Shown: positions 1-64,000, counted from the first letter of the stretch. The stretch is 64,000 nucleotides of DNA from Clostridium sp. (GCA_031275405.1 JAISOV010000016.1:23725-87724), one strand, 5' to 3'. Program-made: numbers and translations. Notes: generated by a model not told the origin, from the letters alone.

Positions 1-642
1 ACCGCAGAGGATGACGGCAACGAGGACTCCACTTCCACCGACACCACCGGCGCCAAGACCATCCTCTATATCACTGTGTCCCACAAGGCCGCTGACGAAA
101 TGGCGGCGCGGTACGGCTTTAACGCCGAGCAGAAAGCGCAGCTTGCCGAGCTGCTCTCCGACGAATACGCCGGCCTGTGGAGCGCGGTACTTTACGGAAC
201 CCGCAATGGAAGCAGCGATATTGTGGCGGTTGCCGCGGCTCAAATCGGCAATGTGACCGGCGAGCCGTATTGGAGTTGGTACGGTTTTGACAGCCGCGTG
301 GAATGGTGCGCAGCCTTTGTGTCATGGTGCGCCAACGAGTGCGGTTATATCGACGCGGGCATCATCCCACGTTTTGCCTCCTGCCAGTCACAGGGCATCC
401 CGTGGTTCACCGAGCGCGGACTGTATCAGACGGATAATGGATATCTCCCCAGACCCGGCGACATCATCTTTTTCGACTGGGAGCAGGACGGATACAGCGA
501 CCATGTGGGAATTGTGGAGTATGCCGAGGGCGGGACCGTCCACACGCTCGAAGGGAACGCAGGCGCCGACGGTGCTGTGATGAGGCACAGCTACCGCTTA
601 AGCAGCGCCGCCATCTGCGGCTATGGAGCCGCAGGCATGTAA
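1..642 (+). CDS. CHAP/NlpC-type cell-wall hydrolase of an ICE, C-terminal part (5' end outside window)
   Basis: The frame is open from base 1 (TAEDDGNEDSTST...), so the ATG at 76 in the ORF track is internal and the gene begins before the window. The visible part has an acidic Ser/Thr linker, then ILYITVSHKAADEMAARYGF, then a cysteine hydrolase domain with VEWCAAFVSWC as the probable catalytic-Cys motif and SDHVGIVE as the His motif. CD1108-type mobile-element proteins and other ICE peptidoglycan hydrolases end this way; they open the cell wall for the conjugation apparatus. The downstream ParA, ParB and giant helicase support the ICE context. Family is fairly sure, substrate is inferred. Confidence 0.8.
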   Translation, partial: TAEDDGNEDSTSTDTTGAKTILYITVSHKAADEMAARYGFNAEQKAQLAELLSDEYAGLWSAVLYGTRNGSSDIVAVAAAQIGNVTGEPYWSWYGFDSRVEWCAAFVSWCANECGYIDAGIIPRFASCQSQGIPWFTERGLYQTDNGYLPRPGDIIFFDWEQDGYSDHVGIVEYAEGGTVHTLEGNAGADGAVMRHSYRLSSAAICGYGAAGM

Positions 643-726
643 CGGCACAGGGACATGGCAGGGACGGCAGGCCCCGGCAGGGCGGGAAAGGCAGTGCCGC
701 CGGGGCAGAAAGGAGATTTCTGGACC

Positions 727-1608
727 ATGAGAGAAGAGATTCCTGCGAAAGGAAAGGACGGGATGGAACTGGGTACGCGCCGCGTGTATGCGGTCGCGAA
801 CCAGAAGGGCGGCGTGGGCAAGTCCGCCACAAGCACGAACCTGGGCATCGGGCTGGCGCGGCAGGGCAGGAAGGTCCTGATCGTCGATCTGGACAGCCAG
901 GCATCCCAGACCGTGTCGCTTGGCTGGAAACAGCCGGAGGAATTGCCTGTTACCGTCGCGACACAACTCGGAAAGGTTGTGGCGAACAAACCCATTGACC
1001 CGCAGGATGGTATCCTGCACCACAGCGAAGATATTGACCTGATACCGTCCAGTATTGAGCTGTCAGGACTTGAAATGCGGATGGTCAACGCCATGAGCCG
1101 CGAGTCTGTGCTGAAAAGCTATCTTGCGGAATTACGGCGCGACTATGATGTCATTGTCTTAGACTGCCCGCCGACGCTGGGCATGATGACGGTCAACGCC
1201 CTTGCCGCCGCCGACCGCGTGATTGTGCCTGTCCAGCCGGAGTATCTGTCCGTGATCGGCATGACCCAGCTGTTTGACACCGTGGCGCTCGTCAAAAAGC
1301 AGATCAACCCCGCCTTGCAGGTAGAGGGCGTCCTGGTTACCCTCGCCAATATGCGGACAAATCTGGCGAAAAATACGCTGGAGATACTCCGTCAGGCATA
1401 CGGCGGTAAAATCCGCATCTTCCCACACCCCGTCCCCTATTCAACCAAAGTAAAGGAAGCGAGCGCGGCGGGCAGGAGCATTTTCGCCTATGACCCCAAA
1501 GGCGCGGCGGCATATGCCTACGGCGAACTTGTAAAGGAGGTGGAACGCAATGGCAGACAAATCGGGGCAGACGTTCGAGCTGCCAAAAAAGCAGAGCTTA
1601 GTCGCTGA
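727..1608 (+). CDS. parA: ParA/Soj-family partition ATPase
   Basis: A 293-residue ParA-type ATPase that, with ParB, would partition or stabilise the circular form of the mobile element. The deviant Walker A KGGVGKS lies near residue 29, VLIVDLDSQASQT follows, and VIVLDCPPTLG is the Walker B region. The ORF track starts at 655, but AAAGGAG lies 11 bases before the ATG at 727, so that start is preferred; the Met of MELGTRRVYAV at 763 is a second option. The 3' end overlaps parB by 59 bases, indicating translational coupling. Confidence 0.9.
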   Translation: MREEIPAKGKDGMELGTRRVYAVANQKGGVGKSATSTNLGIGLARQGRKVLIVDLDSQASQTVSLGWKQPEELPVTVATQLGKVVANKPIDPQDGILHHSEDIDLIPSSIELSGLEMRMVNAMSRESVLKSYLAELRRDYDVIVLDCPPTLGMMTVNALAAADRVIVPVQPEYLSVIGMTQLFDTVALVKKQINPALQVEGVLVTLANMRTNLAKNTLEILRQAYGGKIRIFPHPVPYSTKVKEASAAGRSIFAYDPKGAAAYAYGELVKEVERNGRQIGADVRAAKKAELSR

Positions 1609-2512
1609 ACTGTTCACGACGCAGGAGGAGCGCGACGACGACAGGCGAGAGAAGGTTCTGGATATTCCTCTTGCCGAGATTGACGATTTTCCCGACCACC
1701 CCTTTCAGGTAAAAAACGATGAAGCCATGCAGAGCATGGCGGAAAGCGTGAAAACCGTTGGCGTTCAAACTCCCGCGATCGCGCGGCAGAAGGAGGATGG
1801 CCGGTACGAGCTGATCAGCGGACACCGCCGCAGAATGGCGGCAACGCTGGCAGGGCTTGAAACCATGCCGCTTATCGTGCGCGGCCTTTCCCGCGATGAG
1901 GCGATTATCGCAATGGTGGACGCGAATTTACAGCGGGAAACCATTCTGCCAAGCGAAAAGGCGTTGTCCTACAAGATGAAAATGGACGCAATGAAACGGC
2001 AAGGACAGCGAACAGATTTAACTTCATCCCCACTGGGGATGAAGTCACAGGGAAAGCAATCGCTTGACGAATTGGGGGAACAAGTAGGAGAAAGCCGCAA
2101 CCAAATTCACCGTTATATCCGCCTGACGGAGCTGATCCCACAGATCCTGCGGATGGTAGATGAGAACAGAATCGCACTCCGCCCTGCTGTAGAGCTTTCG
2201 TATCTGGAAAACGAAATGCAGGAAATGGTGTTGGAGGCAATGGATTTTGAAGACCGCACACTCTCTCACGCTCAGACAATCAAAATGCGGGGGTTTGCGG
2301 CAAAAGGAATGCTCGACAAGAATGTCATCGCCTCTATCATGCAGGAGGACAAGGGCAGCCAGAAAGAGCAGTTCAAAATCCCGCGAGAAAAGCTGAGCAA
2401 GTTCTTCTCCCCCTCAACCCCGTCCGCCAAGATGGAGGAAACCATCATCAAGGCACTGGAGCTTTGGCGCAGGCGTGAGCAGGACCGTGGCGCAAGGCAA
2501 AGCCCCAGATAA
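1550..2512 (+). CDS. parB: ParB/Spo0J-family partition protein
   Basis: A 320-residue ParB-type protein that would bind a centromere-like site and stimulate ParA. The ParB/sulfiredoxin nuclease-like domain shows IPLAEIDDFPDHPFQV, then the motif ELISGHRRRMAA, followed by an HTH region (LDELGEQVGESRNQIHRYIRL). AAAGGAGG stands 9 bases before the ATG, inside the end of parA. A low-GC patch with several short codons near 2000-2080 may mark a variable linker. Family assignment is firm; the target site was not found. Confidence 0.9.
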   Translation: MADKSGQTFELPKKQSLVAELFTTQEERDDDRREKVLDIPLAEIDDFPDHPFQVKNDEAMQSMAESVKTVGVQTPAIARQKEDGRYELISGHRRRMAATLAGLETMPLIVRGLSRDEAIIAMVDANLQRETILPSEKALSYKMKMDAMKRQGQRTDLTSSPLGMKSQGKQSLDELGEQVGESRNQIHRYIRLTELIPQILRMVDENRIALRPAVELSYLENEMQEMVLEAMDFEDRTLSHAQTIKMRGFAAKGMLDKNVIASIMQEDKGSQKEQFKIPREKLSKFFSPSTPSAKMEETIIKALELWRRREQDRGARQSPR

Positions 2513-2540
2513 GGAAACCGCATAAAATGAGGGATTGAAA

Positions 2541-2666
2541 ATGGACGCAAACAAGTACGGTCATTATTTTAAGGGCCATGATGAAGCAAAAACCGATATG
2601 CACGACAGGGCCGCTAAAGAACAGTTGCGTTTGGACAGCAAAAAGCGTGACGATAAAGGGCGGTGA
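2541..2666 (+). CDS. small ICE protein, 41 residues
   Basis: This short reading frame is missing from the ORF track. It encodes MDANKYGHYFKGHDEAKTD followed by a charged Lys/Arg/Asp tail. It fits exactly between parB and the next gene on the same strand, with a weak GAGGG upstream. The charged composition and tight spacing resemble small accessory genes in ICE operons. I do not recognise a family and no function is proposed. Confidence 0.5.
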   Translation: MDANKYGHYFKGHDEAKTDMHDRAAKEQLRLDSKKRDDKGR

Positions 2667-2672
2667 CAGCGC

Positions 2673-3098
2673 GTGAACAGCCGAATCATCCGCACGTCTG
2701 GCGGGCGCGTTTATCATTGCGCCGATTGCCCGTACCGCAGCCGTGATACGGGTTTTTGCGGGTTTTGTATGCGGAAAATCCCTGCTGAGATGAAAGACAA
2801 GAAAAATGGGAAGGAGGTTTCCACATGGCGGCCAAATACCAATTTATCATGCAGATGTACGAATCCGTCCTGCAAAGGGTTACGCACAGCCCTGCCGAAT
2901 GGACGGCTTTCATACGCGCCGCCTGCCGGAATTATAAGCTGCCCTTTAACGACCAAATCCTTATTTACGCCCAGCGCCCCGACGCGACGGCGGTCTTGGA
3001 GATTGAGAAGTGGAATCGGCAGTTTGGCAGATGGGTCAACAAAGGCGCAAAAGGAATTGCGGTCTTTGATGAGGAATATAACGGCAATTCCCGTTTGA
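2673..3098 (+). CDS. cysteine-rich small protein (zinc-ribbon-like N-terminus)
   Basis: The frame starts with GTG at 2673 and its first 50 residues carry paired cysteines (HCADCPY ... GFCGFCMRK), which suggests a structural zinc site. Beyond about residue 50 the frame runs 274 bases into the start of the giant helicase gene in another frame, where composition becomes Arg/Ser/Pro-rich and less convincing. The genuine protein may be only the N-terminal part in related elements, with its stop lost here. The gene sits between the 41-residue protein and the helicase. Function unknown. Confidence 0.45.
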   Translation: MNSRIIRTSGGRVYHCADCPYRSRDTGFCGFCMRKIPAEMKDKKNGKEVSTWRPNTNLSCRCTNPSCKGLRTALPNGRLSYAPPAGIISCPLTTKSLFTPSAPTRRRSWRLRSGIGSLADGSTKAQKELRSLMRNITAIPV

Positions 3099-6000
3099 AA
3101 CACTACTTTGATATTTCCGATACCCACGAAAGCCGATTTTCCCGCCCTGTTCCCATTTGGCAGATGAATACGGCATATGAAGCGGACGTTATCGAGAGCT
3201 TGGAAAACTCCTTTGGCGAGTTAGAGGACGATTCCGGCCTTGCCGCCGCCCTCATTTCGGCGGCGCACAATGCCGTGGATGACAACCTTTCCGATTACCT
3301 CAACGAACTCATCTATTGCCGCGAGGACAGCTTTTTAGAGGAACTTGACGGCCTCAATGTTGAAATGGAATACAAGACCGCCCTGCAAAACAGCGTGGCG
3401 TATATGCTTCTCACCCGCTGCGGATTGGACGCGGACGAATATCTTGACTTTGAGGATTTCCGCTATATATCCGACTTTAACACCCGCAACACCGTCAACG
3501 CCCTCGGTACGGCGGCAAGCGATATTTCGGAAACCTGCCTGCGTGAGATTTCGGCTACCGTTATCAATCTGCAAAGGCAGGAGCAAAATCAAAATCGCAC
3601 ATTTGCAACCCCGCCCCAAAAAGGCGATAATAATATCAAAAACAGCGAAAGGAGTACCCCACATGAACGAACTGACATATCGGACGCAGGGCGATTACCA
3701 AATACCCAATCTGCTTCCCCCGGAGGAAGCCGCCCCGGTAGTCCTTGGCAAGTACGCATTGGCAAGAAAGAAATTCCTCAAACAGAGCCGCAGAATCCTG
3801 TTCACGAACCTGCTGACATCGGGCAAGCTGAACGCACATCTGATGGAAACCGAGCAGACGGCGAACGAGCGCATGGAACTGTTGACCCGGCAGATGGCGG
3901 CGGCGCAGGGCGTGGACGAGAGCTTGAAAGCCCGCGACCAAATGAAATGGGTGGGCTTGATGAACAATATCCGCCACAGCGCGGAGGAACTGGTGATGAG
4001 CGAACTGATATACGCATAAAGCCCCTGCCCCGGGGTCCCCACGAAGTCCGCAGACTTCGTGGGGTGGGAGCAGAATATCGGCAGCTCACCCTTATGGGAG
4101 AAGCGGAGGAACAAAAATCCTCCGCTTTTTCTATTTCTCAGCAGATTATAGATGAAGTCTTGACCACAGGCGGCAACGAGGAAAACAGCGTCCTGCGTAT
4201 CATTTCATGGTTTCGCAGGATTCACACGCCGACTGAAAACGCCGCGTTTCTCCGCAAGGAGTACGGCGAGGGCGGCAAAGGATTTATTTTCGGCGGGCAG
4301 CACGTTTCGGTTTGGTGGGATGAAAATATCATTCGCATTGCCGTAGGCGATAACGCCCGCTATGCGGAAAACGCTACCACCCTCCATTGGCTGAATGTGG
4401 AGCTACGGATTCGGGATTTATTCCGGCTTGGGCGTTTCGCTCCGCAGAGCGAGCTTGATAAAGTGGACGGCTTTGAACTCAAATCACTTGCCGACCATTT
4501 GTGGTATTTGCACCACGACCTTGCGGACGGCATAACATTTTCCTTTATGGACGAGGAACTGTTCAAGGGCGGTTTCCCCGACAGCACCGCGCATATTGCG
4601 GAACTACTGGCAGAGCCGACAGCGCGGCAGACAATTCTTGATGGGCTGACCGAATTTGCTGCCGAATATGAACAGGACAATGACCTGCTTCGTTTCCGCT
4701 TTTCCGAAAGCCATATGCGTGACGCGCTTACTCTGCTCAACGATTTGCAATATGACCCTAACATCTTGACCGCCGACGAATCGGTTTCCACGCTGCGTCC
4801 GGGATTTATCACGCAGGACGAAGTGGACGCAATACTTCTGCAAGGCGGCAACGTGGAGCATGGTAAATACCGCATTTACTCCTACTTCCTCCACGCCCAC
4901 ACCGCCAAAGAAAAAGCCGACTTTCTAAATGACGAATACGGATGGGGCGGCACAGGGCGCACAGGCTTCAATGAGAACCACGACAGCAAAGGCATTTCGT
5001 TCAGCCGTGAAAACAACCATATGCCCTATGACAAAGTGATTTTGCCGTGGAGCAAGGTTGCAAAGCGTGTTGATGAGCTTATCGCGGACGGACGGTATAT
5101 GACCGAGCGTGAGCGCGGCCTTTTGCCCGAATACGAAAAGAGCGAACTGGCGCGGGAGGTCTATCTTTTCTATACCAATCAGCCGGAGGACGTGCCACGC
5201 CCTTACCCTTTTGGAAGCGAAACAACAAACGCAATCAAGGAAATCCGTCCGCAGCTTGACGAGCCGGAGCGCGTTGCCGGGATATTGAGCGGTATGGCGG
5301 CGGTACTCGACAACACCGCCGACTTTGACCGCAGCTATCAGTCCATGCAAAAGGCGTTTGAGGATTTGACCGCCTACCAAAACGGCGAATACACGCTGTT
5401 TCCCACAGATAAACCAGCCGAAAAAGAAACGGCACAGCCCGCGCCCGCACCTGTCACGCATGAACAACCCGCCGCCGATGAAGCCGCCGTTTACGACCTT
5501 CAGCTTGGCACGGCGGTCTATCTTGGCATGGACGAATATGAGATTTACTCCTTTGACGATTCAAATGTTGTGCTGCGGGACATTAAATATCCCCTGTTTA
5601 CAAGGGATATGCCGCGTGACGAGTTTGAACGCAAGCTGCGGGAAAATCACTTAAACGACCATTTGATTGCAGACGGCGAAACGGAAACGCCCGTGCTGCC
5701 GATACCAAAACAGGAAACAGCGCAACCGCACACTCCAAAGATTGGCGACAGGTACGAGATACAGGGGCGACGGTTCGTTGTGGATTCCGTGGATACGGAT
5801 TCCGGCAAGGTGAGCCTGCGTGATGTGACCTTTGAGGGCAGCGCGGGATTTCCTGTTTTCCGAAGCGAGAGCTTTGACTTCATTCGGCAGTATGACCCCA
5901 TAGAGGATTTACCCGACGAAAGACAACGAATTGTCACAGAAACAACACCTATCCCCACAGATGAACCTCTTACCCCCGCGTGGGAAAAACCCAAGCCGAA

Positions 6001-9000
6001 AGGCAAGGTCAATGTATTTGACCCACACCCCGAAATACCGCAGTCAGAGCGGCACAATTACCGCATTACGGATGATGACCTCGGCGCGGGCGGCGCAAAA
6101 ACCAAATTCAAGAACAACGTGGAAGCCATTAAGACCCTGCAGGATATTGAGCTTGAGAACCGTTTTGCTACACCCGAAGAACAGGAGATTTTAGCGCGGT
6201 ACGTCGGTTGGGGCGGCTTGCAGCAGGCGTTTGACCCCCACAACAAGCAATGGGAAGATGAATATCTCGAACTGAACGCCCTGCTTTCGCCCGAAGAATA
6301 CGAATCGGCGCGGTCAACCACGCTCAACGCACACTACACCTATCCCACAGTCATCAAGGCGATTTACAAAGCCGTGGAAAATATGGGCTTTAAGACGGGC
6401 AATGTGCTTGAGCCATCCTGTGGAATTGGCAACTTTTTCGGACTTGTGCCGGAGAGTATGGCGGGAAGCAAGCTGTTCGGCGTGGAGCTTGACAGCTTGA
6501 CGGGACGCATTGCGCGGCAGCTTTACCAAAAAAACAATATCGCTGTGCAGGGCTTTGAGAAAACCGAACTGCCCGACAGCTTCTTTGATTTGGCAGTCGG
6601 CAATGTGCCTTTTGGCAGTTACGGCGTAGCGGATAAGCGGTACGACAAGCACAAATTCCACATTCACGATTACTTTTTCGCCCGGACACTTGATAAGGTC
6701 AGACCGGGCGGGATTGTCGCGTTCGTCACGTCGCGGTTTACGTTGGATAAAAAGGATTCCTCCGTGCGGAAATATATCGCGCAAAGAGCCGACCTTATTG
6801 GCGCAATACGGCTTCCCATGACGGCGTTCAAAGCCAATGCAGGAACGGAAGTCACCACCGACATTATCTTCCTCCAAAAGCGTGACCGCATTGTGGATAT
6901 TGAGCCGGACTGGGTGCATTTGGGCTATGTGAACGGCATAGGCGCGGACGGTGAGGAAACGGAAATCGCCGTAAACAGCTACTTTGCCGAACACCCCGAC
7001 ATGATTCTCGGCACAATGTCCGCCGCAAGCGGAACACGGATGTACGGCGGCGAAAACAGTATTTCGTGCGTACCGTTTGAGGACAGCGACCTTACGGAGC
7101 AGCTTGCCGAAGCCGTTACCAATATCCATGCCGAAATCACCGAGTACGAGCGTGATGAGGACGAGCCGGAGGAAGAGTTCGCTATCCCCGCCGACCCGAA
7201 TGTCCGCAATTACTCCTACACCACCGTGGAGGGGCAGATTTATTATCGTCAAGACAGTATCATGGTACCCGTGGAAATGCCCGTCACGGCGCAAAACCGT
7301 GTGAAAGGCTTGATTGAACTGCGGGAGTGCGTCCGCACCCTCATTTTCTATCAGACGAGCGACTACCCCGACCACGCCATTGACGCGGAGCAGACAAAGC
7401 TCAACCGTCTGTACGACAGCTTCACCCGCAAATACGGGCTGATTAACTCACGCGGCAATTCCATTGCATTCGCGCAGGACAGCGCATATTGTTTACTTTG
7501 TTCCCTTGAAAACCTTGACGAGAACGGCGAACTGGAAAGCAAAGCCGCTATGTTTACCAAGCGCACCATCAAGCCGCATATCCCCATTACCCATGTGGAC
7601 ACGGCAAGCGAAGCGTTGGCGGTATCCCTATCCGAAAAAGCAAGGGTTGACCTCTCCTTTATGGCGCAGCTCACCGATATGAGCGAGGACGCAATCGTAA
7701 AGGAACTTGAAGGCGTTATTTTTCTCAATATCGGCAACGCAAGCGACCAAAGCAAAACCTATGTGACCGCCGACGAGTATCTGAGCGGTAATATCCGCGA
7801 GAAATTGGAACTGGCAAAAGCGGCACAGGCAACCTTTCCCGATGGGCGATACGACGTCAATGTCAAATCCCTTGAAACCGCCATGCCGAAAGACCTTACC
7901 GCCGCTGAAATCTCGGTGCGTTTGGGCGCAACATGGCTGCCGGAGGACGTTGTTCAGCAGTTTATGTACGAGCTTTTGCAAACCCCGCCCTATGCACAGG
8001 GGCGCGTCAAAGTCCACTATTCCCACCACACGGGCGAGTGGAACGTCACCGAAAAGACCTATGACCGCTCAAACATCCACACCTTTAACACCTACGGGAC
8101 ACAGCGGATTAACGCCTACCAAATCATTGAACAAAGTCTGAATCTGCGAGACGTTCGGATTTTTGACAAGGTTTACACGCCGGAGGGCGACGAGAAACGC
8201 GTCCTCAATAAAAAGGAAACCGCCATCGCCCAAGCGAAGCAGGAAATCATCCGCAGCAAGTTTGAGGAATGGATATGGAAAGACCCTGCCCGCCGCGAAC
8301 GTCTCTGTCGTTTGTACAATGACAGGTTTAACAGCATCAGACCCCGCGAATACGACGGCAGCCACCTCAAGTTCCCCGGCATGAATCCCGAAATCGTACT
8401 CCGCAAACACCAAATAGACGCTATCGCACATCAGCTTTACGGCGGCAATACCTTACTGGCGCACGAAGTGGGCGCAGGCAAGACCTTTGAAATGGTTGCG
8501 GCGGCGATGGAATCCAAACGGTTGGGGCTTGCTAATAAGAGCCTTATTGTCGTTCCCAATCATATTACCGAGCAATGGGCGGCAGAGTTTTTACAGCTTT
8601 ATCCCTCTGCAAATATCCTTGTGGCGACCAAGAAAGATTTTGAGACCAAGAACCGCAAGAAGTTTTGCGCCCGCATTGCCACAGGCGATTATGACGCTGT
8701 GATTATCGGACATTCGCAGTTTGAAAAAATACCCATGTCGGCGGAACGGCAGGAGGCTATGCTTAGGCGGCAGATTGACGAACTGATTGAGGGGATTGAC
8801 GAGGTTAAACGCAACAAGGGCGAGAAATTCACCATCAAGCAGATGGAAAAGATGAAGAAAAATCTTGAAGTCCGCTTGCAGAAACTCACCGACCAATCAA
8901 GAAAAGATGATGTCGTCACCTTTGAAGAATTAGGCATTGACCGCCTGTTTATCGACGAAGCCCACTATTTCAAGAACCTTTTTCTCATCACGAAAATGCG

Positions 9001-10873
9001 GAATGTGGGCGGTGTCGCACAGGTGGAAGCGCAAAAGTCGAGCGACCTGTTTATGAAAACGCAGTACCTCGACGAACTCACAAACGGGCGCGGCACGGTG
9101 TTTGCGACAGGCACTCCCATTTCAAACAGCATGGTTGAGCTTTACACCATGCAGCGCTATCTGCAATACAAGACACTTGTACAAAACGGTTTACAGCATT
9201 TTGACGCATGGGCTTCCACTTTTGGGGAAACAGTTACAGCGATAGAACTTGCGCCGGAAGGAACGGGCTATCGTGCCAAAACCCGCTTTGCCAAGTTTTA
9301 CAATTTGCCTGAACTCATGTCGATGTTCAAAATGACCGCTGACATTCAAACAGCGGATATGCTGCAATTGCCTGTGCCAAAGGCGAACTTCCACACCGAA
9401 GTTATCAAGCCGAGTAAGTGGCAGCAGGATATGGTTGCGGAGCTTGCCGAACGTGCCGAAGTTATCCGAAAAGGCGATATTGACCCACGAATCGACAATA
9501 TGCTGAAAGTCACCAACGACGGGCGTAAGTTGGCTCTCGACCAACGGCTCATCAACGAAATGCTGCCCGACGACCCGAACGGCAAGGTTGCCGTTTGCGC
9601 GGCGAATGTGTTCCGCATTTGGGATGAAAACAAGGAAAAGCGTTCCACGCAGCTTGTGTTCTCCGACCTGTCCACGCCCCACGGCGATGGGAAGTTTAAT
9701 GTCTATGACGACCTCAAACAAAAGCTGATTGCCAAAGGAATCCCCGAAGAAGAAATCGCCTTTATCCATGACGCGAACACCGAGGTCAAGAAAAAAGAAC
9801 TTTTCGCAAAGGTACGCAAAGGACAAATCCGCGTCCTTATGGGAAGTACCCAAAAGATGGGCGCGGGTACAAACGTGCAGGACAGACTTATCGCATTGCA
9901 TGATTTGGATTGTCCATGGCGTCCGTCCGATTTGGCCCAACGGTTAGGGCGAATTGTACGACAAGGCAACAAAAATCCCGAAGTCGAGATTTTCCGCTAT
10001 GTCACCGAGGGGACGTTCGACAGCTATTTGTACCAGCTTGTGGAAAACAAGCAGAAGTTTATTGCGCAGATTATGACGAGTAAGACTCCCGTTCGTGTTG
10101 CGGAAGATGTGGACGAAACGGCTCTTTCCTACGCCGAAATCAAGGCTTTGGCGACTGGCAATCCGCTTATCATTGAGAAATGTCAGCTTGAAATGGACGT
10201 GAATAAGCTCAAAATTCTGCAAGCAAGCCACAATAGTCAAAAATACGCTTTGGAGGACAAAATCCTCAAAGAATATCCGCAGGCAATCAAGCGGTTGACC
10301 GAGCGAATATCCGGCTACAAGACCGACATTGCAACAGTGGCGAAATACCCGGCAGACAAAGACCATTTCCCGCCCATGAAAATCGGCGGGGATCTTTTTG
10401 CCGAAAAAGCCGACGCGGGCAAGGCGATAATCGAAGCCTGCAAAGCGATGTCCTCGCCCGACCCCGTGGCGTTGGGCGAATATCGCGGCTTTCAGATGAT
10501 ACTGTCCTTCGACAGCTTTTCAAAGGAATACCGCGTTACGCTCTCCGGGGCGCTCTCCCACACCGTCAAACTCGGCACGGACATTCACGGCAACATCACC
10601 CGCTTGGACAACGCTTTGGAACGGTTTGCAGAACACAAGGGATATGACGAGCGGGAGCTTGCGGAGGTTCGGCAGCAGATGGAAAACGCCAAGGCCGAGG
10701 TGGCGCGGCCTTTCCCGCAGGAGACGGAGCTTGCCGAGAAAACGGCGCGGCTGGCGGAGGCCAATATCGCGCTGAACCTTGACAAGCGCGAGCCGGAAAT
10801 CGTCGGGGGCGAGCCGGACGAGGGCGACAGCGCGGACGCGCCGCAGAAGAAAGAAAGAGCTTATGGGAGGTGA
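2825..10873 (+). CDS. giant DNA methyltransferase / SNF2-type helicase fusion of an ICE
   Basis: A 2682-residue protein typical of large clostridial conjugative elements. The N-terminus (MAAKYQFIMQMYESVL... NDQILIYAQRP) resembles the ArdC-like start of such proteins. Residues about 280-400 are a low-complexity linker that overlaps tnpV. An adenine-methyltransferase-like core follows, with motif I NVLEPSCGIGNFFG near residue 1193 and GNVPFGSY near 1259 in place of a standard NPPY. A superfamily II helicase comes last: Walker A AHEVGAGKTFE near 1876, DEAHYFKN near 2043 and QRLGRIVRQGN near 2372. AAGGAGG precedes the ATG. The role in protecting or processing element DNA is inferred. Confidence 0.9.
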   Translation: MAAKYQFIMQMYESVLQRVTHSPAEWTAFIRAACRNYKLPFNDQILIYAQRPDATAVLEIEKWNRQFGRWVNKGAKGIAVFDEEYNGNSRLKHYFDISDTHESRFSRPVPIWQMNTAYEADVIESLENSFGELEDDSGLAAALISAAHNAVDDNLSDYLNELIYCREDSFLEELDGLNVEMEYKTALQNSVAYMLLTRCGLDADEYLDFEDFRYISDFNTRNTVNALGTAASDISETCLREISATVINLQRQEQNQNRTFATPPQKGDNNIKNSERSTPHERTDISDAGRLPNTQSASPGGSRPGSPWQVRIGKKEIPQTEPQNPVHEPADIGQAERTSDGNRADGERAHGTVDPADGGGAGRGRELESPRPNEMGGLDEQYPPQRGGTGDERTDIRIKPLPRGPHEVRRLRGVGAEYRQLTLMGEAEEQKSSAFSISQQIIDEVLTTGGNEENSVLRIISWFRRIHTPTENAAFLRKEYGEGGKGFIFGGQHVSVWWDENIIRIAVGDNARYAENATTLHWLNVELRIRDLFRLGRFAPQSELDKVDGFELKSLADHLWYLHHDLADGITFSFMDEELFKGGFPDSTAHIAELLAEPTARQTILDGLTEFAAEYEQDNDLLRFRFSESHMRDALTLLNDLQYDPNILTADESVSTLRPGFITQDEVDAILLQGGNVEHGKYRIYSYFLHAHTAKEKADFLNDEYGWGGTGRTGFNENHDSKGISFSRENNHMPYDKVILPWSKVAKRVDELIADGRYMTERERGLLPEYEKSELAREVYLFYTNQPEDVPRPYPFGSETTNAIKEIRPQLDEPERVAGILSGMAAVLDNTADFDRSYQSMQKAFEDLTAYQNGEYTLFPTDKPAEKETAQPAPAPVTHEQPAADEAAVYDLQLGTAVYLGMDEYEIYSFDDSNVVLRDIKYPLFTRDMPRDEFERKLRENHLNDHLIADGETETPVLPIPKQETAQPHTPKIGDRYEIQGRRFVVDSVDTDSGKVSLRDVTFEGSAGFPVFRSESFDFIRQYDPIEDLPDERQRIVTETTPIPTDEPLTPAWEKPKPKGKVNVFDPHPEIPQSERHNYRITDDDLGAGGAKTKFKNNVEAIKTLQDIELENRFATPEEQEILARYVGWGGLQQAFDPHNKQWEDEYLELNALLSPEEYESARSTTLNAHYTYPTVIKAIYKAVENMGFKTGNVLEPSCGIGNFFGLVPESMAGSKLFGVELDSLTGRIARQLYQKNNIAVQGFEKTELPDSFFDLAVGNVPFGSYGVADKRYDKHKFHIHDYFFARTLDKVRPGGIVAFVTSRFTLDKKDSSVRKYIAQRADLIGAIRLPMTAFKANAGTEVTTDIIFLQKRDRIVDIEPDWVHLGYVNGIGADGEETEIAVNSYFAEHPDMILGTMSAASGTRMYGGENSISCVPFEDSDLTEQLAEAVTNIHAEITEYERDEDEPEEEFAIPADPNVRNYSYTTVEGQIYYRQDSIMVPVEMPVTAQNRVKGLIELRECVRTLIFYQTSDYPDHAIDAEQTKLNRLYDSFTRKYGLINSRGNSIAFAQDSAYCLLCSLENLDENGELESKAAMFTKRTIKPHIPITHVDTASEALAVSLSEKARVDLSFMAQLTDMSEDAIVKELEGVIFLNIGNASDQSKTYVTADEYLSGNIREKLELAKAAQATFPDGRYDVNVKSLETAMPKDLTAAEISVRLGATWLPEDVVQQFMYELLQTPPYAQGRVKVHYSHHTGEWNVTEKTYDRSNIHTFNTYGTQRINAYQIIEQSLNLRDVRIFDKVYTPEGDEKRVLNKKETAIAQAKQEIIRSKFEEWIWKDPARRERLCRLYNDRFNSIRPREYDGSHLKFPGMNPEIVLRKHQIDAIAHQLYGGNTLLAHEVGAGKTFEMVAAAMESKRLGLANKSLIVVPNHITEQWAAEFLQLYPSANILVATKKDFETKNRKKFCARIATGDYDAVIIGHSQFEKIPMSAERQEAMLRRQIDELIEGIDEVKRNKGEKFTIKQMEKMKKNLEVRLQKLTDQSRKDDVVTFEELGIDRLFIDEAHYFKNLFLITKMRNVGGVAQVEAQKSSDLFMKTQYLDELTNGRGTVFATGTPISNSMVELYTMQRYLQYKTLVQNGLQHFDAWASTFGETVTAIELAPEGTGYRAKTRFAKFYNLPELMSMFKMTADIQTADMLQLPVPKANFHTEVIKPSKWQQDMVAELAERAEVIRKGDIDPRIDNMLKVTNDGRKLALDQRLINEMLPDDPNGKVAVCAANVFRIWDENKEKRSTQLVFSDLSTPHGDGKFNVYDDLKQKLIAKGIPEEEIAFIHDANTEVKKKELFAKVRKGQIRVLMGSTQKMGAGTNVQDRLIALHDLDCPWRPSDLAQRLGRIVRQGNKNPEVEIFRYVTEGTFDSYLYQLVENKQKFIAQIMTSKTPVRVAEDVDETALSYAEIKALATGNPLIIEKCQLEMDVNKLKILQASHNSQKYALEDKILKEYPQAIKRLTERISGYKTDIATVAKYPADKDHFPPMKIGGDLFAEKADAGKAIIEACKAMSSPDPVALGEYRGFQMILSFDSFSKEYRVTLSGALSHTVKLGTDIHGNITRLDNALERFAEHKGYDERELAEVRQQMENAKAEVARPFPQETELAEKTARLAEANIALNLDKREPEIVGGEPDEGDSADAPQKKERAYGR
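3663..4019 (+). CDS. tnpV: TnpV-like transposon protein, nested out of frame inside the helicase gene
   Basis: A complete 118-residue protein (MNELTYRTQGDYQIPNLL ... MKWVGLMNNIRHSAEELVMSELIYA) that I recognise as TnpV-like, a small protein common in clostridial ICEs and of unknown biochemical role. It lies entirely within the helicase gene in the +1 frame, opposite helicase residues about 280-398, which form a repetitive Arg/Gly/Asp/Pro-rich linker. AAGGAG stands about 8 bases before its ATG, so it can be translated on its own. The helicase frame stays open throughout. This is overprinting: the linker looks like the by-product frame. Confidence 0.75.
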   Translation: MNELTYRTQGDYQIPNLLPPEEAAPVVLGKYALARKKFLKQSRRILFTNLLTSGKLNAHLMETEQTANERMELLTRQMAAAQGVDESLKARDQMKWVGLMNNIRHSAEELVMSELIYA

Positions 10874-10876
10874 AAA

Positions 10877-11323
10877 ATGGGTTATCAGGAGAGTTTGGTT
10901 TTGGTTAGGCCACACCAGCATCTGCACAGCATTGTTGCGGACTGTGAGAACAAAAGGCAAAGCGGCTGTTATGAGCAGAATCCCTGCTCTATCGAATTGC
11001 GGTCGGTGGCTGTCCTGAAACGGCGGATACACACATCCCCGGCAGGAACAAAGCTGCTATGGGTGACAGGCGGCCGCTACTTCCACAATAGAGCGGGCCT
11101 GCTTGGTAAGCCTTTGGGCGATAGCAGGCTCAAGCTGTTGTTTCTATCGGCGGAGAGCCTTTTTGGGCAGAAGCATACAGACGGCATTGATTTCCCAGAC
11201 AGTATAAGACTGTCGGAAAACTCTTGGATAAAGCGATATACGCCGCAGGAGTTCCTTGCGGCGGTTCGCCCCTATACAGGGAGGCCGAGGGGCGTGATCG
11301 ATGGACCATCGAAATATCCCTGA
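10877..11323 (+). CDS. hypothetical ICE protein, 148 residues
   Basis: The start lies 4 bases after the helicase stop, with GGGAGG 5-6 bases upstream of the ATG, so the gene is probably co-transcribed. The N-terminus MGYQESLVLVRPHQHL is followed by a region with HTSPAGTKLLWVTGGRYFHNR. No motif or family is recognised. The last 20 residues are Pro/Arg/Gly-rich and may not be conserved. Confidence 0.55.
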   Translation: MGYQESLVLVRPHQHLHSIVADCENKRQSGCYEQNPCSIELRSVAVLKRRIHTSPAGTKLLWVTGGRYFHNRAGLLGKPLGDSRLKLLFLSAESLFGQKHTDGIDFPDSIRLSENSWIKRYTPQEFLAAVRPYTGRPRGVIDGPSKYP

Positions 11324-11540
11324 CCTTTTGAGGACAATGCCGAAGCGGATGGCCTGGGGCATCGCCGACGAAGCGCTGGAATCCGCCGTCCCGTCCCGAA
11401 AGCCTGATCAGCCCAGAACCGGGCCCGCAGAATCCGGTGCCGCGATACTTGGGGGCGCTTTTCAGACGCTGCGCAGTGCGTGGCAAAACTGTTGCCGCAG
11501 GCAAGGCGGCACGGCCAGACAAGAAAAGGAGAAAGAAGCC

Positions 11541-12059
11541 ATGGTCATGAAAAAACATCTCTATAAGCAGCTCGTCTACGGATCCTTCCTGAAATCAAGC
11601 CCCAGGGCAGTCATGATCTGCCTCATCGATATGGCAAACCCGCACAGGGGATTCTCCTGCTTCCCGGCGATCGGCACGATCGCCCAGCGGGTCGCCCTGA
11701 GCATCTCCACCGTCAAACGTGCGCTCAGGACGTTAGTCAGGCAAGGATTCCTGCAGAAGGCGGCCTGTTTCTATAAAGGCTTCCAGCAGACCAATCTTTA
11801 CACGGTGCTGTTTCCCGGCCCCCGCACAGGAAACGGGGAAGCGCCCCAGCAAGGATCCGGGCGGGAGGATCCGGCAGACTGTCCGGCCGGGCAGGAGACA
11901 CCCGAAGACCCGCAGGACAACGACCCGTTTCCGCACAGGGCTGCCGTTCTCTCTGGCGGCCCAGAACGCAGCTTCTCATCCTTTTTCCCAAAACGGGCGT
12001 GGAGCCGGACTGTAAAACGAAAAAACAGACATACAGGAAGGAAAAAACGGATCCGGTAA
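11541..12059 (+). CDS. winged-helix DNA-binding protein (HTH_36/replication-protein-like)
   Basis: The first 90 residues form a winged helix: SPRAVMICLIDMANPHRGFSCFP, then TIAQRVALSISTVKRALRTLVRQGFLQK as the helix-turn-helix and wing. Such proteins in ICEs act as replication or regulation proteins. AAGGAG 9 bases before the ATG at 11541 is better than the in-frame start at 11301. The tail after residue 100 is low complexity. From about 11940 another frame gives a coherent ending (VEPDCKTKKQTYRKEKTDPVKKM, stop near 12138), so the gene may carry a frameshift. Confidence 0.6.
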   Translation: MVMKKHLYKQLVYGSFLKSSPRAVMICLIDMANPHRGFSCFPAIGTIAQRVALSISTVKRALRTLVRQGFLQKAACFYKGFQQTNLYTVLFPGPRTGNGEAPQQGSGREDPADCPAGQETPEDPQDNDPFPHRAAVLSGGPERSFSSFFPKRAWSRTVKRKNRHTGRKKRIR

Positions 12060-12244
12060 AAAAAATGACCTCCCCGGAGGGCCAGGGTGGCCCCCAGAAC
12101 AGAAAGGGAACGGGAATTACCAGCCGAAAAAGAAACTAAACCGAAAGAAAACCTCTAAACACAGATGCCCGGCGGTATCCATGCACAAAGAGGACAGGCC
12201 TGTGTCTTCCCGCGCCTACAAAACCCGATGCTGCTGGGAAAATA

Positions 12245-12262
12245 AAATAACATATGTTATTT
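12245..12262. promoter_or_regulatory. 18-bp perfect palindrome, possible operator
   Basis: AAATAACATATGTTATTT is a perfect 18-base dyad in the gap between the winged-helix gene and the DUF6050-like gene. It has the size and symmetry of a dimeric repressor site. No obvious promoter overlaps it, so the role is conjectural. Confidence 0.3.
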
Positions 12263-12337
12263 ATATGCATGTACTACACAGGCAACAGAAGGCCGGTCAT
12301 ACGAATCAGCCCTCTCCTGCCCGTTTTTTGTGCCTAT

Positions 12338-12703
12338 TTATTCGACAGGGTCTTCTATTATGCTGCCTTTGCCTGCAGTAAGCAGGCGGTACACCGTCAA
12401 AGGTATGTACCATGCGGCACAGACAAGCCGCCATACCAGAACGACCCCACCAATGATACCGCCCAATATGAAGTTGAGGGCGACAATCCCTACCGTTCCG
12501 GCTATGTCGTACCCATGCGGCACAAGCCATACAGACATACGTCGGATACCGAACGGGATACCGCAGCACAGCCACACATAAAAGTAGTCTGTTTTGCCGT
12601 TCTTGGTAAATACTGGATTGAACATGAGGAATAAAAACAATGCAGCAGCGGCGGGCAGAACTGTTTTCTTAAAAAATTCTTTCCATATTTTCCTGCGTGT
12701 CAT
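12338..12703 (-). CDS. DUF6050-like membrane protein
   Basis: A 121-residue protein with a basic N-terminus and three likely membrane helices (VLPAAAALFLFLMF; FYVWLCCGIPFGI; GTVGIVALNFILGGIIGGVVLVW). The pattern GIPFGIRRM...WLVPHGYDIAGTVG...WRLVCAAWYIPLTVYRL matches my memory of the DUF6050 family found in clostridial mobile elements; the molecular role is unknown. It is the only leftward gene in the ICE section and has a candidate promoter about 125 bases upstream. Confidence 0.6.
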   Translation of the reverse strand: MTRRKIWKEFFKKTVLPAAAALFLFLMFNPVFTKNGKTDYFYVWLCCGIPFGIRRMSVWLVPHGYDIAGTVGIVALNFILGGIIGGVVLVWRLVCAAWYIPLTVYRLLTAGKGSIIEDPVE

Positions 12704-12828
12704 CTCCTCGCTCCTTTTCTGACGGAAATTGCGGGACAGCTTCCATATCCGTAAGATGGTTTCAACAGTCTTTCATGCATCGGCGGTCTGTCCGCTCTGT
12801 GCCGAAATCCCCACAATCTTGCAGTCTA

Positions 12829-12857
12829 CTTGTATCATACACTTATGCGTGTGTCAA
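12829..12857 (-). promoter_or_regulatory. candidate sigma-A promoter for the DUF6050-like gene
   Basis: On the minus strand TTGACA (12852-12857) is followed after 17 bases by TACAAG, preceded by TGA as a possible extended -10. The interval contains the partial dyad ACACGCATAAGTGTAT, which may be an operator. The -10 is poor, so the call is tentative. Confidence 0.35.
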
Positions 12858-13000
12858 CAAGTTTTTCAAATATTTTTTCAGCACAAGAAACACCTGTGTA
12901 TCATGGTACCAGATACTCCGAGTGCTTCCTGCGGCCCTTGCAGATGGATGTCTGTCTATGTTAAAATGGCGCTATTCCGAAGAAAAGAAGGGAGCAGGCC

Positions 13001-14410
13001 ATGGAAAAAATACAGGAAGTCCTCCTGAGTGTGGATGAGCAGCGCCAGTACGACACCGTACGCCGCATCCTGGAGGGGAACCAAAGCCCCCAGAGAGCGG
13101 CACTGATCCTAGGCGTGACTGGCAGGACCATACGCAATTATATCAGCGGATTCCGCAAAGCAGGTGCCCAATGGTTCGTACATGGAAACCGCGGCAGAAA
13201 ACCAGCACGCACCATTGCGCCGCAGGTACAGACGCAGATAGCGGATCTGTATCAGTCCAAGTATTATGACGCAAGCTATTCCCACGCGAAAGAGCTCCTT
13301 GAAAAGAAAGAGGGCATCGGCATCTCCGAAAGCAGTGTCAGGAAGATCCTGCTTTCGAGAAACCTCCTTTCACCGCAGGTCCATAAAAAGACCCGCCGCC
13401 AGATACAGAGGAAATTAGAGCGGGCAAAAAAGTCCGCCGGAACAGAGGCCCAGCAGGCAGCAATCGAAAAAGAGATAGCGAGGGCCGCCGCACCGCACCC
13501 GCGACGCGAGCGGTGTCCGTATTTTGGCGAGATGATCCAGATGGACGCTTCGGAGCATCCATGGTTCGGAACGCAGAAAGCGACGCTACATGCCGCCATT
13601 GATAATTCGACCGGAATCGTTGTGGGAGCGTATTTTGAGCGCCGCGAGACCTTAAGCGGATATTATCACGTATTCCATCAGATCTTAGAGACATATGGCA
13701 TACCGTATATGTTTTATACGGATAACAGGACCGTATTCCGGTACAAAAAGAAAAAAAATCCCGCCCTCGAAAAAGATTCCTTCACACAGTTTTCATACGC
13801 CTGCCATCAGCTTGGCGTAGACGTGAAAACGACCAGCGTGCCGCAGGCAAAAGGGCAGATCGAGCGCCTTTTCGGTACGCTCCAGCAAAGGCTGCCGGTT
13901 GAGCTGCGTCTTGCGGGCATATCTGCCATGGATGCCGCCAACGAATTCCTGAGGACATACCTTGACGGATACAATGAGAAATTTTCCAAGTCAAAGACAG
14001 ATCTGAAATCTGTCTTTGACTTAAGTCCGGGCGCACAGAAAATCAACCTGACACTTGCGGTCCTGACGAAGCGTACCATAGATAAAGGACATTCCGTATC
14101 TTTCCAGAACCATTATTACCGCACGGTAGACCATGATGGGATTCCGTTCCATCTGGCGCCCAGGACAGAAGGCCTTCTCGTAGAGGCCTTTGACAAAACG
14201 AAATATTTCTGTACCGGCGGCAGAGTACTTGCCTTGGAGGAGATCCGGAAACATGAAGAGGTTTCCAGCAATATCGACAGGCCCGCCGGAGACAGGATAA
14301 GGCCTCCGCAGAAGAAAAACATACCGGCAATGGGACATCCTTGGAGAATGCCGGTTTTTGATTCGTTTCTAGGAAAGCAGGCTCACAGACGGCACCTAGC
14401 CGGCGCATAG
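13001..14410 (+). CDS. ISNCY (IS1202-like) family transposase
   Basis: A 469-residue DDE transposase. Residues 1-60 contain an HTH (SPQRAALILGVTGRTIRNYISGF). The rve-type core shows MIQMDASEHPWFG, MFYTDNRTVF and AKGQIERLFGTLQ as the D, D and E positions. GGGAG precedes the ATG. The length suits the IS1202 group and no stop or frameshift is seen. I could not define terminal inverted repeats. The sequence directly after the stop is the tail of another gene, so the element may have inserted into it or be followed by a deletion. Confidence 0.85.
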   Translation: MEKIQEVLLSVDEQRQYDTVRRILEGNQSPQRAALILGVTGRTIRNYISGFRKAGAQWFVHGNRGRKPARTIAPQVQTQIADLYQSKYYDASYSHAKELLEKKEGIGISESSVRKILLSRNLLSPQVHKKTRRQIQRKLERAKKSAGTEAQQAAIEKEIARAAAPHPRRERCPYFGEMIQMDASEHPWFGTQKATLHAAIDNSTGIVVGAYFERRETLSGYYHVFHQILETYGIPYMFYTDNRTVFRYKKKKNPALEKDSFTQFSYACHQLGVDVKTTSVPQAKGQIERLFGTLQQRLPVELRLAGISAMDAANEFLRTYLDGYNEKFSKSKTDLKSVFDLSPGAQKINLTLAVLTKRTIDKGHSVSFQNHYYRTVDHDGIPFHLAPRTEGLLVEAFDKTKYFCTGGRVLALEEIRKHEEVSSNIDRPAGDRIRPPQKKNIPAMGHPWRMPVFDSFLGKQAHRRHLAGA

Positions 14411-14548
14411 GTCCTGACCCCGCACAGATACGTTGACGGGCTGGTGAAAGCCGGCCTGTTCTGTGTGCAAAAAGGGAGAGGTCATGCTTATCAGCAGGGC
14501 TGGTTCTGGAGGAGGTTAAGAACGGGTGCTTTTAGCCCCCTCCTGTAG
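14411..14548 (+). pseudogene. C-terminal fragment of a truncated gene next to the transposase
   Basis: Directly after the transposase stop an open frame of 45 codons without a start reads VLTPHRYVDGLVKAGLFCVQKGRGHAYQQGW and ends at a TAG. Its composition is protein-like, with a winged-helix flavour (YVDGLVKAGLF). I read it as the tail of a gene cut by the insertion or by a deletion at the ICE edge. The parent family is not recognised. Confidence 0.4.
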
Positions 14549-15136
14549 CTGGTTAAAAAATTTTTTAGGAAAAAATCAAAAACGCTTGACATACCTTTTT
14601 TACGTTTTTTTCATCGGCTGATAACTTGGTTTCTTGTAAAAGGAAATGCAACAACAAAAAGCAATAGAAAACCATAGGGCAAAGCCGTATCATGGAACCT
14701 GGAGAACGCCAATAAAAGGACGGCGGCCTATGATCCAATGAGAGCATACCACAGAAGGGCGCGGATTCCAGCACCTATCCGCAGACGGGCGCGGCGGGAT
14801 AAGGGCGCTCTGGCGCAGTGGGTGCGAGGCTCCGGAGATCGCGCCGGAGACGGAGCGGACAGAAGCATGGCAAGCCGCAGGATAAGACGCGGCACGATAC
14901 GACAGTCAGACAGCGGCCTTACGGAACGACCTGGATCTTTGCCGAGACGTGGGAAACCGTCTGTCGGAAAAACCGCGGGCGGAGCCGCAGCGCCATAAAA
15001 GCAACGGGGTACACGGAGTCCATCGCCTATGCCGATGGGAAGCTGAAAGAAGGCTGGGGAACCTGGCGGCAACCCTATGGAGATTTGCTGCATGTGATAT
15101 GGCAATGAACCTACATAAAAAAATTTAAAAATTATC
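14549..15136. other. gene-poor junction at the right side of the ICE
   Basis: No convincing gene is seen. ORFs on both strands are Arg/Ser-rich shadows. Bases 14592-14617 (TACCTTTTTTACG...TCATCGG) nearly match the AT-rich element upstream of the tRNA-Arg promoter at 23050-23076, but the adjacent -35 is damaged here. A few codon-like stretches on the plus strand (RPYGTTWIFAETWETV near 14920) could be gene remains. The stretch probably holds the ICE/chromosome junction. Confidence 0.4.
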
Positions 15137-15165
15137 TTGACAATCTGTTGATAAGGCGCTATACT
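15137..15165 (+). promoter_or_regulatory. sigma-A promoter of the unknown 15.2-kb gene
   Basis: TTGACA at 15137-15142, a 17-base spacer, then TATACT at 15160-15165, preceded by AT-rich sequence (AAAAAATTTAAAAATTATC). It lies about 75 bases before the ATG at 15239, which has AAAGGAG upstream. Confidence 0.7.
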
Positions 15166-15238
15166 AAAATCAGGAAGAAAATAATTCCAACTTTTACAAT
15201 TTAAGGATTTCAACTTCAAAACGAAAGGAGACAGTACT

Positions 15239-16417
15239 ATGCAACTTAGTAAAGAACGGGCAGACGCACTTTGTGCAATCATTGCACTTGGGTTTGTGGG
15301 GCAGAACCAGCGTGAGGATAGAACGGGCAGGACACTCTATCTATACGATTCACAGGCAGATGCTATTAAGCATGCCACGCTTCAACAGACCCTATGGGAT
15401 AGCTTTGGCATCAACATTGCCAATGAGTTACAAAATGCCAAAGACGCTACTACAGGACGGAAAATCCATCCCTTTATTTACGCCCTGCCCTATGGCAATG
15501 AGGGGGGGCCTCGGAGACTTACCTATGAGGAAGTCAAGGTGAATGAGGAGGAAATTGCAGACATAGCACAAATAACGGAATCCGCCGCCAATTCCCTGAT
15601 TACTGCAACAAATCGTTTTCGTGGTGCATATATCGGGGGGTTTATCAACTATACAGAGGGGAAGCTATCTTTAATCGGTCCATCCAGCCTGTATTTGCGT
15701 GAACGTATGTATCTAGCCCGTAACAATCCCCGGCCTGAATCCGTAGCTGCAATGTTCATTGATTATGCCAATGTGGTACAAGAAACGAAAAAGTTTCTCA
15801 GGGAATGTTCACAGACATTTCGTACCCATGGGGCAATCTATGAGAACATTGGGACTTCTTCCGACTTAACCGAAGCATTGATTTCGGAAGGAAAGCCGGG
15901 GGATGATCAACGCATACTTGAGGAAGGCAAGATATTTTCCAGCTGTCACGGATTGGTAACTTCCATGTATTATCACTCGGATGTCCATTCCCATCACCTT
16001 GATGAAGGTGTATGTGTTGAGCTGTCTCTGAGTGACGATACCTGCAAATCGGCCTCCTGCATCCCTTGTGCAATCTTTGCGGCATCGCAGGGCACTCCGG
16101 CTTCGGCAGTACATTTTGGCCGGGGAGATTTTTGGAATCTGCCCACTGTTGCAATACGAAGGTCGCTCAATCCACGGTTTGAAGATAATTGGCGTGCTTT
16201 CGTTACTACCTGCTTTGTTTCCGCAAGTCACGAAATACTGGAATGGCAATTTTTTCATCCCATCACAATGCAGATGGCAGGGCTGGTTGGCAACGCAGCT
16301 GAGTTGGCGGCAATTCCGGAAATGTTTCTTGATGCTTTAACCTTTGAAGGCTCGTTTATTGACAGAATGATAAAATACCTGCCAATCTATCATCCGCCAG
16401 CAGTACAACATACTTAA
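15239..16417 (+). CDS. unrecognised 392-residue protein with its own promoter
   Basis: The gene begins MQLSKERADALCAIIALG and has a clear promoter and AAAGGAG. Codon use is visibly more AT-rich than in the flanking DNA, which suggests a transferred single-gene unit. No signal peptide or clear membrane helix is seen. A Cys/His-rich stretch in the second half (HSHHLDEGVCVELSL ... CKSASCIPCAIF) could bind metal; C-x-E followed by C-x-x-C recalls zinc deaminases, but the spacing is short, so this is not claimed. The protein also has a GTPASAVHFGRGDFW segment. I know no family for it. Confidence 0.7.
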   Translation: MQLSKERADALCAIIALGFVGQNQREDRTGRTLYLYDSQADAIKHATLQQTLWDSFGINIANELQNAKDATTGRKIHPFIYALPYGNEGGPRRLTYEEVKVNEEEIADIAQITESAANSLITATNRFRGAYIGGFINYTEGKLSLIGPSSLYLRERMYLARNNPRPESVAAMFIDYANVVQETKKFLRECSQTFRTHGAIYENIGTSSDLTEALISEGKPGDDQRILEEGKIFSSCHGLVTSMYYHSDVHSHHLDEGVCVELSLSDDTCKSASCIPCAIFAASQGTPASAVHFGRGDFWNLPTVAIRRSLNPRFEDNWRAFVTTCFVSASHEILEWQFFHPITMQMAGLVGNAAELAAIPEMFLDALTFEGSFIDRMIKYLPIYHPPAVQHT

Positions 16418-16555
16418 AATATTTTGCGGTGCACTACTGAAACATCATAAAAATGTACAAGGAGGAAAATTGATGCCGCTGATTTAGAAAGGTGACCAAA
16501 AGCTGCGACAGCAGCAAAGAAAACGGGCAGATTATTTACGGAATGCGACGACGGG

Positions 16556-17082
16556 GGGGATCCCGGGCCGCCATCCAGCGCTATGACGCGGACGGGCGCA
16601 GGGACGGGGAGTTCCCGCTGGACCTGTCCGGGTTCGCAGACGTCCCCATCTTCGCGGACGTCGTCGGGGACGGGATCTGGGATTTCTACGTGCAGGGCGA
16701 TTACTTTGTCCTGGGCACGATCAACCGCAGGGTCTGCGTCCTGAAGCGCGACGGGGACGCCGTCCTGCCCGTCACGGTCCCGAAGGCGCTGTATGCCCGG
16801 ATGCTTTCCGATTCCGATTATATGGGCTATCCCGGGCCGGACGCGGAGAGCCTGTACTTCATGGACTCAGACCTCTCGGATGCCACGCTGTATCAGCTGG
16901 ACAGGGCTTCGGAAGCCTTCGAGGCTTTCCGGCTGCCGCCCCCAGGCGACTCACAAGGATACGATTATTATTACAGGAACCGGAGAAGGGATATTTTACG
17001 CAAGCGCTTCGACAGCGATGAGGAAACTTATACTACTAAGGAAACTTACGCGATCCTGGCGGCGGAGAAGCTTAAAATCTGA
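16556..17082 (+). pseudogene. partial duplicate of the 24.2-kb lipoprotein gene (C-terminal third)
   Basis: From AIQRYDADGRRDGEFPLDLSGF to TKETYAILAAEKLKI the frame is nearly identical to the C-terminal ~170 residues of the lipoprotein at 24242-25669. The ORF track extends it to a GTG at 16492, but that upstream part (TKSCDSSKENGQIIYGM) has no counterpart. The signal peptide, lipobox and first 300 residues are missing, so a functional lipoprotein is unlikely. Several codons differ (for example DVVGDGIWDFY against DIIGDTVFDFY), so the copy is not brand new. Confidence 0.75.
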
Positions 17083-17172
17083 CGGGAGACCACAGGGATC
17101 AGCGCCGCCATGGGAATGTTCCTGCGCGGCAGCCTTACGGGCTGCGTTGGGAGGGCGCGGCGGTACCGCGTT

Positions 17173-17607
17173 TTACAGGGAGCCGCCTGACAGAAAGTCT
17201 ATCGCCTGAAGATACCCGTCCAGGCCCTGCCCATAGATCTGCTTCTGGCAGACCGGGGCAATGACCGAAACCTTGCGGAAATCTTCCCGCTCCGTGATGT
17301 CCGAAATGTGGATCTCCACTTTCGGCACAGGCAGGCTCGCCAAGGCATCCCGGATCGCGTAGCTGTAATGAGTATAGGCGCCCGGGTTGATCACCAGCCC
17401 CTCCGTTCCGTCAAAATACGCCTCCTGTATCCGGTCGATGATGGCGCCCTCGTGGTTGCTCTGCCAGACCGTGATCTCCTGCCCGGTTTCCCTGCCCTTT
17501 GCGGCGATTCTGTCCAGCAGGCAGGCATAATCCTCCCCGCCGTAAATATGTGTTTCCCGGATCCCCAGGAAATTCAGATTCGGCCCGTTGATGACCAGTA
17601 TTTTCAT
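17173..17607 (-). CDS. aroQ: 3-dehydroquinate dehydratase, type II
   Basis: A 144-residue type II dehydroquinase that converts 3-dehydroquinate to 3-dehydroshikimate in the cytosol. Family motifs are present: ILVINGPNLNFLG at the N-terminus, the flexible-loop region, LVINPGAYTHYSYAIRDAL, and VEIHISDITEREDFRKVSVI. The ORF track starts 12 residues earlier, but AGGAG four bases before the ATG at 17607 and homology to MKILVINGPN fix this start. That Shine-Dalgarno lies within a repeat shared with the aroEK side. The gene follows the fused aroE-aroK on the same strand, forming a shikimate-pathway unit. Confidence 0.93.
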   Translation of the reverse strand: MKILVINGPNLNFLGIRETHIYGGEDYACLLDRIAAKGRETGQEITVWQSNHEGAIIDRIQEAYFDGTEGLVINPGAYTHYSYAIRDALASLPVPKVEIHISDITEREDFRKVSVIAPVCQKQIYGQGLDGYLQAIDFLSGGSL

Positions 17608-17714
17608 TTTGCTCCTATCCGCCCGCTTTCGCGGGCATTTCAATCAGGGAGATGGGAAGCGGACGGTTTTCCCGCTTCCCATTTTGCTCTTATCCGCCCG
17701 CTTTCGCGGGCATT
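17605..17714 (-). repeat. pair of 35-bp repeats upstream of aroQ carrying its ribosome binding site
   Basis: CATTTTGCTCCTATCCGCCC...GCGGGCATT occurs at 17605-17639 and again, with one mismatch, at 17680-17714. Each contains the hairpin CCCGCTTTCGCGGG. On the minus strand the unit ends GGATAGGAGCAAAATG, so the first copy supplies both the Shine-Dalgarno and the start codon of aroQ. The second copy ends in an out-of-frame ATG. The hairpin GGGAAGCGG/CCGCTTCCC lies between them. Related TTTTGCTCCCATCCGCCC sequence recurs near 36235. Confidence 0.7.
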
Positions 17715-17722
17715 CCCATTTA

Positions 17723-19213
17723 TCATCCGCCTTTCTTCAGCTCTTCTATGATCCGCGTCACCACCTCGTCCGCCTGCAGCCCGTCCACATCAAGGACCAG
17801 ATCCGCCGTTTCCTCATAAAAGGCGACCCGCTGCTCCATCAGCGCCCGGATCTTCCGCAGCCTCGCAGGAGGGCGCTCCGAACACGGCTCCGCGCCCGAA
17901 AGCGCTTTTTCCGGGGAACCCTCCCCTTGCAGCAGAGGGCGCACGGTATCTGTCTTCAGCCGTTCATACACCGTCTCCGGTCTAAGCCGCAGATAGACCA
18001 CTGTCCCCAGTTCCCGCAGCAGCTTCCGGTTCCGCGCCCTGGCCGGAGTGCCGCCGCCCACGGAAAGGATCAGGCGGCTCCGCCATTGGAGCAGCTCCCG
18101 GAGCAGGTTCGTTTCCAGATCCCGGAAATAGTTTTCTCCTTCCCGCTCAAAAATCTCGCGGATACTCCTGCCCTCCCGTCTTTCGATCATTCTGTCCATG
18201 TCCTCCATCGTCCGGCGCAGGCCATAGGACAGCTGAACCCCTACCGTCGTTTTCCCGCTTCCCATAAAGCCGATCAGCACGATGTTCTTACGGCACTTCC
18301 TGGTTCTGCCCCGGCGTCTTGGCAGGAGGCTCTTTTTCTCTTCCTCCGACGCACTTATGGCTTTGAGCAGCTTCCCATAGGCCTCTTTCGCCAGCTCCTC
18401 CCCCACTGTCCGCCCTGTCCAGAGTTCGTAGGCGATGATCCCTTGGTACAGCAGCATTTTCATCCCGTTATAGGCTCTGCCGCCGTGCCGCTGAACCAGC
18501 TTCATGAAGCGCGTCCGGGGAGGGTTGAACACCAGGTCGTACCCGGTATGTATTTTTTCATAAAAATCGCCCTCCTCCACGACCGCTTTCCCCACGTCCG
18601 GATACATGCCCACGTCGGTGGCCTGCACCGCCAGGAAACGTTTCCCGCCGGGAAGCTGCCTGTATTCCCCAAGCTCCATAGGGTGTACCGCTTCGCGCCC
18701 GGTCAGGGCGTTCACCTCCCGCGCGACGGCGCAGGCCTTTGCCCTGGTACGGTTGAGCAGGAAGATGTGCTTCGCCCCCTGCCGGGCAAACAAAAGCGCC
18801 ACCGCCCTGGCCGCGCCTCCCGCGCCGAGGATCAGGATCTCTTCGCCCTTGATCTCCACTCCGTCCTGCTCCATCGCCCGGAGCAGACCGGGCAGATCCG
18901 TGTTATAGCCTTTGAAGCCCCCCTCCACGCGAACCAGGGTGTTCACCGCCCCGACGGCCTGCGCCAAAGGATCCAGCTCGGCTAGATAAGGAAGGACTTC
19001 TGTCTTATACGGTACCGTCACGTTGCAGCCCAGAAGGTTCAAGGCATAGGCGCCTTTCACCGCTTCCTCCAAGTGTCCGGCAGCCACGTGGAACGGCACA
19101 TAGACCAGATTCTCCTTCGTTTTTTCCGCAAGGAAACCGTGGATCACCGGCGACTGCGTATGTCCTACCGGATTCCCTATCAGCCCGCAGGTACGGGTAT
19201 ATCCGTTGATCAT
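17723..19213 (-). CDS. aroEK: bifunctional shikimate dehydrogenase / shikimate kinase
   Basis: A 496-residue fusion that would carry out two consecutive steps, 3-dehydroshikimate to shikimate to shikimate 3-phosphate. Residues 1-290 are AroE: GNPVGHTQSPVIH, the catalytic-Lys motif NVTVPYK, and the NADP loop LGAGGAARAV. A basic linker (PRRRGRTRKCRKN) leads to AroK at about 315-496: Walker A GFMGSGKTTVG, DMDRMIERREG, and VGGGTPARARN. The LID region after RPLL carries an insertion rich in Glu/Ser/Pro. The start is placed just before the tandem repeat at 19229. aroQ follows 115 bases downstream. Confidence 0.93.
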   Translation of the reverse strand: MINGYTRTCGLIGNPVGHTQSPVIHGFLAEKTKENLVYVPFHVAAGHLEEAVKGAYALNLLGCNVTVPYKTEVLPYLAELDPLAQAVGAVNTLVRVEGGFKGYNTDLPGLLRAMEQDGVEIKGEEILILGAGGAARAVALLFARQGAKHIFLLNRTRAKACAVAREVNALTGREAVHPMELGEYRQLPGGKRFLAVQATDVGMYPDVGKAVVEEGDFYEKIHTGYDLVFNPPRTRFMKLVQRHGGRAYNGMKMLLYQGIIAYELWTGRTVGEELAKEAYGKLLKAISASEEEKKSLLPRRRGRTRKCRKNIVLIGFMGSGKTTVGVQLSYGLRRTMEDMDRMIERREGRSIREIFEREGENYFRDLETNLLRELLQWRSRLILSVGGGTPARARNRKLLRELGTVVYLRLRPETVYERLKTDTVRPLLQGEGSPEKALSGAEPCSERPPARLRKIRALMEQRVAFYEETADLVLDVDGLQADEVVTRIIEELKKGG

Positions 19214-19228
19214 CGTCTACCTCCCAGG

Positions 19229-19328
19229 TGCGGCGCGGCCTTTGGGGCTTACGCGCAAGGCCCCGTGGCTCCGCAAAGTTCGGCCTCATTGTGCGGCGCG
19301 GCCCGGATCTTTGGGGCTTACGCGCAGG
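19229..19328. repeat. imperfect tandem repeat upstream of aroEK
   Basis: GTGCGGCGCGGCC(TTT)GGGGCTTACGCGCAAGG at 19229-19260 recurs at 19291-19328 with a six-base insertion (CGGATC). The unit is GC-rich and sits directly before the aroEK start, in its leader. It may be a degenerate member of the dispersed repeats in this genome. Confidence 0.5.
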
Positions 19329-19437
19329 ATGCCGGGACTGCTCCGCAGTCCTGGCAAGGGCATGGCCATTCGGCCTGTATCCTATCCTGCGGATAGGATA
19401 CCATGAGTTGGGCGATCTTTCAAGCACGGCTTTGGAT

Positions 19438-19476
19438 CCGCGCTTTTCAGATAAAAAATTTCAAAAAAATGCTTGC
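19438..19476. repeat. 39-bp direct repeat, copy A (orphaned promoter-like sequence)
   Basis: CCGCGCTTTTCAGATAAAAA...AAAAATGCTTGC is identical to 23268-23306. At copy B this AT-rich block is the upstream element of a promoter. Here the sequence diverges right after the repeat and no -10 is seen at the expected distance, so it looks like a promoter relic or a recombination junction. Confidence 0.65.
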
Positions 19477-19702
19477 TTGACGATATTGTAGTGAACGAAA
19501 CAAGCGCGTTGCTATTACCGGGTGCGGATACATGGAACGACCCAAAACATGGCGCTATATAGGAGAAGTAACAATATCCGAGGAGATGGCAGCAAATGTA
19601 GTAATGACAAGGGTTCAAAGTGTAATATCTCAAAGATTGTAATCCGATGTATACTGGCGAAAGCGGTGATGAGCCGCAAATAAACAGTATATGGAGGATT
19701 CT
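19477..19702 (+). other. unassigned stretch with short open frames
   Basis: Two plus-strand frames are open without a good start: one reads RVAITGCGYMERPKTWRYIGEVTISEEM and stops near 19642, another reads NMALYRRSNNIRGDGSKC and stops near 19682. The first looks protein-like and may be a gene remnant just inside the 39-bp repeat. No family is recognised. Confidence 0.3.
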
Positions 19703-19855
19703 TTGAATGAAAAAACCAAAAAGTATCACAGCGTTCACGCCGTCATTGCCACTGGCAAAATACTGACTTTTTTAGATTATGACTATGAAATTTTGTATGT
19801 AGAAAATGGCAAAGGCGAGTTGCGCCGTCTTTATCTCCACCTCACTGAAAAATGA
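19703..19855 (+). CDS. small 50-residue protein with TTG start
   Basis: This is not in the ORF track because it begins with TTG. GGAGG lies 5 bases upstream. The product, LNEKTKKYHSVHAVIATGKILTFLDYDYEILYVENGKGELRR..., has normal composition. It precedes a strong hairpin at 19949. It may be a truncated gene rather than a native small protein; no family is recognised. Confidence 0.4.
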   Translation: MNEKTKKYHSVHAVIATGKILTFLDYDYEILYVENGKGELRRLYLHLTEK

Positions 19856-19948
19856 ATTAGATATAGTTTCATTAGACTACCCTCCATCAGAGCGTGGCGA
19901 AAGCTGTATCTTTTTAATCGGCCGTCATAGCTTGATAATTTAAGTAGG

Positions 19949-19988
19949 ACAAGAGCCTGCCCTTTTATTACAGAGGGCAGGCTCTTGT
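19949..19988. terminator. 15-bp-stem hairpin between convergent genes
   Basis: ACAAGAGCCTGCCCT and AGGGCAGGCTCTTGT form a perfect 15-base stem around a 10-base loop. It lies between the rightward small gene and the end of the leftward ABC operon, where a bidirectional terminator is expected. No clear U-run follows on either strand. Confidence 0.5.
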
Positions 19989-20108
19989 TGAATTTGGCAG
20001 CCAGACTATCATAGCGTAAATAACGCCTTAGATCCTCAGCTTTGCGCCCCACGCCTTTCAACGGGTTTGCCCTTAACATTGTTAAATTGTGTTAGCTCCA
20101 TTAAATTT

Positions 20109-21728
20109 CTACAATCTTAAAAACCTTTTAACTCCGTGACGTTTCAATAAGAAAACAAAGATACAATCCAATGCCATAGCCAAAATAAAAACAAGAAACA
20201 GCGGGAAAAGAATATCTCCTTTGCTATATTTTAAAACAAGGAATGACGGTATTACCACAAAGCTGATCCCGCCAAATATTCCAATGATAGACGACATGCT
20301 GTGTTTCACTATCGTTACTTCATTCGTCCAATCGAAACGCGGTAGCAGCAGATTGATTGTCAGGCCATACATTGCTGTAAGAACTGCGAACGATATAGGA
20401 AACAGAAAAATAAGGAGCATTTCGATCGCTTTTAATTTGAGAACAAAAACTAAAATAAACGCATTAATTAGAATGGCAGGTATTGTTAGAGTCAAATTTA
20501 CGGCTATTTTTGATTGAAAGATGTCAAAAGGTGAAACTGGATAACCTTTCAACATAAAAAAAGTTTTCCCCTCTAACGAGATCGAACAGGCGGCGGTATT
20601 CGTCAAACAAACCAGCGTTGTCAAAGCGATAATGATAAGGCCATGAAATTTATCCGGCATATTGGTGAAGTAATGAATTGAGTTAAAGGATGAATAGAGA
20701 TAATCCCCCTTAAACAACAGTATTAATGTAAGCACAAAAGAAAAAATGACACCGGCCATCGTATTCACGACATACATCGTGGATGAAAAATAGCGTTTCA
20801 ATTCTCTTTTATACAGGGCCTTCATCGGGACACTTACTTGAAAGCTCCTATCACTGATCAAGGCACCTTTTCTTTTCACACGGCGGATTGCAGCATAGAT
20901 TTTTCTGTAGTAAAAACCCATTCCCGCAACATAAACGGCGCTGATCGCTGTTAAGCCAGCCAAATACAAGAGAAAGTACAAGGCACCTGACCAGTGAGAC
21001 AATCCTTTTAGGTAGAAACTTGTGTAAGAATAAAACATATAGAGGCTTGAAAGAATTTGAAGAACTTTTTTAAGCAACAGGTCTGCATCAGCACTTTTAA
21101 TGAAGAACGAACCTATTAGCATGATTATTACAAAAGCCAAAATTAAAGTTGTCAGAATATGATTTTTAGGGGTTCCTAACTCCTTCACCAACACCCCGAT
21201 AATGATACCCACACAAATTCCGATTATCACAGACAAGACCGGAACCAATAGAATGGTAAAGAAAGCATAGACATAATAAAGGAATGGCTGCGATAGAGAT
21301 ATGCCATATACGATGAAAGACGGAAGCATTAAAAAGAGCGAAAGTGCAAAATTAAAAAGGTATACAATCAGTGTTTTGCCGATCACAATATCCGTAATCC
21401 GTATCGGTGAACAAAGGAGTTGTTCCAAATCGTCATCTAAAAAGAGGATTCCCGCGCCCCTGAGCACCGCAGAAAACAAGCATATATGTCCTGCTAATGT
21501 AATCATAGGAGCCAGCAGGATATTGAACAGTTCGCTTGAAGGTATGTCTTTTCCAAGCCGTACAGTGTAAAGGAACCAAGCGGCAAAAAGGAATAAACCG
21601 GCAGCTACAGAAACGACAGCCAGCAGAGCGGTTCTTAATTTCTTTGTTGGATTTCTTTCATATCGGAAATCGTTAACCCTTGTTACCCCATAAAGGTAGA
21701 TAGACAGTATATTCCTAATTGTTTTCAT
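20109..21728 (-). CDS. ABC transporter permease, large multi-span type
   Basis: A 539-residue membrane protein with about 12 hydrophobic spans in two halves and a charged central loop (YYRKIYAAIRRVKRKGALISD). It resembles the large clostridial ABC-2-like permeases paired with a single ATPase. The C-terminal motif FDWTNEVTIVKHSMSSIIGIFGG is shared with the permease at 28846 (FDWTNEIYVVKQGMSAMLTIFGS), so the two are paralogous. The start overlaps the ATPase gene by 14 bases. Codon use is AT-richer than in the surrounding genome. Substrate unknown; export of a peptide or drug is a guess. Confidence 0.85.
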   Translation of the reverse strand: MKTIRNILSIYLYGVTRVNDFRYERNPTKKLRTALLAVVSVAAGLFLFAAWFLYTVRLGKDIPSSELFNILLAPMITLAGHICLFSAVLRGAGILFLDDDLEQLLCSPIRITDIVIGKTLIVYLFNFALSLFLMLPSFIVYGISLSQPFLYYVYAFFTILLVPVLSVIIGICVGIIIGVLVKELGTPKNHILTTLILAFVIIMLIGSFFIKSADADLLLKKVLQILSSLYMFYSYTSFYLKGLSHWSGALYFLLYLAGLTAISAVYVAGMGFYYRKIYAAIRRVKRKGALISDRSFQVSVPMKALYKRELKRYFSSTMYVVNTMAGVIFSFVLTLILLFKGDYLYSSFNSIHYFTNMPDKFHGLIIIALTTLVCLTNTAACSISLEGKTFFMLKGYPVSPFDIFQSKIAVNLTLTIPAILINAFILVFVLKLKAIEMLLIFLFPISFAVLTAMYGLTINLLLPRFDWTNEVTIVKHSMSSIIGIFGGISFVVIPSFLVLKYSKGDILFPLFLVFILAMALDCIFVFLLKRHGVKRFLRL

Positions 21729-22449
21729 GGCTTTTGTCCTTTAACTCCAAAAACACATTTTCAAGGCTCTCGTTTCCAAGAATTTGCTCAAGCTCTCCGC
21801 TACTGATTAAAACCCCATTTTTTATAATGGCGATTTTATTACATAGCTTTTCTACAACATCCAATACGTGGCTGGAAAACAGAATGGCGCTCCCGGCGCT
21901 GCATAATTCATTCATCAGCTCTTTGAGCGTGTGAAAGGCCATCGGGTCTAATCCAACGAACGGTTCGTCAAGGATCAGCAGTTTCGGCTTATGCGAAAAG
22001 GCGGCGACAAGAGCGAGCTTTTGTTTCATGCCGTGAGAATAGGAGGAAATCAAATCACCCAACTGACGGCTAATCTCCAACCGTTCTGAAAGGTTCTCAA
22101 TTTCTTGCTTTCTTTCATCAGCGGGCACGTTATAAAGGTCGCAAATAAAATTCAAATATTGTATGCCCGTCAGGTATTCATACAGGCTCGGATTGTCTGG
22201 AACAAACGCCATTTCACGTTTACATTCCACTGGCTCTTTGTCAATGAGCCGACCGTTAATCCATATCTCGCCTTCGTCATATTCGAGGATGCCGGAGCAG
22301 GCTTTCATCGTTGTGGTTTTGCCCGCCCCGTTATGCCCAATAAAGCCATAAATATCGCCCGCATCGACCATAAAGGTTAAGTGATCGACGGCTCTTTTTC
22401 CGTTGCCATAAATTTTCGTGAGCTCTTTTATTTCCAGTACATGATTCAT
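21715..22449 (-). CDS. ABC transporter ATP-binding protein
   Basis: A 244-residue ATPase with Walker A GHNGAGKTTTMK, signature SYSHGMKQKLALVAAF, Walker B KLLILDEPFVGLDP and H-loop LFSSHVLD. It powers the permease encoded directly downstream and overlaps it. The sequence closely resembles the ATPase at 30525-31235, including the unusual SHGMKQKLAL signature, marking two copies of one transporter type in this window. Confidence 0.93.
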   Translation of the reverse strand: MNHVLEIKELTKIYGNGKRAVDHLTFMVDAGDIYGFIGHNGAGKTTTMKACSGILEYDEGEIWINGRLIDKEPVECKREMAFVPDNPSLYEYLTGIQYLNFICDLYNVPADERKQEIENLSERLEISRQLGDLISSYSHGMKQKLALVAAFSHKPKLLILDEPFVGLDPMAFHTLKELMNELCSAGSAILFSSHVLDVVEKLCNKIAIIKNGVLISSGELEQILGNESLENVFLELKDKSHENN

Positions 22450-22482
22450 CTCTCATCCCCCCAAAAAGCAGTTACATATAGA

Positions 22483-22794
22483 TTATTTCAATCCCAAATA
22501 TAAGACGATAATTGTTACAATAATGGCAACCGCCGGAACTATGTATAATTTCCATAGCCCCTTCTCTTTCTTCACAACTAAACTCGCTGCGGCAATCAGA
22601 TTCACAAGGGCATAGGCAACCGGAAAACCGAAAACGAGCCACGGCTTCGGAATTGAATTGCTGACATTGCCATGCGTGTCCCAATGAATTGGTACGGAGT
22701 TCGGTAGCTTCGCGGAAAACGCCAGAAAAATCGCCATCATCAAAAGGCAAATCACGGTACTGATAACCGTATGGACTGCAATCTTGTTTTTCAT
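22483..22794 (-). CDS. DUF1648 (SdpI-like) membrane protein
   Basis: A 103-residue protein with three likely membrane helices. The segment LPNSVPIHWDTHGNVSNSIPKPW is the DUF1648 hallmark found in SdpI immunity proteins and in small proteins beside GntR-type regulators and ABC transporters. It heads the operon with the ABC ATPase 33 bases downstream, and GGAGGG precedes the ATG. A self-protection or envelope-stress role is inferred from family and context. Confidence 0.8.
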   Translation of the reverse strand: MKNKIAVHTVISTVICLLMMAIFLAFSAKLPNSVPIHWDTHGNVSNSIPKPWLVFGFPVAYALVNLIAAASLVVKKEKGLWKLYIVPAVAIIVTIIVLYLGLK

Positions 22795-22887
22795 AATAAA
22801 ACCCTCCTATGAATTAGTGTGATTTGATTTTCGCCTTATATATAAGCAAAGCGAATAAAAGATACAAAAGGTACAAAAAGTACATAA

Positions 22888-22961
22888 TGTACGTGACATG
22901 ATTCGAACACGCGACCTTCTGGTCCGTAGCCAGACGCTCTATCCAGCTGAGCTACACGTAC
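22888..22961 (-). tRNA. tRNA-Arg (anticodon ACG)
   Basis: The minus strand folds as a 74-base tRNA: acceptor GTACGTG/CACGTAC, D-arm GCTCAGCTGGATAGAGC, anticodon stem TCTGG/CCAGA around CTACGGA with ACG, and T-arm with GTTCGAATC. Discriminator A; CCA is not encoded. A consensus promoter lies about 60 bases upstream. Confidence 0.95.
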
Positions 22962-23020
22962 ATCTGACAAAACCGGATTGCGGTGAAACGCCGGATCCCT
23001 GTCCGTCCGCAACCATCCTT

Positions 23021-23049
23021 ATTATAAGCATTCCCCAAAAGACTGTCAA
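23021..23049 (-). promoter_or_regulatory. strong sigma-A promoter of tRNA-Arg
   Basis: On the minus strand TTGACA (23044-23049), 17 bases, TATAAT (23021-23026): a perfect consensus. It is preceded by an A-rich upstream element (CCGATGAAAAAAAACGTAAAAAGGGTA) that recurs in damaged form at 14592-14617. Confidence 0.88.
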
Positions 23050-23267
23050 TACCCTTTTTACGTTTTTTTTCATCGGTGCAGGCTGCAAGCTTCATCGCCC
23101 ACCATTTTCTTTCAGTTATGTCCAGGCTGCCGGGATGGCTGCCTTCCTCCAAGGGGGGAAGGTGGCTGCGCTTTTTGATGCCGCCGCCATTCCGTTCGCT
23201 GTTTTGTACCCGAGGGTTCCGCCGGGGGCTTTCTTTCCTTTCGCCTTGCGTCGTCACAGGCTGTATC

Positions 23268-23332
23268 CCGCGCTTTTCAGATAAAAAATTTCAAAAAAAT
23301 GCTTGCGCTTCCAGTATTTTTAGGGGTAGAAT
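23268..23332 (+). promoter_or_regulatory. promoter of the C39-like gene, with 39-bp repeat copy B as upstream element
   Basis: The 39-bp repeat (23268-23306) ends in TTGC, giving TTGCGC at 23303-23308, an 18-base spacer and TAGAAT at 23327-23332. The A/T-tract half of the repeat sits where an UP element would be. The ATG at 23393 is about 55 bases downstream, with AAGGAGG before it. Confidence 0.6.
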
Positions 23333-23392
23333 GAAGCGGTAAACTGATTTCTGTCAGCCGTGCAGGCGGGAATGAAAAGGAGGAATCCACCA

Positions 23393-24211
23393 ATGCGTCT
23401 GAAGAAACGATCGGGTATCGGCCTGGCGGTCTGCCTGGCAATTGTTCCGGCGTCTTCCGCCGGGGCGGAAGCGGCGGGGGGAAAATATGAGGGCAGCCCC
23501 TATTTCATCGACGGCGACTCCGGCGGGCTGTCCGAGAGCGCCATCGACTTCAATGATCTTGACGCCGCCATCGACGAGATCCGGAACGACAGCCGGCTTT
23601 CGCTGTCTGAAAAGAGCCGGCGGATCGACAAGATCAATCTCCTGAGGCCGGAAAACATGCCGGGCGGCAGCGGGTACGCGGCGACCCAGTCGCTGCCCAA
23701 CGCCGCTTCCCTCTGCATGGTGCCTGTCTTCACGCAGGAGACCGCATATTACTGCGGCCCGGCCACCGTGAAACAGACGCTGACGTATATCAACGGATCC
23801 GCCCCGTCCCAAAGCGTGATCGAGGGGGAGATCGGAACGACCAGCGCGGGAAGCGTGCTGCAGTATATGCTTGATTACATCAATGAAGAGCAGGACGAAA
23901 ATATCTACGTGATCGTACACCAGCCCAGCGAACAGGCGATCCAGACCATGGTCTATAACGCGGTGCTGCACAGCGCGCCGGCCATCTGCCGGGTAGCTTT
24001 TTCCGCTTCTTTCCCGGACGGCTCCTGGAAATATTCAACAAACGGGCATTATATGAACGCCAACGGGTACAGCGGCTACGGCGCCGAGATCCTGGTGACG
24101 GATCCGAACATCATAAATGTTGATCCCAACGAGACCGGCTACTGCTGGGTCACTCTGACCGAGCTGCATGCCGCCACGCAGAACCATTTCGCGAAGGAGA
24201 TGGCCTACTGA
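23393..24211 (+). CDS. secreted C39-like (papain-fold) peptidase-domain protein
   Basis: A 272-residue protein with a signal peptide (MRLKKRSGIGLAVCLAIVPASSAGAEA). The C-terminal half is a C39-like domain: Cys in ETAYYCGPATVKQTL, a candidate His in TNGHYMNANGYSG, and Asp in ILVTDPN. C39-like proteins are secreted or surface cysteine peptidases or inactive relatives. AAGGAGG nine bases before the ATG at 23393 decides the start. It is followed 30 bases on by a lipoprotein gene, so both may be surface products of one transcript. Confidence 0.75.
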   Translation: MRLKKRSGIGLAVCLAIVPASSAGAEAAGGKYEGSPYFIDGDSGGLSESAIDFNDLDAAIDEIRNDSRLSLSEKSRRIDKINLLRPENMPGGSGYAATQSLPNAASLCMVPVFTQETAYYCGPATVKQTLTYINGSAPSQSVIEGEIGTTSAGSVLQYMLDYINEEQDENIYVIVHQPSEQAIQTMVYNAVLHSAPAICRVAFSASFPDGSWKYSTNGHYMNANGYSGYGAEILVTDPNIINVDPNETGYCWVTLTELHAATQNHFAKEMAY

Positions 24212-24241
24212 AACGGCCAGGGGCCAGAAGGGAGAACCGGC

Positions 24242-25669
24242 ATGAAGATCCAGAAAACGCTCCGGACGGCCTGCGTCCTGCTTGGGACGCTGTCCCTCCT
24301 CCTTTCTTGCGCCGGCTGCGCCGGCCGGAAAGGCGGCCAGGCTCCCGGCGGGATTTCCGGTGAAGCCTCCCGGGAAACCTCCGGCGGACTGTCCGGCGGG
24401 GACTCCGGCGAAACTTCCCGGGAAACCCCCGGCGAAGACTCCGGCGTGGTCTCCGGCGGGGACTCCGCCGGGGTCTCCCGGGAGATCTTCCACATCACTT
24501 CCGACGTGATCCCCGGCAGCGAAGACGCCGCCGAGCCTGCCTTCCGGACGGCATCGGTCGGGGAGGCCCTGTTTGAACCGGCCTGGCCGCTGCCGGACAA
24601 CGCGGCCCCCCTGGCTTTCTTCGACGACGGCAGCGTCCTGTACACGTTATCTATCCGCCCGGATCCGGAACACCCGGAGTACACGGAGCAGATCGCCGGC
24701 CTGTTCGACCTCCGGTCGGGGGAAAACGTGGAACTGGCGCGGTATCTCCCGCTGCACTTTGGCTTGAACTGCTCCACGCTTACGGACAGCCGCCTGTACA
24801 TGGTCACCCGGACGGCCGCGGGGACCGAACAGCTCCTGGAAGTGGACATCGGTACCCGCGAAAGCCGCACCGTGCTGGATTTCCCCGACGACGCCGCGCA
24901 CGGCATCAATGCGGTACGCAACATCTACGCGGCCGGGGAAGACCTGCTGCTCCTGCAGCTCAACAACCGTCCCCAGCCGGAGAAATGGAACTATACCCTT
25001 GCGTGGATCGACCTGCCCGGGGGCGTCCTGCGGCCCGTCGAGTCCGATTTCTCCGCGCCAGGCAAGTATAGCTGTATCTGGCCCTGCGTCCCCGCCGGCG
25101 CGGACCGGATCTATTTCTACACGGAATGTAACGACGGGGGGGAGGGACGCAGGTTCGCCATCCAGCGCTATGACGCGGACGGGCGCAAGGACGGGGAGTT
25201 CCCGCTGGACCTGTCCGGGTTCGCAGACGTCCCCATCTTCGCGGACATTATCGGGGATACCGTCTTTGATTTCTACGTGCAGGGCGGTTACTTTGTCCTG
25301 GGCACGATCAACCGCAGGGTCTGCGTCCTGAAGCGCGACGGGGATGCCTTCCTGCCCGTCACGGTCCCGAAGGCGCTGTATGCCCGGATGCCTTCCGATT
25401 CCCATTATATGCGCTATCCCGGGCCGGACGCGGAGAGCCTGTACTTCATGGACTCAGACCTCTCGGCTCCCACGCTGTATAAGCTGGACGCGGCTTCGGA
25501 AACTTTCGAGGCTTTCCGGCTGCCGCCCCCGGGCGACTCACAGGGATACTTTTATTATTACAGGAACCGGAGGGGGGATATCTTACGCAAGTGCTTCGAT
25601 AGCGATGAGGAAACTTATACTACTAAGGAAACTTACGCGATCCTGGCGGCGGAGAAGCTTCAGATCTGA
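24242..25669 (+). CDS. surface lipoprotein of unknown function
   Basis: A 475-residue protein with a lipoprotein signal (LLGTLSLLLSC|AGC). The next ~60 residues are a low-complexity Gly/Ser/Glu/Thr/Arg region (GEASRETSGGLSGGDSGETS), a flexible wall-spanning stalk. The remainder (from about residue 85) has repeated short beta-like segments (ALFEPAWPLPDNAAPLAFFDDGSVLYTLS), consistent with a beta-propeller-like fold; this is inference. GGGAGAA precedes the ATG. The C-terminal third is duplicated at 16556-17082. Confidence 0.7.
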   Translation: MKIQKTLRTACVLLGTLSLLLSCAGCAGRKGGQAPGGISGEASRETSGGLSGGDSGETSRETPGEDSGVVSGGDSAGVSREIFHITSDVIPGSEDAAEPAFRTASVGEALFEPAWPLPDNAAPLAFFDDGSVLYTLSIRPDPEHPEYTEQIAGLFDLRSGENVELARYLPLHFGLNCSTLTDSRLYMVTRTAAGTEQLLEVDIGTRESRTVLDFPDDAAHGINAVRNIYAAGEDLLLLQLNNRPQPEKWNYTLAWIDLPGGVLRPVESDFSAPGKYSCIWPCVPAGADRIYFYTECNDGGEGRRFAIQRYDADGRKDGEFPLDLSGFADVPIFADIIGDTVFDFYVQGGYFVLGTINRRVCVLKRDGDAFLPVTVPKALYARMPSDSHYMRYPGPDAESLYFMDSDLSAPTLYKLDAASETFEAFRLPPPGDSQGYFYYYRNRRGDILRKCFDSDEETYTTKETYAILAAEKLQI

Positions 25670-25824
25670 CGGGGAAGCGCAGCTTGATATTTTTCTCAAA
25701 ACTGGCCTTTCACCTCTTGTCATTTTCCGACATCTGTGCTAAAATCTATATGTCAGTGTAAATTGGCGTTTGTCTCGCCAAAAGCGGCTGGCTTGTCACA
25801 GGAAGAAGGAGGGGAGGGCGGACA

Positions 25825-27111
25825 ATGAGCGCTGTCATGAACGCGGTATATGGCCACTATCTGACCACAGATCCTCCCAGGCAGACCGCGCGCCACGCTG
25901 GCCACAAGAAGGGCGAACTGCGCAGCGTCTACGCTTCCATCGTAAAGCTGAACAAAGAATCCTTCTGGTATCTTCCCACGACGAGCCGCTCCGCCCTGGA
26001 CTACGCCGTGGATCTGAAAGAACACGCCCGGGAGCTGCATAACACGATCGCTTCTTTGGGCGGACTGGAAGAGAGCGGGCTTCTGAATAAAAAGACAGCC
26101 TACTCCAGTCGGCCGGAGATCGCTTCCGCGACTTTTATCGGAACCTGCGACGAATCCCCGACTTATCGGCTGGAAGTGCGGGAACTGGCTTCGCCGCAGG
26201 AAAATCTCGGGAATTTCCTGCCGAATGCCAAAGTGAACCTGGCGCCGGACACTTACTCTTTCGATATTGCCATCAACGACATGAACTATGAGTTCCAGTT
26301 CCCTCTCGGGGAAGCCGAAACCAATCTGGACGTACAAAAAAGGCTCCAGCGCCTGATCGGCAGCGCCGACATCGGGCTTACCGCCTCCCTCGTGGAGTCC
26401 GGCGGAAAGACCGCCTTGAAGCTGACGACCCAGGCCACAGGGCTTCCTGCGGAAAAGGCGGCTCTGTTTTCCATCACGGACGACCGTACCAGCAAGACCG
26501 CCGGGGCGGTGGGTTACTTCGGCCTGAATGATGTCAGCCGCCAGGCAGCCAACGCCCATTTTTTCCTCAACGGGGAGCCGCGTGAGTCTTCTGCCAATCA
26601 TTTTACCATCGGCAGGCGGTTCGATGTGCGGCTGTATGGCGTCAGCCCCGAGGGTACGGAAGTCACCCTCGGTTTGAAGACGGACGTGGAATCATTCACG
26701 GACAACGTGGTGAACCTGATCGACGGATACAACAGCTTTATCCAGGCCGCCGCTTCCTATCTGGAGACCCAGCCCCGGAGCAGACAGCTTCTCCGGGAGA
26801 TGAGCGGGATCGCTGCTCTGAATTATGAGTCGCTGGAGTCCATGGGGCTGCGCTTACAGGAGGACGGCAGGCTGCAAGTAGATCCAGAAGCCCTGACGCA
26901 GGCCGTTTCGGACGCCAAGGATCAGAACGCGCCCTTTGACTTCCTGCGCGGCTTTACCCATCAGCTGCTCCGGCAGACGAACCAGATCTCCCTGAATCCG
27001 ATGGCGTATGTGGAAAGAAAGATCGTCGCCTACAAGATTCCCGGACGGAGTTTTGCGAACCCTTATGTCACCAGCGCCTACAGCGGGATGATCTTCAGCA
27101 GCTATGGTTAA
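25825..27111 (+). CDS. FliD-like (flagellar hook-associated protein 2) protein
   Basis: A 428-residue protein whose second half matches the FliD C-terminal pattern: VESFTDNVVNLIDGYNSFIQAAASYL, then LNYESLESMGLRLQEDGRLQVDPEALTQAV. FliD caps the flagellar filament. The N-terminus (MSAVMNAVYGHYLTTDP) is not a typical FliD D0 segment, and no other filament or hook gene is nearby apart from the FliG-C-like orphan at 45951. GGAGGGG precedes the ATG. A moonlighting surface or adhesion role is possible. Confidence 0.7.
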   Translation: MSAVMNAVYGHYLTTDPPRQTARHAGHKKGELRSVYASIVKLNKESFWYLPTTSRSALDYAVDLKEHARELHNTIASLGGLEESGLLNKKTAYSSRPEIASATFIGTCDESPTYRLEVRELASPQENLGNFLPNAKVNLAPDTYSFDIAINDMNYEFQFPLGEAETNLDVQKRLQRLIGSADIGLTASLVESGGKTALKLTTQATGLPAEKAALFSITDDRTSKTAGAVGYFGLNDVSRQAANAHFFLNGEPRESSANHFTIGRRFDVRLYGVSPEGTEVTLGLKTDVESFTDNVVNLIDGYNSFIQAAASYLETQPRSRQLLREMSGIAALNYESLESMGLRLQEDGRLQVDPEALTQAVSDAKDQNAPFDFLRGFTHQLLRQTNQISLNPMAYVERKIVAYKIPGRSFANPYVTSAYSGMIFSSYG

Positions 27112-27353
27112 GCAGGGCGGGAACCGGCAGATCCGGGCATGTTTTTCTGAAAAATCCCTGTACGAATGCTCGGAGCGCATAAAGAAGCAACAGGAAAAGG
27201 CTAAAACATCAGCAAAACGATAAGCAGTCAATGGGTCTGAGGATCGATTGAGAGAAATCTCCAGCGTTTTCCAAATAATAAGCGTATTCCTCTTCCTAGA
27301 CCTTTTCCTTGCTTATGTCTTACCAGCGTCTATATGGTCTGTCGCCGCAGAAC

Positions 27354-27505
27354 CACGGAAATCAATTTTGTGAATGTTTATGCAAATCATATCAGCGAAA
27401 CAAATGAAACAAGTCCAAAACAATGCCTTTACTATAGATTCATCATGTAAAAACCCGCTGTTTGTGAATACGCTTGCATAATTATGAGCAAAATTGATTT
27501 CCGTG
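27354..27505. repeat. MITE-like unit with 17-bp inverted ends
   Basis: CACGGAAATCAATTTTG (27354-27370) and its perfect inverse CAAAATTGATTTCCGTG (27489-27505) flank an AT-rich, non-coding 118-base interior. The outer bases CGCAGAAC and CCGCAGG extend the partial symmetry. This occupies most of the 440-base gap between the FliD-like gene and glf; the rest shows nothing recognisable. The size and ends suit a miniature inverted-repeat element. Confidence 0.5.
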
Positions 27506-27551
27506 CCGCAGGACGCAAGGCGGTTGACATCCAGCTTTTCATAGGGATCAC

Positions 27552-28679
27552 CTAGCTTTCCCTCTCCGCCATGGCAAGAGCCTCCGCTATGACTTGATCC
27601 ATGTCATAATAACGGTACTGCCCCAGCCGTCCGCCGAACAGCACCCCTTTTTCCCGCCGGGCAAGGCTCTGGTAACGGGCAAACAGCGCGTTGTTGTGTT
27701 CGTCGTTGACAGGATAATACGGCTCACTCCCTCTTTCCCACGGAGCGGGATACTCCCGTGTGACGACGGTATCCGGCTGTGTCCCAAATTCAAAATGCTT
27801 GTGTTCGATGATACGGGTATACGGAACTTCCCTGTCCGTATAGTTCACGACCGCGTTCCCTTGGTAGTTCTCTACGTTTTCCATGACTTCCTGCTCGAAG
27901 CGCAGGGAACGGTATTGCAGTTCCCCTAGGGAAAACCGGAAATATTCATCCACCATGCCCGTATAAAGCACTTTCCCAAACGTATCGGCGCCGTTTCCAC
28001 CGCCGTGTGTGTTGCCGCATTTTTTCTGAAAATCCCTGTACGAAATCCCCAGGCATACCGGAATGCCCTCCAGCATTCTTTCCACGATTCCGGTATAGCC
28101 GCCCTCGGGTATCCCTTGGTAGCGGTCGGAAAAGTAATTATTGTCATAAGTAAAGCGCACCGGCAGACGTCTTAAGAGGAACGCCGGAAGCTCCCGGCAG
28201 CTTCTCCCCCACTGTTTTTCCGTATAGCCTTTCACCAGTTTCTCATAGATGTCGCGCCCCACCAGAGACAGCGCCTGCTCTTCCACGTTCTGCGGGTTCT
28301 CCACGCGGCTGCCCAGGCACTGCTCCTCGATTTTGCGCCTTGCCTGTCCGGGCGTACGCACCCCCCACATCCTGCTGAACGTGTTCATGTTAAAAGGCAG
28401 GTTGTATACTTCCTCCCGGTAGACGGCGATAGGCGCGTTCACATAATGGTTGAAGCGGGCAAAGCAGTTTACATAATCCCAGATCCTCCGGTCGGAGGTA
28501 TGGAAAATATGCGCCCCGTACTGATGAACCTGGATCCCGTGTACTTCCTCGGTATAGACGTTGCCGCCCACATGCTCCCGGCGGTCGATCACCAGGCATT
28601 TTTTCCCGGCCCGCCTCATCTCATGGGCAAACACCGCCCCGAACAGACCCGCTCCTACCACCAGATAATCATACTTCAT
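27552..28679 (-). CDS. glf: UDP-galactopyranose mutase
   Basis: A 375-residue flavoprotein that interconverts UDP-galactopyranose and UDP-galactofuranose for surface glycans. The FAD motif VVGAGLFGAVFAHEM starts at residue 6, followed by CLVIDRREHVGGNVYTE, then GAHIFHTSDRRIWDY. The C-terminus has LGQYRYYDMDQVIAEAL. Length and motifs are complete. It stands apart from other glycan genes here; the nearest is the broken rfbA at 38.2 kb. Confidence 0.95.
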   Translation of the reverse strand: MKYDYLVVGAGLFGAVFAHEMRRAGKKCLVIDRREHVGGNVYTEEVHGIQVHQYGAHIFHTSDRRIWDYVNCFARFNHYVNAPIAVYREEVYNLPFNMNTFSRMWGVRTPGQARRKIEEQCLGSRVENPQNVEEQALSLVGRDIYEKLVKGYTEKQWGRSCRELPAFLLRRLPVRFTYDNNYFSDRYQGIPEGGYTGIVERMLEGIPVCLGISYRDFQKKCGNTHGGGNGADTFGKVLYTGMVDEYFRFSLGELQYRSLRFEQEVMENVENYQGNAVVNYTDREVPYTRIIEHKHFEFGTQPDTVVTREYPAPWERGSEPYYPVNDEHNNALFARYQSLARREKGVLFGGRLGQYRYYDMDQVIAEALAMAERES

Positions 28680-28845
28680 ATCAGTCCTTCCTGAGATACG
28701 GCCCCTAGTCCCGCCTAGCCCTTTGCGGGCCGGGAACGGGGGACTGCCGATCCGCGTTCAAGCCGTCCTATGTGACGAGCATGATATTCCAAAATCGTTT
28801 CCCGATCCGTCCTATTTTTCTTCTCCGCCGCGATTTGCTCCACAG

Positions 28846-30447
28846 TCACACCGATAGCCCGGCAAACATCTTTGCCCCGGATTTCATCAGCCAGCCATAG
28901 ACACAGGCGCCCACGGCGGCAAAGAGCGCGCCGCAAATCCAGAAGTACGCCGTGACGGACACAACGGCGGATACCAGGAAGAAATACAGCAGACCCAAAC
29001 CGACGAGCAGACCCATTGACCCGAATATCGTGAGCATGGCGGACATGCCCTGTTTGACCACATAGATTTCGTTCGTCCAGTCGAATTTCGGAAAATGCAG
29101 ATTCACCGCAAGCCCCATGACGGCAATCAGTGCGACCATCGTCTGCGGCACGAACAGGATCAGCAGCCAATCCGCCAGGCTTTCCGCGAAGGCCGCTCCC
29201 ACGCAGACCGCCGAAAACAGGCACGGAAGAGACGAAGAGAGCAGATGCGTAAGTACTTTCGCCCGAAGCACACTCTGCGCCGACACTGGAAGGCTTTTCA
29301 CAATCCACAGGCTTTTGCCCTCCAGCGACACCAGCGACGCGCTGAGAACGTCGGCGCAACTTAAAAATGCAAGGATCGCCGCAAACAGCGCCGCAGGACT
29401 CGCATGGAGCAACGGAGCAAGCGCCGTAATCTGTGGAAGAATCCCGACTCCGGGCAGGAGTACGACCGGAGAGATCAGCATAAAAACCGAGCCGATGGAC
29501 GAATTCAGAACGACCATCGGCCTGCTCCAGAATTTTGCCATCTCTTTCCCCACAAGCGCGGCAAGCGTCCCCTGAGCGGAGGTCTGTTTCTCGTGGTAAA
29601 CGACTTTCCTGCTTCCCCTGTTTACGGTGAGTGTTTTTTTATAATTCGCCCCAAGCAGCAGAAGCGCAGCGGCAAACGGCGCCAAGGCCCACACCGCGAA
29701 GAACGCCAGGTTACCCGCAGCGCCGCTTGCCGCGCTTACGCCGAAGGAGTAAAACGGCGGCATTGCTTTTCGGAACGCCTCCGCGAGTTCGCCCCCTTTT
29801 GCCGCAAGCTCGCCCAAGTAACTCTGAAGATTGCCATAAACGAACAGATACCCCAAGAGAAAGAGAACGGAAATGATCAGCGTAAGGACATTCTTGTACC
29901 GCAGCTTTGACGACACCAGACTGAGAAGCCAAGCCAAAAGCAGCGCGACCGAGAGTGACATCGGCGGCAGAAGAAGAACGCCGGCGGCAAAAAACACAAC
30001 GCCCCTCGCGGCGGCATGACCGCCCATAAGCCACGGAACAAACGCCGCGAGCGCCGCTATGAACGTGAAAACATACTCGGAAGCAAGCAGCACCAATACG
30101 CGGCTGATCAGGATTGCGGATGGCTTGATCGGCATGGATAACAGCAGTTCGTTGTCTTTTGCGCCAAAGACGACGGCCGCCGCGGTGAAGATCGTACTGA
30201 CCACGCAGAGCGCAAATACCAGGATGGCAAGCATTGCAAAATACAGCCAGCCGATACCCGCTGAGAAATAGGGTTCGCACATCGCGGCAAACATTTCATA
30301 AAGCATCACGAAAAACCCAGCGGCCGCTATGAGGCCAAGAAATACCGCAGATACGGCTTTCCCGGCGCCTGGCTTTTGAGCGCCCTGAATTTTCCAGACG
30401 CCGGAAAGCAGGGCTTTCCCCTGGAGAACAAAAAGCTTTTTTATCAT
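28846..30447 (-). CDS. ABC transporter permease, paralogue of the 20.1-kb permease
   Basis: About 533 residues with roughly 12 membrane spans and a central basic loop (KKTLTVNRGSRKVVYHEKQ). The C-terminal motif FDWTNEIYVVKQGMSAMLTIFG matches the paralogue. The ORF track start at 30642 lies upstream of a 66-bp repeat and inside the ATPase gene. Better starts are the ATGs at 30456 or 30447, just after GGAAGGAG contributed by that repeat (MVKMIKKLFVLQGKALL). The ATPase gene precedes it. GC content is genome-like, unlike the 20-kb copy. Confidence 0.85.
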   Translation of the reverse strand: MIKKLFVLQGKALLSGVWKIQGAQKPGAGKAVSAVFLGLIAAAGFFVMLYEMFAAMCEPYFSAGIGWLYFAMLAILVFALCVVSTIFTAAAVVFGAKDNELLLSMPIKPSAILISRVLVLLASEYVFTFIAALAAFVPWLMGGHAAARGVVFFAAGVLLLPPMSLSVALLLAWLLSLVSSKLRYKNVLTLIISVLFLLGYLFVYGNLQSYLGELAAKGGELAEAFRKAMPPFYSFGVSAASGAAGNLAFFAVWALAPFAAALLLLGANYKKTLTVNRGSRKVVYHEKQTSAQGTLAALVGKEMAKFWSRPMVVLNSSIGSVFMLISPVVLLPGVGILPQITALAPLLHASPAALFAAILAFLSCADVLSASLVSLEGKSLWIVKSLPVSAQSVLRAKVLTHLLSSSLPCLFSAVCVGAAFAESLADWLLILFVPQTMVALIAVMGLAVNLHFPKFDWTNEIYVVKQGMSAMLTIFGSMGLLVGLGLLYFFLVSAVVSVTAYFWICGALFAAVGACVYGWLMKSGAKMFAGLSV

Positions 30448-30460
30448 TTTTACCATCATT

Positions 30461-30526
30461 CTCCTTCCAAAATCTGGGGACTTTGTGCGCGGCACAAAGC
30501 TCCGGGTGAAAGAATGCAATTCTTTC
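30461..30526 (-). repeat. 66-bp double-hairpin repeat, copy 1
   Basis: On the minus strand: GAAAGAATTGCATTCTTTC (hairpin 1), CCCGGAG, CTTTGTGCCGCGCACAAAG (hairpin 2), then CCCCAGATTTTGGAAGGAG ending in a Shine-Dalgarno. It lies exactly between the ABC ATPase stop, which it touches, and the permease start, and so donates the permease ribosome binding site. Copies 2 and 3 are at 37425 and 54180. Confidence 0.8.
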
Positions 30527-31235
30527 AGCCTTCTCCCTCCAGCTCGAAGAACACCTTTTCCAGCGACGAATCGCCGCGCACTCTTGCCATATCGCCATAT
30601 GCTATGAGTTTCCCGCCCTTGATGATCGCCACCTTGTCGCACAGCTTTTCCGCTACCTCCAGGACGTGTGTGGAGAAGAATACCGCTCCGCCTCTATCGC
30701 ATTTTTCACGCATGATGTCCTTTACGGTACGGCTCGCCTTCGGATCTAAGCCGACAAACGGCTCGTCCAGCACCATAAAATCAGGCTCGTGGATGAGCGC
30801 CGCTATGAGCGCGAGCTTCTGCTTCATGCCGTGGGAATACGCCGAGACGGGCAAAGCCAGGTCGGCGGTCAGTTCAAACAGCTGGGCATATTGACGGATA
30901 CGCTTCCCGCGCTCATCACTGCCGACACCGTACACGTCCGCGATGAAATTCAGGTACCTGATGCCCGAAAGGAAATCGTAAAGGTCGGGGTTATCCGGCA
31001 CATAGGCAGTGCGGCGCTTGCACTCCAGCGGCTCTTTCCGGACCGATTTGCCGCCGATGCGGATCTCCCCGGAATCAAAGCCTAGTATGCCGCAGACGGC
31101 TTTGATCGTCGTGGTCTTGCCGGCTCCGTTGTGTCCGATGAAGCCGCAGATCTCACCCGGCGCGATATGCAAGGACAGATCGTCCACGGCGCGCTTGCCG
31201 CCGTATGTCTTGGTCAGGCGGTCGATTCTCAGCAT
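30525..31235 (-). CDS. ABC transporter ATP-binding protein
   Basis: A 236-residue ATPase with Walker A GHNGAGKTTTIK, signature SYSHGMKQKLALIAAL (here SAYSHGMKQ), Walker B FMVLDEPFVGLDPKA and H-loop FFSTHVLE. It is the partner of the permease immediately downstream and closely resembles the ATPase at 21715. GGGAGG stands upstream of the ATG. The last codons reach the edge of the 66-bp repeat. Confidence 0.93.
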   Translation of the reverse strand: MLRIDRLTKTYGGKRAVDDLSLHIAPGEICGFIGHNGAGKTTTIKAVCGILGFDSGEIRIGGKSVRKEPLECKRRTAYVPDNPDLYDFLSGIRYLNFIADVYGVGSDERGKRIRQYAQLFELTADLALPVSAYSHGMKQKLALIAALIHEPDFMVLDEPFVGLDPKASRTVKDIMREKCDRGGAVFFSTHVLEVAEKLCDKVAIIKGGKLIAYGDMARVRGDSSLEKVFFELEGEG

Positions 31236-31318
31236 GTCAGTTCCTCCCTATCGAATTGATCATATCAAAAAAACACCTTCCTAAAAACTCCCTGATGCCA
31301 GGATACACCAAAGAGTCC

Positions 31319-31347
31319 TGCTTGTCCACTCTAAACGTGGACAAGCA
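31319..31347. other. 11-bp-stem hairpin between the regulator and the ABC operon
   Basis: TGCTTGTCCAC and GTGGACAAGCA enclose TCTAAAC. It lies downstream of the leftward HTH gene and upstream of the ABC ATPase, so it could terminate the former or be an attenuator for the latter. No U-run is present. Confidence 0.4.
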
Positions 31348-31408
31348 TTCCGGAGGTCCCGCCGCCAGAAACAAGTCTGCCCTTGGAGCTGCCCGGCCCG
31401 CTTCTCCG

Positions 31409-31759
31409 CTATTTTGCCTTCCTGCCTTTTGCCTTATACTTATCCAGCTGCGCGAAGTCGTCCATCATTTCCAAGACCTTATCGCGTCCGTTCTGGTTCA
31501 GCTTCACATAGTTCTGCATGACACGGTTTTCCAGAAGCTGTTCGCCCAAGGGAGTATCCCTTTCCAAGGAAGAAAAGTCCACCGGGTTCAGGCTTAGCTT
31601 GTCACACATCTTGATCACGGTGCCATAAGCCATGCCGTCGATGCCGCGTTCCAGAGCCGTCACCAGAGTGCTGTACGGAATGCCCATTTCCATCGCAAAC
31701 TGGCGCACACTGCGGTACTGCCTTAAAATCTCCTGTTTCAAAACCTCTGCTTTCGTCAT
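31409..31759 (-). CDS. small XRE-like HTH regulator
   Basis: A 116-residue protein whose first 65 residues form an XRE-type HTH (VLKQEILRQYRSVRQFAMEMGIPYSTLVTALERGIDGM). The C-terminal helix is charged (ENRVMQNYVKLNQNGRDKVLEMMDDFAQLDKYK), as in clostridial single-HTH regulators. GGAGGA precedes the ATG. It is encoded upstream of the ABC export genes on the same strand and may regulate them; that is inference from position. Confidence 0.7.
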   Translation of the reverse strand: MTKAEVLKQEILRQYRSVRQFAMEMGIPYSTLVTALERGIDGMAYGTVIKMCDKLSLNPVDFSSLERDTPLGEQLLENRVMQNYVKLNQNGRDKVLEMMDDFAQLDKYKAKGRKAK

Positions 31760-31911
31760 ACACTTTTCCTCCTGATGATCTCATGAGCGCTTTCTATCCA
31801 AAAGATTTTCTGCTCCTGTCATGTGTCTAGGAACAATATACGGTATTCCGTGTGTTTTTTCAAGCCTTATTCTGAAAAATCAGGAGAAGTTGCGTTTGAT
31901 TCGGTCTGGCG

Positions 31912-33798
31912 TCATGGTTCAGACCCCTCCGTCAGCCGTTCCATCTCATCAAGCAGTTCCCCGAACACCCGCAGGGCTTCCCGCACGGGTTCTTTGGACG
32001 ACATGTCCACCCCGGCGATTTTGAGCAGCTCTACCGGAGGCCTGGTACAGCCGCCGGACAGAAACTCCCGGTAAGCCGAAAGAGCCGTCTCCCCCTCCGT
32101 CAGGATCCTGTGCGCAAGCGCCACCGCCGCCGAGAAGCCTGTGGCATACTGGTACACATAAAAGTTCATATAAAAATGGGGGATCCTCGCCCATTCCAGA
32201 GCGATCTCCTCATCCGACACGATCTGCGGGCCGTAATACTTCACGTTCAGCTCATAATACGCCTTGCTCAAGGACTCCGCCGTCAGCGCTTCCCCTCTTT
32301 CCGCCATGGAATGGGTGGTTTTTTCAAACTCCGCGAACATGGTCTGACGGTATACGGTCGCCTTAAAGTTTTCCAGAAAACGGTTGATCAAGTATGCCCG
32401 TTCGCTGATCCGCGCTTTTTCGGCGCCAGCCTCCTCGGCAGCCGCCTGCCCCTCGACCGGCTGGGCCTGCTTCGCCTGGTTCCGGTTCAGCAGATATTGG
32501 ATCAGCAGGATCTCATTGCAGGTGGAAGCGACCTCCGCCACGAAAATCTTGTACTGGGAGTACAAAAAAGGCTGCGTCCGGTTGGAAAACCAGGAGTGCA
32601 GGGCGTGGCCCATCTCATGCGCCAAGGTGAACACGTCGTTCAGGGAGCCGTTATAGTTCATCAGCACATAGGGATGAATCCCATAAACCCCTGCGGAATA
32701 GGCGCCGCTGCGTTTGCCCTCATTTTCATAGACGTCGATCCAGCGGCGCTCGAAACCCTGCCTCAGCAGGGCGCAGTACTCCTCCCCCATAGGCTCCAGC
32801 GCCTTTAAGACGATGGCTTTCGCTTCCTCAAAGGAAAATTTCTTGTCTACGTCCGCGACTATGGGAACATAAAGATCATACATATGAAGCTCGTCCAGAC
32901 CCAGGACTTTTTTGCGCAGAGCGACATAACGGTGCAGTTTGTCCAGATTTTCGTTCACCACTTCGATCAGACTGTCATAGACCGCCGTCGGCACGTTGCT
33001 GACATCCAGAGACGCTTCCAAGGTAGAGGCGTATTTACGGGCCTTGGCTTCAAACATCAGCTGCCTTACCTGGCCGTTGTAGAGAACGCCGAGGGTATTC
33101 CGGAATTTCCCGTAGGTCTGGTACACGCCGAGAAAGGCTTCTTTCCTCACCCTACGCTCCTTGCTGTTCAACAGAGCGGAATATCTGCCGTGGGTCAGCC
33201 TGACCGTCTCGCCTGTTTCGTCCGTGATGGTGGGGAACTGCAGATCGCCGTTGCTGAACATGCCAAAGACCGTTCCCGGCGTGCTTCTGATTTCCTTCGC
33301 CGCCGCCAGCAGTTCCTCCATCTGCGCGTTCAGCCGATGGGCCTTGCGTCTGGCCAGTTCCTCTATATACAGGCGGTATTCCTCCAGACCGGCTTCCTCG
33401 CGGTAAAAATCGGCCAGCCGCTCCGGCGTCAGTTCCAGTATCATCGGATCCATAAAACTAAGCTTCGTTTCCAGTTCCACCGCGATACTCATGATTTTCT
33501 GCAAATTTTCCTGGCCGGCGGCATTTTTGGCATCCGTGTCGGCGACGCGCCCCGCATAGGACGCGGCAAGCTCTATTTTCCGGAGACACTGCGCGTACAG
33601 GTTGAGCGTTTCCCATAAATGGCTCCCGTCCGCCGTCATCTCCTGTTTCCGGTTCTGCGCCTCCTGCGCCAGCTCTTTCGATTCCCGGATGTCCTTTTCC
33701 CAGTCCTTCACGGACGCGTACATGTCTTCTATCGCCCAGGTGTCCTCTAACGGAACCTCGCTTCTTTTCGGCAGTTCTACGGATCTTCTGTTCTCCAC
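31912..33798 (-). CDS. pepF: oligoendopeptidase F (M3B zinc metallopeptidase)
   Basis: A 628-residue cytosolic peptidase that cleaves short peptides. The zinc motif HEMGHALHSW is present, and the downstream Glu region EVASTCNEILL fits the third ligand. The ORF track starts at an ATG inside a dispersed repeat (MPPKRQTPKRRN). AGGAGG eight bases before the GTG at 33798 (VENRRSVELPKRSEVPLEDTW) is the better start and gives the usual PepF length. A Gln/Ala/Glu-rich insertion (AKQAQPVEGQAAAEEAGAEKA) interrupts the C-terminal third. Confidence 0.92.
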   Translation of the reverse strand: MENRRSVELPKRSEVPLEDTWAIEDMYASVKDWEKDIRESKELAQEAQNRKQEMTADGSHLWETLNLYAQCLRKIELAASYAGRVADTDAKNAAGQENLQKIMSIAVELETKLSFMDPMILELTPERLADFYREEAGLEEYRLYIEELARRKAHRLNAQMEELLAAAKEIRSTPGTVFGMFSNGDLQFPTITDETGETVRLTHGRYSALLNSKERRVRKEAFLGVYQTYGKFRNTLGVLYNGQVRQLMFEAKARKYASTLEASLDVSNVPTAVYDSLIEVVNENLDKLHRYVALRKKVLGLDELHMYDLYVPIVADVDKKFSFEEAKAIVLKALEPMGEEYCALLRQGFERRWIDVYENEGKRSGAYSAGVYGIHPYVLMNYNGSLNDVFTLAHEMGHALHSWFSNRTQPFLYSQYKIFVAEVASTCNEILLIQYLLNRNQAKQAQPVEGQAAAEEAGAEKARISERAYLINRFLENFKATVYRQTMFAEFEKTTHSMAERGEALTAESLSKAYYELNVKYYGPQIVSDEEIALEWARIPHFYMNFYVYQYATGFSAAVALAHRILTEGETALSAYREFLSGGCTRPPVELLKIAGVDMSSKEPVREALRVFGELLDEMERLTEGSEP

Positions 33799-33822
33799 CG
33801 TGTTCCTCCTTTTTGGGGTCTG

Positions 33823-33957
33823 CCGCTTGGGCGGCATACCGCTTTTTCTGATTCCCGGCCAGCCGCCTGTTTGAGCGGCAGATCTTTCTCCGGCTCCTGA
33901 TCAGCCGCCTGCTGAGACGGCCTCTCTGCCTCCCGCTTGGGCGGCATACCGCTTTTT
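33823..33957 (-). repeat. 25-bp direct repeats with hairpins between pepF and the ABC permease
   Basis: CCGCTTGGGCGGCATACCGCTTTTT occurs exactly at 33823-33847 and 33933-33957. Between them are two degenerate units (AGCCGCCTGTTTGAGCGGC, AGCCGCCTGCTGAGACGGC), each able to form a hairpin. They fill the gap between the end of the permease gene and pepF. A relative (CCGCCTTGGCGGACATCCGCTTCC) lies at 54115. These are REP-like palindromic units. Confidence 0.65.
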
Positions 33958-35227
33958 ACCTCGTATGTCTGATACGTTTGAGCGCGGTGCGCAGTTTCAT
34001 AGGGTTCCCATAATGCAGGGTTCCCATACGGTAGATCTTCGCGCCCAGGAAACCCGCGCCGAAAATGGACAGCACCAAGATCCCGAACGAGACCGCGACT
34101 TCCCAAGCCGAAACCGTATTCATAGCGATCCGGACGAACATCGTGCTATAAGAGCTGACCGGCAGGAACGAAAAGATCTTATTAACGATCCCGTCCGGAT
34201 TGCCGATCTGACTCAGGGAAATAAAATAGATGACCATCACAGCCACCATCAGCCCGGAAGAGCTTTTGCTGATGTCCTCCGTCTTGCTCACCAGCGCGCC
34301 CACGGCGCCGTAACAGAACGCGTAAAACAGATAGCCGCCCAAGCCGAAGCAGGCAAACGCCAGCAGGACATTGGCGGGAATCTGGAAGATCCTGTCCAAC
34401 ATGCCGCCCCATTGTTCCCTGTTGATCCGGTAGGAAACCAGCGCGGCCCCTAAGATCAGCCCGGCCTGGAGCAGGCCGCCGATCGCCCCCGCGATCACTT
34501 TCCCGAACAGCAGGCTGTTCGGAGTGGTGGACGTGACCAGAACCTCGATAGCGCGGTTGCTTTTCTCACCCGTCACCGATACCGCGATCATCTGCCCGTA
34601 CAGGAGAATGAACATAAAGATCAGAATAACCAGGACATAGCAGTACCAGTAGCTGTTCCCGACGTCCTGATTCAGCACCTGCTGCGTCGCCGTGACCGGC
34701 GGCGATACCAGGCCGCTGATTTCCGGATAGTCCAGTCCGCGCGCCTTGCAGTATTCCATGCGGTAAAACTCCTTCATGGCTTCCTCAAACTGCCCGCTGC
34801 TGCTGTCGAACATGCCTTTATTATAGACGTAATAATCATATTCCGAAGTCGATTTTACCACGAACCCCGCCTTGACTATCCGGGCTTGCACCGCTTCTTC
34901 TACTTCCGCCGCCGAATCCGCCGGCGTCCAGCGCACATCCGGGAAGAAATCCGCCAGAAACGCCGGATCCAGCTTTCCGGTCTGATCGAACAGGATCATC
35001 TCCCGCGAAGCGTCCTGCGCCGGATCCTCCTGATCAGCCGTTTCCGTTTCCGGCGGCAGCCCCTCCCTTTCTCCCGAACCGGTCGCCGCCCCGAAAAAAG
35101 AAAAGACCCTCGGAAAAAACAGCAGGATGACCGCCGCCGCCGCAAAAAGCAGGGTGATCAGCAGAAAGCCTTTATTGGCGACATATTCTTTCAGTTCATA
35201 CTGCAAGACCAGCGCGAATTTCCTCAT
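33956..35227 (-). CDS. ABC-2 type permease (NatB-like)
   Basis: A 423-residue permease with an N-terminal membrane helix (FLLITLLFAAAAVILLFF), a large extracytoplasmic domain rich in Asp/Glu (about residues 45-185), and five or six further helices. This is the NatB/YhaP architecture, which exports sodium or small molecules. MRKFALVLQYELKEYVANKGF is a typical start. It is encoded 45 bases after the ATPase gene. Substrate is not determined. Confidence 0.85.
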   Translation of the reverse strand: MRKFALVLQYELKEYVANKGFLLITLLFAAAAVILLFFPRVFSFFGAATGSGEREGLPPETETADQEDPAQDASREMILFDQTGKLDPAFLADFFPDVRWTPADSAAEVEEAVQARIVKAGFVVKSTSEYDYYVYNKGMFDSSSGQFEEAMKEFYRMEYCKARGLDYPEISGLVSPPVTATQQVLNQDVGNSYWYCYVLVILIFMFILLYGQMIAVSVTGEKSNRAIEVLVTSTTPNSLLFGKVIAGAIGGLLQAGLILGAALVSYRINREQWGGMLDRIFQIPANVLLAFACFGLGGYLFYAFCYGAVGALVSKTEDISKSSSGLMVAVMVIYFISLSQIGNPDGIVNKIFSFLPVSSYSTMFVRIAMNTVSAWEVAVSFGILVLSIFGAGFLGAKIYRMGTLHYGNPMKLRTALKRIRHTR

Positions 35228-35272
35228 AACGATCCTGCTCCTTTCTCAAAATAAAACGACACGAACCCCTGT

Positions 35273-36187
35273 TCACGCTTCTTCGCCGACTTTCGCGATG
35301 AAAATATCGTTCAGCGAGGGTTCATATCTTCCGAAACGCTCCACGTCAATATCCGTATCCGCCAGTTTCCGGAGCAGGGCGCTTTGATCCGTGCCTTTGA
35401 TGTTCAGGATCAGAAACTCTTTTTTGCGTCCGTCCACTTCCACCAGACCGCCCAGCTCCTGTTCCAGTTTCTTGGCAAGCTGTTCATGAGAATAATTTTC
35501 CGCCGCCAGCACCAGCCGGCAATTGCCGTATTCTTTTTTGATGTCTTTGAGCCTGCCCGACAGCACGACGCTGCCGTGGTCGATCACGGTGATCTGGTCG
35601 CAGAACTCTTCCACATAGCTCATCTGGTGGCTGGAAAAAATAACCAGCTTCTTTTCCGCGATCAGCTCATTGACCACAGCTTTCAGGATCTGGGAGTTGA
35701 CGGGATCCAGTCCGCTGAAAGGTTCGTCCAAGATGATGATGTCCGGGTCGCAGACCAGGGTTGCCGCCAGCTGCACTTTCTGTTGATTGCCCTTCGACAG
35801 CGTTTCCAGCTTGCGGGTTTCGTACTCTTCCACCTCCAGCCTTTTCAGCCATTTTTTCATGCTCTCTTTTGCCTGGGAAAGCTTCATCCCCCGCAGCCTT
35901 GCCAGATAGACCATCTGCTCCGCCACCGTCCGCTTAGGGTACAGCCCCCTTTCCTCCGGCAGATAGCCGATCTTGTGGGCTGCCGGCACGAACTTTTTCC
36001 CATCCAGGAGGATCTCGCCGCTGTCCGCGTGGAAGACCTCCATCAGAATACGCATGACGGTGGTCTTCCCCGCGCCGTTTTTCCCGAGCAGCCCAAGCGC
36101 GATCCCGCTTTCCACCGCAAAGCTGACGCCCCGCAGGACTTCCGTTTCGCCAAAGCTCTTACGAACCGCCCTTACCTCCAGTTGCAT
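35273..36187 (-). CDS. ABC transporter ATP-binding protein (NatA-like)
   Basis: A 304-residue ATPase with Walker A GLLGKNGAGKTTVMR, signature LSKGNQQKVQLAATL, Walker B IIILDEPFSGLDPVN and H-loop FSSHQMS. The C-terminal ~80 residues (CRLVLAAENYSHEQLAKKLEQELGG...) form the DUF4162-like domain usual in NatA/YhaQ proteins. GGAGCG precedes the ATG. It pairs with the downstream permease. Confidence 0.92.
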   Translation of the reverse strand: MQLEVRAVRKSFGETEVLRGVSFAVESGIALGLLGKNGAGKTTVMRILMEVFHADSGEILLDGKKFVPAAHKIGYLPEERGLYPKRTVAEQMVYLARLRGMKLSQAKESMKKWLKRLEVEEYETRKLETLSKGNQQKVQLAATLVCDPDIIILDEPFSGLDPVNSQILKAVVNELIAEKKLVIFSSHQMSYVEEFCDQITVIDHGSVVLSGRLKDIKKEYGNCRLVLAAENYSHEQLAKKLEQELGGLVEVDGRKKEFLILNIKGTDQSALLRKLADTDIDVERFGRYEPSLNDIFIAKVGEEA

Positions 36188-36232
36188 GACGACGCTCCTT
36201 TCTCTTACCAGTCACTCTTACTTCCAGTTTTA

Positions 36233-36331
36233 TTTTTGCTCCCATCCGCCCCCTTGTTCCGTAAGGCCTCATGCCTCCGGCCCTGCCACGGCCATTTTCC
36301 CATCCGCCCCCTTCGTCCTGTAAGGCGTCAT
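36233..36331 (-). repeat. direct repeats related to the aroQ-associated repeat
   Basis: CCCATCCGCCCCCTT(GTTCC)GTAAGGCCTCATG near 36240-36272 recurs near 36299-36331 with few changes. The first copy is preceded by TTTTTGCTC, matching TTTTGCTCCTATCCGCCC of the 17.6-kb repeats. The hairpin GAGGGGCTGAAAG/CTTTCGGCCCCTC follows at about 36351-36380, downstream of which the oxidoreductase gene ends. Confidence 0.5.
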
Positions 36332-36430
36332 GGGCGGGTATCCGGATCAGAGGGGCTGAAAGCTTCTTTCGGCCCCTCTCCATCGCCTGGCGGACACCGG
36401 TTTCCGGATGAAAAAGAGATTTTTCCGGCT

Positions 36431-37411
36431 TTACGTCTGCGCTTCCATAGGATACCTCATGCCCCACTGGCCGCGCAGCTCATCCATCCACTCCATCATC
36501 CGGATCGTTTCCGCGTGGGGCAGCTGCGCGCATTCCAGTTCTCCGTTTTCGATGGCCCGGACACAGGCTTCCACCTCGTACTCGTACCCGGTGATCTGCT
36601 TCGGCGCGGCATAGGTTTCCAGTAACTCCCGGTTCCGGCCGTAGACGTCGAGCCGTTCAAAATTGCTGATGTTCGCCACCTCCACATAGCCCTGATCCCC
36701 GTAGACCAGCCCCCTGCGGTCGCTGGAAAACCGGAAGGAACTGTTCAGCAGAGCCATTTTCCCATCCCGGTAACGCAGGGTGATGCTGTTCTGGGCGTCC
36801 ACTCCGGTCTCGGTCATCACGGCTTGGCCGCAGATGCTTTCTATCTGGCCTCCAAAAACCATCGCCGCAAAATTCAGCGGATAGATCCCCAAGTCCAGCA
36901 GCGCTCCCCCCGCAAGCTCCGGCCTGACATACCGCTCCCGGTCTCCCAGCAGATAGCACAGATTGGCGGTCAGCATATGGGGAACCCCGATCTTTCCTCC
37001 CGCGATGATGGCTTCCAGCGTCCTGCGCATAGGCATATACCGCGTCCAGACGGCTTCCGTCAGCAGAAGCCCCTTCGCCTCTGCCAGTGCCAGCACTTCC
37101 CTGGCCTGGGCGGCATTTACGGTAAACGCCTTTTCGCACAGGACATGTTTCCCGTTCTCCAGGCACAGCCTGATATGTGCAGCATGATGGGAGTGGGGCG
37201 TGGCGATATAGATCAGTTCCACCTCCGGATCCCGCACCATCTCTTCATAAGAGCCATACGCCTTACGAAAGCCCCACCTCCGCGCAAAAGCCTCGGCGCG
37301 GACATACTCTCTGGCGGCTATCCCGTACCGCTCCACCGTCCCCATCCTCCGGAGCGTATCCGCCATGACCTCCGCGATCGTTCCCGCTCCGATGATTCCT
37401 GCTTTGATCAT
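36431..37411 (-). CDS. Gfo/Idh/MocA-family NAD(P)-dependent oxidoreductase
   Basis: A 326-residue dehydrogenase acting on a sugar-like or diol substrate. The Rossmann motif IKAGIIGAGTIAEVMADTL starts at residue 2, and EKAFTVNAAQAREV carries the EKP-like lysine segment as EKA. The dimerisation domain ends IRMMEWMDELRGQWGMRYP. The ORF track start at 37483 lies inside the 66-bp repeat; the ATG at 37411 matches the family start. The repeat contributes GGAAGGAG, 13 bases upstream of this ATG. Confidence 0.87.
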   Translation of the reverse strand: MIKAGIIGAGTIAEVMADTLRRMGTVERYGIAAREYVRAEAFARRWGFRKAYGSYEEMVRDPEVELIYIATPHSHHAAHIRLCLENGKHVLCEKAFTVNAAQAREVLALAEAKGLLLTEAVWTRYMPMRRTLEAIIAGGKIGVPHMLTANLCYLLGDRERYVRPELAGGALLDLGIYPLNFAAMVFGGQIESICGQAVMTETGVDAQNSITLRYRDGKMALLNSSFRFSSDRRGLVYGDQGYVEVANISNFERLDVYGRNRELLETYAAPKQITGYEYEVEACVRAIENGELECAQLPHAETIRMMEWMDELRGQWGMRYPMEAQT

Positions 37412-37424
37412 GGGGAACACCATA

Positions 37425-37490
37425 CTCCTTCCAAAGTCTGGAAGCTTTGTGCGTAGCACAAAGCTCCGGTCAAAAGAACGCAATTCTTTC
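37425..37490 (-). repeat. 66-bp double-hairpin repeat, copy 2
   Basis: On the minus strand GAAAGAATTGCGTTCTTTT, CTTTGTGCTACGCACAAAG and AGACTTTGGAAGGAG. Compared with copy 1, several differences are compensatory or lie in loops. It stands directly upstream of the oxidoreductase gene. Confidence 0.8.
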
Positions 37491-37559
37491 CATCTTGCCC
37501 CATCTGCCGATACTTGCCTTTTTACGAAATCGTAAACTTCCGTGAAATATAGGATACCA

Positions 37560-38237
37560 TACTATAGAAAAGATGTCCAGAGGAAAGTTGGAGCTTGCAT
37601 GAGTGCCTTTCGGTATCTTTCGCTTTACCATTTTATTAGTTACCTCATTTGTACCCCTTTCGTATGAGCTGTAAGGGTGGCAGTAATATAGCTCTGTACA
37701 TTTTCCCTATCCTAATACGGAATTTCCCAGCTCTTCACAATATGCAAATTCACTGCCATTATCTGCCGTTATCGTTTGAAACACTTCCTTAAAATATTGT
37801 GCCTCTTTTTCTCTCTAACCTGTTCACGGCATCTACTTACCGCCTCTGCCGTATGCACTGGCAATTTAAAAAGAATTTCTGCCCTTGTTTTTCTCTCTGT
37901 CAGTACCAATAGGCTGTTTTTTAGATTTCCCACGCTTTCCCTCTACGGTATCCATTTCCCAGGTTCCAAACGCTTCTCTTGTTTCTATGTTTCTATTTCC
38001 GCCGGTCTTTTTTCTATGCTCTCGCCCGCCGCTGCCCGTGCCTGCTTTTTTACTTTGTTATATCTATGCTTTTCATTTTTCTTTACTGATAAATTCTTAT
38101 TCATTTAAGTGCAGGAATATAGCCTTGTCTATATAGCTGTAAAGAGTGGTTACGCAAATTGTAAGGCTAAACTCTCCCTCTCTTGCCTGTGTTTTCAATT
38201 CCCCCAGTACCGCAGCCGGGTTACAATCATTATTTAT
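37560..38237 (-). pseudogene. decayed IS30-family transposase
   Basis: Reading the minus strand across several frameshifts recovers an IS30 core: [12 protein letters not shown]...[14 protein letters not shown], then FGTWEMDTVEGKRGKSK, VLTERKTRAEILFKLPVHTAEAV, ITADNGSEFAYCEELG and YYCHPYSSYERGTNEVTNKMV. The D, D and E positions are all visible but in different frames, and the N-terminal HTH is gone. The right end is fused in frame to the rfbA fragment. The plus-strand ORFs here are shadows. Confidence 0.85.
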
Positions 38238-38483
38238 TTCAGCATAGCATAGATGAATGCCGAACTTCTCTCCATTTCCTAAAAGGTTTTGAAATCTTGG
38301 CAACTCATTTGGAGTAGAAATAATCAGTATATCCTGGATTCCCGCCAGCATAAGCGTACTTAGGGGATAATAAATCATAGGCTTATTATATACAGGTAGC
38401 AGTTGCTTACTTGTAGTGTGAGTTAATGGATATAGTCTAGTACCGATCCCTCCTGCCAGAATAATTCTCCTTATGACGCTCAC
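38238..38483 (-). pseudogene. rfbA: glucose-1-phosphate thymidylyltransferase, N-terminal fragment
   Basis: The first 82 residues ([53 protein letters not shown]) are the unmistakable N-terminus of RfbA, with the GGxGTRL nucleotide motif. After CYAE the frame switches to IS30 sequence and stops at 38097, so the sugar-binding and C-terminal parts are missing and the enzyme cannot work. The start overlaps the operon end, one base after the FkbH-like stop, suggesting rfbA was once co-transcribed with that operon. Confidence 0.85.
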
Positions 38484-38484
38484 C

Positions 38485-40056
38485 TCACTGGCTTTCTATT
38501 ATTTTTATCTTCCATTTGAATGCCGCAGATAAAGATGTTTTTACATCATAATTCTTTCCTGTAGACGAAAAGTAAAGTTTGATTATCTGATAATTATTAT
38601 GGATAAATAACAGCATTTCATTTTCAATTTTTCTTCCTAATGCGCGACACGATAAACAAAAAAGTGTTATCACATCTGACTCGATTTCAAAAGCACCTAC
38701 TAATCCTAAATCCGAAAAGCGATCTGAAACAGAAACAGAATATAATTTGATTCTATTGTTTTCACATCGTTTTTTTATATCAAAAACAGTATATCGCGTT
38801 CCGTTTGTGCATTTGCTTGTCCGTTGAGAAAGCTCCGAGATACGGTTATATTCAATCGGCAAAGCTTCATGAATATCTATTTTGATTTCAAGTGCGGTTA
38901 TATATTGGTCGTAATTTTTATATTGAGCCTTTAATGTTTCGCGAGATTGATTAGTTCGGTAGGTTTCGTTGCGTCTTTTAATATCCACTATATCAATATT
39001 GCTTTTAAGATTGAAACAAGATAATCCTTCATTGATTGAATCACGTTTATATAAAAGCGTTGTTACCTCCGGCAACATAGATTTTACGGCTTCGATCTCT
39101 ATGGGCGAATCGTCAACAAAAACCATGCTGTCAAGACTGATATTCAGCGTTTCAGCAATTCGCCTTATGTTATCGGGCTTATTGTCCCAATTTACTTGAA
39201 AACAAGCTATATGTTCCTCTTTTAAAATCATTTCGCTGTGTTTGTGGAACATAGTCATTACGTCAGGCAAATCATTTTTACTGCAAATGATAAGGATAAC
39301 ACCATGATAAAACATCGAAAGGACAAATCTTTGAAAATCTTGATAAGGCCGCCCGAACCCGCTCCCGCCGAGCTGGATGTTTTCTATGCCATCTTCGGAG
39401 AGAATGCCGCCCCAAAGGACGTTGTCGCAGTCAAGCACAAGACATTTCTTTGTAATCCCTTTTTCAATAAGATATTGCTTGTGTATTTCCTTAACGGCGG
39501 CTTCAACCAATGCTTTGGAATAGGGCGCGTTCCAACGATATTTATTTTTTAGGTCGTATGCGTTGGCAGCGCCAACTTCCGCAATTATATGCTTTAAATC
39601 AATAAAAACCACATTATCCCTTAATGCATCGCTTAATGCATTATTTATGTTATCGACAAGTGGATTATATGGATAGCCCATTACAACCGGAGAGTTTATG
39701 AAATAGTCCTCAAACAAAAACCATATTATATGGACATTTGAATACCCAGTTATGTCGGAGTAGAATTTTTTGCAAGCGGCAACGACTTCTTCAATGATTT
39801 GTTGGTCAGGAGCGGTTTGTGAATAGAGAAGATTGCAAGCGTTTAAATACGACGATTCTAAATTTAGCCAAACTATAATGACATCCGATTCCCCGATCTG
39901 TTTTCGATACACATCATCATTTTGTTCACCGTAAGGAATAGGGTATATTTTTATATTTTCACCGAAATAAGTTTTTATTAGCGTATTAAAGTGAGGATCA
40001 AAAATGATGTCTGATATTACACCAATATGTAATTCAGGAACTTCAAAATTATTCAT
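38485..40056 (-). CDS. FkbH-like HAD-IIIC family protein
   Basis: A 523-residue enzyme with the FkbH-like layout. An N-terminal SGNH/partner-like region spans about 1-195. The HAD-IIIC core has DxD at residues 209/211 ([13 protein letters not shown]), ICSKND, and VFVDDSPIE. The C-terminal acyltransferase-like domain runs from about 370 ([20 protein letters not shown]...). FkbH proteins take a glyceryl unit from 1,3-bisphosphoglycerate and load it on an ACP. The start codon shares ATGA with the ACP stop, and AAGGAG precedes it, so ACP and enzyme are coupled. Its real substrate is unknown. Confidence 0.85.
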
Positions 40057-40322
40057 TCAGTCGCTCCTTCCGTGTCTTTCTTTTCTAAGGCATCAAACAC
40101 AATGTTTGCCAGTTTGTTTAATGTATTCGATTGGGTTATTAATAAGCATTCGTCTGGATACTCAATCTCAAAAGTGGCCTCCAAGGCGACAACAATGCTG
40201 ATAAATGAAATCGAGTTCATGCCAAGAGCAACTAAATCATCGTCAGCTTGCTCAATTGTAATTTCCGCCTTTTCAACATTGGTATTTATAATATCCAATA
40301 TTTCACTTTTAATATTTCCCAT
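40053..40322 (-). CDS. acyl carrier protein
   Basis: An 89-residue carrier protein with the phosphopantetheine site LGMNSISFI (Ser37; Asn replaces the usual Asp before Ser). AGGTGG before the ATG at 40322 favours that start over the GTG at 40331. The four-base overlap with the FkbH-like gene marks it as the carrier for that enzyme. It is a stand-alone ACP, distinct from fatty-acid ACP by context. A phosphopantetheinyl transferase must come from elsewhere. Confidence 0.85.
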   Translation of the reverse strand: MGNIKSEILDIINTNVEKAEITIEQADDDLVALGMNSISFISIVVALEATFEIEYPDECLLITQSNTLNKLANIVFDALEKKDTEGATE

Positions 40323-40348
40323 ATTATCCACCTAAAAATGCCCTTCTA

Positions 40349-41335
40349 TTATATCTTTAAGGATTTACTTTCTTCAAGCATTAATTTCATTATATTTTCC
40401 TCTCGATTTGCCAAGATTTCTATACGTTCAGCAATTTTAATAAATTTGACTTCCGATGGAAGAAAACTATATTTAACCAAAAGAAGTGAAACAGAATACC
40501 ATTCTTTAATAATTCCATCAAGTTCATTATAACAATCTTTCCAGTTATGCTTTTCACAGAGATTTTTCAAAATCGCTCTACATGGAATAATGCCGGAGTA
40601 AGCAATATTGAAAGCAAGTTCTTTAAGATTTTCATTGATATCTTTTGTTGTAAATTTTTCTAGAATGTTCTTCAATACATCAATGACTAAATGCATATTG
40701 CTTTTACAAGCAATAAATATTTCTATATTTTTTTCTAAGTCATCCCGTAGGGCATCTGCCGTATATGTCCAATCGTTTTGTTTTATGCCCATATAGTCAA
40801 ATATGAAAACCCTATAAGGGCTGTCCTGAGTAAAAGCTGCGTTTTTCAAATCATTAAAAGACATTTCGCCCGCATATGATTTAGCTGGAAAAGTAGGAAT
40901 AAAATAATCAATGAATGATAAATTTTTCTGTTCGGAATCAATGCCATTGATAACCAAAGTATGGCTTCTATCTTTATTTGTATGATAAGTAGTATCGTGT
41001 TTTAAAGATCGGGAACTCACCTTTAAAATCACTGGATTTCCTTTGCCAATTTCTTCGTAAATAAAGGTTTGCAGATTCATATAGTCATTAAAATCAATAT
41101 AATGATTCTCGATACCATAGCTATCTAAAAAACTCGATACAATCTCATTTAACCTATGAGATATTGAAATGTCTTGTAATGAGGATATGTCATTAATGTT
41201 GGTTGTCATCCTCATCCCTTCGCTTTTGAGAAAAACATATTCCTCATCAATGGCACTATTAAAACACTTTGCTGCGTTAATAAACGCTGAATAGAAGCAG
41301 GCTACCCCTTGTGAAACTGGAATTTCAATGATCAT
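40349..41335 (-). CDS. BtrH-like (C39-fold) acyltransferase/peptidase-like protein
   Basis: A 328-residue protein resembling the BtrH N-terminal family. Cys13 (SQGVACFYSAFINA), His125 (DRSHTLVINGID) and Asp133 or Asp143 could form a papain-like triad. BtrH in butirosin synthesis moves an acyl group from an ACP to an aminoglycoside. The C-terminal ~130 residues are helical, without a known motif. AAGGG 8 bases before the ATG at 41335 favours it over 41359. It sits between the transporters and the ACP, so an ACP-to-acceptor transfer role is inferred. Confidence 0.6.
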   Translation of the reverse strand: MIIEIPVSQGVACFYSAFINAAKCFNSAIDEEYVFLKSEGMRMTTNINDISSLQDISISHRLNEIVSSFLDSYGIENHYIDFNDYMNLQTFIYEEIGKGNPVILKVSSRSLKHDTTYHTNKDRSHTLVINGIDSEQKNLSFIDYFIPTFPAKSYAGEMSFNDLKNAAFTQDSPYRVFIFDYMGIKQNDWTYTADALRDDLEKNIEIFIACKSNMHLVIDVLKNILEKFTTKDINENLKELAFNIAYSGIIPCRAILKNLCEKHNWKDCYNELDGIIKEWYSVSLLLVKYSFLPSEVKFIKIAERIEILANREENIMKLMLEESKSLKI

Positions 41336-41360
41336 AAACAACCCTTCCCGATTAAACATG

Positions 41361-43136
41361 TCAGATATACCACTTTGCTTGTGCTTGGTACATTCGAGCG
41401 TAAATGCCGTTTTGTCCCATCAAATCCGAGTGATTTCCGTCTTCGGCGATTCTGCCGTTATCGAAAACCAATATGCGGTCAACAATGCTTGTGACTCCTA
41501 AACGGTGAGAAATTAAAATAGTTGTCTTGTTCCCCGTCAAGTTTTTAAAATTTCGGTATATATTCGCTTCAGCAACAGGATCAAGGGCGGCTGTCGGCTC
41601 GTCAAGAATATATACGCATGCGTTTTTGCGAAACAATGCCCGCGTAACGGCTATTTTCTGCCATTGGCCGCCGGATAGGTTTTTCCCTTCCTCTGAAAAA
41701 AGGCCGATCATCTCATCCAGTCCTTCATCCTGTTCACTGATGACTTCATCGGCGCCCGTCTGACGCGCTATCTTTAACAATTCGTCATCTTCCATAGCGC
41801 GATCCGGATCGGAAAGAGCGATATTATTCCGCAAAGTATCCTGATATGTGCAGAAATTTTGAAAAATGACCGATAAGGAACGCCGAGCCTTGGCTAAGTC
41901 CTGTGTGATCTCATTTCCGTTAATTGTGGCGTTTCCACTTTGGGGTTTATATAGTCCGCATAAAAGGTTTACGAATGTGGATTTTCCACTGCCGTTTGCG
42001 CCTACAATGGCGATTTTTTCTCCCTGCTTAATACTGACATTCAGCTTATCAAGTGCCTTGTACTCACTGCCGGGATATACAAAATCTACATCTTTAAATT
42101 CGATTTCAGCTCTGGTATAAAATTCGCTGGAGTCGTTTATGATTTCTTTTTGCGTTCCCATTAAATCAAAAAAGTCTTCTATGTAACGCAAATCAGAAAA
42201 TATGCTAACCGCATTTACAAGCAATGTTGTCGTAATGCCTTGTAATTGACCTGCCGCCGAAACAACAAGCATAAATGTACCAAGACCCTTTTCGGGGTTA
42301 TTGTATATCTCCAGAGCAGTCAATAATACAACTGCAAGATATACTCCGTTTCGTAAAAGATCTGCAATCCCGTTATATATCACATGCTTTCGGGTCACTT
42401 TATTCTTCTTTTTTACATAATTACCGATGAGAGAACGCCATTTGGCCTTTAGGTATGGATATAACCCGAAATACCGTATCTCCTTCATCGAATCATTCGT
42501 CCTGCATTTGTCAGAATAATGCAGCGTCAGCCGGCCTTCTTTCATCCACTTAGTCCGTGAACGATAGGTCTCATCCTTTTGTATCATTGACAGAATTACC
42601 GCCGGAATACAGGTAACAATCAACAATACCGTGATCCACGGATTTACGACAGAAATGATAAATGTTACACTGATGAAAGAAATGATATTGTAAATCCACC
42701 CGAATATAATGGATATGCTCCCCGCCGCTTTCGGGGCGGCATGCCCTCTGACAAAATCCATTTTCTCGCGGAAATCGCCGTGATTTTCTATATATTCAAG
42801 CGGTATCTCCGTTAATAGTCGCATCATGCTTTCTTTGAGATATCTGTTTATTCTTGCCGAGTCTTCATTTGCGCAACAATTCTGTACAAAACCAAATAAT
42901 AATTGGACAATATAAAGCAGAGCCAAAAACGCGAATGACAGCATGACCGTTTTTAAAATGTCAGGATTCCCGAATAAAGCACTCGCTTTATCTGTAAAAT
43001 CCGCAAGACGAAGTGACATCAGCATCGGCAAGAAAGCCGCTGCGAATCCAAGTATACTTACTATGAAAGAAATCGGACTTTTCAGCTTTACGCTGAGCGA
43101 TATAGCGCGAAAGAACGCTTTGATTTTACGCGTCAC
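41361..43136 (-). CDS. ABC exporter half-transporter (TMD-NBD), second subunit
   Basis: A 591-residue exporter with six N-terminal membrane helices and a C-terminal ATPase: Walker A GANGSGKST, signature LSGGQWQKIAVTRA, Walker B CVYILDEPTAALDP and H-loop LISHRLG. The likely start is the GTG at 43136 (VTRKIKAFFRAI), six bases after GGAGG, rather than 43151. It overlaps the first exporter by 11 bases. No N-terminal C39 peptidase domain is fused, so cleavage of a leader, if any, would need another protein. Confidence 0.9.
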   Translation of the reverse strand: MTRKIKAFFRAISLSVKLKSPISFIVSILGFAAAFLPMLMSLRLADFTDKASALFGNPDILKTVMLSFAFLALLYIVQLLFGFVQNCCANEDSARINRYLKESMMRLLTEIPLEYIENHGDFREKMDFVRGHAAPKAAGSISIIFGWIYNIISFISVTFIISVVNPWITVLLIVTCIPAVILSMIQKDETYRSRTKWMKEGRLTLHYSDKCRTNDSMKEIRYFGLYPYLKAKWRSLIGNYVKKKNKVTRKHVIYNGIADLLRNGVYLAVVLLTALEIYNNPEKGLGTFMLVVSAAGQLQGITTTLLVNAVSIFSDLRYIEDFFDLMGTQKEIINDSSEFYTRAEIEFKDVDFVYPGSEYKALDKLNVSIKQGEKIAIVGANGSGKSTFVNLLCGLYKPQSGNATINGNEITQDLAKARRSLSVIFQNFCTYQDTLRNNIALSDPDRAMEDDELLKIARQTGADEVISEQDEGLDEMIGLFSEEGKNLSGGQWQKIAVTRALFRKNACVYILDEPTAALDPVAEANIYRNFKNLTGNKTTILISHRLGVTSIVDRILVFDNGRIAEDGNHSDLMGQNGIYARMYQAQAKWYI

Positions 43137-44961
43137 AAACCACCTCCGCATCTTTTTTCACATACCACTGAGCCTGTTCATTAAAAAATTTTGCATATAA
43201 TCCGTTTTTTTCCATCAGTTCTTCATGTGATCCGATTTCAGCGACTTTTCCGCCGTCAAGGAGGATGATTTTATCCGCCAGACGTGCGAATCCGACCCGG
43301 TGGCTTATCAGGATCGAAGTGCAGTCTCCAGCCTTTTCTTTGATATTCATAAATTGCTCAAGTTCGGATATAGGATCGAGCATGGAAGCGGGTTCGTCGA
43401 AAATCAATATCTCCTTGTCGCTCATGTGTGCGCGGGAAATAGCTAATTTCTGTTTTTCGCCGCCGGAAAAGTCGGCTCCCGTTTCTTCTATCCATCTATA
43501 TACATAAGTATCGCTTTCTTTCGGTAAAGCGGAGATGAATTGAGAGGAACCGCCTTTTTCCATCGCCTTATTTATCTTTTCTTTGTTGTCAACATTTTCA
43601 ATATCTCCGAAACCAATATTTTCCCATATAGGCAGGTGAAACAAATAATAGTCCTGGAAAAAAGCCCCAATGTGGTTTTTTAAGAACCCATCTTCTAACT
43701 GGTTATAATTCGTGCCGTTATAAAAAAGTTCACCCGAACGCGGTTTGTATAACTGCAGTATCAGCTTTACAAGTGTAGACTTCCCGCTTCCGTTCATTCC
43801 GACAAGGGCAATCGTTTCCCCCTTACTGATTGTTAAAGAAACATCATCTAAGGTAGGTTTATTGTCATTGTATGAATAGGATAAATTTTTTACCTCAAAT
43901 ACGGTTTCATTATTTTTTGTATTTTTATTTGGTTCAGCGGTGGCATCCTCTTTCTTTTTTCCCATTTTATGCAACCCGAATATGCGGTATTGTCTTTCAA
44001 GCGCGAATAACCCATGGTCAAGATATAGCATTGTGCTTGCAATACCCGGCATAGATCCATGCAGGGTCATACACAAGGAATATATCGTCAGCAACACAGC
44101 CGCGGTCATACTTCCGTTAGCCACGCTGGACAAAGAATATATCAGCATTGCAAAAAGAAATATATAAAATCCAAAACCGCTTATAAAAGAGCGAAGCTGC
44201 GCGGCAAAGCTGTTTTTTATTCCATGCTTATATAATTCCGCGTATATTTCTTTCCAATCATCTATTATTTTATCTTTTGTCCCGAATACCCGTATTTCTT
44301 TCGCATATTCTGCCGAATAAGGCATTCCTTCGTAATGTGCCGAAAGGCGTTCCTGATCTCTTATCCCTTGATCGACTCGTCTCCGTTTTTCTATATATTT
44401 AAGATTCATCCATATAACGCCGATAATATATACCATTGAAAAAATCAAAATAAATTCAGATAAAGTAAATGCTACAATGAGCAGGGAAAACAATCCTACA
44501 AATTTCCCCAATAAGGAACAGACTCCGCTTATAAAATCAGTCAGAGAGCCTTCGCGCATCACACAGGCGTGATATTCGTCATTGGTATCTTTTTTTAAAA
44601 GTTCTTCCATAGAAAAACTTTGTACACTGTCCATCAGGACTTCTTCCATTCCGAAATAATACGAATCATACATAATGGAATAGATGAGTTCCATATTAAG
44701 ACGGTTAGACAGGCCTATGAGCGTAGTTATTATTCCAAAAACAAAGATGGTCGGCAAAAGATCGTTAAAACTGCCGTTCCCGGTCAAGATGAATCCATCC
44801 AACAAAGAAATTATTTGTTTGTTGTATGAAAGTGCCGTGGCGGGAAGGACAGATACGATGGATATTAAGAAAAACCATACTACTAATAATACTTTATTGA
44901 ATCTCCACGCAAGCGAAAATGCCCAGCCCATAGCCTTTATTCTCTGTTTTATATGAATCAC
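43126..44961 (-). CDS. ABC exporter half-transporter (TMD-NBD), first subunit
   Basis: A 611-residue exporter with six membrane helices, a linker rich in Lys/Glu/Asn (KKKEDATAEPNKNTKNNE), Walker A GMNGSGKST, signature FSGGEKQKLAISRA, Walker B ILIFDEPASMLDP and H-loop LISHRVG. With the next gene it probably forms a heterodimer. The annotated start is a GTG with only a nearby GAGGG, so the exact start is uncertain. It is the first complete gene of the leftward operon. Confidence 0.88.
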   Translation of the reverse strand: MIHIKQRIKAMGWAFSLAWRFNKVLLVVWFFLISIVSVLPATALSYNKQIISLLDGFILTGNGSFNDLLPTIFVFGIITTLIGLSNRLNMELIYSIMYDSYYFGMEEVLMDSVQSFSMEELLKKDTNDEYHACVMREGSLTDFISGVCSLLGKFVGLFSLLIVAFTLSEFILIFSMVYIIGVIWMNLKYIEKRRRVDQGIRDQERLSAHYEGMPYSAEYAKEIRVFGTKDKIIDDWKEIYAELYKHGIKNSFAAQLRSFISGFGFYIFLFAMLIYSLSSVANGSMTAAVLLTIYSLCMTLHGSMPGIASTMLYLDHGLFALERQYRIFGLHKMGKKKEDATAEPNKNTKNNETVFEVKNLSYSYNDNKPTLDDVSLTISKGETIALVGMNGSGKSTLVKLILQLYKPRSGELFYNGTNYNQLEDGFLKNHIGAFFQDYYLFHLPIWENIGFGDIENVDNKEKINKAMEKGGSSQFISALPKESDTYVYRWIEETGADFSGGEKQKLAISRAHMSDKEILIFDEPASMLDPISELEQFMNIKEKAGDCTSILISHRVGFARLADKIILLDGGKVAEIGSHEELMEKNGLYAKFFNEQAQWYVKKDAEVVCDA

Positions 44962-45032
44962 CCCTCATTATGTAAGGCAATCGCATTGCTTATTTTTCCT
45001 TACGCATTCCACTAAACTGTCAAAATTATAAA

Positions 45033-45221
45033 CTATTTCACCTTTGACATCATCTTCTTTAAGACCTCGACCTTCTGGCCATGGTGCGGTTCCATCAGCC
45101 GCCGTTTCGGGACGAGCAGTTCATAATCCCCTGAATATTCAATTGCGCGGAGAAAGGAACGAATCGTGCCGCAGACCTCATCCTCTCTGCCTGTCATCAC
45201 GAACAAGGCAAACCAGTCCAT
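45033..45221 (-). pseudogene. truncated LoaP/NusG-like antiterminator
   Basis: MDWFALFVMTGREDEVCGTIRSFL ... LLVPKRRLMEPHHGQKVEVLKKM is the N-terminal NGN half of a LoaP/NusG-paralogue. These specialised factors prevent early termination in long biosynthetic operons. GGGAGG lies six bases before the ATG. The frame ends after 62 residues (KKMMSKVK), whereas the family is about 170, and no KOW domain follows. It is positioned exactly where such regulators sit, upstream of the operon. Either a relic or an unusually short protein; relic is more likely. Confidence 0.75.
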
Positions 45222-45950
45222 AGGACACCTCCCGCGAGATACGTTTAGGCAAGGCTTCGCCATCTGCCGCCCGCCGGAGCGGCGGCATTCTTTTTCCCCG
45301 TCGGCTTTCCTGATTCCTTGAAAACAGGCGCCAAGTAGGGTTATGACCGGATTTCCGTATCCCAACTCGCCGAAAACGTAGATTAGGGCGTGAAATCGTG
45401 CTGTGGAGCGTTTCGCATCGCCAGGCGAATACAGAACGGCGCAGGGCTACATGACTAAAGACCCGCGCCGTTTTCACGCATGGCAATCCGTTCTGAGGCC
45501 AGGCCAGAAGGAACGGAAGGCACTGGATCCGGCCCGCTGTATAGTGGATATGCCGCATACCGCTTTTGCCTCCCCATCATCATGCCTTTCCTTTCTTCGG
45601 CCCGGTTCTTCAGAAAGCGATTTCCTTATGGCACATCCGTGCCAAGATGCTACGGAAATGTTTATCATTTCCATTTCTATTGACAGTATCACATCCAGCG
45701 ACAGATTGCAACACTTTTTTCGCATGGCCCGAAATTTTTTTGAGGGGTTCTTTGTAAAATGAACCTTCTTGCAGGAGACAGATCTGCCGGAACTGCGCGG
45801 CCGACAGAGGCAGCGGCTCACGGACTTTGGCCCGGCGCCCGTTTTGCTCCGGGGCGCGCTTCCTTCCCGCCATGGTGTAAACCCCCGTCGCGGCGCTTCT
45901 ATGCCGCATCTCGGCGGAGGCTTACACAAAGTTTGGGACGGTCCCCCAGA
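45222..45950. other. stretch without a supported gene
   Basis: All ORFs here are short, Arg/Ser/Cys-rich and lack good ribosome binding sites. Nothing RNA-like was recognised. It separates the LoaP relic from the FliG-C-like gene and probably contains degraded DNA. Confidence 0.4.
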
Positions 45951-46457
45951 CTACGCCATCGCTTTGTTGACGGCTTCAACGATCCTGTCCTGTATCTGGG
46001 TTATTTCCGCAATCGCGGTACTTTTCTGCTGCTTCCTATAGTATTCAAACAGATCATCCTCTAAAACTGACTTGATCGCTCCGACAACCTTGGGCGACGC
46101 TGCCAGACAGGCCTTATAGATTTCCCCGGCGTCAAATGTTCCAAGCACATTTTTCAGCAGGCCGCTGTCCACATTCAGGATTTCCTCAAAACGATTGATC
46201 CGTGAATCCACCAGTTTATGATACAAGCCTTTTTCCTGGATGATGTTTTTGATGATGTCACATTCTTCAGCATTTTCGTATTTTAACAACAATGCCAGTT
46301 CTTTTTCCGCATCAAAACAGTCTTTCATCTTGGTAAGATGCCGCAATGTCTCCTCCCAGACCGTATCGATAATCGTCTTATCATCAGCCGCCAGCGCTTC
46401 ATAGTATTTTTCCCTGATATGGGCAGGCAATGACTTGATCAAAAAATAAAATTCCAT
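45951..46457 (-). CDS. FliG C-terminal-domain-like orphan protein
   Basis: A 168-residue soluble protein. From about residue 90 the pattern INRFEEILNVDSGLLKNVLGTFDAGEIYKACLAASPKVVGAIKSVLEDDLFEYYRK...ITQIQDRIVEAVNKA follows the layout of the FliG middle/C-terminal domain (FEDI..LDD..L...L...D...L..AL..A...V......NMS...A), the motor switch region. The conserved charged torque residues are not obvious. GGAGGAG seven bases upstream fixes the ATG at 46457. No flagellar genes are adjacent. The resemblance is by eye and moderate. Confidence 0.5.
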   Translation of the reverse strand: MEFYFLIKSLPAHIREKYYEALAADDKTIIDTVWEETLRHLTKMKDCFDAEKELALLLKYENAEECDIIKNIIQEKGLYHKLVDSRINRFEEILNVDSGLLKNVLGTFDAGEIYKACLAASPKVVGAIKSVLEDDLFEYYRKQQKSTAIAEITQIQDRIVEAVNKAMA

Positions 46458-46767
46458 GTTCTGCTCCTCCTTTTTCCCGTCAGTTCCAGTAAAAACCACC
46501 ATCGTTGTTCTTGAGTATATAACTGCATATTACGGTTCTATGGAAATCTCCCTCAGAAGAATCCCGAAAAAGATGCTGAAAAGAACAAGGCCTGCCTGTA
46601 CCTAACACCTGTATCCACCTCTTCTATGATATTTGATAGCAAGCTCTAAAAGCTAACGTCAAGTTATATTTCCACTTTACTACTGATTCTCCAGATTGCC
46701 AAGCATTCCGCAGAGATTTTTCATGAAAGAATTGTAACTTTCATGATCCTATCCCAGTCACCATTTT

Positions 46768-47076
46768 CAGGCGGAAGGCGTATATTTCATCGCGGGCAAG
46801 ACCAGAGGCGCGGCGTATATCACGGTGTCCGCTGCGGCGGTCGCGTGTGCGCTGTTTTGCGCGGTTTATTTTACGTCGTATCGCGAACAGCTCGCACCGT
46901 ATTTTGAAAGTCGCGATCATATGCCATATATGGATACGCTTTTCTATGAAAAAGTCCCGCCGCACGACTTTGCGGACAGCGTCGTATACCTTAACCCGGA
47001 CGGCGCGTTCCGATGGCCGGAGTATTTCAGCTGGCGCGATTCCGGCGGCGAATACCACGAATGGAGACAGGAATGA
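46768..47076 (+). pseudogene. C-terminal fragment of a membrane protein
   Basis: A frame without a credible start reads QAEGVYFIAGKTRGAAYITVSAAAVACALFCAVYFTSYREQLAPYFESRDHMPYMDTLFYEKVPPHDFADSVVYLNPDGAF. It has one membrane helix and a sensible outer part and ends at a TGA. The N-terminus is missing and the GTG at 46825 lacks a Shine-Dalgarno. Family not recognised; probably the tail of a lost gene. The 310-base gap before it shows nothing. Confidence 0.45.
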
Positions 47077-47115
47077 GGCTTGAACATGGAAGTGGTACTG
47101 GGAAAGGACAGAAGC

Positions 47116-47165
47116 AAAAAGAGCCTTATGTACCCCAGAAACCAAAGGCACTTCCGGCTCTTTCT
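47116..47165 (-). terminator. candidate terminator of spoIIID
   Basis: On the minus strand AAAGAGCC and GGCTCTTT bracket about 30 bases and are followed by TTGCTTCTG, with TTTTT formed across the right arm. It begins right at the spoIIID stop. Confidence 0.45.
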
Positions 47166-47167
47166 CA

Positions 47168-47425
47168 TTATGCCCCGTGCTGATGCAGATACTTCTCTTT
47201 CGTAGCCATACCTCCGCGGATGTGTCGTTCGGATTTATTTACGTCCAGAACCTTCCTGGCTTGTTTTGCAAGGGCGGGGTTGATCTGCATGAGACGGTCT
47301 GTTACGTCTTTATGTACCGTGCTTTTGCTCACTCCAAATTCTTTTGCCGTCTGCCGCACTGTCGCGTTGTTTTCAATAATATAGTTTGCAATGCTGATGG
47401 CGCGTTCCTCGATATAATCCTTCAA
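47168..47425 (-). CDS. spoIIID: sporulation transcription factor SpoIIID
   Basis: An 85-residue mother-cell regulator acting after sigma-E, controlling late sporulation genes. MKDYIEERAISIANYIIENNATVRQTAKEFGVSKSTVHKDVTDRL is a near-canonical SpoIIID N-terminus with the HTH. The start codon is TTG, an unusual choice. GAGGGG lies 7 bases upstream, inside the arm of a strong hairpin (47433-47474). Its presence indicates an endospore former. Confidence 0.95.
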   Translation of the reverse strand: MKDYIEERAISIANYIIENNATVRQTAKEFGVSKSTVHKDVTDRLMQINPALAKQARKVLDVNKSERHIRGGMATKEKYLHQHGA

Positions 47426-47432
47426 AAGAAAT

Positions 47433-47474
47433 CCCCTCGGAATACTTTTTTACATTGTATGAAGTATCCGAGGG
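47433..47474 (-). promoter_or_regulatory. hairpin overlapping the spoIIID Shine-Dalgarno
   Basis: On the minus strand CCCCTCGGATACTT pairs with AAGTATTCCGAGGGG (one bulge) around a loop ATACAATGTAAA-like. The 3' arm contains the GAGGGG Shine-Dalgarno of spoIIID and is followed by ATTTCTTTTG. It may block translation or act as the terminator of the upstream DUF5688 gene, or both. Confidence 0.6.
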
Positions 47475-47574
47475 GGTTATGCGTCTTGTCAAGAAAAACC
47501 CGGCTGTCAGAAACGGCTACTCGGCGGCTACGGTTCCTGTTCGGTCAGAACAGCCCAACAGGAACCGACCGTCC

Positions 47575-48645
47575 TCACACTTCCAGCAGATCCTTCCTTG
47601 CGCGGCAGTACCGGTAAAAAAAGCCTTTCCGCGCCGCAGAGGGATAGCGGCAGATCTCCTTCGGCTTCCCGTGTCTTGCCGGGTAAAGCCTTACCGCGTG
47701 AAGATCCGAAAAATCCGCGTAATAATCATCCCCCAGGAAAACAGAGATTTTTTCTAAGATTTCCGGATAGAACATCGCCAAGGCGCCGTTTCCGCCAGGA
47801 ACGGCAGAAAGCCGATAACAGGCGGCTGTCTCCGGAAGCCGCCCGCCTCCGGAAGCGCATGGCCGCCCGGCGCCCTCCGCCTCCCCGCGGCCTGTCAGGC
47901 TGCCCTCCTCCGGCACAAAATCTCCTTCCCGGTAGAGGTATGCTTTTTTTTCATCCGCCGCGCAGGACAGCCTGGGCGGCATTCGGTCATAAGAGTTCAG
48001 GAGCGCATAACGCAATAGGAAATCTTCCGGCTGCCCCCACCGCAGGATCCGCTCCCTGCCGACCGCCTCCGTGACGCATTCTGTTTCCGACTCCCACATC
48101 AGGCTATGCAGACGGATCCCGACCGCGCCTTTTTTCCGGCAGATTCCCTCTTCCATGGAAGGCTTTTCTTCCACAGAAAGCCTTCTTTCCATGGAAAGTC
48201 CTTGTTCCATCCCCGCCGGATGGCTTTCATACAGAAACGGTTTCACAATCAGCCGGTTCCTGCATTGTTCAAAACCGGCCCGCCCAATGGGAACCCACTC
48301 GGTCTTCAGGCTTGCGGCCCGAAGCTGGAACAAAATTCCCGGCCAGACTCCCTGCCATCCCTCTTTCCGGAACCGCTCGAAGCAGTCCCGAACTTTCCAA
48401 TATATGGAATTTGTTGTGCCGCCTTTTCCCCAGCCGATGTGGATAAAATCCTCTCTCATCACCTCTTCTCCACAGCCATAGGCCATGAAGTGGATCTGCT
48501 TTATCATCGCGCGTATCTGTATCTCTTCGGAAGTATCGCCCGTCTCCAGAAGCCGGATCCTCTTGCCTTGTCCTTCCTCATGCCGCAGGATGGCATGGAA
48601 CAGTTCCGTCTTAAACCTCTGGTACGTCATGTCGCAAGCTATCAT
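47575..48645 (-). CDS. DUF5688-like protein
   Basis: A 356-residue soluble protein. The C-terminus ALAMFYPEILEKISVFLGDDYYADFSDLHAVRLYP matches my memory of the DUF5688 family end, widespread in Lachnospiraceae and of unknown function. A central stretch (GLSMERRLSVEEKPSMEEG) derives from imperfect tandem DNA repeats containing TTCCATGGAA. GGAGG 7 bases upstream selects the ATG at 48645. Gly/Ala/Arg-rich insertions near residues 255-275 look unstructured. Confidence 0.5.
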   Translation of the reverse strand: MIACDMTYQRFKTELFHAILRHEEGQGKRIRLLETGDTSEEIQIRAMIKQIHFMAYGCGEEVMREDFIHIGWGKGGTTNSIYWKVRDCFERFRKEGWQGVWPGILFQLRAASLKTEWVPIGRAGFEQCRNRLIVKPFLYESHPAGMEQGLSMERRLSVEEKPSMEEGICRKKGAVGIRLHSLMWESETECVTEAVGRERILRWGQPEDFLLRYALLNSYDRMPPRLSCAADEKKAYLYREGDFVPEEGSLTGRGEAEGAGRPCASGGGRLPETAACYRLSAVPGGNGALAMFYPEILEKISVFLGDDYYADFSDLHAVRLYPARHGKPKEICRYPSAARKGFFYRYCRARKDLLEV

Positions 48646-48845
48646 AGACATACCTCCGACTCCGCCGGCGATATGCCCTGGTAACTGAAAGAAATGCTCT
48701 CCATAATTACAATCTTTTCCTCCGTCTATATAAAATCCGGCAGAAGATACCTAAGGGGGATGACCATTCCTCCGGAAAATTACAGAAACGGAAGTTCCAC
48801 GATCAGTCTAACAAAAAAAGAATCGCCTGTCATTCCACACGCCGT

Positions 48846-48922
48846 GGAATGCTCGACAATTCTTTTACATGACGGTTCCTACCGTCCCGGAATGCCCGGC
48901 AATCCTTTTACGTGATAGTTCC
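48846..48922 (-). repeat. tandem 34-bp repeat at the end of the HTH gene
   Basis: GGAATGCTCGACAATTCTTTTACATGACGGTTCC (48846-48879) is followed by GGAATGCCCGGCAATCCTTTTACGTGATAGTTCC (48889-48922). The second copy contains the stop of the HTH gene (GTIT, stop at 48908), so the first is a duplication of that gene's 3' end. Confidence 0.6.
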
Positions 48923-49186
48923 GTACAGCCGCGCAAAGACCGGAGCCTCTTTCTGCCCCTCCACCAAGATGTCTTCCATAGGCACCCGCAGGAGTTTGCT
49001 GATGGCAAAGAGGTTGTCTATATTGGGCAGCCGCGCCCCGCCGAACCAGTTATAGACAGCCTGTACGCTCCCCAGGTTCAGCAGCCTCTGCAGTTCCTTT
49101 GCCGTTATGTTCTTGTCTTTGCACACCGCCTTCAGTTTTTTGCCGGTCATCACGTAGTCAATCACCGGATACCTGATCTCCTCCAT
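48908..49186 (-). CDS. XRE-like HTH regulator
   Basis: A 92-residue HTH protein: VIDYVMTGKKLKAVCKDKNITAKELQRLLNLGSVQAVYNWFGGARLPNIDNLFAISKLLRVPMEDILVE, a typical Cro/CI-like fold that includes the NW..G..LP signature. The ORF track begins upstream at 49252; GGGGGAGGAACAG before the ATG at 49186 is better. Encoded alone, leftward. Target unknown. Confidence 0.8.
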   Translation of the reverse strand: MEEIRYPVIDYVMTGKKLKAVCKDKNITAKELQRLLNLGSVQAVYNWFGGARLPNIDNLFAISKLLRVPMEDILVEGQKEAPVFARLYGTIT

Positions 49187-49313
49187 CTGTTCCTCCCCCT
49201 TTTCTGTCAATTTCTGTAAAAAAAGCACTTCATCTCCCGCGGCCGTTATCACCTGAGCCGCGCGGGACAGCTTCCCTGGCTTGCCATGCGCCGGTCGGTT
49301 CCCCGAGCCGAAT

Positions 49314-49445
49314 GCGGCGCATAGGGCAGCTTCTGATAACTTATCTTACAAGAAGAAAGGACACCTTCTTGTAAGCAAACTGCGGCGCATAGGACAGCGC
49401 CTTTTATCAGAAGCCGCTCCGCAGCTTCTGATAACTTATCTTACA
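49314..49445. repeat. direct and palindromic repeats in the 49.2-49.75-kb gap
   Basis: TGCGGCGCATAGG occurs at 49314 and 49381, and GCAGCTTCTGATAACTTATCTTACA exactly at 49326-49350 and 49421-49445. In the second unit TATCAGAAGC...GCTTCTGATA forms a 10-base hairpin that recurs, inverted, at 61645-61672. Another hairpin ACAAGAAG/CTTCTTGT is at 49348-49371. No gene lies in this 570-base gap. Confidence 0.6.
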
Positions 49446-49488
49446 GCGATACCTGGAAAAAAGTAAAGAACTTTACGATCTTCCCAGG

Positions 49489-49530
49489 CATTACCAGACC
49501 GCCGGAGGGCTTTCCGGCGGTCTGGTAATG
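49489..49530. terminator. 18-bp perfect hairpin
   Basis: CATTACCAGACCGCCGGA, loop GGGCTT, TCCGGCGGTCTGGTAATG, then CTATTTTCACTG on the plus strand. It has the form of a strong intrinsic terminator, though the gene it would serve on the plus strand is not apparent. Confidence 0.6.
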
Positions 49531-49759
49531 CTATTTTCACTGCTGTTTTCATCCGGCGGCAGAATTCCTCAAATTTCCAGAATATCTGTTCCGGGAATCC
49601 TCATACTAAACAGGAACGGCATGGCAGCAGCGAAAGAGTTTGTATCATTATTTCCCCATCCTGTCTCACCGAGAACGAAAAGCAGGGATCCCGATGGATA
49701 GCCGGTACACATTTTTACAGCCCATACCTGCCGCCCCGCCGCAGACAGAAAGGAAAAAC

Positions 49760-50101
49760 ATGGAAAATCAGAAAGACGAAGCTCCAAAAGACAAAACCCA
49801 GATCCCCCAAGGCGGCCCCGACCTTACGGCGGCTCTGGCAAGGAACACGTTAGATGAGATCCCCAGCCCCTCGGAGGCTGCCAAGGACATCGTGGGACTT
49901 GTGAAAAACAGCGGCCGTATCAGCGGATACCAGCTGTCGGACGGCTCCGTCGTCAGCAAGGAAGAGGGGGTACGGATGGCGAAGGACGGCGACATCAAAG
50001 GCGTGGGGATCGCCCACCGTAAGGACAGCGAATACCTGAAATCCCTGCCGGACGGCTCCGAAAACAACAACCTCGGCAATCTGCCGTCCGTTTCGGGCTA
50101 G
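49760..50101 (+). CDS. DUF3892 domain protein
   Basis: A 113-residue protein whose C-terminal half (GRISGYQLSDGSVVSKEEGVRMAKDGDIKGVGIAHRKDSEYLKSLPDGSENNNLGNLP) is the DUF3892 pattern, found in small Firmicutes proteins with no known role. The N-terminal 45 residues are charged and Pro-rich. AAAGGA before the ATG at 49760 is the likely ribosome binding site; the ORF track starts earlier. It converges with the NlpC/P60 gene. Confidence 0.8.
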   Translation: MENQKDEAPKDKTQIPQGGPDLTAALARNTLDEIPSPSEAAKDIVGLVKNSGRISGYQLSDGSVVSKEEGVRMAKDGDIKGVGIAHRKDSEYLKSLPDGSENNNLGNLPSVSG

Positions 50102-50123
50102 GAAATTCGTTTCCGGCCGTCTT

Positions 50124-51335
50124 TCAGATCACCCTTCTGACCGCCAGGATGCCGCGGTAGGTCGCCGCGCTGACTTTTATGCCTGTCTTGGCGCTGCTGG
50201 CGTGGACAATGTAGCCGCCGCCGATATAGATCCCCACATGGCCGTCATAGCAGATCAGATCCCCCGGCTGTGCCTGGTCATAGCTGACCGACGCCCCGGA
50301 GCCGCGCTGCTCATAAGACGTCCTCGGCAGCTTGTAGCCGAAATCCTGATATACCCGGTAGGTAAAGCCGGAACAGTCCGCCCCGTTCGTCAGGCTGGTC
50401 CCCCCCGCCACATAGGGGTTCCCCACGAACTGGCAGGCATATTTGGCGATTTTCTTTCCAAGGTCGCTTCCGGAGGCGCTGTCGATCATGGAAGTGTAGG
50501 AGGTCGGCGTATAGTTCCCCGACGCGGCGTTGGAAGCCTTTTTCTGCTCCTGCAGCTTCTTGAGCTGCTGCTGTTCCTGTTGCAGCTTCTTCTTCGCGGT
50601 CGCGGCTTCCTGCTTTGCCTTCGCGATCTCCGCGTCATAGTTCGCCGATTCCTGCCGCTTTTTCGTCAGCAGCTTCTCCAGCTCCGCTTTCTGGACTTTC
50701 ATATCCTCCCGGTCCCGCTCCAGCGCGGCCTTGTCCGCTTCCAGTGCCCGCTTATCCGTCTCCAGCTGCCCCCACAGGTCATACACCTGGTTCTTGATGG
50801 CCTCGTACTCGTCCAGAAGCTTCTTGTCATACTCCTGGACTTTTTTGATGTAATCCGCCCGGTTCAGCATGTCGCCGAAATCCGAGCTTTCCAGAAAATA
50901 GCTCAGCAAAGAGACATTCCCGTTCTCGTAATTGTTCTTCGTATGGATTTTCATCGCCCGGTAATGTTCTTCTTCCCGTTTCTTGGCCGCCTCGTACTCT
51001 TTCTGCGCCTGGGCGATCTGGGCTTCCTTCCGCCGGATCTCCTCTTCTTTCCCGGCGATCTCATCCTCTTTCAGGCCTATGCTGGTCAGCATATTGATGA
51101 CTTCCGCGTTCAGGTCGTCGATTTTTTCTTCGATCAGATCCTGCGCGTCCGTCAGCGCGTCAATCTGCCCCGTGATCTCTTCGAGCTTCTGCTGCGTACC
51201 CTGGATCTGCCGCTCCACCTCCTGCTCCTGCACAGTGGACGCAAAGGCAGCCAGACTGCCGCCCGGCGGCGGACACAGGGCGGAAAGGAGGACACTGGCG
51301 ATGACGGCTCCATACCGGAATTTTTTCTTTTTCAT
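50124..51335 (-). CDS. secreted NlpC/P60 peptidoglycan hydrolase with coiled coil (CwlO/PcsB-like)
   Basis: A 403-residue exported hydrolase. The signal peptide is MKKKKFRYGAVIASVLLSALCPPPGGSLAAFA, followed by a long coiled coil (about 35-260), a Gln/Lys-rich hinge (KKLQQEQQQLKKLQEQKK), and a C-terminal NlpC/P60 domain with Cys in NGADCSGFTYRVYQDFG and His in GHVGIYIGGGYIVHAS. The family cleaves peptide stems during growth and is often controlled through the coiled coil by FtsEX. The start at 51335 is chosen by the signal peptide; no clear Shine-Dalgarno is seen. Confidence 0.92.
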   Translation of the reverse strand: MKKKKFRYGAVIASVLLSALCPPPGGSLAAFASTVQEQEVERQIQGTQQKLEEITGQIDALTDAQDLIEEKIDDLNAEVINMLTSIGLKEDEIAGKEEEIRRKEAQIAQAQKEYEAAKKREEEHYRAMKIHTKNNYENGNVSLLSYFLESSDFGDMLNRADYIKKVQEYDKKLLDEYEAIKNQVYDLWGQLETDKRALEADKAALERDREDMKVQKAELEKLLTKKRQESANYDAEIAKAKQEAATAKKKLQQEQQQLKKLQEQKKASNAASGNYTPTSYTSMIDSASGSDLGKKIAKYACQFVGNPYVAGGTSLTNGADCSGFTYRVYQDFGYKLPRTSYEQRGSGASVSYDQAQPGDLICYDGHVGIYIGGGYIVHASSAKTGIKVSAATYRGILAVRRVI

Positions 51336-51460
51336 GACACCAGCATACCATAAACGGCGGCAGATTTCACCCCCAAAATTACTTTTCACAAATTTACCAC
51401 GCTTCTCTCAAAACACAGCTTCATAGAGACACGAAACTTCCGGTTCTGTTTCCTGTTCGA

Positions 51461-52849
51461 TCACTCACAGTTGTTCACCGTCCTCGGAAACGGGATGACG
51501 TCCCGGATATTCGCCATTCCGGTCAGATACATCACGCACCGCTCCAGCCCAAGCCCGAACCCGGCATGCGGCACGGAGCCGTACCTGCGCAGATCCAGAT
51601 AGAACCCATACTCCTGCGGCTTCATCCCAAGCTCCTCCATCCTGCCGGAAAGCGTCTCCAAGCAGTCTTCCCTCTGGCTTCCGCCGATGATCTCTCCGAT
51701 CCCCGGCACCAGACAGTCCATCGCCGCCACGGTCTTCCCGTCCTCGTTCTGCTTCATATAAAAAGCCTTGGTTTCCTTGGGATAATCCGTCACGAACACC
51801 GGCCTGCGAAACTCGGTCTCCGTCAGGAACCTTTCATGCTCCGTCTGCAGGTCGCAGCCCCAGGACACCTTGTATTCAAACTGGTCGTTGTGTTTTTCCA
51901 GAAGCCGGACGGCTTCCGTATACGTCACATGGGCGAACCGGGAGTCCAGCACATGGCGCAGACGCTCCAGCAGGCCCTTGTCCACGAACGTGTTAAAAAA
52001 GGCCATTTCCTCCGGCGCGTTCTCCAGCACGTACCGGATCACATATTTCAGCATACTCTCCGCCAGCGCCATATCGTCCTCCAGATCCGCAAAAGCCATT
52101 TCCGGCTCGACCATCCAGAATTCCGCCGCGTGCCTGGCCGTGTTGGAATTTTCCGCACGGAACGTAGGCCCGAACGTATACACGTTCCGGAACGCAGACG
52201 CGTAAGCCTCCACATTCAGCTGGCCGCTTACGGTCAGATTCACCGGCTTCCCGAAGAAATCCCGGCTGTAGTCCACCTTTCCGGAGCCGGTGCGCGGCGG
52301 CTGTTCCAGATCCAGAACTGTGGCGCGGAACATCTCTCCAGCCCCTTCACAGTCGCTCCCGGTCAGGATCGGCGTATGCACATATACGAAATTCCGTTCC
52401 ATAAAAAACGTGTGAATAGCGTATGCGATCAGGGAGCGTACCCGGAAAACCGCCTGGAACGTGTTCGTCCTCGGGCGCAGATGGGAAACCGTCCGCAGAT
52501 ACTCAAAGGAATGTCTCTTTTTCTGCAAAGGATAATCAGCCGACGACGCCCCTTGGATACAGATGTTTTCCGCCTGCAGTTCAAAGGGCTGTTTCGCCCC
52601 CGGCGTCTCCACCAGAAGCCCCCTCGCGACCACCGACGCCCCTACGTTCAGGCGGCGCACCTCGTCGAAACAAGCCGTTTTTTCCCCATAGACAACCTGC
52701 AGGGCTTCCAAAAAGGTTCCGTCATTGACGATCAGGAAGCCGAACGTCTTGGAATCCCGGTTGCTCCTGACCCAGCCGCCGACGCTGACGGTCTTCCCCG
52801 TATAGCGTTGTGTTTCCCGGTACAAAGACCGGATCTCCGTCAGTTCCAT
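51461..52849 (-). CDS. asnS: asparaginyl-tRNA synthetase
   Basis: A 462-residue class IIb synthetase that charges tRNA-Asn. The N-terminal OB fold has [25 protein letters not shown]; class II motif 2 is [15 protein letters not shown] and motif 3 [15 protein letters not shown]. The last residues ([13 protein letters not shown]) are typical of AsnRS rather than AspRS. GGAGG 8 bases before the ATG at 52849 gives the usual length, shorter than the 491-residue track ORF. Confidence 0.96.
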
Positions 52850-53015
52850 ATCTCCATCCTCCAGTATGGTGTTTCGTATCTGAAACCTGAGCGACATCGG
52901 ACTACGACCCGCCGCTCCGCCTATCAGCCCCCCCACCGCTCAAACGATCAGCCGCAGACCAGTCTGTAAGCCCCGCCGGACGATCAGCCGCGGCTCAGGC
53001 TGTGGCCAGCTTGGA

Positions 53016-54098
53016 TCAGCTTTCCGTGATCGTCGCGTTCTCCACCAGATAAGCGATGACCTGCCTTGCCACGAGATAATCCCGGTAGTCTTCCTTGGAC
53101 TCACCGCCCACGTATTCCTCCACCGTCTCAAACCCTGCCGCCTGCGCTTCTTCCGCCAGCCGTCTTTCCAGTTCCTCGTCGCCGACGCCCAAGCCCTCCG
53201 CCTCCGCAAGCGCCTGAATCGCCAGATCCTGTTTGGCGGCCTCTATCGCGTAAGCAGCGACGAACTCGTCCAGGGTGGCGCCGTAAAAATAACCCAGATA
53301 CGTATCCGCGTCCACGCCGTACTGCGCCGCCGTGCCGCTGACGTTTTCCCGGAGCATTTCCTCATACCGCGCCAGGAATGTTTCCGGGATCTCTTCAAAC
53401 GTACAGTTCTGCACGAACGCCGTCAGAACCGCGTTCTCCACATCGGAACTGTACGCGGCTTGTGCTTCTTCCTCCAGATAATCATATACATACCGGCGCA
53501 GCTGCTCCACTGTGGCATATGTTTCCTCGCCGAAAGAAGCCACCGCCTCGTCCGTCAGCTGCGGCATGATATAGTTCACCGTCACGGTGAAGACGACCGC
53601 CTGTCCCGCCAGATCCGCAGCTGAATAATCTTCCGGGAACGTCAGATCCAGATCCACCGTTTCCCCCGGCATGACGCCGACCAGCCCGTCCTCGAAGCCG
53701 GGGATAAAGGTTCCGGAGCCAATGGTCAGCAGGCTTCCGGCAGCCGTTCCGCCGTCGAAAGCCACGCCGTCTTTTTTCCCCTCATAATCCAGGCTGACCG
53801 TGTCGCCGTCCTCCACCGCCCGGTTCAGGATCCCGCCGTTCTGCGCCGTGACCGAGCCGCGAAAGACATTCTGCACCAGACTTTCCTGCTCCGCTTCGTC
53901 CACGCTTCCTTTTGCCGCGACGGACACGGTCAGCCCCTTATATTCCCCCAAAGTGACATAAGCCTGTGCCGGAAGCTCTTCGCCGTCCGAAGACAGCCCC
54001 GTCTGATCGGGTCCCTCGCCCGAAGAGCCGGAAGCACAGCCGCTCCATATCCCCGCCGCCAATATGACGATACCCAACATCTTCATTCTCTTTTTCAT
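53016..54098 (-). CDS. trigger-factor-like FKBP peptidyl-prolyl isomerase lipoprotein
   Basis: A 360-residue protein with a lipoprotein signal (MLGIVILAAGIWSGC) and an acidic linker. An FKBP domain follows (VEDGDTVSLDYEGKKDGVAFDGGTA ... IGSGTFIPGFEDGLVGVMPGETVDLDLTFPEDY), then a helical trigger-factor C-terminal domain. The ribosome-binding N-domain of cytosolic trigger factor is absent. It is therefore a surface folding catalyst for secreted proteins, analogous in place to PrsA. An FKBP-active-site Phe/Tyr set appears preserved. Confidence 0.88.
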   Translation of the reverse strand: MKKRMKMLGIVILAAGIWSGCASGSSGEGPDQTGLSSDGEELPAQAYVTLGEYKGLTVSVAAKGSVDEAEQESLVQNVFRGSVTAQNGGILNRAVEDGDTVSLDYEGKKDGVAFDGGTAAGSLLTIGSGTFIPGFEDGLVGVMPGETVDLDLTFPEDYSAADLAGQAVVFTVTVNYIMPQLTDEAVASFGEETYATVEQLRRYVYDYLEEEAQAAYSSDVENAVLTAFVQNCTFEEIPETFLARYEEMLRENVSGTAAQYGVDADTYLGYFYGATLDEFVAAYAIEAAKQDLAIQALAEAEGLGVGDEELERRLAEEAQAAGFETVEEYVGGESKEDYRDYLVARQVIAYLVENATITES

Positions 54099-54179
54099 TC
54101 TGCACCCCTTGTCCCGCCTTGGCGGACATCCGCTTCCTTATTTGGAAAGCACTCCGCTTTCCAGATTTTTAGAACCTTG

Positions 54180-54245
54180 CTCCTTCCAAAGTCTGGAGAC
54201 TTTGTGCGTGGCACAAAGCTCCGGTTGAAAGAATACAATGCTTTC
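54180..54245 (-). repeat. 66-bp double-hairpin repeat, copy 3
   Basis: On the minus strand GAAAGCATTGTATTCTTTC, CTTTGTGCCACGCACAAAG and AGACTTTGGAAGGAG. Here the Shine-Dalgarno-like end is about 80 bases from the PPIase start, so it is not the ribosome binding site of that gene. Confidence 0.8.
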
Positions 54246-54343
54246 CACCTTGTCCTCTCAGAAATTTTGCCCCATCTCCCCGCTCTGCCTGATCAAAGGC
54301 TTTTCTCGGGCAGCCTTTCCTCCCTTCGGGCGGCTGCGGCTTT

Positions 54344-55819
54344 TTACAGCAGCGGGGACATCAGTCTGCACACCTGTTCTTTCAGGCGGATCCGCAGCTT
54401 CCGCCCCGCGTACAGATCCCTTGTGACGCGGCTGCTCTGTTTCAGGTCTTCCCGGAAAATGTCCTCCATCTCCCGGGCCTTCTGCTCGCTGTAGACGACC
54501 GCGTTCACCTCAAAATTCAGGGCGAAGCTTCGGATGTCCATGTTCGCGGTGCCGTAGCAGAGAACCCTGCCGTCCACGACCATTCCTTTGCAGTGGAGGA
54601 ACCCGTTCTGGTAGATATAGCAGTTCGCCCCCGCCATGACCATATCCCCCATATAGGAATACGTCGCCCAGTAGACAAAGGGATGATCCGGTTTACAGGG
54701 GATCATGATGTTGACCTCGATCCCGGAACGCGCCGCAAGCAGAAGCGCGCTGAAAATGGGTTCGTCCGGAATGAAATAGGGCGTCTGGATGTAAATGCTG
54801 TGGCTTACCTTATGGATCAGCCGCAGATAATTATCACGGATCTGCTGCAGGCTGTGATCCGGCCCGCTGCTGATGATCTGCATTTCACAGCACCCCGGAT
54901 GTATCCTCGGCTTCTGGAACAGATACTTCCCGTTGCCGAACAGGTTCTCCCGCGCCGCGTAATTCCAGTCCAATACGAAGCGAAGCTGCAGCCCCATGAC
55001 GCCGCTTCCCCGGATCCGCAGATGCGTATCCCTCCAATACCCAAACCGCTCGTCCAGGCCGATGTATTCCTTCCCGATGTTGAAGCCGCCCACGTATCCG
55101 ATCTCATTGTCGATCACCACGATTTTCCGGTGGTTACGGTAATTGATCCGCAGCTGGAGCCTCCGCATAAGCGCCGGAAAAAATTCCGCCGTCATGATCC
55201 CCGCCCGGTTCAGCTTTTTCCAGTACCTGTGGTTGACGGAACGGCAGCCCATCGCATCGAACAGGATCCTGACTTCGACCCCTTGCACCGCTTTTTCTTT
55301 CAGCACATCTACGATCCTCTGAAAAAGAACGTCATTGCGGATGATATAATACTGGATATGGATAAACATTTTCGCGCCCCGCAGATCCTCGATCAGCTGT
55401 TCAAATTTCCGGTTCCCGTCCGTGAAAAGATCCACATCGTTGTCATCCGATAGCACTGCCCCGGAAGTTTCCAGATTATACATGATCAGATCCGTATATC
55501 CGCTGATATTGGAGTCCGTTTCTTCCAGGCCCTTCGTTTTCAGCCTATGTTCCTGCTGACGGATGGCCTCGCTCAGATGATCCTCCACCTCCTTGATCCG
55601 GAAGATTTTTCTCTTATGCATATCCATTCCCAGCAGCAGATACAGGGCGAAGCCCAGAATCGGGATAAAATAAAGCAGCAGGAGCCATGCCCACACACTT
55701 TTCGGATCCCTGCGCTGAAAGAAAATGATCACGAAGGCGAACAGCATGTTCCACAGGAACATATGCTCAAGCAAAAAAATGCCCGCCGCCCTTGCCACTT
55801 CCCATGCGGTTTCCATCAT
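54344..55819 (-). CDS. cls: cardiolipin synthase
   Basis: A 491-residue membrane enzyme of the phospholipase D family that joins two phosphatidylglycerol molecules. Two N-terminal helices (LWNMLFAFVIIFF; WAWLLLLYFIPILGFALYLLLG) precede the catalytic part. The two HKD motifs are NHRKIVVIDNEIGYVGGFN and LHCKGMVVDGRVLCYGTANMD. GGGTGG five bases upstream favours the ATG at 55819. Divergent from the 56136 gene, so both promoters lie in the 316-base gap. Confidence 0.95.
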   Translation of the reverse strand: MMETAWEVARAAGIFLLEHMFLWNMLFAFVIIFFQRRDPKSVWAWLLLLYFIPILGFALYLLLGMDMHKRKIFRIKEVEDHLSEAIRQQEHRLKTKGLEETDSNISGYTDLIMYNLETSGAVLSDDNDVDLFTDGNRKFEQLIEDLRGAKMFIHIQYYIIRNDVLFQRIVDVLKEKAVQGVEVRILFDAMGCRSVNHRYWKKLNRAGIMTAEFFPALMRRLQLRINYRNHRKIVVIDNEIGYVGGFNIGKEYIGLDERFGYWRDTHLRIRGSGVMGLQLRFVLDWNYAARENLFGNGKYLFQKPRIHPGCCEMQIISSGPDHSLQQIRDNYLRLIHKVSHSIYIQTPYFIPDEPIFSALLLAARSGIEVNIMIPCKPDHPFVYWATYSYMGDMVMAGANCYIYQNGFLHCKGMVVDGRVLCYGTANMDIRSFALNFEVNAVVYSEQKAREMEDIFREDLKQSSRVTRDLYAGRKLRIRLKEQVCRLMSPLL

Positions 55820-55958
55820 GTTGACCACCCTTTCCGGCAAAGTTACTGAAAAGCGCCCGCCGATACGCCACTTCAAAAGGCCAGCTTTTCCGTTTACGTA
55901 CCTTGCCAGTATAGCATAAACGGCACAAAAAAACGTTAAAACTTCATGAAATGTTTTA

Positions 55959-55988
55959 TTGCTTCACGGTGTATATTTGTGGTATACT
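55959..55988 (+). promoter_or_regulatory. promoter of the 56.1-kb membrane-anchored protein
   Basis: TTGCTT (55959-55964), 18 bases, TATACT (55983-55988) with TGTGG before it, giving a leader of about 140 bases. The leader contains GC-rich dyads (CCGCAAAGCGG, GGCGGCCGCC) but no recognised riboswitch. Confidence 0.6.
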
Positions 55989-56135
55989 ATACGGAAACAA
56001 GGGGCCGGACGGCGGCCGCCCGCGAACCATAAGTCCGCAAAGCGGATCCATGGTCTCACCGCCGGAAACAAAACAGCCCCATAACCGCAAGCAGCCGCCT
56101 TTACCTAAGACCCAGCCATCAGGAGGATCTCTTAC

Positions 56136-56612
56136 ATGAGTACACCTACCATTGTCCTGCTATGCATCCTTGCCGCCCTGCTCGCCGGCGTGGCGGTCAT
56201 TTATTTCCTTGGCAGGAAAGCGCAGAAAAAGCAGGCGGAGCAGCAGGAGAAACTGGAAGCCGGCAAACAGACCATTTCCATGCTGATCATCGACAAGAAG
56301 CGCATGAAGCTGAAAGACGCCGGTCTGCCCGCCTCGGTTCTCAGCCAGGCCCCTAAGATGATGCGAAACACCAAGCTTCCGGTCATCAAGGCGAAAGTCG
56401 GCCCCCAGATCCTCACCTTCCTCTGTGAGGAAAAAATCTTCGACTCCGTTCCGGTGAAAAAAGAAGTAAAAGCGGTGATCAGCGGCCTTTACGTCCTCGG
56501 GGTCAAAGGTCTGCACGGGAAAGCGCCGGTACAGCCCACGAAAAAGAAAAACTTCTTCCGCCGCGCCTTGGAAGCCGCCCAGGCAAAAGCGGGCGCGAAG
56601 CCGCTGAAATAA
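56136..56612 (+). CDS. membrane-anchored basic protein of unknown function
   Basis: A 158-residue protein with one N-terminal membrane helix (TIVLLCILAALLAGVAVIYFLG), a Gln/Lys/Glu helix, then a soluble part (TISMLIIDKKRMKLKDAGLPASVLSQAPKMMRNTKLPVIKAKVGPQILTFLCEEKIFDSVPVKKEVKAVISGLYV) and a very basic tail. AGGAGG precedes the ATG. The orderly sequence suggests a conserved clostridial family, but I cannot name it. Confidence 0.8.
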   Translation: MSTPTIVLLCILAALLAGVAVIYFLGRKAQKKQAEQQEKLEAGKQTISMLIIDKKRMKLKDAGLPASVLSQAPKMMRNTKLPVIKAKVGPQILTFLCEEKIFDSVPVKKEVKAVISGLYVLGVKGLHGKAPVQPTKKKNFFRRALEAAQAKAGAKPLK

Positions 56613-56660
56613 AGAACGCGGCGGCGTGTGCGGCGCGAACCGGAACCCGGGCCGCCTGTA

Positions 56661-56713
56661 CGCTTCCTCTCCGCCGCGTCGCTGCCGGGCAGCGACGCGG
56701 CGGAGAGGAAGCG
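56661..56713. terminator. 53-bp perfect palindrome between convergent genes
   Basis: CGCTTCCTCTCCGCCGCGTC...GAGAGGAAGCG has 26-base perfect arms around one central base. It lies between the convergent membrane-protein gene and the DUF1934 gene. Length and position suit a bidirectional terminator, but no U-run follows. The inner motif GCCGGGCAGCGACG recurs 25 bases on, in the DUF1934 coding end. Confidence 0.6.
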
Positions 56714-56723
56714 GATGACGATT

Positions 56724-57182
56724 TCAATAATCCGTGCCGGGCAGCGACGGGAACCCCGCCGCTTTTTCCTGAATGTTCATGGAAAGCTTGCAGTCCGCCA
56801 GATGTTCATAATTCACTTCCAGCGCGTAATCCACGTCAATCTGGATCCGTCTGCCCTCTTCTTTCATATGGATCTTCTTGGCGTCGATCCCGATGAGGAT
56901 ATCCCCAAACGGCGTAGAGTAGTTGGTCATATTCATTTTGTTTTCTTCAAACATCATATGTACGTTCACCGCGCCCCGTTTGGTCAGGTTCAGGAAATGC
57001 TCCCGGAACTTGATGACGTTCTTGGCGGTTCCCTCCACCCCCTCAAAGGCTTCCTCGTAGACCACGTAGTGGCTGTTATTCTTTTTATAATATTCCGCAG
57101 ATGTCACAGTCTCCACATCCATATTCTCGGTCGCCAGGCTGAACTGCAGACCCTTCATCGCAAGCAAAACTTCTTTTGTCAT
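56724..57182 (-). CDS. DUF1934 (YwiB-like) calycin-fold protein
   Basis: A 152-residue protein: YYKKNNSHYVVYEEAFEGVEGTAKNVIKFREHFLNLTKRGAVNVHMMFEENKMNMTNYSTPFGDILIGIDAKKI is the DUF1934 pattern of a small beta-barrel with unknown function. It begins one base after murI ends, so the two are co-transcribed. The C-terminal GFPSLPGTDY is encoded by the GC-rich repeat next to the palindrome, and may be a recent addition. Confidence 0.85.
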   Translation of the reverse strand: MTKEVLLAMKGLQFSLATENMDVETVTSAEYYKKNNSHYVVYEEAFEGVEGTAKNVIKFREHFLNLTKRGAVNVHMMFEENKMNMTNYSTPFGDILIGIDAKKIHMKEEGRRIQIDVDYALEVNYEHLADCKLSMNIQEKAAGFPSLPGTDY

Positions 57183-57183
57183 T

Positions 57184-58026
57184 TTAATAATCCTCTATGT
57201 TCACTTTTTTTGCGGACAAGATCCCGTACTTGATAATGGAATTTGCAAAATTCTTGAATTTCTCCGCCATGTCGCTGACATAAAACTGGTACCGGTTATC
57301 GCCCAGCCTTGGCGGGTCTGTGTTCAACATGCCTTCCCGGCGCAGCATCTCCTTTAATTCCCTGGCGGTCTCATAAGCCGGATTCACCAGGGTCACGCCC
57401 TCCCCTACGATTTTCTGGAGCGCGGCGCGTATCAGCGGATAATGGGTACAGCCTAGGATCAGCGTGTCAATGCCGCTGTCTGTCAGTTCCGACAGATAAC
57501 GTCCGGCGATTTCATCCGTCACCGGATCCTGCCACAGCCCCTCTTCCACCAGCGGGACCAGCAGCGGGCAGGCTTTCTGATAAATGGTTACTTTTTCTTC
57601 CAGCTTATTTATGTAGCGGATGTACAGGCGGCTGCTTATGGTCGCTTCCGTGGCAATCACCCCGATCCTGCCGTTCCTCGTCACTTCCGCCGCCACCCGG
57701 GCCCCGGGCTTTACGACGCCGATCAGGGGAATGTCCGTTTCCCGCTCCAGTTCCTCCATGGCGTAGGCGCTGACCGTATTGCAGGCCACTACGATGGTCT
57801 TCACTTCGTGGGTCTTGAGGAAACGCACGATCTGCCTGGAAAATCGGGTGACGGTTTCTTCGGATTTGCTGCCGTAAGGCACCCTGGCCGTATCCCCGAA
57901 ATATACGATCTTCTCATTGGGAATCTGCCGCATGATTTCCCGGACCACCGTCAGCCCGCCCACCCCGGAATCAAACACCCCGACAGGCGCGCCGGCCGGC
58001 GTTTCCCTCCTGCTCTCCTGATTCAT
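57184..58026 (-). CDS. murI: glutamate racemase
   Basis: A 280-residue racemase supplying D-glutamate for peptidoglycan. Motifs: PVGVFDSGVGGLTVVREI, YFGDTARVPYG, the first catalytic Cys in VVACNTVSAY and the second in LILGCTHYPLI. The ORF track starts 28 residues upstream; MNQESRRETPAGAPVGVFDSG at 58026 matches the family, with AAAGGA 11 bases before. A C-terminal extension of about 30 residues (QFYVSDMAEKFKNFANSII) is as in other clostridial MurI. Confidence 0.94.
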   Translation of the reverse strand: MNQESRRETPAGAPVGVFDSGVGGLTVVREIMRQIPNEKIVYFGDTARVPYGSKSEETVTRFSRQIVRFLKTHEVKTIVVACNTVSAYAMEELERETDIPLIGVVKPGARVAAEVTRNGRIGVIATEATISSRLYIRYINKLEEKVTIYQKACPLLVPLVEEGLWQDPVTDEIAGRYLSELTDSGIDTLILGCTHYPLIRAALQKIVGEGVTLVNPAYETARELKEMLRREGMLNTDPPRLGDNRYQFYVSDMAEKFKNFANSIIKYGILSAKKVNIEDY

Positions 58027-58222
58027 GAATATGGCTATCCTTTCCCCGTCTTTTCCGCGGCTCTGTGTAAAGTACAGGCGATGCAAAAATGCATGGATCC
58101 TAAAATACATCTGTCCGGAATCAGCTTCGCAGGCTATTCCTGCTAAGCGGCAGCCTTTTCCGGTCTTGCCGCTTGCCGCCCGTGCTTACGTTTCACCACG
58201 ATACTGATTCTCGCGTCCGTTT

Positions 58223-58552
58223 TTATTCCCGCGCCTGCGTCCGGCTCCGCCCGGACAGCTCCGCCGCAGCCTGCAGCAGCCTGCTTTTCAGCCGGATCCG
58301 ACCGGAACCGCTCTCCAGGATCCGGTAATAAATCCCGCCGTCCAAGCCCCATCCCGCCGCTTCCGAAGTCGCCTGTTCCGTCTGTCCGTCCGGCCCGTTC
58401 CGCCCTGCCGCTTCCGCCTGCACCGTTCCGTCTTCCGAAACGATCCGGTAGGTATCCGGCGTCATCGTCAGTTCCGGATAGAAAAGGCCCCACCAGCCCA
58501 AGGCGGCGCAGATACCGATCCCTGCCCGAAGCAATATCAGCTTTTTTTTCAT
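58223..58552 (-). CDS. small membrane-anchored hypothetical protein
   Basis: A 109-residue protein with an N-terminal helix (LILLRAGIGICAALGWWGLFY) and an outer part with YRIVSEDGTVQAEA and GIYYRILESGSGRIRLKSRLLQAA. The composition is Gly/Ala/Arg-rich in the middle. It lies between the GntR gene and murI on the same strand. Family unknown. Confidence 0.5.
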   Translation of the reverse strand: MKKKLILLRAGIGICAALGWWGLFYPELTMTPDTYRIVSEDGTVQAEAAGRNGPDGQTEQATSEAAGWGLDGGIYYRILESGSGRIRLKSRLLQAAAELSGRSRTQARE

Positions 58553-58632
58553 GCAGTCACTCCTTTGGAAAGCGTCCGTTTTCAGATATTCATCTGCTTC
58601 CCTAGAGTTATTGCCAGATTTTCAGAGTTTAT

Positions 58633-59316
58633 TCAGGATTTCTCCCGCTCCAGCCGAATCTGCTCCAGAATCGCGTTCTCCTGGTTGTCAATGTGGGTCC
58701 TCGCCGCCTTGGCTGCGGTGTCTTTCTCTTTTTTGACAAGGCTCTCGTAAATAATCCGGTGTTCGTCAATCAGCCTTTGGTGCTGATGGAAGTCCTTGAT
58801 ATATTCAAAACGGTAACGGTACATCTGTTCCGCCAGATGGTGTACCAGCTGCGTCAGCCTCTGGTTGTCGGCGGCCCTTACGATAATATTGTGGAGAGCC
58901 ACGTCCGACTGGGCGATCCGCTTCACCTCCTTTGTCTTTACCGCCTGTTCAAAATGCTCACAGGCTTTGCACAGATCCGTAAGCTCCTGCGGCGTGATGC
59001 GGTCGCAGGCCAGTTCCACGCTCAGCGCGTCCATCGCCCGCCGGACTTCCATGACGTCCTTTAGGCTCTTTTCCGTAATCTGCGCCACCTCCGCGCCCCG
59101 TCTGGGAATCATGATGACCAGCCCTTCCAGTTCCAGTTTCCGGATGGCCTCCCGGATGGGGGTGCGGCTGACGCCCAGGCGATTCGCCAGATGGATCTCC
59201 AGCAGCCGCTCCCCCGGCTTCAGCTCCCCGGTCAGTATGGCCTGCCGCAAGGTGTTGAACACCACATCCCGCAGCGGCAGAAATTCATCCATCTTCACCT
59301 GTAAATCAGCCTGCAT
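58633..59316 (-). CDS. GntR-family regulator with FCD domain
   Basis: A 227-residue regulator. The winged helix is LANRLGVSRTPIREAIRKLELEGLVIMIPRRGAEVA; the C-terminal FCD domain has MEVRRAMDALSVELAC, SDVALHNIIVRAADN and IDEHRIIYESLVKKE, with the Asp and His residues that usually hold a metal. FadR-type regulators sense organic acids. It follows ispE on the same strand, a pairing common in this group of bacteria; its ligand is not evident. Confidence 0.92.
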   Translation of the reverse strand: MQADLQVKMDEFLPLRDVVFNTLRQAILTGELKPGERLLEIHLANRLGVSRTPIREAIRKLELEGLVIMIPRRGAEVAQITEKSLKDVMEVRRAMDALSVELACDRITPQELTDLCKACEHFEQAVKTKEVKRIAQSDVALHNIIVRAADNQRLTQLVHHLAEQMYRYRFEYIKDFHQHQRLIDEHRIIYESLVKKEKDTAAKAARTHIDNQENAILEQIRLEREKS

Positions 59317-59445
59317 GATGCTACCTACCCCGCCCCTTCCAAGCGCTTCCGGGCATTCCCGGCATTTTGACGTTTCCAGGAGACTCGCGGCGCGGCTTAC
59401 GAAAAACCCCGCTTCCGGCGCTGCTTACGAAAAGTATCGCTTGTT

Positions 59446-60342
59446 TCAGCATGCTTTGCGGAACTTGGTCAGAAAGATCTGCTCCCCCCGTCTCCCTTTC
59501 CGATCCTTTGGGGAACAGGACGTCTCCTCCAGAAATACTTCATACGCCTTTCCGGCTGCCGCTTCTTCCGCAAAAACGCCGAACACCGTCGGGCCGCTCC
59601 CGCTCATCAGGCTGTTACACGCCCCCAGTTCCAGCAGCCTGCGCTTCCATGCCCGGATGACGGGATACTTTTCCGCCGTCACGCTTTCCAGGACATTTCC
59701 CATACGAGCCGCCATCCCCTCAAGATCCCCGCCGCCGATCGCCGCGACCATGCCGTCAATATCCGGAGGCTTCCAAGGGCCGGGCAGCCTGAGCTGTTCA
59801 TACACCCGCCTTGTGGACACCCGGATACCCGGCTTTGCCACCAGCACATAGCAGTCCGGCGCGGGATTCAGCGCGGTCAGCTTCTCCCCGATCCCCTCCG
59901 CCAGAGCGGTCCCCCCCATGATACCATACGGTACGTCCGCGCCTATCCCAACGGCCAGTTTCCGCAGCTCTTCCCCGCTCAAGCCCAGCCCGAACAGGCG
60001 GTTCATCCCCAGAAGCACAGCCGCCGCGTCACTGCTGCCCCCCGCCATCCCCGCCGCTACGGGGATCCTTTTTTTCAGCCTGATCCGGATCCCTTCGGAA
60101 ATCCCGTATTTTTCCATCAGGCACTTTGCCGCCTTATGCGCCAGATTATTCCCGTCCGCCGGAATCTCCCCGGTGTCTACGGCAAGGGTGATCCCTCCGA
60201 CAGTTCTGCGCAGGGCAAGTTCGTCATAAATCCCCACCGTCTGCATGACCATCTTCACTTCATGGTACCCGTTTTCCAGGCGCCGGAGTACATCCAGCCC
60301 GAGATTGATTTTCGCATATGCCCTGATATCATATGATTCCAT
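59446..60342 (-). CDS. ispE: 4-diphosphocytidyl-2-C-methyl-D-erythritol kinase
   Basis: A 298-residue GHMP kinase of the MEP isoprenoid pathway. YAKINLGLDVLRRLENGYHEVKMVMQTV is the N-terminal signature; the ATP loop is PVAAGMAGGSSDAAAVL; the third motif MSGSGPTVFGVF is present. The ATG at 60342 with AAAGGG fits family starts, while the track ORF adds 34 residues. Upstream lies a mobile-element graveyard, so the promoter is probably near 60350-60440. Confidence 0.95.
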   Translation of the reverse strand: MESYDIRAYAKINLGLDVLRRLENGYHEVKMVMQTVGIYDELALRRTVGGITLAVDTGEIPADGNNLAHKAAKCLMEKYGISEGIRIRLKKRIPVAAGMAGGSSDAAAVLLGMNRLFGLGLSGEELRKLAVGIGADVPYGIMGGTALAEGIGEKLTALNPAPDCYVLVAKPGIRVSTRRVYEQLRLPGPWKPPDIDGMVAAIGGGDLEGMAARMGNVLESVTAEKYPVIRAWKRRLLELGACNSLMSGSGPTVFGVFAEEAAAGKAYEVFLEETSCSPKDRKGRRGEQIFLTKFRKAC

Positions 60343-60440
60343 GCGTGATCCCTTTCCGCCGGTCGTCTGGCCGGTGAAGCGTCCGCCTGTATTTTGTATA
60401 CATGAATGATACTTTATTATATACAACCGGAAGAGATCCG

Positions 60441-60662
60441 TCAACTGTTATCTTTCAACAAAGACGCGTCCGTAACGATAGTGGGAGAGAGAGGAAAACA
60501 GAAATTGCGGACATGATGGCCCCTGCTGTCAATCTGTACGTCGCCGGACTCCACATATAAGTAACCGTTGCCTTCCGTCTCCCATTCTATGCGTCCCTCG
60601 CGGCAGTGGTCAACGCAGAGCATTTCCCCGCTCAGACAGAAACCAGAAAAGCACCTCTCCAT
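60441..60662 (-). pseudogene. AraC-family regulator, N-terminal fragment
   Basis: LSGEMLCVDHCREGRIEWETEGNGYLYVESGDVQIDSRGHHVRNFCFPLS resembles the cupin-like sensor half of clostridial AraC regulators. The frame then changes character and stops (PTIVTDASLLKDNS). No HTH domain follows. A second frame across the stop gives FPLSHYRYG, indicating a frameshift followed by truncation. Confidence 0.55.
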
Positions 60663-60817
60663 ATGGAAATTGATCTGGTACCATAAAAGTTACAGTGAAT
60701 CTTGCCACGAAAGGATAAAATGGGAAGCGGGAAGGTGAGATTCAAATAGGATAAAGAAGCTGCACGGCAGAATATTGAGCGAACGCGGCGGCTCTGGCAA
60801 AGGAGATCGGTTAGAGT

Positions 60818-61036
60818 TTGGCGGCAAGACAACTGAAAATACTGGCAGACACGCTGTATACATGGATCAGCCGGGCGAAAAATGGAGATTTGCTGATGTC
60901 GCCCATGCCGCCCGATCCAAAGAAGTCGCTGAATTTAGCGGAGCGAGTCAAAGAACTGGAGCGAGAAAACAAGGCGCTGAGGAGCGCAAGCACTCAAATA
61001 CTGCGGGAGAACCAGAACAGTTCATTCTCCATTTGA
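60818..61036 (+). pseudogene. IS3-family transposase OrfA fragment
   Basis: DTLYTWISRAKNGDLLMSPMPPDPKKSLNLAERVKELERENKALRSAS is the conserved second half of an IS3-family OrfA, including its leucine zipper. The HTH before it is missing and the frame breaks after RENQNSSFSI; OrfB is absent. It is therefore a relic only. Confidence 0.75.
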
Positions 61037-61080
61037 AGCCGTAGCATCGGCCTGTCAGGTAGTAGTCGCATTCCTCAGAT

Positions 61081-61389
61081 TCAGCTTCCGGCACCCGTTT
61101 GGCTGTCGCCGGCGTTTCGGGCGTGACCGCGCCGTATTCCTTTTTTTACCATGCCCTCCATCTGCCCGGCAAGCTCTGTAAGCTCTTTGATACGCAGGGC
61201 AGACAGGCAGTCGTCCAGAAACCAATCGGGGATCTCTTTCCCTTTCAGGCTTGCGGAGTAGGCGGACGGCGGATACCAGCCGTTTCCCGTAGACCAGTAG
61301 TTGTTTTCAGGCAGTTCCCATGCCCGCGACGAAGGTGATATGCAAGCCGCGCCCTTTTCGCCGCTATATGCCATGCTGCCATCTTTCAT
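61081..61389 (-). CDS. hypothetical protein, probable mobile-element remnant
   Basis: The 102-residue frame reads MAYSGEKGAACISPSSRAWELPENNYWSTGNGWYPPSAYSASLKGKEIPDWFLDDCLSALRIKELTELAGQMEGMVKKGIRRG, a sensible protein with a Trp-rich centre. Upstream on the same strand (about 61383-61510) another frame ends ERMNRNAGDEFPADNHLEEENGDDMEI, the tail of a second gene. Both look like ICE cargo remains. No family is recognised and no strong Shine-Dalgarno is seen. Confidence 0.4.
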   Translation of the reverse strand: MKDGSMAYSGEKGAACISPSSRAWELPENNYWSTGNGWYPPSAYSASLKGKEIPDWFLDDCLSALRIKELTELAGQMEGMVKKGIRRGHARNAGDSQTGAGS

Positions 61390-61610
61390 CAGATTTCCAT
61401 GTCGTCCCCGTTTTCTTCTTCAAGATGATTGTCAGCCGGAAACTCATCGCCGGCGTTACGGTTCATTCTCTCACACTGCTGTTTGGTCTGAAACGCCGCC
61501 GGCAAAAGATTGCAGGAATCGGTGAAAACCGTACTGTCCTTGCCGAAGGATCTATGCCTCCACATCATTGTACAGCATACACGCGGCAGAGGAAAACATC
61601 AGCACCTCTA

Positions 61611-61639
61611 TTGCAACCTGTAAGCTATCACGGTATAAT
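61611..61639 (+). promoter_or_regulatory. promoter of the SDR reductase gene
   Basis: TTGCAA (61611-61616), 17 bases, TATAAT (61634-61639). Transcription would start near 61646, at the hairpin TTATCAGAAGC...GGCTTCTGA, giving a leader of about 165 bases. Confidence 0.65.
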
Positions 61640-61644
61640 GCAAC

Positions 61645-61672
61645 TTATCAGAAGCTGCAAAGCGGCTTCTGA
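61645..61672. repeat. palindromic repeat shared with 49.4 kb, in the SDR gene leader
   Basis: TTATCAGAAGCTGCAAAGCGGCTTCTGA; its reverse complement matches 49404-49434 in all but about two bases. It forms a short hairpin directly at the predicted start of the SDR transcript. Confidence 0.55.
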
Positions 61673-61809
61673 GAAAAGACGCCGCTTTTGCGCCGTCATG
61701 GGATTCCCGGAAGCCGCTTTTGCCACGGGCATTTCCAATGGCGGGCGCGCCGCCCGGATGAAAAAACATCCCGCGCAGGCTCCGAACGGCCGGAACCGGA
61801 AAGGATCCC

Positions 61810-62556
61810 ATGAATCAGTTTACCGCCGCCCCTATTTCCCGTCCCGCCGCCTTGATCACCGGCGCTTCCAGAGGAATCGGGAGGGCGACCGCAGAGCGTT
61901 TTGCCGCTGCGGGCTATCACCTGATCCTGACCTGTATTTCGTCTATAAAAACGTTACGCGAATACGCGGCCCGGCTGGAACAGGCCTACGGGATCCGCTG
62001 CGCGGCGGTTCAGGCGGATATGGGAAATTACGAAGAGGTCCGGAAAGTATTCGGGCAGATCACCGAGCTGGATGTGGTGGTCAACAATGCCGGCGTGAGC
62101 TATGTCGGCCTGCTGTCGGAGATGGAGACAGCCGACTGGCAGCGTCTCATGCGCACCAACTTAGACAGCTGCTTCTATACCTGTAAACTGGCCGTCCCGC
62201 TTCTGCTGCGGAAGCACTGCGGAAAAATCATCAATATCTCATCGGTCTGGGGCAGCGTAGGCGCGTCCATGGAGGTGGCTTATTCCGCTTCCAAGGGGGC
62301 GGTCAACGCCTTCACCAAGGCCTTGGCAAAAGAACTCGCTCCCAGTAATATCCAAGTAAACGCCCTTGCTTTCGGCATGATAGATACCCGCATGAACGAA
62401 AGCTTCACGCCGGAGGAACTGGCGGCGATCACCGCAGGGATTCCGGCTGACCGCCCGGGATCGGCAGAGGAAGCCGCCCAGCTGATCCTGCTGACGGCAC
62501 AGGCGCCCCCGTATCTGACCGGACAGGTCATCACCATGGACGGCGGCTGGACCTGA
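61810..62556 (+). CDS. short-chain dehydrogenase (FabG-like 3-oxoacyl-ACP reductase)
   Basis: A 248-residue SDR. Cofactor motif TGASRGIG, then NNAG, catalytic Ser in INISSVWGS and YSASK with Tyr and Lys, ending LTGQVITMDGGWT. This is the FabG-type layout, reducing ketoacyl-ACP or similar with NAD(P)H. It stands alone, not in a fatty-acid operon, so the true substrate is open. AAAGGA precedes the ATG, and a promoter is at 61611. Confidence 0.9.
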   Translation: MNQFTAAPISRPAALITGASRGIGRATAERFAAAGYHLILTCISSIKTLREYAARLEQAYGIRCAAVQADMGNYEEVRKVFGQITELDVVVNNAGVSYVGLLSEMETADWQRLMRTNLDSCFYTCKLAVPLLLRKHCGKIINISSVWGSVGASMEVAYSASKGAVNAFTKALAKELAPSNIQVNALAFGMIDTRMNESFTPEELAAITAGIPADRPGSAEEAAQLILLTAQAPPYLTGQVITMDGGWT

Positions 62557-62770
62557 ACCAGGTACGCTCCATTCTGACAGCGCTATAGGGCCGCCGCCCG
62601 GCAACCACGCCATTGCGTCCAAGGCACCTTGTTTACCCGTTACTGCTCGCCAAGGGCAGCCGAGCGGCAACAGCAGGGAGGAAAGACGCGGCAGGGAAGC
62701 GATAAAGCCGGCAGCCATTTGAGAAGAGGGAAGATGGAACAATGTTTTTCAGAAAAAGGAGAAGAGGAAA

Positions 62771-63793
62771 ATGGCAGAGTACGAAGTAAATATTGATCTG
62801 GCGAATGACGCCAAGAAGGAGATGGCAAAGAAGATAGGTTCCGGAGAACCGAGAGTCCTGAATCAGTTCGGAGCGTTTTCCAGCCTGTACGATTTTTCCT
62901 TCCCTGAATATAAGCAGCCCGTCCTTGTCCTGAAAACGGAAGAACCGGGTTCTAAGCAGCTGCTCGCCATGAAGTATGGCAAGATAGAAACTGTCTGTTA
63001 TGACATGATCCACCATCTGATCAACGATTGTATCGTAATGGGAGCCAGACCTCTTACCGTTCAGGATGCCATTATCTGCGGGAAGCTGGAAAAGGATATT
63101 GTGACAAAGATCGTGGCAAGCATATCCGATGCCTGCCGGAAACAAGGGTGCGTGCTGACCGGCGGGGAAACGTCCGAGCAGCCGGGTGTGCTGGAGAAGG
63201 GCGTTTATATCCTGACGTCAAGCATTGTCGGCATTGTCGAGAAAGAAAAAATCATTGACGGTTCCAAAATCGAAGCCGGAGATCTGGTTCTTTCTCTGGA
63301 ATCCAGCGGGATCCATACCAACGGCTATACCTTGGTCAGGAAAATCATAGCTGAAAACCCCATGATGGAGAAAGAGATCGTGGACGGGAGGGACTTGATA
63401 GCCGCGGTTCTGGAGCCGCACAGATGTTACTACTCCGCTTTGAAAGGATTGTTCGGAAAAGATGTGGTGCAAGGAATGGCCCATATCACAGGCGGCGGAA
63501 TCAGAGAAAACCTGAATCGGATCCTACCGGACAATGTCAACGCGGAAATTGATCTGGCAGCGTATCAAGTTCCCACGATTTTTCATGTCCTAAAAAAATA
63601 CGGCGCCGTTTCCGATGAGGAGATGCTGAGAACATTTAACTTGGGCGTCGGCCTGGCGATGGCGGTGAAGCGGCGGGACGCGGACGAAGTGATTTCCGCC
63701 GTCGAAAGAAACGGCGTAAGCTGCCATATCATCGGTAAAATGGTTCCCGGGAACGGTTCCGTCGTCTGTAAAAATAAGCTGCGCTGGGAGTGA
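62771..63793 (+). CDS. PurM-like (AIR synthase-related) protein
   Basis: A 340-residue PurM-superfamily protein. The core GCVLTGGETSEQPGV, LESSGIHTNGYTLVRKII and AHITGGGIRENLNRIL follow phosphoribosylformylamidine cyclo-ligase. However, the TDGVGTK loop that binds ATP and metal in PurM is replaced by KTEEPGSKQLLA, and the usual AGVD N-terminus is absent. It stands alone rather than in a pur operon. It may be a divergent PurM or a paralogue with another substrate. GGAGAAGAGG precedes the ATG. Confidence 0.75.
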   Translation: MAEYEVNIDLANDAKKEMAKKIGSGEPRVLNQFGAFSSLYDFSFPEYKQPVLVLKTEEPGSKQLLAMKYGKIETVCYDMIHHLINDCIVMGARPLTVQDAIICGKLEKDIVTKIVASISDACRKQGCVLTGGETSEQPGVLEKGVYILTSSIVGIVEKEKIIDGSKIEAGDLVLSLESSGIHTNGYTLVRKIIAENPMMEKEIVDGRDLIAAVLEPHRCYYSALKGLFGKDVVQGMAHITGGGIRENLNRILPDNVNAEIDLAAYQVPTIFHVLKKYGAVSDEEMLRTFNLGVGLAMAVKRRDADEVISAVERNGVSCHIIGKMVPGNGSVVCKNKLRWE

Positions 63794-63854
63794 CGCTTTA
63801 CGTCACAGGGATGTTCCCGGGAAAGATCCCCGTCGGTCGCGTTTCTTTCCCGGG
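63790..63854 (+). terminator. hairpins downstream of the PurM-like gene
   Basis: GTGACG-CTTTA-CGTCAC overlaps the stop codon region, and CCCGGGAAAG (63816-63825) pairs with CTTTCCCGGG (63845-63854). No long U-run is seen. The rest to base 64000 shows no gene. Confidence 0.4.
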
Positions 63855-64000
63855 CGCCATCCGGGCAATCTGAATTTTGATGACAGCCGAAGTGATCCGA
63901 AAATCACGATGGTTCCGACTGCCGCGCACGTGAGAGGGTTCGGTGGAATCGTCCCTCCCGACTGTGCGCCGTCAGGCGCGGAACGCCGCCGGCAGGGCGC

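Follow-up and report, generated by a model that had tools for sequence, protein, structure and literature searches.

Can two ABC exporter halves, a BtrH/C39-like protein, an acyl carrier protein (ACP) and an FkbH-like enzyme make up a small-molecule pathway of their own, and if not, what does such a gene set do? The question is raised by positions 38485-45221 of the window (the whole 64,000-nucleotide stretch of Clostridium sp. DNA that was analysed), for which an earlier note had proposed a compact operon and a possible small-molecule pathway.

A five-gene operon eroded at both ends

The minus strand encodes all five ORFs, ordered ABC1-ABC2-BtrH/C39-like-ACP-FkbH, with neighbours overlapping or abutting and ATGA as the ACP/FkbH junction, which bears out the leftward, overlapping arrangement described before (Table 1). 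The start at 41335 for the BtrH/C39-like gene reproduces the residue numbering of the earlier note. The five genes also stand as the content of the proposed interval; its end at 45221, however, falls on the start codon of a truncated loaP, a gene that the note had left unnamed, as it had the rmlA stub after fkbH and the transposase debris cutting rmlA. The family assignments were recovered by HMM search, in which FkbH clearly exceeded the curated cut-off (NCBIfam TIGR01686, 233.3 bits vs 146.65), the ACP and both ABC halves were clear, and the BtrH-like protein came out near the BtrH_N cut-off.

Table 1. Features of the operon and its borders (window positions) and of related loci (positions with a locus prefix).
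Feature	Position	Strand	Evidence or content
loaP stub, first 62 codons of a NusG-paralogue antiterminator	45033..45221	-	NF033641 antiterm_LoaP E 4.8e-8, profile 1-52 of 166
ABC exporter half 1 (permease + ATPase), ABC1	43126..44961	-	PF00005 102.5 bits
ABC exporter half 2, ABC2	41361..43151	-	likely start GTG 43136; PF00005 102.8 bits
BtrH/C39-like papain-fold protein	40349..41359	-	likely start ATG 41335; predicted ACP-dependent acyltransferase
Acyl carrier protein, GMNS attachment site	40053..40331	-	likely start ATG 40322; PF00550 E 4.5e-9
FkbH-family acyl-ACP loading enzyme (predicted)	38485..40056	-	SGNH-like, HAD-IIIC and C-terminal domains; divergent clade
rmlA 5' stub (glucose-1-phosphate thymidylyltransferase)	38097..38483	-	cut after ~80 codons; TIGR01207 129.7 bits, profile positions 2-80 of 286
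Transposase debris (presumably IS30-like), frameshifted, ending rmlA	37500..38096	-	three frames read; motifs TADNGSEF, YSSYERGTNE
Sister cassette (L091)	G000:C42:46000-60420		exporter pair, BtrH-like, aspartate decarboxylase, AMP-ligase-ACP, ACP, NTP_transf_5, radical SAM; integrase adjoins
Locus of the second same-clade FkbH (L046)	G000:C50:70000-89999		AMP-ligase, aminotransferase, argininosuccinate-synthase-like gene, ABC-2 transporters, ACP
BtrH-like proteins with Trp for Cys	L012:12528-13601, L015:18783-19946, L060:13967-15685, L064:484-1617

The operon is a fragment, a foreign island that has been eroded on either side. Its GC content is 31-42 %, as compared to ~52-55 % in the remainder of the window. 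On one side, no intact loaP was found beside the operon, just the 62-codon stub, whose match stays under the NF033641 cut-off because the gene is truncated, and the upstream region gave no signal of a leader RNA fold (z -0.61). On the other side, rmlA begins right where fkbH ends and is itself broken off by debris that is presumably IS30-like. Searches of plasmid DNA and proteins with the operon and its BtrH returned no match. As a separate observation, an interspersed repeat of ~75 bases (82-86 % between copies) occurs at 37401-37500, 54174-54252 and 30454-30526 of the window and at L046:16184-16256, and one of its copies adjoins the IS30-like debris.

A complete compact pathway is accordingly not what the window holds: both ends are truncated, the five-gene set is not conserved as such, and relatives belong to larger clusters that also contain genes for peptide precursors, maturases, ligases or sugars. 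What does survive, by virtue of a recurring neighbourhood (see below), is the acyl-transfer-and-export logic of FkbH, ACP and BtrH, and we regard the locus as probably a horizontally acquired, end-truncated cassette for FkbH-ACP-BtrH acyl transfer plus export. With both flanks truncated, this cassette may be inactive. It may even be a dead relic that has lost both ends and its regulator, and whose remaining genes are unexpressed or no longer selected; the loaP and rmlA stubs and the IS30-like debris on the two sides would fit such a fate, whereas five full-length ORFs with overlapping starts and intact motifs argue against it and render it rather unlikely.

A divergent FkbH clade in ribosomal-peptide neighbourhoods

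Among 85,462 species genomes scanned, the window FkbH had four close relatives (64-68 % identical), the MAGs of which are assigned to Chloroflexota, Bacillota, and Bacteroidota, although misbinning of MAG contigs is possible. Further clade members at 43-59 % identity came from genome searches, including a second one in the window's own genome, the locus of which (L046) also has a full-length LoaP-like (NusG paralogue) gene, while every other FkbH found scored at most about half as high. In a maximum-likelihood tree the clade is monophyletic and set apart from 23 other FkbHs with 100/100 support, and the window protein groups with L012-L015, from MAGs placed in three phyla, in a 99/95 crown. 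No relative was found in viral contigs searched with the clade profile.

Whether the genes of the operon are only coincidentally adjacent was addressed by comparing the neighbourhoods of ten clade loci with those of 23 control FkbH loci. An ACP gene lies directly upstream of FkbH in eight of the ten clade loci, and a BtrH-like gene within ~12 kb in seven (window, L012, L015, L047, L058, L060, L062/63); NTP_transf_5, PqqD, and HprK-like genes are present in 7/10, 5/10, and 5/10, respectively, with the restriction that these same clade loci had served to build the profiles, which makes positives there partly a matter of construction. BtrH, NTP_transf_5, PqqD, and HprK were each found in 0/23 control loci (for BtrH, Fisher p about 3e-5), and the BtrH profile still found a member on which it had not been trained, at C42 of the window's genome. 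The adjacency is thus not a matter of chance, even if the same five genes do not recur as a conserved unit. The order ABC-BtrH-FkbH recurs in the Lachnospiraceae-type genome G542. A BtrH-like fragment at L014 did not give a significant match and was left out of the counts, and the profile lends no support to a 281-aa protein of L058 that had been suspected as a BtrH.

Many of these relatives carry the hallmarks of ribosomal-peptide (RiPP) clusters. The L013 locus is of the lasso type. Next to a precursor it encodes PqqD and a B2 protein that passes its cut-off (B1 and C are sub-cut-off matches), together with an HprK-like kinase and an asparagine-synthase-like protein; NTP_transf_5, ACP, and FkbH genes are present as well. 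Its precursor (1994-2152) comprises 52 aa with the leader YCKPQLIEYGNLFDTT, and residue nine of the core is Asp if the core starts at the first Ala. In L058, YcaO, radical SAM, PqqD, HprK-like, and S26-like genes are accompanied by a 69-aa candidate precursor, and L062 combines a 44-aa candidate with a holo-ACP synthase gene. L047 encodes two candidates (18455-18625 and 19582-19770), whose leader motif is YDKPIL and whose C-terminal parts are rich in Val/Asn, next to two BtrH-like genes and several AMP-ligases. A Y-x-K-P leader motif is common to the candidates of L013, L047 (both), L058, and L062. The window holds no acceptor gene or maturase: neither a lasso precursor nor B1/B2 or C genes were found nearby, and a Y-x-K-P precursor, PqqD, radical SAM, and HprK are all lacking near the operon.

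As same-clade FkbH-ACP pairs among the relatives lie mostly in RiPP clusters, the likeliest acceptor in general would be a peptide itself or else a phosphate or sugar group carried by it. The acceptor genes of the window's genome itself are missing or cut off, and the two pointers to the acceptor diverge, the relatives favouring a ribosomal peptide and the rmlA stub a sugar. The operon may conceivably once have run into dTDP-sugar genes, with rmlA as the first, and acylated a nucleotide sugar or surface glycan. Besides the rmlA-fkbH junction, GT9-like and heptose-type genes after FkbH in L015, a divergent BtrH homologue adjoining a glycosyltransferase in L002, and the MBOAT acyltransferases that accompany ordinary Lachnospiraceae-type FkbHs in 12/23 control loci (as expected for surface-polymer acylation) point in this direction. 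However, MBOAT genes occur in 0/10 clade loci, relatives without sugar genes are of the RiPP type, and the junction may stem from recombination, so that we consider a sugar acceptor somewhat improbable. For the clade as a whole we tentatively propose, as one possibility, that NKCT-NG-type FkbHs (see below) together with ACP and BtrH-like or NTP_transf_5 partners constitute an undescribed RiPP modification in which a C3 hydroxy acid would be attached with the help of a carrier protein (as in glycerylation or a similar reaction), and which would have been spread by horizontal transfer and would employ swappable loaders, for example, for beta-alanyl. In the open-access literature, no paper tying FkbH to lasso peptides or RiPPs was found beyond unrelated co-mentions.

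Proposed acyl loading, transfer and exchange of parts

From families, motifs, gene order, clade membership, gene association, and truncation, all of which are read from the sequence, we infer the following chemistry together with its acyl unit and acceptor. FkbH would charge the holo-ACP with an activated C3 acid, most probably a glyceryl unit derived from 1,3-bisphosphoglycerate; the BtrH-like papain-fold protein would accept the acyl group on Cys13 and pass it to an amine or hydroxyl of the acceptor; and the two ABC halves would form one exporter for the product. The conversion of 1,3-bisphosphoglycerate to glyceryl-ACP by FkbH has been described (PMC7489565), and the window enzyme keeps the HAD motifs D209/D211, S259, K293, and D315/D316 as well as the invariant C-terminal C470. 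A C-terminal motif, NKCT-NG (one residue deleted), is found in all ten clade members, with NQFN in its place in all other FkbHs compared, some of which come from a polyketide synthase or from operons that contain FabH-like genes; NQFN is a shared feature seen in this comparison and not a published criterion. The residues concerned are K415-C416-T417-N418-G419, again in 10/10 members, and the clade signature can be written as Q-R-[TA]-[NS]-K-C-T-N-G.

As NKCT-NG replaces NQFN, the acyl unit may not be glyceryl. That the clade reads a different unit through the changed motif (e.g., a phosphorylated or nitrogen-bearing C3 acid) is compatible with the occurrence of KCTNG throughout the clade and of NQFN-type motifs elsewhere, including operons whose FabH-like and ACP genes are characteristic of glycerate use. 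We nevertheless deem it unlikely, given that the HAD catalytic residues and C470 are unchanged and that the motif could serve ACP recognition instead.

The putative transferase is the most divergent component. BtrH has been characterised as an ACP:aminoglycoside acyltransferase (PMC10318531), and the window protein reaches 28.3 bits against PF14399 (BtrH_N; cut-off 29.7) and 30.6 bits in the genome search. Its family profile aligns over the full length with the canonical BtrH encoded elsewhere in the same genome (109 bits), with an hhalign E of 1e-7. Searches with the protein across 391 genomes of the class and 397 of the family retrieved distant matches only, which makes it an orphan at the sequence level; BtrH-like members are just 11-20 % identical to it, and a structure prediction from four sequences reached a mean pLDDT of 45, too low for the model to be of use. 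The Cys13/His125/Asp set highlighted in the earlier note is borne out as conserved positions among 18 homologues: Cys13, His125, and Asp143 are all present in the window protein and are kept in 14/18, 18/18, and 15/18, respectively. The lack of a conserved Cys/His pair in homologues, on which that note would have given up the proposal, is thus not what was found. In four BtrH-like proteins, all from FkbH loci, Trp replaces Cys, so that a Cys acyltransferase function cannot hold for all members. In the window, as in loci of relatives, the BtrH-like gene is encoded with an ACP and its loader. A role as a C39-like peptidase that trims a peptide before export, as hinted at by the Peptidase_C39_2 match (20.4 bits vs cut-off 24; E 8e-4) and by the adjoining ABC exporter, next to which C39 peptidases are found in peptide exporters, is very improbable in view of the full-length match to canonical BtrH, the co-occurrence of homologues with ACP loaders, and the lack of a precursor peptide in the window.

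The acyl-transfer reading gains from a sister cassette at C42 of the window's genome. It contains a further copy of the exporter pair (65 % identity for half 1 and 67 % for half 2); a search of 20 relatives found no such pair beyond the two copies of the window's genome. The gene after the C42 pair is BtrH-like and has no BLASTP similarity to that of the window, yet it matches the profile (E 4.7e-13); it is followed by an aspartate 1-decarboxylase (PF02261, 145.9 bits) and an AMP-ligase-ACP. This is probably a beta-alanyl transfer system. Its combination of the same exporter pair with a divergent BtrH, a decarboxylase, and an AMP-ligase-ACP indicates swappable loaders and points to exporter, transferase, and loader as interchangeable modules of acyl-loading cassettes, with beta-alanyl as the unit to be expected where the FkbH loader would be replaced.

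Relation to known systems

In butirosin biosynthesis, the side chain is handled by a module of the ACP BtrI, the ligase BtrJ, the decarboxylase BtrK, and the acyltransferase BtrH. The window resembles this module in that an acyl unit on a dedicated ACP would be moved to an acceptor by a BtrH-type protein, and the C42 cassette likewise has a decarboxylase, ligase, and ACP. Unlike in butirosin, the loader in the window is an FkbH, the acyl unit is probably a C3 hydroxy acid, an exporter pair is included, and the acceptor is, as far as visible, not an aminoglycoside.

The glycerate-utilisation operons of tetronates and the methoxymalonyl-ACP operons similarly employ FkbH and a stand-alone ACP to form acyl-ACP from 1,3-bisphosphoglycerate (PMC7489565). 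They differ in that the window comes without a FabH-like gene, an E2-like acyltransferase, a dehydrogenase, or a polyketide synthase, and in that its FkbH belongs to the divergent NKCT-NG clade. A FabH-like ligase and an E2-like acyltransferase were not found next to the window FkbH-ACP pair, for comparison with L105. The clusters of phosphorylated or glycosylated lasso peptides (paeninodin, pseudomycoidin) share with L013 and other relatives an HprK-like kinase, a nucleotidyltransferase-type gene, and PqqD, there found with the clade FkbH-ACP. PsmK/PsmN are described in a review of lasso-peptide tailoring, which makes no mention of an ACP; the window, in turn, lacks any lasso genes.

Should the peptide reading prove true, glycolytic 1,3-bisphosphoglycerate would decorate peptides through a carrier protein, and polyketide-type acyl loading would be linked with the maturation of ribosomal peptides. 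A loader that can be swapped points to a natural toolkit with which different small acids could be placed on peptides or sugars. The window's own value is lower because it is a fragment; the one-line clade signature, in turn, allows such clusters to be mined directly. The same genome also holds a sactipeptide-like cluster at G000:C54:800-6400 (L090), in which PqqD, radical SAM, ABC, and M16-peptidase genes lie together.
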